Assembly (NCBI GenBank): GCA_900554895.1
Contig: USIX01000042.1
Location: 1-16,228, forward strand
Source: an uncultured Megamonas sp.
GTDB lineage: Bacteria; Bacillota; Negativicutes; Selenomonadales; Selenomonadaceae
Length of the DNA: 16,228 bases
Direction: 5' to 3'
Below the pieces are notes generated by a model. The model saw nothing but the letters and a program-made list of their open reading frames with translations. It ran no database searches and was not told the DNA's origin. How positions within the stretch are numbered: the first letter of the stretch is position 1; every line of letters begins with the position of its first letter. Position numbers and translations under genes: made by a program. Of the stretch, positions 1-16,228 are shown in pieces.

Positions 1-102
1 AACAATAATGCTGGAGTTACAGAGGAACGGCTCCCGGTATCCGTAAAATCAAATACTTCTTTTGCTAATAGTATATCAAAAATTTTAATAAAAATACATT
101 AA
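1..102 (+). CDS. C-terminal end of an unidentified protein (cut by window edge)
   Basis: Frame 1 is open from the first base to a TAA at 100-102 and encodes about 33 residues, including GVTEERLPVSVKSNTSFANS and a short hydrophobic, basic tail (SKILIKIH). A plus-strand terminator follows about 90 bases later, which supports a real plus-strand gene ending here. I do not recognise the family. It could belong to the mobile element or to the region left of it. The next 90 bases are very AT-rich and show nothing else. Confidence 0.35.
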   Translation, partial: NNNAGVTEERLPVSVKSNTSFANSISKILIKIH

Positions 103-193
103 TTATTAATTATAAGGACATAAATAGGTATACTATGCTTAATAATTTTATTATGTTATAATTAATTAGCAACATATTTATAGTTTATTATAG

Positions 194-227
194 TAAAGAG
201 AGCTTTTATAGGGCTCTCTCTTTTTTA
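194..227 (+). terminator. Rho-independent terminator
   Basis: The stem AGAGAGC / GGCTCTCT has a short AT loop and is followed by a run of six T (plus strand). It sits downstream of the partial plus-strand gene ending at 102 and overlaps the decayed 3' end of the convergent peptide pseudogene. On the minus strand the stem is followed only by a weak T stretch. Confidence 0.75.
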
Positions 228-489
228 TAAAATTCTTTTCTCAAGTAAAAAATATTGCTATTATCCACGCTGTAATTACTTCCGCCACCAATAACTGCCG
301 AAATTGAGCCGCCGACTGACCCGAGTATTTTCCCGATTAGAGAATTAGAAGCAAGTTACGCCAATTTGCTTAAAATCCCGCTTATTGCACTTATAATGAA
401 TTCAACACCCGAAACCACTGCACCAACAAATGAATTAAATGCTCCTGATAATTTTCACATTTGTTTCTTTTATATTCATTATTGTTCAT
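206..489 (-). pseudogene. Frameshifted glycine-rich hydrophobic peptide (bacteriocin-like) gene
   Basis: On the minus strand an ATG at 489-487 has a good ribosome site (TAGGAG, 8 nt upstream) and a TATAAT box at 530-525. The frame opens MNNNEYKRNKCE. One missing A in the following A-run, by my reading, shifts the frame; the other frame then continues SGAFNSFVGAVVSGVEFIIS, AISGILSKLA, an in-frame TAA at 358-356, then LASNSLIGKILGSVGGSISA, VIGGGSNYSVDNSNIFYL. The repaired product would be a roughly 90-aa peptide with a charged N-terminus, glycine/alanine/serine-zipper helices and no obvious enzyme motif. Such composition is typical of class II bacteriocins and other membrane-active peptides, but also of small holin-like proteins; the assignment is inference. 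One frameshift plus one stop means the gene is dead unless recoded. A bidirectional terminator at 556-592 separates it from the replication operon. Confidence 0.5.
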
Positions 490-555
490 CTTGATAACTC
501 CTATGGATAAAAAATTATATAAATATTATATCGTGTTAAAGGGGGTGTAAATAAA

Positions 556-592
556 TAAAAAGCACCATTCCCAAAAGGAATAATGCTTTTTG
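556..592. terminator. Bidirectional terminator closing the early operon
   Basis: The arms AAAAAGCA..ATTCC and GGAAT..TGCTTTTT form an interrupted stem with a T run on both strands. It lies just after the stop of the 68-aa gene (minus strand) and so ends the leftward replication operon. Confidence 0.7.
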
Positions 593-609
593 TCTTATTT
601 GCGGAATTA

Positions 610-816
610 TTAAGCCTGTGCCGTACTGCTTTCTAAGATGTTAATCAACGCATCAAAATCATTTGCTTTTATTGTTTTAAATTTTATTGTACAAATACCG
701 TTATCTTGACTGTATAGTATATTAGCAATACTTTTGCTAACCTGTAAACCGCTTTTATTTTTGGTTATTGTTAAAATCTTATTAGTTTCATCATCAAATA
801 TTAAAATATTTTTCAT
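610..816 (-). CDS. Hypothetical protein, 68 aa, last gene of the early operon
   Basis: A small soluble protein with alternating beta-type and charged segments (MKNILIFDDETNKILTITKN at the start, a helical end FDALINILESS). I do not recognise it. The chosen ATG at 816 is preceded by a strong ribosome site (AAAGGTGG, 4-5 nt before it); a GTG 15 bases upstream is in frame but the ribosome site would lie inside the gene. The stop of the upstream dnaB-like gene at 833 lies only 16 bases before this start, so the two are probably translated together. Its place after the helicase suggests an accessory early-phage function, but nothing in the sequence says which. Confidence 0.7.
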   Translation of the reverse strand: MKNILIFDDETNKILTITKNKSGLQVSKSIANILYSQDNGICTIKFKTIKANDFDALINILESSTAQA

Positions 817-832
817 GTTGCCACCTTTCACA

Positions 833-2128
833 TCATATCAGTAAGTCATTAAATTTGCAAAATTGGCTATGGAAAAACAGTTTAATATCTTTTAATGCTC
901 CGTTTCTGTGTTTAGCTACATAAAGATGCACAATATCTTTTTCTTCTTCTGTACCTGTTTTATATAAAAACATTACAATATCCGCGTCTTGTTCTATTGC
1001 GCCGCTTTCCTTTAGGTTGGATAACATAGGTTTATTCTGTTTTTCCGTTTCTCTGTTTAATTGGGAGAGTGCTATAATTGGTATTTGCAATTCTTTAGCT
1101 AGTAATTTTAATTCTCTTGTTATCTTTGCAATTTCCTGTTGTCTGTTTTCTGCTTTTGTGTCCGTTACCATTAATTGCAAATAATCTAAAACAATAAGCT
1201 GTATATCCTCTTTAGCTTTTAATTTTTGGGCTTTAGAACGTAATTCAGATATGTTTAATCTTGCGGTATCATCAATAAAAAGCGGCGCGTTAGAGATTTT
1301 GTCAGCTGACCTTATAAGTTTTTGCCAATCGTCTTCTTCTAAACTGCCTAATCTTATTTTATTGCTGTCAACTAATCCGTCTATACTAAAAAGTCTATTA
1401 TATAGTTCCGGCTTAGACATTTCCAGAGAAAAGAAAGCAACAGGTTTTTTATATTTTATAGCAACGGCACCCGCTACGCCTAGACTAAAAGCCGTTTTTC
1501 CTACTGCCGGACGTGCCGCCAAAATAATAAGATTTCCTTTTTGCAATCCGCCAGTTAATTTATCTAGGTCTGTAAAACCGGTATAAAGTCCCGATATCTT
1601 GCCCTTTTGGCGGTCATTACATCTTTTTTCTATGTCCGTATACGCCTGCATTGTGTCATTTTTCGGGTTTGGTAGCTGGTCGTTTTTTAAGGCTTTCATT
1701 TCTAACAACTCATTCTTAGCCTTATAGATACCGTCGTAAATATTTTTATCGTCGCAATAATACATAATCTTATTTAGTTTTGCCTGTAAATTCCGTCTTA
1801 AAGCATTTTCTTTTACGATGTCGGCATAATATTTTATATTCGCGGCTGATGGAACATAATTCGCTAGGTCTGTAACATAAGAAATACCGCCAACTTTTTC
1901 AAGTATCCGTTTGTTCTCCAGTTCAGCTATTGTTGTTGTTAAATCAATATTTGTCTTTTTATCGAACATTTCCAGCATAATGGAATATATTTCCTTGTTC
2001 GCCGGTCTGTAAAAATCTAAAGGTGTCAAGATGTCTTTGACGGTGTTTATTGCCTTAAAGGTATCCGTATTTATAATTATTGCGCCCAAAACGCTTTTTT
2101 CCGCGTCTATGTTAAAATATTCTTTCAT
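833..2128 (-). CDS. dnaB: Phage-type replicative DNA helicase, DnaB family
   Basis: A 431-aa DnaB-family hexameric helicase that would unwind DNA at the element's origin. The N-terminal domain (about 1-100) opens EKSVLGAIIIN with LDFYRPANKEIY, which is the usual DnaB N-terminal pattern. The RecA-like ATPase domain (about 180-431) has Walker A ARPAVGKT (205-212), SLEMSK (234-239), Walker B LIVLDYLQL (311-319), ALSQLNR (353-359) and KHRNG (406-410), so all core motifs are present. The start ATG at 2128 follows AAAGGAGGAAG at good spacing; an in-frame ATG 60 bases upstream has no ribosome site. Length is slightly below chromosomal DnaB (about 440-470). The gene follows the initiator gene with a gap of 146 bases and is tightly coupled to the 68-aa gene. 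The pairing with an iteron-binding initiator indicates that the element replicates with its own loader and helicase. It is a mobile-element paralogue, not the chromosomal dnaB. Confidence 0.95.
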   Translation of the reverse strand: MKEYFNIDAEKSVLGAIIINTDTFKAINTVKDILTPLDFYRPANKEIYSIMLEMFDKKTNIDLTTTIAELENKRILEKVGGISYVTDLANYVPSAANIKYYADIVKENALRRNLQAKLNKIMYYCDDKNIYDGIYKAKNELLEMKALKNDQLPNPKNDTMQAYTDIEKRCNDRQKGKISGLYTGFTDLDKLTGGLQKGNLIILAARPAVGKTAFSLGVAGAVAIKYKKPVAFFSLEMSKPELYNRLFSIDGLVDSNKIRLGSLEEDDWQKLIRSADKISNAPLFIDDTARLNISELRSKAQKLKAKEDIQLIVLDYLQLMVTDTKAENRQQEIAKITRELKLLAKELQIPIIALSQLNRETEKQNKPMLSNLKESGAIEQDADIVMFLYKTGTEEEKDIVHLYVAKHRNGALKDIKLFFHSQFCKFNDLLI

Positions 2129-2243
2129 GTTAAAATCTTCCTCCTTTGTTATTAGAGTCATTTTAAGCCATTTTCTCGCCATGCACATATAAACATATAC
2201 ATAATATATTTTTTAGCCGTTTACGGAACTGATAGGTGTATTT

Positions 2244-2264
2244 AAACATGTTTTGTGGTATAAT
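2244..2264 (+). promoter_or_regulatory. Possible antisense promoter and AAACATGTTT palindrome
   Basis: In the gap between the initiator and helicase genes there is a perfect 10-bp palindrome AAACATGTTT (2244-2253) followed by TGGTATAAT (2256-2264), an extended -10 on the plus strand. No good -35 is visible. Transcription from it would run antisense into the initiator gene 3' end. The evidence is sequence pattern only. Confidence 0.25.
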
Positions 2265-2274
2265 ATATATACAT

Positions 2275-3195
2275 TTAAAATGTTGCAAAAGGCTCTTGGT
2301 AATATGGCTTTTTACATGGTTCAGTTTCTTGCGGTTGGCTATTGCCTGCCGCTTCTGTTATTTCATCTTCCCACCGTTCACCATTCAGCCATGTTGTTGG
2401 ATAGGGTATATACTTTCCTTTTTCTTTTAGCCAATCCTCAGAATTACTTTGGGTTTTGACCGCTGACAGAATTTGCTTGAACAGCTCATCACTAGGTTTC
2501 AGTTTAAGCCATATTTTTAAGGCATTGGCTTTAGCTCTTTTCTTAGGGTATAATTGCCAAAACTCATTGAACATCTGCAAATACTTTTCTTCTTGTTTTT
2601 TCTTAGAAGATGTATTTTTCTTTTTCTCTGAAGTAGGTACTTTGGTATCTGCTTCTTTTTTTGTATTAGAATTATTATCTTCTTGAGAAAAAGACACAGT
2701 GTCAATCTCTGATTGACTATATATATTATTCTTATACTTATTCTTATATATATTCTTATTGTGTCTAATTTTGCGACTGTTTACTGTCTGATTTTGCGAC
2801 TGTTTACCCTCTAATTTTGCGACTGTTTGCTCGTCTAACCCTCTAATTTTGAGACTGTTTAAAAATAAAGATTTTATCTTAATTTCATTTATAGAATATA
2901 TACTTATATTTCCGCCTTTGCTGGCATTTTTGATAAGATATTCATCATTTACTAGTTTTTTTAATGCTCTTATTGCTGTATCTTTGCTGACGTTAAATTC
3001 TTTTTGAATATATGTGAAACTGCCTGTATATTCCTTGCTTTGAACATTGAAGCTAAGAATTTCACTTAATATAGCTCGTTCCAGTGGTTTAAGTCCTAGC
3101 GTTCTAAATACTTTATAGTCTTTAACAAATAAGAAATCATTGTCTTTCAATATGTCTTTAAGTGTTTTTTCTGTATTCTTTTCACCCTCTTTCAT
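2275..3195 (-). CDS. Phage replication initiator protein (winged-helix N-terminus, origin inside the gene)
   Basis: A 306-aa protein with three parts. Residues about 30-105 form a winged helix-turn-helix (KPLERAILSEILSFN, then SKDTAIRALKKLVNDEYLI) expected to bind the origin. Residues about 120-205 are a Lys/Asn/Ser-rich linker. The C-terminal part carries EFWQLYPKKRAKANALKIWL (211-230) and YPTTWLNGERWEDE (about 255-268), a signature often seen in phage replication proteins and likely to contact the helicase. The reading frame of the linker region coincides with four DNA iterons and an AT-rich tract (2693-2861), as in lambda gene O. The ATG at 3195 is chosen because AAGGGAAG lies about 10 nt upstream; the GTG at 3204 would be too close to it. 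It lies upstream of the DnaB-like helicase in the same leftward operon, matching an initiator/helicase pair. The family name is inferred from motifs and context. Confidence 0.85.
   Translation of the reverse strand: MKEGEKNTEKTLKDILKDNDFLFVKDYKVFRTLGLKPLERAILSEILSFNVQSKEYTGSFTYIQKEFNVSKDTAIRALKKLVNDEYLIKNASKGGNISIYSINEIKIKSLFLNSLKIRGLDEQTVAKLEGKQSQNQTVNSRKIRHNKNIYKNKYKNNIYSQSEIDTVSFSQEDNNSNTKKEADTKVPTSEKKKNTSSKKKQEEKYLQMFNEFWQLYPKKRAKANALKIWLKLKPSDELFKQILSAVKTQSNSEDWLKEKGKYIPYPTTWLNGERWEDEITEAAGNSQPQETEPCKKPYYQEPFATF
2693..2861. other. Putative replication origin inside the initiator gene
   Basis: Within about 170 bp there are four iterons (2764-2861), an AT-rich stretch with three 11-nt repeats of TTATTCTTATA type (about 2726-2760, period 12) and two overlapping palindromes, GACAC-A-GTGTC (2693-2703) and GTCAATC-TCT-GATTGAC (2701-2717). 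Order and scale match the lambda-type origin (iterons, AT-rich unwinding region, palindrome) that lies in the middle of its initiator gene. The pattern is seen directly; the function is inferred. Confidence 0.75.
2764..2861. repeat. Four 20-bp iterons
   Basis: Copies of TCTAATTTTGCGACTGTTTA start at 2764, 2787, 2810 and 2842. Copies 2, 3 and 4 each differ from copy 1 at one position. The first three have a 23-bp period; the fourth is offset by an extra 9 bp. Because 23 is not a multiple of 3, the copies are read in different codon frames of the initiator gene, so conservation acts on DNA and not on protein. Confidence 0.9.
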
Positions 3196-3243
3196 TGGGT
3201 TCACTTCCCTTCTTTTGGCTGTTTTGTATCGTTAGAGGAAAAC

Positions 3244-3280
3244 AGCCCCTAATATAATAAAATCGGGGGCTTTATTTTTA
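3244..3280 (+). terminator. Hairpin with T-rich tail between HTH and initiator genes
   Basis: AGCCCC(T) pairs with (G)GGGGCT across a 14-nt AT loop and is followed on the plus strand by TTTATTTTTA. On the minus strand, where the flanking genes are, the stem is followed by only four T, so leftward termination would be partial at best. Confidence 0.5.
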
Positions 3281-3325
3281 TAAATATATTTAGTAAAATT
3301 TACTTGCAAAATATTTTTATTTGTT

Positions 3326-3350
3326 GCCTTGCTTATGCAGGGCTTTTTTT
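3326..3350 (+). terminator. Strong plus-strand terminator overlapping the end of the HTH gene
   Basis: GCCTTGC / GCAGGGC (7 bp, one G·U) with loop TTAT and seven T on the plus strand. The loop contains the stop codon of the minus-strand HTH gene. No plus-strand gene lies upstream, so it would stop antisense transcripts. Confidence 0.5.
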
Positions 3351-3593
3351 ATTGTCCTTTTTTAAATAATCAGCACTTTCTTCCTGTAGAAATTGCTTAA
3401 AGTCCGCCACGTTTACAAGTCTTAAACCATAGCTAAGGTCTAAGAAACTGTCTTTATATTTTGGCAGTGTCCGCATTTTATTCAAATTTCGCCAAATGGT
3501 AGTTCTTCCCATATCAAAAAGTTTACCGAGATTACCGGCTTTAATAAAAATCTTGCCGTCATCTGCTGTATATTCTTTTAAAACAACTTTCAT
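3333..3593 (-). CDS. Small helix-turn-helix protein, excisionase-like
   Basis: An 86-aa protein with a helix-turn-helix at about residues 18-40 (GNLGKLFDMGRTTIWRNLNK) and a second helical part (VADFKQFLQEESADYL) ending in a basic tail. The fold pattern resembles phage excisionase/MerR-like DNA-binding proteins that recognise one side of an operator. The start has a very strong ribosome site (AAAGGAGGTGA, 7 nt before ATG). It is the first gene of the leftward block containing the initiator and helicase, so it may be an early regulator or the directionality factor for the integrase at 6871. A copy of a 34-bp direct repeat lies 55-90 bases upstream, and the second copy lies just before the integrase gene. 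Xis function is inference; a plain early regulator is equally possible. Confidence 0.7.
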   Translation of the reverse strand: MKVVLKEYTADDGKIFIKAGNLGKLFDMGRTTIWRNLNKMRTLPKYKDSFLDLSYGLRLVNVADFKQFLQEESADYLKKDNKKSPA

Positions 3594-3647
3594 GCGCTCT
3601 CACCTCCTTTCTAGGGAATTTTTTTAATTATATTAACAGCTTATAAA

Positions 3648-3681
3648 AAACGATTAAAAAGCATTTTAGAAGGTGGCTAGT
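3648..3681 (+). repeat. Direct repeat, left copy (34 bp)
   Basis: A 34-bp sequence with core AGCATTTTAGAAGGTGGC (3660-3677) recurs in the same orientation at 6811-6843; the copies differ only by one A in an A-run. This copy is between the 86-aa HTH gene and the 85-aa gene. Confidence 0.9.
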
Positions 3682-3689
3682 ACGTTTAT

Positions 3690-3947
3690 TTATTTCTTGC
3701 TTCTTGCGTATTGCATGGTTAAATAATTTATATCTTTTTTTGTAAAACCTTTTCGTATTAAGGCACATTCATAATTTGTGGCATCTGTATGACATTCCAA
3801 TAGTTTATCTATTAAAATTCCGATTATATATTCATTGCCGTCTACTAACGAGTATATTGCTGTTAGTATGTCGTCAATATGTTTTTCGCTGATGTTTAAC
3901 TGCTCAAGTTCTTCTTTTGTTTCTTCTGTTAATTTGTCATAATTCAT
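3690..3947 (-). CDS. Hypothetical protein, 85 aa
   Basis: An acidic, mostly alpha-helical small protein (KLTEETKEELEQLNISEKHI near the start, ending MQYARSKK). I do not recognise it and see no catalytic motif. The ATG at 3947 has GGAGAG about 10 nt upstream. It lies 89 bases after the Cro-like gene on the same strand, so it is probably the second gene of the leftward early transcript. This is where temperate phages often keep small early regulators or antirepressors, but the sequence gives no direct support for that. Confidence 0.7.
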   Translation of the reverse strand: MNYDKLTEETKEELEQLNISEKHIDDILTAIYSLVDGNEYIIGILIDKLLECHTDATNYECALIRKGFTKKDINYLTMQYARSKK

Positions 3948-4036
3948 ATTTACTACTCTCCGTATTCACATAAACTTATGTCTATGGTTATCGTTATCTG
4001 CCATGGGCTTTTTTGTTGCCTTTGGCGGTCAGCTCA

Positions 4037-4240
4037 TTAATCCTTAATTAAGTCTTTCGGTTCTTTGATATCAAGTGCAATTGCTATTTTGCCTAAGGTT
4101 TTTAAACTGTAAACAGCGTTATTTTTTAACATTCTAGATAATGTAGCATCTGATATTTGCGCTTTTTGTGCTAAGTCGGTAGCATTAAACATCTTTTTAG
4201 CCATTGCATTATCTAAAATTTTGCGTTCAAGATTTAACAT
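4037..4240 (-). CDS. Cro-like XRE-family DNA-binding protein
   Basis: A 67-aa single-domain helix-turn-helix protein of the XRE/Cro type: NATDLAQKAQISDATLSRML is the HTH (about residues 19-38), followed by SLKTLGKIAIALDIKEPKDL, the standard fourth/fifth helix ending. The ribosome site AAAGGAGGA is ideal. It is first in the leftward transcript from a TTGAAA/TATACT promoter and divergent to the larger XRE repressor at 4408, the standard layout of a temperate-phage switch. By analogy it would shut off the repressor promoter and favour early gene expression; that role is inferred from position. Confidence 0.85.
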   Translation of the reverse strand: MLNLERKILDNAMAKKMFNATDLAQKAQISDATLSRMLKNNAVYSLKTLGKIAIALDIKEPKDLIKD

Positions 4241-4280
4241 TATTTTTCCTCCTTTTTGCCAATTTAATATAATTATATGA

Positions 4281-4298
4281 CTTAATAATCCAATTAAG
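4281..4298. promoter_or_regulatory. Candidate operator of the genetic switch
   Basis: CTTAATAATCCAATTAAG is a perfect 6-bp inverted repeat around a 6-bp spacer. It starts immediately downstream of the leftward -10 box, covering the expected start of the cro-like transcript, as expected for a dimeric XRE repressor site. I see no second clear copy at the rightward promoter. Confidence 0.5.
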
Positions 4299-4327
4299 AG
4301 TATACACTTTTATATAATAAATTTCAA
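4299..4327 (-). promoter_or_regulatory. Leftward early promoter
   Basis: On the minus strand TTGAAA (4327-4322), a 17-bp spacer and TATACT (4304-4299). It drives the cro-like gene and probably the early operon. The operator-like inverted repeat adjoins it. Confidence 0.75.
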
Positions 4328-4357
4328 TCCTTTTTGAACATATTTTTAAAAATATTA

Positions 4358-4386
4358 TTGATTTCCTCTTTTTTGGATTATATAAT
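4358..4386 (+). promoter_or_regulatory. Rightward repressor promoter
   Basis: TTGATT (4358-4363), a 17-bp spacer and TATAAT (4381-4386). The expected start near 4393 is only a few bases before the ribosome site AGAGGTG of the repressor gene, so the 5' leader would be very short, reminiscent of repressor-maintenance promoters. Confidence 0.75.
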
Positions 4387-4407
4387 AAATATAAAGAGGT
4401 GAATGTA

Positions 4408-5016
4408 ATGAGCTTTCAAGAAAATTTGAAATACTATAGAGAGAAAGCAGGTTATAAAACGGCTAAAGAGTTAGCGGACGCGTTAAATCTTCCTTATAAC
4501 ACTTATGCAGGATATGAGAGCAAAAACCGAGAGCCAAAATATCAAATGTTATGTAAAATAGCTGATTTACTGAATGTTTCCATAGATGAGCTGCTAGGAC
4601 GAAAGAATAATATATTAGGCAATAATGAAGATGAACGATTAGAAAAAGAAATAGATAATGTTTTAAGTCATGGTTTACTAGGTGATGTATTTTCGGGGCT
4701 TAATCCTATTGAATTAAAGTTGATAAATATACTTAAGGAGGATATTACTTTTCAAATTCATACTGATAAATCAAATCAAACTTTGAATATACCGAAAATG
4801 AAAATTATTGAAGGTTTTAATAATATTGATGATGATTTTAGACGGAGAAAAAAAGTAGAAAAAGAAAAATACATCTATTCTCAAATCTTAGAGCGTATAG
4901 ATATATTAAGAAAAGCTACTGATACTACACAAAAAGAAATTAATTCTCTTATAGATATAGCTTTTAAGATTTATCAATATAAATTTCCAGAACTACTTAA
5001 ACTAATTAATAAATAA
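4408..5016 (+). CDS. XRE-family repressor, 202 aa, without a peptidase domain
   Basis: The N-terminal XRE domain (about residues 3-66) contains TAKELADALNLPYNTYAGYE and SKNREPKYQMLCKIADLLNV, then SIDELLGRK, a very typical CI-like HTH. The remaining 135 residues are charged and helical (LEKEIDNVL, RRRKKVEKEKYIYSQILERI) and show no S24/LexA peptidase signature such as a Ser-Lys dyad region. It is therefore unlikely to be inactivated by RecA-stimulated self-cleavage; induction would need another route, for example an antirepressor or an ImmA-type protease, neither of which is seen here. ATG at 4408 is chosen over GTG at 4399, which lies inside the ribosome site. Divergent from the Cro-like gene, it is the presumed lysogeny repressor. 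Confidence 0.85.
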   Translation: MSFQENLKYYREKAGYKTAKELADALNLPYNTYAGYESKNREPKYQMLCKIADLLNVSIDELLGRKNNILGNNEDERLEKEIDNVLSHGLLGDVFSGLNPIELKLINILKEDITFQIHTDKSNQTLNIPKMKIIEGFNNIDDDFRRRKKVEKEKYIYSQILERIDILRKATDTTQKEINSLIDIAFKIYQYKFPELLKLINK

Positions 5017-5493
5017 ATATGTTTATGATGTCAAATTCAAAGCACTTATGCTAAAAGAATATACAGTAAATACATCACTGCTAAAAAGAAAGTAAGCATC
5101 TTACTTTGAATAGAGCTGAATTTTCAGTTGAATAAAGATTAAGTTAATCATTCTCCAGAAATAGTGTGGCGGTTTTATTCGGCATTTAATCAGCTTAAAA
5201 TTGCACCGATTAAAACTTTTACAAATATCACGGTGGAAAATTCCGCTTTGATTGGCTCTCACTGAATGTAAAATTGCGTTCGTTGACAAAGAAAGGATTT
5301 TATTTTGCTTTAGGCTAATCATATGCACTCGCTAAAGAAAACGCTTTAAATCGGCTCTCAGAAGGTCTGTTTTTCGTTTACTCAGCAGAAAAGTCGGCTC
5401 AGTTAATGTTGATGTTATTAGCTCTCCTTAATTTTTAGGTCAGTGATTTTCCTATCTTAGAACCGCCAAAATATACAGAAATGAGGTGTAATT
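5017..5493. other. Long intergenic region before the Uma2 pair
   Basis: No convincing gene lies in these 477 bases. Its only recognisable content is a 59-bp sequence at 5316-5374 repeated between the Uma2 genes, and several scattered GGCTCTCA-like words (about 5253, 5352, 5418). It may contain remains of an older gene copy, but I could not align it with Uma2 coding sequence by eye. Confidence 0.5.
5316..5374 (+). repeat. 59-bp leader repeat, copy 1
   Basis: Aligns without gaps to 6094-6152 with 46 of 59 positions identical. Shared blocks are TAATCATATG, AAAGAAAACG, CGGCTCTCA, AAGGTC and a final TTTTT. It lies 119 bases upstream of the first Uma2 gene. Confidence 0.8.
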
Positions 5494-6081
5494 ATGGATA
5501 ATTTAGCATATAAAGATGATTATAGGATATCTGAAATGATTGACGGCGTTACCGTCATGATGTCGCCGCGCCCTGCCGTTGAACATTCGACGGTAAGCTT
5601 TAACATTGCCACCATTTTCAAGACTTATTTACGTGGAAAAACTTGCAGGGCGTTCAATGACGGGATAGCAGTCTTTTTAGACGACAAGAATTATTATGTA
5701 CCTGATGCCATGATTGTATGTGATAGAAGCAAGATACATCATGACGGCATACACGGCGCGCCCGATTTGGTTGTTGAAGTTCTCTCGCGTGGAACGTACC
5801 GGAACGACAGAGGCAGAAAAAAAGATGTCTACGAAAAAGCGGGCGTAAAAGAATATTGGATTGTCGACGTTAAAAGTCGAATTGTAGAGGTCTATTTGAA
5901 CGGCGAAAATGGCTTTTATTTAGATGACGCTTACGAATATCACACACCTGAGGAACTGGAAGCCGACAGCAAATTAGATAAAGATGACCCACGTAAATTG
6001 GATAAAATCGACACAGAAATAAAAGTTTCCTTGTATGACGATTTGATTGTTTATTTGGCTGACGTTTTTGAAGATGTTTAA
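5494..6081 (+). CDS. Uma2-family (DUF820) putative PD-(D/E)XK nuclease, copy 1
   Basis: A 195-aa Uma2/DUF820 protein. Family marks are the N-terminal RISEMIDGVTVMMSPRP, YVPDAMIVCD (PD at 70-71), GAPDLVVEVLSR (D91, E95) and KKDVYEKAGVKEYWIVD (about 109-125). The family has a restriction-endonuclease-like fold with predicted metal-dependent nuclease activity; the cellular role is not well established. The ATG has GAGGTG 6 nt upstream. It is followed after 93 bases by a paralogue of identical length, roughly half identical by eye. Position between the lysogeny repressor and the integrase, on the repressor strand, is that of lysogenic-conversion genes in temperate phages, so a role in the lysogen (for example against other DNA) is possible but only inferred. 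Confidence 0.85.
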   Translation: MDNLAYKDDYRISEMIDGVTVMMSPRPAVEHSTVSFNIATIFKTYLRGKTCRAFNDGIAVFLDDKNYYVPDAMIVCDRSKIHHDGIHGAPDLVVEVLSRGTYRNDRGRKKDVYEKAGVKEYWIVDVKSRIVEVYLNGENGFYLDDAYEYHTPEELEADSKLDKDDPRKLDKIDTEIKVSLYDDLIVYLADVFEDV

Positions 6082-6093
6082 TTTTCACAGGTG

Positions 6094-6152
6094 TAATCAT
6101 ATGTATCCGCCAAAGAAAACGGCGCAGAACGGCTCTCATAAGGTCGCTTTTT
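6094..6152 (+). repeat. 59-bp leader repeat, copy 2
   Basis: Counterpart of 5316-5374. It fills most of the gap between the two Uma2 genes and ends 22 bases before the second start codon. In this copy CGCC and GGCG around AAAGAAAAC could form a small stem, which copy 1 does not preserve. Confidence 0.8.
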
Positions 6153-6174
6153 AATGAAGAAACGAGGTGAAACA

Positions 6175-6762
6175 ATGAATAACTTAGCATATCAAGATGA
6201 TTATAAAATATCGGAAATGATTGGCGGTGTTACAGTCATGATATCGCCGCGTCCTCGATATGAGCATGTGGCAGTTAGCGGCAATATCTTTTTTGAATTT
6301 AAATCGTACTTACGAGGAAAAAAATGCAAGGCTTTTGCTGACGGTTTTGACTTGTATCTTGATGATAAAAACAGATTTATACCTGACTGTATGATTGTAT
6401 GTGACAGAAGCCAAATAAAGCATAACGGTATTTACGGTGCGCCGAATTTGGTTGTTGAGGTTCTTTCACGTTCGACTGCTGAAAATGACAGAACAAAGAA
6501 AAAAGATGCTTACGCCCGTGCCGGTGTTTTAGAATACTGGATAGTTGACACATGGTCTAAATCGGTAGAAGTTTATTACAATCATGATAACGAATTAAAG
6601 CTAAATCATATCTATTATTATCTGACTGATGAAGAAATAGCGGAAAACGACGCATTGCCGTCTGATGATGTCAATAAGATAGAAACGATAGATACTGAAA
6701 TAAAAGTCAGTATTTTTGACGATTTATATATAAAACTGAAGGATATCTTTGAAGATATTTAA
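6175..6762 (+). CDS. Uma2-family (DUF820) putative nuclease, copy 2
   Basis: A 195-aa paralogue of the preceding gene, sharing the frame MxNLAYxDDYxISEMIxGVTVM, PDCMIVCDRS (70-71), LVVEVLSRS, KKKDAYARAGVLEYWIVD and the C-terminus TEIKVSxxDDL with FED at the end. At the position of D91 in copy 1 it has N91 (GAPNLVVEV), while E95 is kept; if D91 is a metal ligand, activity may be changed. The start ATG at 6175 is chosen because CGAGGTG lies 6-7 nt upstream and it gives the same length as copy 1; the upstream ATG at 6154 lacks a ribosome site. The gene is followed by a GGCTCAT/ATGAGCC hairpin and the integrase. It probably arose by tandem duplication that included the leader sequence. Confidence 0.85.
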   Translation: MNNLAYQDDYKISEMIGGVTVMISPRPRYEHVAVSGNIFFEFKSYLRGKKCKAFADGFDLYLDDKNRFIPDCMIVCDRSQIKHNGIYGAPNLVVEVLSRSTAENDRTKKKDAYARAGVLEYWIVDTWSKSVEVYYNHDNELKLNHIYYYLTDEEIAENDALPSDDVNKIETIDTEIKVSIFDDLYIKLKDIFEDI

Positions 6763-6765
6763 GCA

Positions 6766-6783
6766 GGCTCATGCTGATGAGCC
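6766..6783 (+). other. Hairpin after the second Uma2 gene
   Basis: GGCTCAT-GCTG-ATGAGCC is a perfect 7-bp stem with a 4-nt loop, three bases after the stop codon. No T run follows, so it may stabilise the mRNA 3' end and is not a typical terminator. Confidence 0.45.
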
Positions 6784-6810
6784 GCCATATAAATAAAAAA
6801 ACCGCATATC

Positions 6811-6843
6811 AAACGATTAAAAGCATTTTAGAAGGTGGCTAGT
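6811..6843 (+). repeat. Direct repeat, right copy (33 bp)
   Basis: Same-orientation copy of 3648-3681, one A shorter. It lies 27 bases before the integrase start codon. The two copies bracket the 85-aa gene, the switch and both Uma2 genes. Confidence 0.9.
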
Positions 6844-6870
6844 CAATCGAATGAAAGGCGGTTATAAATT

Positions 6871-8055
6871 ATGTGGATATGTAAAATAGAAAACAGCAAA
6901 GGTATAAGATACAAATATAGTGAACGGTTTAAAAATCCTATTACACAAAAATATATTACATTGTCAGTAACGCTTAACGCGAACAACAGACATGCACAAA
7001 AGCGGGCTTTAGAGCTGTTGAAATTGAAATATAATGAAAAACTGGACAGCATGAAAACAGCTCAGCAGAAAAGACAGGAAAAATTGCAACATCTGACTTT
7101 TTATAATGTTGCTGATGAATGGCTAGAATATACCGCTCCTATGGTTAAAACGGAAACAGTCAAAAACCATATCAATAATGTAAACAGAATAAAAAGGGCA
7201 ATCCATGAAGATTTGCCCTTTCTTGAATTTTCTTCCGTGCTGGCGGAAAAAGTTGTTTATAACATGTATTATACTGAAAAATTGTCCTATAGTTATTCTA
7301 ACACGATACTGATAACAATTAAAGCTATTATCCGCTATGCCAAAAAAGCAGGATATATTGAAGATGTATCCGCATATGAAGAAATAAAACTGAAACGTCG
7401 TCCAGCAACTAAACAGGAACTTGAAAAATCTACAAATAAATTTCTTGATAAAAATGAACTGGTAGAATGTTTGAAGCAGTTAAAGGCGATAAATATGCGT
7501 GTCGGTCTTGCCATGGAATTTATTGCGCTTACCGGTTTAAGATGTGGCGAAATGCTGGCACTTAGAATGCAGGATTATGATGCTATGAATTCAAGCATAA
7601 GCGTAAACGGAACTATAATAAAAAGCGTATGCAACGGCGACGATATTCAACGAGGAACACCGAAAAACATCTATTCATATCGTGATATAGTTCTTAACGA
7701 TAGAGCTAAGCAGATTATAGAATGGTTCATCTTAGAAAATAAGAAGTCGGCTCAATGGAATAGAAAGGTATATAGAGATAAAGGATACATTTTCACGACG
7801 CAAAGCGGTAATCCGTATAATATTCAATATATTAATAGGAAATTGAGAGCTATATATCTCGACGGTAAAAAAATATCAACGCATGTATTCAGGCACACGC
7901 ATATTTCCATGCTTGCTGAAATGGGTATACCGTTAAAAGCTATAATGCAACGTGTGGGACATAATGACCCGAATACTACTCTTAGCATCTATACTCATGT
8001 TACAAATACAATGAAAGCTGAACTTAAAAACAAGCTCAAGGCTCTGCACTTCTAA
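6871..8055 (+). CDS. int: Tyrosine site-specific integrase
   Basis: A 394-aa phage/ICE integrase that recombines element and host attachment sites. The N-terminal part (about 1-60) is a small arm-binding domain, the middle (about 76-165) a SAM-like core-binding domain (FYNVADEWLEYTAPMVK), and the rest the catalytic domain. Catalytic residues are all visible: R224 (TGLRCGEML), K265 (TPKN), H338 and R341 (HVFRHTH), H364 (VGHNDPNTT) and Y374 (SIYTHV). The start ATG has AAGGCGG upstream. The gene points at the 3' end of tRNA-Ser(UGA), 205 bases away, which is the normal relation of an integrase to its tRNA target. Complete and apparently functional. The excisionase is probably the 86-aa HTH protein at 3333, unusually far away. 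Confidence 0.97.
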   Translation: MWICKIENSKGIRYKYSERFKNPITQKYITLSVTLNANNRHAQKRALELLKLKYNEKLDSMKTAQQKRQEKLQHLTFYNVADEWLEYTAPMVKTETVKNHINNVNRIKRAIHEDLPFLEFSSVLAEKVVYNMYYTEKLSYSYSNTILITIKAIIRYAKKAGYIEDVSAYEEIKLKRRPATKQELEKSTNKFLDKNELVECLKQLKAINMRVGLAMEFIALTGLRCGEMLALRMQDYDAMNSSISVNGTIIKSVCNGDDIQRGTPKNIYSYRDIVLNDRAKQIIEWFILENKKSAQWNRKVYRDKGYIFTTQSGNPYNIQYINRKLRAIYLDGKKISTHVFRHTHISMLAEMGIPLKAIMQRVGHNDPNTTLSIYTHVTNTMKAELKNKLKALHF

Positions 8056-8145
8056 AAAGAAGCAAACTCTTATTCGATATGTGCTGACTATGTAGTAAAA
8101 TCAAGGCTTTGCAGGTTTTGAAAAAGAAGCAAAAAAGAAGCAAAC
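8054..8145 (+). repeat. Three AAAAAGAAGCAAA repeats, candidate integrase arm sites
   Basis: Direct copies of AAAAAGAAGCAAA occur at 8054-8066, 8121-8133 and about 8132-8144; the last two abut, and the first overlaps the integrase stop codon. Short direct repeats between an integrase gene and its attachment site are the usual position of arm-type integrase sites. Binding is inferred. Confidence 0.5.
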
Positions 8146-8206
8146 TACCCGCTATAATATAAAAAAAGTGAAACATTCCAAAATCCTCAAAAACCTGTGA
8201 AGCCTT
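8103..8206. repeat. Inverted repeat next to the attachment site
   Basis: AAGGCTTTGCAGGTTTTGA (8103-8121) is nearly the reverse complement of TCAAAAACCTGTGAAGCCTT (8187-8206), with a 65-bp spacer that includes two of the integrase arm-site candidates. The right arm also forms part of the terminator hairpin at 8168-8243. Confidence 0.6.
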
Positions 8207-8243
8207 ATTATTAAAAGGTTTTGAACAGATTGGAACATTTCAC
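8161..8243 (-). terminator. Terminator of the tRNA-Ser transcript, supplied by the element
   Basis: On the minus strand, 17 bases after the tRNA 3' end, the arms GTGAAATGTTCCA (8243-8231) and TGGAATGTTTCAC (8180-8168) form a long imperfect stem, with an inner stem AAAACCT / AGGTTTT, followed by seven T (8167-8161). It lies on the integrase side of the tRNA and so is probably element DNA. Confidence 0.65.
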
Positions 8244-8260
8244 TTTATCAATAAAATAAA

Positions 8261-8285
8261 TGGCGGAAAGGGTGGGATTCGAACC
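8261..8285 (-). other. Probable attachment site (att) at the tRNA 3' end
   Basis: The integrase gene lies on the 3' side of an intact tRNA-Ser gene and the flanking DNA changes from element to host genes across it. The crossover is therefore expected in the 3' part of the tRNA (T arm to CCA). The other copy is not in the window, so the exact core is unknown. Confidence 0.5.
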
Positions 8286-8349
8286 CACGGTACGTTGCCG
8301 TATCACCGGTTTTCAAGACCGGCTCCTTAAACCACTCGGACACCTTTCC
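8261..8349 (-). tRNA. tRNA-Ser (anticodon UGA)
   Basis: On the minus strand the acceptor arms GGAAAGG (8349-8343) and CCTTTCC (8271-8265) pair, followed by G and an encoded CCA (8263-8261). The anticodon stem CCGGT / ACCGG holds the loop CTTGAAA with anticodon TGA (8315-8313). A long variable arm (GATACGGCAACGTA) and the T loop GTGGGTTCGAATCCCAC confirm a class II serine tRNA of 89 nt. It decodes UCN codons such as UCA. It is complete despite being the integration target. Confidence 0.97.
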
Positions 8350-8364
8350 ATAAGATACTATATT

Positions 8365-8394
8365 AGTATAGCAAGTTTATTTGCAAAATGTCAA
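8365..8394 (-). promoter_or_regulatory. tRNA-Ser promoter
   Basis: On the minus strand a consensus TTGACA (8394-8389), an 18-bp spacer and TATACT (8370-8365). The start would be about 8-10 bases before the tRNA 5' end. Confidence 0.85.
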
Positions 8395-8510
8395 CTGAAA
8401 ATTGTTTGTAATTAATTAAAATGTTGGCAGATAGAAAATTTTGTTCATTGGGTTCATAAAATGTAGAGTTTTCTGATAGAGTAAGATTTTAAGTTTGGTA
8501 ATTATTAGAC

Positions 8511-8539
8511 TTGTAAAGTTAAAATAGATGAATTATACT
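8511..8539 (+). promoter_or_regulatory. Promoter of the leader-corA operon
   Basis: TTGTAA (8511-8516), a 17-bp spacer and TATACT (8534-8539). The expected start near 8546 leaves about 32 bases to the leader ORF start. The 115 bases between the tRNA promoter and this site show nothing else. Confidence 0.6.
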
Positions 8540-8577
8540 TAATATGCAATATTTACATATGAGGACGGTGAATAATA

Positions 8578-8694
8578 ATGGACGATTATCCGGAGAGTAA
8601 CAGGTTAAATAAAAGAAAAAGACAATTTAAAATCAAAACGGAAGAACAATCTGCCATTATGCACACTGTCTATAGAAACAACAGCAGGCGGTAG
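8578..8694 (+). CDS. 38-aa leader ORF upstream of corA
   Basis: ATG at 8578 with GAGGACGGTG upstream opens a 38-codon frame that starts MDDYPES, becomes strongly basic (RLNKRKRQFKIK) and ends YRNNSRR before TAG at 8692-8694. I know no family for it. Its value lies in position: the stop codon is inside the 5' arm of the hairpin that hides the corA ribosome site, so terminating ribosomes would melt that hairpin. The acidic, proline-containing start recalls the Mg2+-sensing leader peptide MgtL, but this is a resemblance in composition only. It may be a regulatory leader or a small functional protein coupled to corA. Confidence 0.6.
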   Translation: MDDYPESNRLNKRKRQFKIKTEEQSAIMHTVYRNNSRR

Positions 8695-8731
8695 ATTTTC
8701 TTTCGGCTTCTTGAAAGGAGAAATCTATCGC
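8688..8731 (+). promoter_or_regulatory. Hairpin hiding the corA ribosome binding site
   Basis: The outer stem GCGGTAGATTT (8688-8698) / AAATCTATCGC (8721-8731) has 11 pairs with one G·U. An inner stem CTTTC (8700-8704) / GAAAG (8713-8717) pairs into the ribosome site AAAGGAG (8714-8720). The 3' arm ends one base before the corA ATG at 8733. The leader stop TAG (8692-8694) is inside the 5' arm. No T run follows, so control would be at translation and not by intrinsic termination. Confidence 0.7.
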
Positions 8732-8732
8732 A

Positions 8733-9692
8733 ATGTTGAAAATTTATAAATCCATGGAAAGCGGACCGCTGGAAGAATTAAATCTGAAAACTTTGGAAAA
8801 AGGAGCATGGATAAATATTGTGGCGCCTACACCGTACGAGTTGAAAGTTGTAGGTAATCTCACGGAAGTTGAACCGGATTTTCTGCGTTCCGCACTGGAT
8901 AATGAAGAACGTTCCCATACGGATATTGAAGATAATTCTATCATGGTCTTAACGAATGTTCCGGTTATGCGTACTTTTGAATCATACGATACATTGCCGT
9001 TGGCGATTATTTTGACACCGGATTATATAATTACTGTATGTCTTGAAGATACGCCCGTAATATCCGATTTTAACGAAAGGACGTACCGTTCATTTCGTAC
9101 ATTTAAGAAAACTCGTTTTCTGTTTCAGATACTGTATAAATCCGTAACATATTATTTGAAATATCTGCGGCAGATTGACAAGCTGTCTGATGAAATAGAA
9201 TCCCGTCTGCGTGAATCTACTCAGAACAAAGAAATTCTGCGTCTTCTGGAACTACAGAAAGCCCTTACATATTTTAATGCTTCCCTGCGTTCCAATGGTG
9301 CAGTGCTGGATAAATTAATGCGGCTCCGTTCCAATCATAATCTGCAAAATATTATAAAGCTGTATGAAGAAGATGAGGATTTATTGGAAGATGTCATCAT
9401 AGAAAATAAGCAGGCACGTGAAATGGTTGAAATGTACAGTACAATTTTAGCAAGACTTGCTGATACGTTTTCATCCATAATGTCGAATAATCTTAACTTA
9501 GTAATGCGATTTTTAACGGCGATAACAATACTTTTAGCCATACCGACGGTAATATCCAGTTTTTTCGGGATGAATGTGGAAGGATTTCCTTCGTTTTCAC
9601 AGGGAATGTTTGCATTTGTAGACATATGCGTGATATCCGTAGCATTATCTGTCATATGTGCAACAGTTTTATGGCGAAAAAATATGTTTTGA
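8733..9692 (+). CDS. corA: CorA-family Mg2+/Co2+ transport protein
   Basis: A 319-aa CorA channel of the inner membrane, normally a pentamer importing Mg2+ (also Co2+, Ni2+). The cytosolic N-terminal domain (about 1-150) precedes a long helix (about 150-258, YLRQIDKLSDEIESRLRES). The two C-terminal membrane helices are about 258-278 and 292-313, with the signature GMN at 279-281 (FFGMNVEGFPSF) in the loop, and the tail WRKNMF. Length is normal for the family. The ribosome site AAAGGAG is in the hairpin described at 8688-8731. It leads an apparent operon with a 76-aa unknown, a Phd-like protein and a metal-sensing repressor, with intergenic gaps of 15 and 19 bases and then an 8-base overlap. 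Confidence 0.95.
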   Translation: MLKIYKSMESGPLEELNLKTLEKGAWINIVAPTPYELKVVGNLTEVEPDFLRSALDNEERSHTDIEDNSIMVLTNVPVMRTFESYDTLPLAIILTPDYIITVCLEDTPVISDFNERTYRSFRTFKKTRFLFQILYKSVTYYLKYLRQIDKLSDEIESRLRESTQNKEILRLLELQKALTYFNASLRSNGAVLDKLMRLRSNHNLQNIIKLYEEDEDLLEDVIIENKQAREMVEMYSTILARLADTFSSIMSNNLNLVMRFLTAITILLAIPTVISSFFGMNVEGFPSFSQGMFAFVDICVISVALSVICATVLWRKNMF

Positions 9693-9707
9693 CGAGGTTG
9701 TTTATAT

Positions 9708-9938
9708 ATGAGAACTCTAATTGAGGCAGAATTGTCCGATGGCGTAATTTACGGTGATAATATTAACGAAGAATACGTTTATATGCCGGCTTCGGAAATC
9801 GGTATGGAAAATCCTGTCTGCATTTTTGAAACAACAGGCGGCAGACAGGATATAACAATGGAGGAAGCTTTAAAAATCGTTACGAAACGCAGTTTAAAAC
9901 CGGTGCGTCATCCAAGGTTCGGTCTGTCGTCGTGTTGA
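9708..9938 (+). CDS. Hypothetical protein, 76 aa, in the corA operon
   Basis: I do not recognise this small protein. It has a compact alpha/beta look (MRTLIEAELSDGVIYGDNIN, then VCIFETTGGRQDITMEEALK) and a basic end (KRSLKPVRHPRFGLSSC) with one terminal-region Cys. The ATG at 9708 has GAGGTT upstream; the gap to corA is 15 bases and to the next gene 19 bases, so it is co-transcribed. It does not look like a RelE-, Doc- or PIN-type toxin, so it is probably not the partner of the following antitoxin-like gene. Confidence 0.8.
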   Translation: MRTLIEAELSDGVIYGDNINEEYVYMPASEIGMENPVCIFETTGGRQDITMEEALKIVTKRSLKPVRHPRFGLSSC

Positions 9939-9957
9939 AAAAAGGGAGGCGTAAAAT

Positions 9958-10158
9958 ATGCTGGTAATATCTTCATCCGATTTGTTGAATGAATTTACGT
10001 TGTATGCGGATAAAGCTGTGGATGAAAAGGAAACATTAATAGTACAGCGCAGCAGCGGAAAAAATCTTGTTGTCATGTCAATGGAGCAATACAATGAAAT
10101 GCAAAAAAAGATTTTTTTAGCTAAAGAAGCTGCAAACGGTGAGGTTAAAAATGGATAA
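9958..10158 (+). CDS. Phd/YefM-family antitoxin-like protein without a toxin gene
   Basis: A 66-aa protein with the Phd/YefM pattern: SSSDLLNEFTLYADKAVDEK, then ETLIVQRSSGKNLVVMSMEQ and YNEMQKKIFLAKEA. In this family the N-terminal domain binds DNA as a dimer and the C-terminal tail wraps a toxin of the RelE/YoeB or Doc type. Here the tail is short and neither neighbour is a recognisable toxin. GGGAGG gives a strong ribosome site. Its last codons overlap the next gene by 8 bases (ATGGATAA), so the two are translationally coupled. It may serve as a small DNA-binding regulator of the operon; that is inference. Confidence 0.8.
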   Translation: MLVISSSDLLNEFTLYADKAVDEKETLIVQRSSGKNLVVMSMEQYNEMQKKIFLAKEAANGEVKNG

Positions 10159-10480
10159 TGAGGTACATGAGCATGTTCATGCAGACGGAACGGTGCATAT
10201 ACATCATGGACATGCTCATTCGCATACACAGACAAAAGTGGTTTTAAACAGACTGTCAAGAGCCATCGGTCATTTAAATGCGGTTAAACGCATGGTGGAG
10301 CAGGGCAGGGACTGCAGTGACGTGCTAATTCAGCTGTCAGCTGTAAACTCTGCATTGCAAAATGTTTCCAAAATCATATTGAAAGACCATATCGAACACT
10401 GCCTGGTGGAGGCTGTGAAGGAAGATGACAGGGAAGCTATCGATAAACTGAAAGAAGCTATTGATAAATTCATAAAATAA
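10151..10480 (+). CDS. CsoR/RcnR-family metal-sensing repressor with His-rich N-terminus
   Basis: A 109-aa protein. Residues about 29-109 form the all-helical CsoR/RcnR/FrmR (DUF156) domain: LNRLSRAIGHLNAVKRMVEQ, C55, then KDHIEHCLVEAV with H80 and C84. The C55/H80/C84 spacing (25 and 4) equals the copper-binding C36/H61/C65 set of CsoR. The preceding segment carries nine His within residues 6-25, an added metal-binding tail. Such proteins are tetrameric repressors released from DNA by metal binding. The ATG at 10151 follows GGTGAGG; the GTG at 10139 would lack a ribosome site. It is the last gene before a strong terminator and overlaps the Phd-like gene. Which metal it senses (Cu, Ni, Co or Zn) cannot be read from sequence, but the neighbouring CorA supports a metal-homeostasis role. 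Confidence 0.9.
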   Translation: MDNEVHEHVHADGTVHIHHGHAHSHTQTKVVLNRLSRAIGHLNAVKRMVEQGRDCSDVLIQLSAVNSALQNVSKIILKDHIEHCLVEAVKEDDREAIDKLKEAIDKFIK

Positions 10481-10514
10481 AAAGACCCTTAAATTTTTAT
10501 TTGGGGGTCTTTTT
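10480..10514 (+). terminator. Terminator of the corA operon
   Basis: AAAAGACCC / GGGTCTTTTT with a loop of about 16 AT-rich bases, starting at the stop codon of the metal sensor and ending in a T run. Confidence 0.85.
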
Positions 10515-10606
10515 GTATTTTGCATACAAAATTTCGTGAAAATTAGAATAAATTATAGAAGTATTGTATTTTTTTATAATCAATGCTAAATTAAATAATG
10601 TTAGGT

Positions 10607-10612
10607 TATAAT
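10607..10612 (+). promoter_or_regulatory. Possible -10 box upstream of ispE
   Basis: A TATAAT lies 41 bases before the chosen ispE start, after the preceding terminator. No good -35 is visible at 16-18 bases, so only the -10 is supported. Confidence 0.35.
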
Positions 10613-10647
10613 AAATTTTTATGAATTTCTGGGCTGGGATGAAGACG

Positions 10648-11514
10648 ATGATAACGATTAATGCTAATGCAAAAATAAATCTTACTTTGGACATATTGGG
10701 TAAACGTGCTGACGGTTATCATGAAGTCAGTATGATAATGCAGTCGATAAATCTTTTTGATACCCTGACGCTGCAGAAACTGGATAAAAAAGAAATTGTT
10801 CTGCACGGTGATGTCAGAGGCGTTGCTAAAATGCAGGATAATTTGATATATAAAGCAGCTCAGTTGTTTTTAAATACATATAAAATAAATAGCGGCGTGG
10901 AAATAAATCTGATAAAACGCATTCCGATTGCAGCGGGACTTGCCGGCGGAAGTACGGATGCGGCAGCGACGCTTCGCGGACTTAATGAATTGTTCGAGAC
11001 GAATTTATCGATTATGGCTTTATGCGAAATGGGCGCAAAGCTGGGGTCGGATATTCCTTTTTGCATTATGGGCGGAACAATGCTGGCTACAGGCCGCGGC
11101 GAAATTTTGGCGCAGGTGGCATCTATGCCGAAAGTCAGTCTCGTTTTAGTTAAGCCGAGATTTGATGTTTCTACTGCCTGGGTATATAAAAATTATCATG
11201 CAGTGGAAGAAAAGGTTGTTCATCCTGATAATAAAAAAATGCGCAAGGCGCTGCTTATGAAAGATATAAGCCGAATTTGCGATTGTATGGGAAATGTGCT
11301 GGAATATGTGACAATCAGTAAATATCCACAGATTGAAGCAATAAAACAGAAATTGTGCAGTTACGGAGCAAAAGCGGCTATGATGTCAGGTAGCGGTCCT
11401 ACCGTATTTGCCGTAGTGGAAAGTAAAGAGTTGGCTGAAAAAATTGCAGATAAAATTCGAAATGATTTTGAAGCAGATATATTTGCCGTAGAAACGGCTT
11501 TAAAAAATTTTTAA
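10648..11514 (+). CDS. ispE: 4-diphosphocytidyl-2-C-methyl-D-erythritol kinase
   Basis: IspE phosphorylates CDP-ME in the MEP pathway to isoprenoid precursors, which here ultimately supply the lipid carrier recycled by UppP. GHMP-kinase marks: NANAKINLTLDILGKRADGY (start region), IAAGLAGGSTDAAATLRGLN (ATP loop, about residue 92-111) and MMSGSGPTVFAV near the C-terminus. With the ATG at 10648 the protein has 288 aa, normal for IspE, and starts MITINANAKINL like relatives. The in-frame ATGs at 10621 and 10639 would add 9 or 3 residues; the ribosome site is weak for all three and the start is uncertain by that much. The gene is followed after 13 bases by gntR, so the two form an operon. Confidence 0.95.
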   Translation: MITINANAKINLTLDILGKRADGYHEVSMIMQSINLFDTLTLQKLDKKEIVLHGDVRGVAKMQDNLIYKAAQLFLNTYKINSGVEINLIKRIPIAAGLAGGSTDAAATLRGLNELFETNLSIMALCEMGAKLGSDIPFCIMGGTMLATGRGEILAQVASMPKVSLVLVKPRFDVSTAWVYKNYHAVEEKVVHPDNKKMRKALLMKDISRICDCMGNVLEYVTISKYPQIEAIKQKLCSYGAKAAMMSGSGPTVFAVVESKELAEKIADKIRNDFEADIFAVETALKNF

Positions 11515-11527
11515 TGGAGGTATTGGT

Positions 11528-12217
11528 ATGAATAGTAAACTTGCGCCGATTAAGTTGGATAGTTATCAGCCACTGCGTGAAGTGGTTTTTGAAACGCTTA
11601 GAGATGCGATAAGAAAAGGTATTTTAAAACCGGGTGAACGTTTGATGGAAATTCATCTGGCAGAACAGCTCGGTGTCAGCCGTACTCCGGTACGGGAAGC
11701 TATCCGCAAGCTGGAGCTGGAAGGCTATGTAATAATGATGCCTCGTCGCGGCACATATGTATCAAATTTATCCATTAAAGATATTAATGAAGTTTTTGAA
11801 ATTCGCACTTCGCTGGATTCATTGGCAAGCGGGCTGGCGGCTGAACGAATAACCGATGACGAACTGGAACAGTTGCAAAGACTGTTGGTAATTATCGGTG
11901 AAGCGATAAAAGATAAAGATATGGATAAAATAGTTGAAGCGGATACGAAATTTCATGATTTACTGTATCAGGCAAGCCGTAATAACCGTCTGGTAGGCAT
12001 CATCTATAACCTCAGAGAACAGCTTACCAGCTTCAGGGCAAAATCCATGGCTTATCCGGGTAGACTGGAAGAGACGCTGGAAGAGCATCGCCGTATAGTC
12101 GATACGATTGCGCAGGGTGATGTGGAAGGAGCGCAGAAAGCTTCTGAATATCATATGGAACGTTCGGAGCATACACTGCTTCTCAGCATGGAAGATAAAG
12201 AAGGAAATATGGAATAA
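11528..12217 (+). CDS. GntR-family regulator, FadR subfamily (FCD domain)
   Basis: A 229-aa repressor/activator. The winged HTH (about 12-80) reads LREVVFETLRDAIRKGILKP, GERLMEIHLAEQLGVSRTPV, REAIRKLELEG, YVIMMPRRGTYV. The C-terminal FCD domain (about 85-220) has the metal/ligand-site residues in EADTKFHDLLYQAS, LEEHRRIVD and EYHMERSE. Ligands of this subfamily are usually small organic acids, but none can be deduced here. The ribosome site GGAGG lies 8-10 nt upstream of the ATG, 13 bases after ispE. It may regulate genes of this cluster or elsewhere; linkage to ispE and glmU appears conserved in related Negativicutes by my recollection, which is not checked. Confidence 0.92.
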   Translation: MNSKLAPIKLDSYQPLREVVFETLRDAIRKGILKPGERLMEIHLAEQLGVSRTPVREAIRKLELEGYVIMMPRRGTYVSNLSIKDINEVFEIRTSLDSLASGLAAERITDDELEQLQRLLVIIGEAIKDKDMDKIVEADTKFHDLLYQASRNNRLVGIIYNLREQLTSFRAKSMAYPGRLEETLEEHRRIVDTIAQGDVEGAQKASEYHMERSEHTLLLSMEDKEGNME

Positions 12218-12254
12218 TTTGCTATAATAAGCAATAGATTATATGATATAATAA

Positions 12255-12316
12255 ATATATACTTGTTGTGTCCGTACTGTTTGAAAAAATAAGTGGTACA
12301 GCGGATAAGTATATAT
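12255..12316 (+). repeat. Inverted repeat in the glmU leader
   Basis: ATATATACTT (12255-12264) and AAGTATATAT (12307-12316) are perfect 10-bp complements. Between them CCGTAC (12272-12277) and GTACAGCGG (12296-12304) can form a partial inner stem. It ends 43 bases before the glmU start, in a 142-base gap without a clear sigma-70 promoter or T run. Confidence 0.5.
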
Positions 12317-12359
12317 CAATAAATTGATGAAATCAGAAAAAAGGAAAGTGAATTTTACG

Positions 12360-13730
12360 GTGAAATCAGATGGATTGATTACAATTATACTGGCGGCAGG
12401 CAAAGGAACACGCATGAAATCCAAATTGCCGAAAGTCCTGCACTGCGCAGGCGGTAAGCCTATGGTGAAACATGTGCTTGATGCTGCCAAGGAAGCTGGT
12501 TCCACGCATAATATCGTTGTAGTAGGTTTTGGTCATGAACAGGTGCAGCAGGCACTAGAAGGTCAGGCTGAAATTGTTTTGCAAAAAGAACAGCTCGGCA
12601 CAGGTCATGCCGTAATGCAGGCACAGCCGCTTGTTACGAATTACGATGCTTCCGTCATGGTGCTTTGCGGTGATACGCCGCTTGTAACAGGAAGCATGTT
12701 GAAAAAATTCTATAAGGAACATGTAGCATCCGAAGCGAAAGCTTCCGTGCTTACGACGATTATGCCGGATCCGTTCGGTTATGGTCGTGTTGTTCGCGGT
12801 GCGGACGGATGTGTAGAAAAGATTGTTGAACAAAAAGATGCTACGGAAAGCGAGCTCGCTATTGATGAAATCAATACAGGCATTTATTGTTTTAATGCCC
12901 AGGCATTGTTTGAAAGTCTTAAAAAAGTGAATAACGATAATGCTCAGGGCGAATACTATTTGCCGGACGTATTGTCTATTTTGCGCGAAGAAGGTCAAAA
13001 AATCAATGCCTCCATTGCGGACAACTATGAGGATACATTGGGTATCAACAGTCGTCAGCAGCTGGCAAACGCGGAAAGAATTATCCGTCAGCGTAAAAAT
13101 AATGAACTTATGGCACAGGGCGTTACTTTAATGGACCCTGCTACGACTTATATCGATTATGATGTGCAAATCGGTCAGGATACAGTAATTTATCCGTCTA
13201 CATGGATTGAAGGCAACAGCAAAATCGGCGAAAACTGCAAAATCGGTCCGAACAGCCGTTTAAATAATGTGGTTATGGGCGATAATGTAGAAGCGATGTT
13301 TGTTTTCGGCGAAGATTGTGAAGTTGCCGACAATGTAAAAATGGGACCATACGTACATCTTCGCCCTAATACGAAAATTGCCGCTAAAGTTAAAATCGGC
13401 AATTTCGTAGAAGTTAAGAATTCAACAATCGGAGAAGGTTCCAAACTGCCGCACCTCAGCTATATCGGTGACACGGATATGGGTTCAGGCGTAAATATGG
13501 GCTGCGGTACGATTACCGTAAACTATGACGGTAAGAATAAATTCCGTACTGTAATCGGTGATGACTGTTTCATCGGCTGCAATTCCAATCTGGTGGCACC
13601 TGTAAAAATTAATAACGGAGCATATGTAGGTGCCGGTTCTACTATTACGAAGGAAGTACCGGAAAATGCACTTGCTATTGCCCGTGAAAGACAGAAAAAT
13701 ATTGAACACTGGAAAGATAAAAGAAAATAA
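12360..13730 (+). CDS. glmU: Bifunctional GlcNAc-1-P uridyltransferase / GlcN-1-P acetyltransferase
   Basis: GlmU makes UDP-GlcNAc for peptidoglycan and other envelope polymers in two steps. The N-terminal Rossmann-like uridyltransferase domain has LAAGKGTRMKSKLPKVLH (about 10-27), QLGTGHAVMQ, VLCGDTPLV and GYGRVVRG. The C-terminal left-handed beta-helix (about 250 on) has hexapeptide repeats (KIGENCKIGPNSRLNNVVMG) and the acetyltransferase segment KLPHLSYIGDTDMG, CGTITVNYDGKNK. GTG at 12360 is chosen: AAAGGAAAG lies 9 nt before it and the product is 456 aa starting MKSDGLITIILAAG, the usual length. An in-frame ATG at 12327 would add 11 residues; it has no ribosome site and its first bases (TGAAATCAGA) duplicate those of the true start. 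Confidence 0.96.
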   Translation: MKSDGLITIILAAGKGTRMKSKLPKVLHCAGGKPMVKHVLDAAKEAGSTHNIVVVGFGHEQVQQALEGQAEIVLQKEQLGTGHAVMQAQPLVTNYDASVMVLCGDTPLVTGSMLKKFYKEHVASEAKASVLTTIMPDPFGYGRVVRGADGCVEKIVEQKDATESELAIDEINTGIYCFNAQALFESLKKVNNDNAQGEYYLPDVLSILREEGQKINASIADNYEDTLGINSRQQLANAERIIRQRKNNELMAQGVTLMDPATTYIDYDVQIGQDTVIYPSTWIEGNSKIGENCKIGPNSRLNNVVMGDNVEAMFVFGEDCEVADNVKMGPYVHLRPNTKIAAKVKIGNFVEVKNSTIGEGSKLPHLSYIGDTDMGSGVNMGCGTITVNYDGKNKFRTVIGDDCFIGCNSNLVAPVKINNGAYVGAGSTITKEVPENALAIARERQKNIEHWKDKRK

Positions 13731-13766
13731 AATTTCACTATCATGGTTTAATTAAATTAATCTTGT

Positions 13767-13792
13767 TAGTAATGTAAATAACTACATTATTA
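13767..13792 (+). other. AT-only hairpin between glmU and prs
   Basis: TAGTAATGTA-AATAAC-TACATTATTA forms a 10-bp stem with one G·U pair, followed after a few bases by a T-rich stretch. It could be a weak terminator for glmU or a regulatory hairpin before prs; the AT-only stem makes either uncertain. Confidence 0.4.
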
Positions 13793-13834
13793 TATGTTAT
13801 TTATTTATTTTTTATATATCTCAGGAGGAGTAAA

Positions 13835-14809
13835 ATGAACTTCGATACCTCAAAATTATGTATTCTCACTGGTAATGCCAATCCTAAATTAGCGCAGGAA
13901 GTTGCGCAGTATATCGGTGTAGAATTATGTCATGCTTTTGTAGGTCATTTCAATAATGGCGAAACTCAGGTAATGATTAGCGAAAGCATTCGCGGTAAGG
14001 ATGTATTCATCATTCAGCCTACCAGCCAGCCAGTAAATGATAATCTCATGGAACTTCTGGTTATGGCTGATGCTTGCCGCAGAGCTTCTGCACAGAGTAT
14101 TACCGCTGTTGTGCCATATTATGCTTATTCCCGTCAGGACCGCAAAACACGTGGTCGTGAACCTATCTCTGCCAAACTGGTGGCAAATCTGATGACGACA
14201 GCCGGCGTAACCCGTGTCGTAACTGTCGATTTACATGCAGGTCAAATTCAAGGTTTCTTTGATATTCCGGTAGACCATTTAGCAGCTGCACCGCTTCTGG
14301 CAAGCTATATTCAGGGTAAAAATCTTGATGATGTAGTTGTAGTATCCCCGGACCTCGGTGGCGTAACACGTGCGCGTGCTTTGGCTGACAGACTGAAAGC
14401 ACCTATCGCTATTATTGAAAAACGTCGTCCGAAACCGGGCTGTGCTAAAGTTATGAGCCTCATCGGTGAAGTTAAGGATAAAAACTGCGTTATCATCGAT
14501 GATATCGTGGATACTGCCGGTTCATTATGTGAAGGTGCAAAGGCACTTGTAGCACATGGAGCTAAATCCGTATATGCTTGCTGTACGCACGGTATTTTAA
14601 GCGACCCGGCCGTTCAGCGCATTGAGGATTCTCCAATGGAAGAATTGATTATCACCAATACTATTCCGTTACCTGAAGAAAAACATTCTAGCAAGATTAT
14701 TTCTTTATCTATGGCTGCTCCAATCGGAGAAGTTATTGCCCGTATTTATCAGAAAAAATCTGTAAGTAAACTTTTTGATGCCATTGATATTATCAAAGGT
14801 AAAGGCTGA
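13835..14809 (+). CDS. prs: Ribose-phosphate pyrophosphokinase (PRPP synthetase)
   Basis: Prs transfers diphosphate from ATP to ribose 5-phosphate, giving PRPP for nucleotides, His, Trp and NAD. It has 324 aa, slightly above the usual 315. Visible class I features: [20 protein letters not shown] (about 38-57), [20 protein letters not shown] (ATP loop, 95-114), [12 protein letters not shown] (131-142), KRRPKPG (catalytic flexible loop, from 196) and the PRPP-binding loop DDIVDTAGS (222-230). The ribosome site CAGGAGGAG is strong. It follows glmU by 104 bases and has its own terminator, so it may be transcribed with glmU or alone. Confidence 0.97.
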
Positions 14810-14831
14810 TAAATAAATATAATGATAAAAG

Positions 14832-14859
14832 AAAAGGTCTCTATTTAGAGGCCTTTTTT
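14832..14859 (+). terminator. Terminator after prs
   Basis: AAAAGGTCTCT-ATTT-AGAGGCCTTTTTT: a 7-bp GC-containing stem with one G·U, extended by A-T pairs and a T run, 22 bases after the prs stop. Confidence 0.85.
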
Positions 14860-14951
14860 CTAAATTAGGCAGAGATTAATTAGTTCAGATTATTTTAAGG
14901 TAGATAGCATATATTAAATAAAAAATAAAATATTTGGAGGATAGGCTTTTT

Positions 14952-15770
14952 ATGTTTGCGATAGAAATAATCAAGGCTATTGTATTAGGCGTTGTTGAAG
15001 GGCTAACGGAATGGCTGCCGGTCAGCAGTACGGGTCATATGATTTTAGTGGATGAGTTCATGCGTTTGAATGTAAGCAAGGATTTTATGGATATGTTCCT
15101 TGTTGTAATTCAGCTTGGAGCTATTTTAGCTGTAGTTGTTTTGAACTTTGAGCGATTAAATCCGTTTTCACGCCAAAAAACATATCTGAAAAAAAGACAG
15201 ACAGTTACTTTATGGAGTAAAGTTATTGTAGGCTGTCTGCCAGCAGCGGTAATCGGCTTAGCATTAAACGATTTTATGGAAGAACATTTGATGAATGCTT
15301 ATGTTGTAGCGGCAATGCTTATTTTATACGGTGTATTGTTCATTGTAGTGGAAAATTATAATAAGCATCGTCGACCGACGATTACAGATGTAGATAATCT
15401 GGATTATAAAACGGCACTTATTATCGGCTTTTTCCAGGTACTTTCTCTGGTGCCGGGTACATCACGTTCCGGTTCTACGATTTTAGGCGGTATTTTATTT
15501 GGAACAAGTCGTGTCGTAGCAACGGAATATACGTTTTTCCTGGCTATTCCGGTCATGTTCGGTGCAAGCGCATTGAAATTGTTTAAATTCGGTCTCATTT
15601 TTTCTTTTGAAGAAGCAATATTATTGCTGGTAGGTATGGTAGTAGCATTTATTGTATCCATTATATCCATTAAGTTCCTGCTTCGTTACGTAAGAACAAA
15701 TGATTTTAAAGCTTTCGGCTGGTACCGTATTATCATCGGAATTTTAGTGTTTATATTTATTTACATTTAA
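14952..15770 (+). CDS. uppP: Undecaprenyl-diphosphate phosphatase
   Basis: UppP (BacA) dephosphorylates undecaprenyl diphosphate at the membrane so that the lipid carrier can be reused for peptidoglycan and other polymers; extra copies give bacitracin resistance. The 272-aa polytopic protein has both family signatures: [18 protein letters not shown] (15-32, with E16 and E20) and PGTSRSGST (168-176). Several hydrophobic helices, for example [17 protein letters not shown] and [13 protein letters not shown] at the end, agree with 7-8 membrane spans. ATG at 14952 is chosen because TTGGAGG lies about 10 nt upstream; the TTG at 14934 is within that site. It stands alone between two terminators. Confidence 0.96.
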
Positions 15771-15778
15771 ATTTAAAT

Positions 15779-15823
15779 AAAAAGGCTGAAACATGAAAAA
15801 TTATTTCATGCTTCAGCCTTTTT
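15779..15823. terminator. Bidirectional terminator between uppP and the YitT-like gene
   Basis: AAAAAGGCTGAAACATGAAA (15779-15798) and TTTCATGCTTCAGCCTTTTT (15804-15823) form a 20-position stem with a single A·C mismatch and a 5-nt loop, with T runs on both strands. It closes two converging genes and abuts the stop codon of the minus-strand one. Confidence 0.92.
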
Positions 15824-16228
15824 CTATTTGTAAGAAAAACCTTTTCCGTTTACTTCGGAAGCGTTGGCGATTATAAAAAATGCCTTAGAGTCTATCTTTA
15901 AAGCTATTTCTTTTATTTTACTGAGTTGAGTAAGTGTAATTACGACATAAAGAATACGTTTTTTCGTATGAGTATAACCACCTTCTCCTTCGATGAACGT
16001 AACGCCTCGTCCCAGTTCATGCATGATATGTTCAGCTATTTCGGCTGATTTATCGGATACTATCATGATAGATTTGCGTCTGTTGAAACCGGTAACGATG
16101 CGGTTATCGACTTCGCCCATGATGTACATATAAATTAATGTATAGATAGCAACCTCAAAATTGAACAGGCATAAACCGCATAAAACGATGAGACAGTTTA
16201 AAGCGAATATCATGGTACCGATATTGTA
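15824..16228 (-). CDS. YitT-family membrane protein with C-terminal DUF2179 domain (cut by window edge)
   Basis: The C-terminal 134 residues of a minus-strand protein whose frame stays open to the window edge (YNIGTMIFALN). A hydrophobic segment (IFALNCLIVLCGLCLF, then VAIYTLIYMYIMG) is followed by a cytosolic DUF2179 domain: KSIMIVSDKSAEIAEHIMHE, GRGVTFIEGEGGYT and KRILYVVITLTQLSKIKEIA. This arrangement is that of the YitT family, whose members have about five membrane helices followed by this domain; their function is not firmly known. The start lies outside the window. It converges on uppP and shares its terminator. Confidence 0.9.
   Translation of the reverse strand, partial: YNIGTMIFALNCLIVLCGLCLFNFEVAIYTLIYMYIMGEVDNRIVTGFNRRKSIMIVSDKSAEIAEHIMHELGRGVTFIEGEGGYTHTKKRILYVVITLTQLSKIKEIALKIDSKAFFIIANASEVNGKGFSYK

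Follow-up and report, generated by a model that had tools for sequence, protein, structure and literature searches.

Leader Peptides Upstream of Magnesium Transporter Genes

The Mg2+ channel gene corA is often regarded as constitutive, and Mg2+ sensing by leaders whose translation fails is, to our knowledge and in the papers found, known only from enterobacteria. In mgtQ-type leaders, the destabilization of ribosomes at early acidic codons is countered by ribosomal protein L31. In translational attenuators of the ermC type, a ribosome on segment 1 of the leader allows segments 2 and 3 to pair (helix 2:3), which frees the ribosome site in segment 4. The locus described here has the same helices, 1:2 and 3:4 against 2:3, with a small effect of a ribosome placed on the first leader codons at folding equilibrium; ermC-type systems differ in having an antibiotic-stalled ribosome, a resistance gene, and no acidic-proline start.

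By analogy, the locus would work like mgtQ-mgtB and resemble corL-corA in purpose, a likeness for which we make no claim of shared descent. In the excerpts of the Salmonella mgtQ study used here (PMC8092293), Asp2 and Glu5 destabilize ribosomes, helix 2:3 forms in competition with 1:2 and 3:4, mgtB falls when the mgtQ start is lost, control is shown at translation, and the proline acts through base pairing, not stalling. By the same excerpts, the likeness to our locus extends over a small ORF that carries Asp2 and a proline near its start, a Mg2+ transporter gene downstream, the three helices with the target ribosome site in 3:4, and translation as the level of control, proposed in our case. 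mgtQ, however, encodes 8 aa, lies between genes of an enterobacterial operon, and serves a P-type transporter (PMC8092293, same excerpts), whereas the Negativicutes leader, likened to it by anatomy and motif only, is mostly 24–43 aa long and stands before corA. Common descent is unlikely because gene, phylum, and context differ, and 8 aa are too short for a homology test.

The corL-corA system of E. coli and Salmonella shares with our locus a leader before corA, alternative RNA structures, and (predicted in our case) inverse expression of leader and corA, and it responds to Mg2+ in E. coli; it differs in operating by Rho-dependent transcription termination (PMC11552253, in the sections used here). 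According to these sections, corA rises when the corL start is lost, in contrast to the fall predicted by the Negativicutes model. They also cover mgtL-mgtA, where a proline/acidic leader is poorly translated at low Mg2+ and the Mg2+ transporter is turned on; this likeness comes with Rho dependence, another gene, and an enterobacterial host (PMC11552253).

The locus came to attention through a sequence-only reading, which knew of no description of a Mg2+-responsive or coupling attenuator before a Bacillota corA. For Negativicutes that judgment stands, as no such corA leader was found in Rfam or among the papers listed on corA leaders, attenuation, and ribosome destabilization (a coverage with few subscription journals); the logic, on the other hand, is already that of Salmonella mgtQ-mgtB.

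Leader ORF and Ribosome-Site Hairpin at corA

The window is the whole stretch of DNA analyzed, 16,228 nucleotides from an uncultured Megamonas sp. Its features around corA are as follows.

8511..8539, forward strand: weak promoter-like sequence TTGTAA-17-TATACT 5' of the leader (9/12 consensus match)
8563..8581, forward strand: segment 1, spanning the ribosome site and start codon of the leader; partner of segment 2 in helix 1:2 (window z −5.3)
8567–8571, forward strand: leader ribosome site GGTGA, within segment 1
8578..8694, forward strand: leader ORF of 38 aa, starting MDDYPES (ATG...TAG reading frame)
8578..8592, forward strand: acidic-proline N-terminus M-D-D-Y-P, candidate pausing/drop-off signal (from conservation)
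8639..8671, forward strand: segment 2, late in the leader ORF (8654–8660 and 8664–8671 with segment 1; 8639–8655 with segment 3)
8688..8705, forward strand: segment 3, pairs with segment 2 or segment 4; contains the leader stop in the window
8712..8731, forward strand: segment 4, corA SD AAAGGAG (8714–8720) and spacer, masked by segment 3
8733..9692, forward strand: corA, Mg2+ channel gene (Pfam PF01544, CorA, E 3.3e-50)

The promoter-like sequence is suggestive at most, since nine such sites were found between 8240 and 9800 against 5.8 expected. Leader ORF, corA, and the stem between them agree with the sequence-only reading, which had described a 38-aa leader and an 11-bp stem (8688–8698/8721–8731): the stem contains one G-U pair, its 5' arm holds the leader TAG (8692–8694), and a single base separates its 3' arm from the corA ATG at 8733. 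The 11 bp are correct but constitute just the outer part of the hairpin, which in the minimum-energy fold comprises 18 pairs (8688–8705 with 8712–8719 and 8722–8731) and is extended by 5 further pairs that enclose the corA start (8682–8686 with 8734–8738). The corA SD falls mostly inside this helix. The fold of 8680–8740 reaches −24.8 kcal/mol (z −4.75) and that of 8545–8760 has a z-score of −3.78, with none of 200 shuffles as good in either case.

A simple way in which such a leader could act is translational coupling, whereby the ribosome ending the leader melts 3:4, the next ribosome can start on corA, and 2:3 is not needed. The window, with its stop codon in the 5' arm, suits this idea, as do most of the 55 loci in which the stop was located (L039, without a leader stop before corA, was left out): the stop falls inside the arm or no more than 2 nt from its start in 13 and within the 15 nt preceding it in 26, a total of 39/55. 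In the other 16, however, the stop precedes the arm by a greater distance, at most 65 nt, and coupling as the whole explanation seems to us unlikely. The earlier proposal that a finishing ribosome opens the hairpin is not supported as a general rule, in view of these 16 loci and of the competing helix 2:3, which is among the best-supported pairings (Section on helices, below). Smooth translation across segment 2 should instead close corA, reversing that step. At the stop in the window, which does fall within the arm, a ribosome that terminates could still melt the hairpin for a short time; such coupling may add control wherever the stop is near the arm, but it cannot be the common principle.

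Three Competing Helices and Their Co-Variation

In addition to the corA hairpin (3:4), the window can form a helix 1:2 (8563–8570/8664–8671 and 8575–8581/8654–8660) and a helix 2:3 (8639–8655/8690–8705), the latter mutually exclusive with 3:4; neither had been noticed in the sequence-only reading. Relative to 200 dinucleotide-shuffled versions of the middle region, the z-scores of 1:2, 2:3, and 3:4 are −5.3, −4.6, and −6.3, respectively, each with p 0.005, the smallest value possible. The same comparison in 39 diverse loci (69 loci thinned by shared 6-mers, window included) gave mean z-scores of −2.43, −2.20, and −2.07, with p < 0.05 in 27/39, 23/39, and 19/39 loci. An extension to 19 further loci, leaving out L124 with its incomplete upstream region, yielded 12/19, 11/19, and 7/19.

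Because the middle regions do not align and RNAalifold on pooled MAFFT alignments finds no consensus (−0.2 for 69 leaders, −2.8 for 26 rumen-type leaders), co-variation was tested directly by partner permutation, in which helix partners are swapped between loci. Over the 39 loci, the z-scores were −6.0 (1:2), −10.9 (2:3), and −8.2 (3:4), with p 0.0002 each, and five other pairings used as controls gave p 0.26–0.89. In a second group of leaders, thinned by shared 6-mers to 17 loci, 2:3 (z −5.3) and 3:4 (z −3.6) again reached p 0.0002 each, with five control pairings at p 0.06–0.87; helix 1:2 scored z −1.4 (p 0.09) in strict, non-overlapping windows and z −3.1 in wider windows in which segments 2 and 3 partly overlap. 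The stem co-variation whose absence would have refuted the sequence-only reading is present in both groups, as the 3:4 values attest. An earlier cross-locus test had returned mean z-scores of −1.03, −1.01, and −0.76 against controls of +0.09, −0.08, and +0.06.

Alignments gave a mixed picture of helix 1:2, which beats its slid versions in MAFFT alignment A1, with two of five covariation measures not beyond shuffles, and is unsupported in the plain MAFFT alignment A2 of the second group, where a +1 slide pairs 71.9% vs. 66.5% for the helix itself. RNAalifold did find a consensus for 10 oral Selenomonas (−32.2) and for 5 Anaerovibrio-like sequences (−24.7), the latter showing 2:3. Among the nearest genomes, the sister L085 has U-A in place of the helix 1:2 pair C8566–G8668, and L086 has an entirely different middle region with ACCUACC opposite GGUAGGU of segment 3. 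Judged by sequence, these data establish three mutually competing putative helices, 1:2, 2:3, and 3:4, with segment 4 as the corA ribosome site, and they favor the broader claim of the sequence-only reading that leader and ribosome-site hairpin would together control corA. Coupling alone leaves the co-variation of 2:3 (z −10.9 and −5.3 in the two groups) unexplained.

The position of the helices also bears on control by Rho-dependent transcription termination governed by the leader, as in mgtL-mgtA and corL-corA, with the corA hairpin secondary. The gene and the kind of leader start are the same as in E. coli, whose corA is under corL and Rho (PMC11552253, sections used here). In the Negativicutes loci, however, segment 4 coincides with the ribosome site of corA, about which the 3:4 pairing co-varies, so that we find Rho control improbable here; an intrinsic-terminator-like site between leader and corA was also looked for and none was found.

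A strong, conserved structure before a Mg2+ gene could also be a metal-binding riboswitch that happens to contain an ORF. Against this, the window leader and 11 relatives hold no Rfam family, and it is the pairing and the leader start that are conserved, not the loop and stem sequences; we consider a riboswitch very improbable, and as a candidate at the leader it was rejected on the missing Rfam match in the window and the 11 relatives. The M-box (RF00380) in particular has no match before corA in these 12 sequences, and M-boxes occur elsewhere, not at corA, in 5/17 genomes with the leader and 5/15 without. The ‘corA motif’ RNA is likewise a structured RNA before corA, but in the part of its description used here (PMC6429828) it is a riboswitch candidate reported only from Gammaproteobacteria and metagenomes.

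Two loci vary the arrangement. In L118 (corA 67% identical), an apparently shortened version, the leader start MDDPPRS lies ~48 nt before corA, and the leader's ribosome site GGCAGGTGAGCTC shows complementarity to GAGCTCGCC, immediately 5' of the corA start, as if segment 1 joined segment 4 directly. L062 (upstream of corA at 2864) carries a long insertion between segments 2 and 3 that its close relatives L061 and L072 do not have.

Conservation and Evolution of the Leader

We examined 280 upstream bases in 80 close corA relatives, retained from 241 on genome contigs, using a uniform leader test that called for an ORF behind an SD, acidic at residue 2 and with proline at position 5 or 6. The test was passed by 70/80 near relatives vs. 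13/1600 shuffles, and with L027, recognized by eye, the leader precedes corA in 71/80, which satisfies the other check of the sequence-only reading, conservation of the small ORF. It is absent from these 280 bases in the other nine (L047, L048, L059, L064, L070, L075, L077, L078, and L080). Among 40 distant upstream regions, hand-picked for spread from the corA matches listed, 17 have the leader, 14 by the uniform test (0/800 shuffles) and three by eye (L120, L131, and L156), with the early proline missing from L131 and L156. The distant loci with the leader belong mainly to a group whose CorA is ~57–62% identical; among the loci examined at 55% CorA identity or less, L137 (54%) and L153 (51%) alone pass the uniform test. 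The named carriers (Pectinatus, Propionispira, Megamonas, Selenomonas, Mitsuokella, Anaerovibrio, Centipeda, and Schwartzia) are all Negativicutes, as are the genomes of the second leader group. No plasmid relative matched 8356–9692, and 35 stretches of viral contigs fit a peptide pattern, none encoding a relative.

The leader usually starts MDDHP, MDGDHP, MDDTP, MDADHP, MDAGP, or MDVDRP, and the closest genomes found read MDDYPES (L085, CorA 97%) and MDEYPES (L086, CorA 91%). A nucleotide pattern of the MDDHP type matched once each in 26/300 genomes of the class (reversed control 0), in 26/26 cases 120–171 nt before corA; a second-type pattern matched once each in 18/30 chosen genomes, 18/18 sitting 131–321 nt before corA. 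Both patterns together thus adjoin corA in 44/44 genome matches. The first Pro is residue 5 or 6 in 85/87 leaders, 69 of the 87 having been gathered with a pattern that requires Pro, and at least two acidic residues occupy positions 2–6 in 38/39 representatives, only two in 34/39. The likeness to Mg2+-sensitive acidic/proline leaders, seen earlier in the single window peptide, is supported. The small number of acidic residues and the single early proline in most leaders, and the missing early proline of L131 and L156, count against the model given below.

In 22 diverse leaders of the D-D-H-P type, codons 2–5 have pS 0.62, pN 0.02, and pN/pS 0.03, where the low pN is partly circular because the group was chosen by peptide and the high pS is not; codons 6–22 evolve nearly freely (pN/pS 0.92). 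For x-D-x-P-type leaders (n = 24), the ratio is 0.34 at the start vs. 0.90 later. The part of the leader peptide that is kept is, on this sequence comparison, its start. Coupling offers no reason for constant first codons with a free-running remainder. A functional small protein was rejected, as codons change with almost no constraint beyond the fifth or sixth and lengths run from 14 to 43 aa, mostly 24–43 aa.

At the nucleotide level, CCTAG at the proline-serine codons (codons 5–7) is kept across distant loci beyond apparent peptide need; the window has CCGGAG where many leaders keep CCTAG.

A Model for Ribosome-Driven Control of corA

We read the locus as a translational attenuator of corA driven by the translated leader, and give this a probability of roughly 0.6. 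In general terms, its operation can be divided into three situations. (i) No ribosome: 1:2 and 3:4 would both form and corA would be off. The claim in the sequence-only reading that failure to translate the leader closes corA is consistent with this, since both helices are allowed by sequence when segment 1 carries no ribosome. (ii) Smooth translation: the ribosome would clear segment 2, 3:4 would form, and corA would again be off. (iii) Faltering translation: a ribosome pausing on the first acidic/proline codons, or ribosomes repeatedly aborting after them, would occupy segment 1 and not reach segment 2. With segment 2 free as segment 3 emerges, 2:3 would form, leaving segment 4 open and corA on. 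The likely trigger of this third situation would be low Mg2+, weakening ribosomes on acidic/proline nascent chains (intrinsic ribosome destabilization), and by analogy the switch probably lets ribosome behavior at low Mg2+ turn corA on.

Folding calculations touch on the third situation. With segment 1 of the window blocked and segment 4 still to be synthesized, folding yields 2:3 (−22.2 kcal/mol); the addition of segment 4 takes the equilibrium back to 3:4. At equilibrium, a ribosome on the first codons raises mean SD accessibility from 0.29 to 0.34 (up in 21/56 loci, down in 5/56). In the window, SD accessibility at equilibrium is 0.25 in every state of ribosome placement. As for the start codon, its accessibility does not differ significantly from that in the covered-ORF state (p 0.18, equilibrium folding). 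Equilibrium models therefore lend the switch weak support, and not in the window itself. Because the equilibrium effect is small, and nil in the window, the ON state would have to depend on co-transcriptional order.

That Mg2+ is the signal sensed we infer by analogy, and the occurrence of the leader patterns beside corA only points to Mg2+. The same switch might answer to another signal, such as proline or its tRNA, an EF-P shortage, an antibiotic, or the general translation rate. The near constancy of the proline codon at 5 or 6 speaks for such a signal, yet a single early proline makes a weak proline sensor, and pattern matches beside corA only (26/26 and 18/18) are not what this alternative leads one to expect; we hold it to be rather unlikely. 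Returning to an attenuator responsive to Mg2+, the proline may matter less here than the acidic residues, because the mgtQ proline acted by pairing.

In its fullest form, the proposal is that Negativicutes evolved, independently of enterobacteria, a ribosome-based Mg2+ sensor in which failure on an acidic-proline start is relayed by a four-segment RNA to corA translation, an idea to which we would give even odds. The leader switch would give corA a specific control in Negativicutes anaerobes. The same logic would then operate in many species of a distant class, in dozens of natural peptide and RNA variants, which would make it possible to test whether acidic chains that destabilize ribosomes serve Mg2+ sensing in general, and through which residues. 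If true, nascent-chain ribosome destabilization would be a general and repeatedly invented means of Mg2+ sensing.

Genomic Neighborhood of corA in the Window

An apparent integrated mobile element occupies 833–8055, beside a tRNA gene on the reverse strand (8264–8349). It carries genes for a DnaB-like helicase and for a tyrosine integrase (6871–8055, ending ~200 nt from the tRNA gene), together with a neighboring pair of Uma2-like genes, the first of which has a Pfam match. On the other side, three genes after corA, lies a metal-sensitive transcriptional repressor of the CsoR/RcnR type (10139–10480, Pfam PF02583), preceded by a Phd/YefM-type antitoxin gene (9958–10158). Across loci, corA is found near a tmRNA gene in L006, L034, and L053, and near a tRNA gene in L001, L002, and the window.
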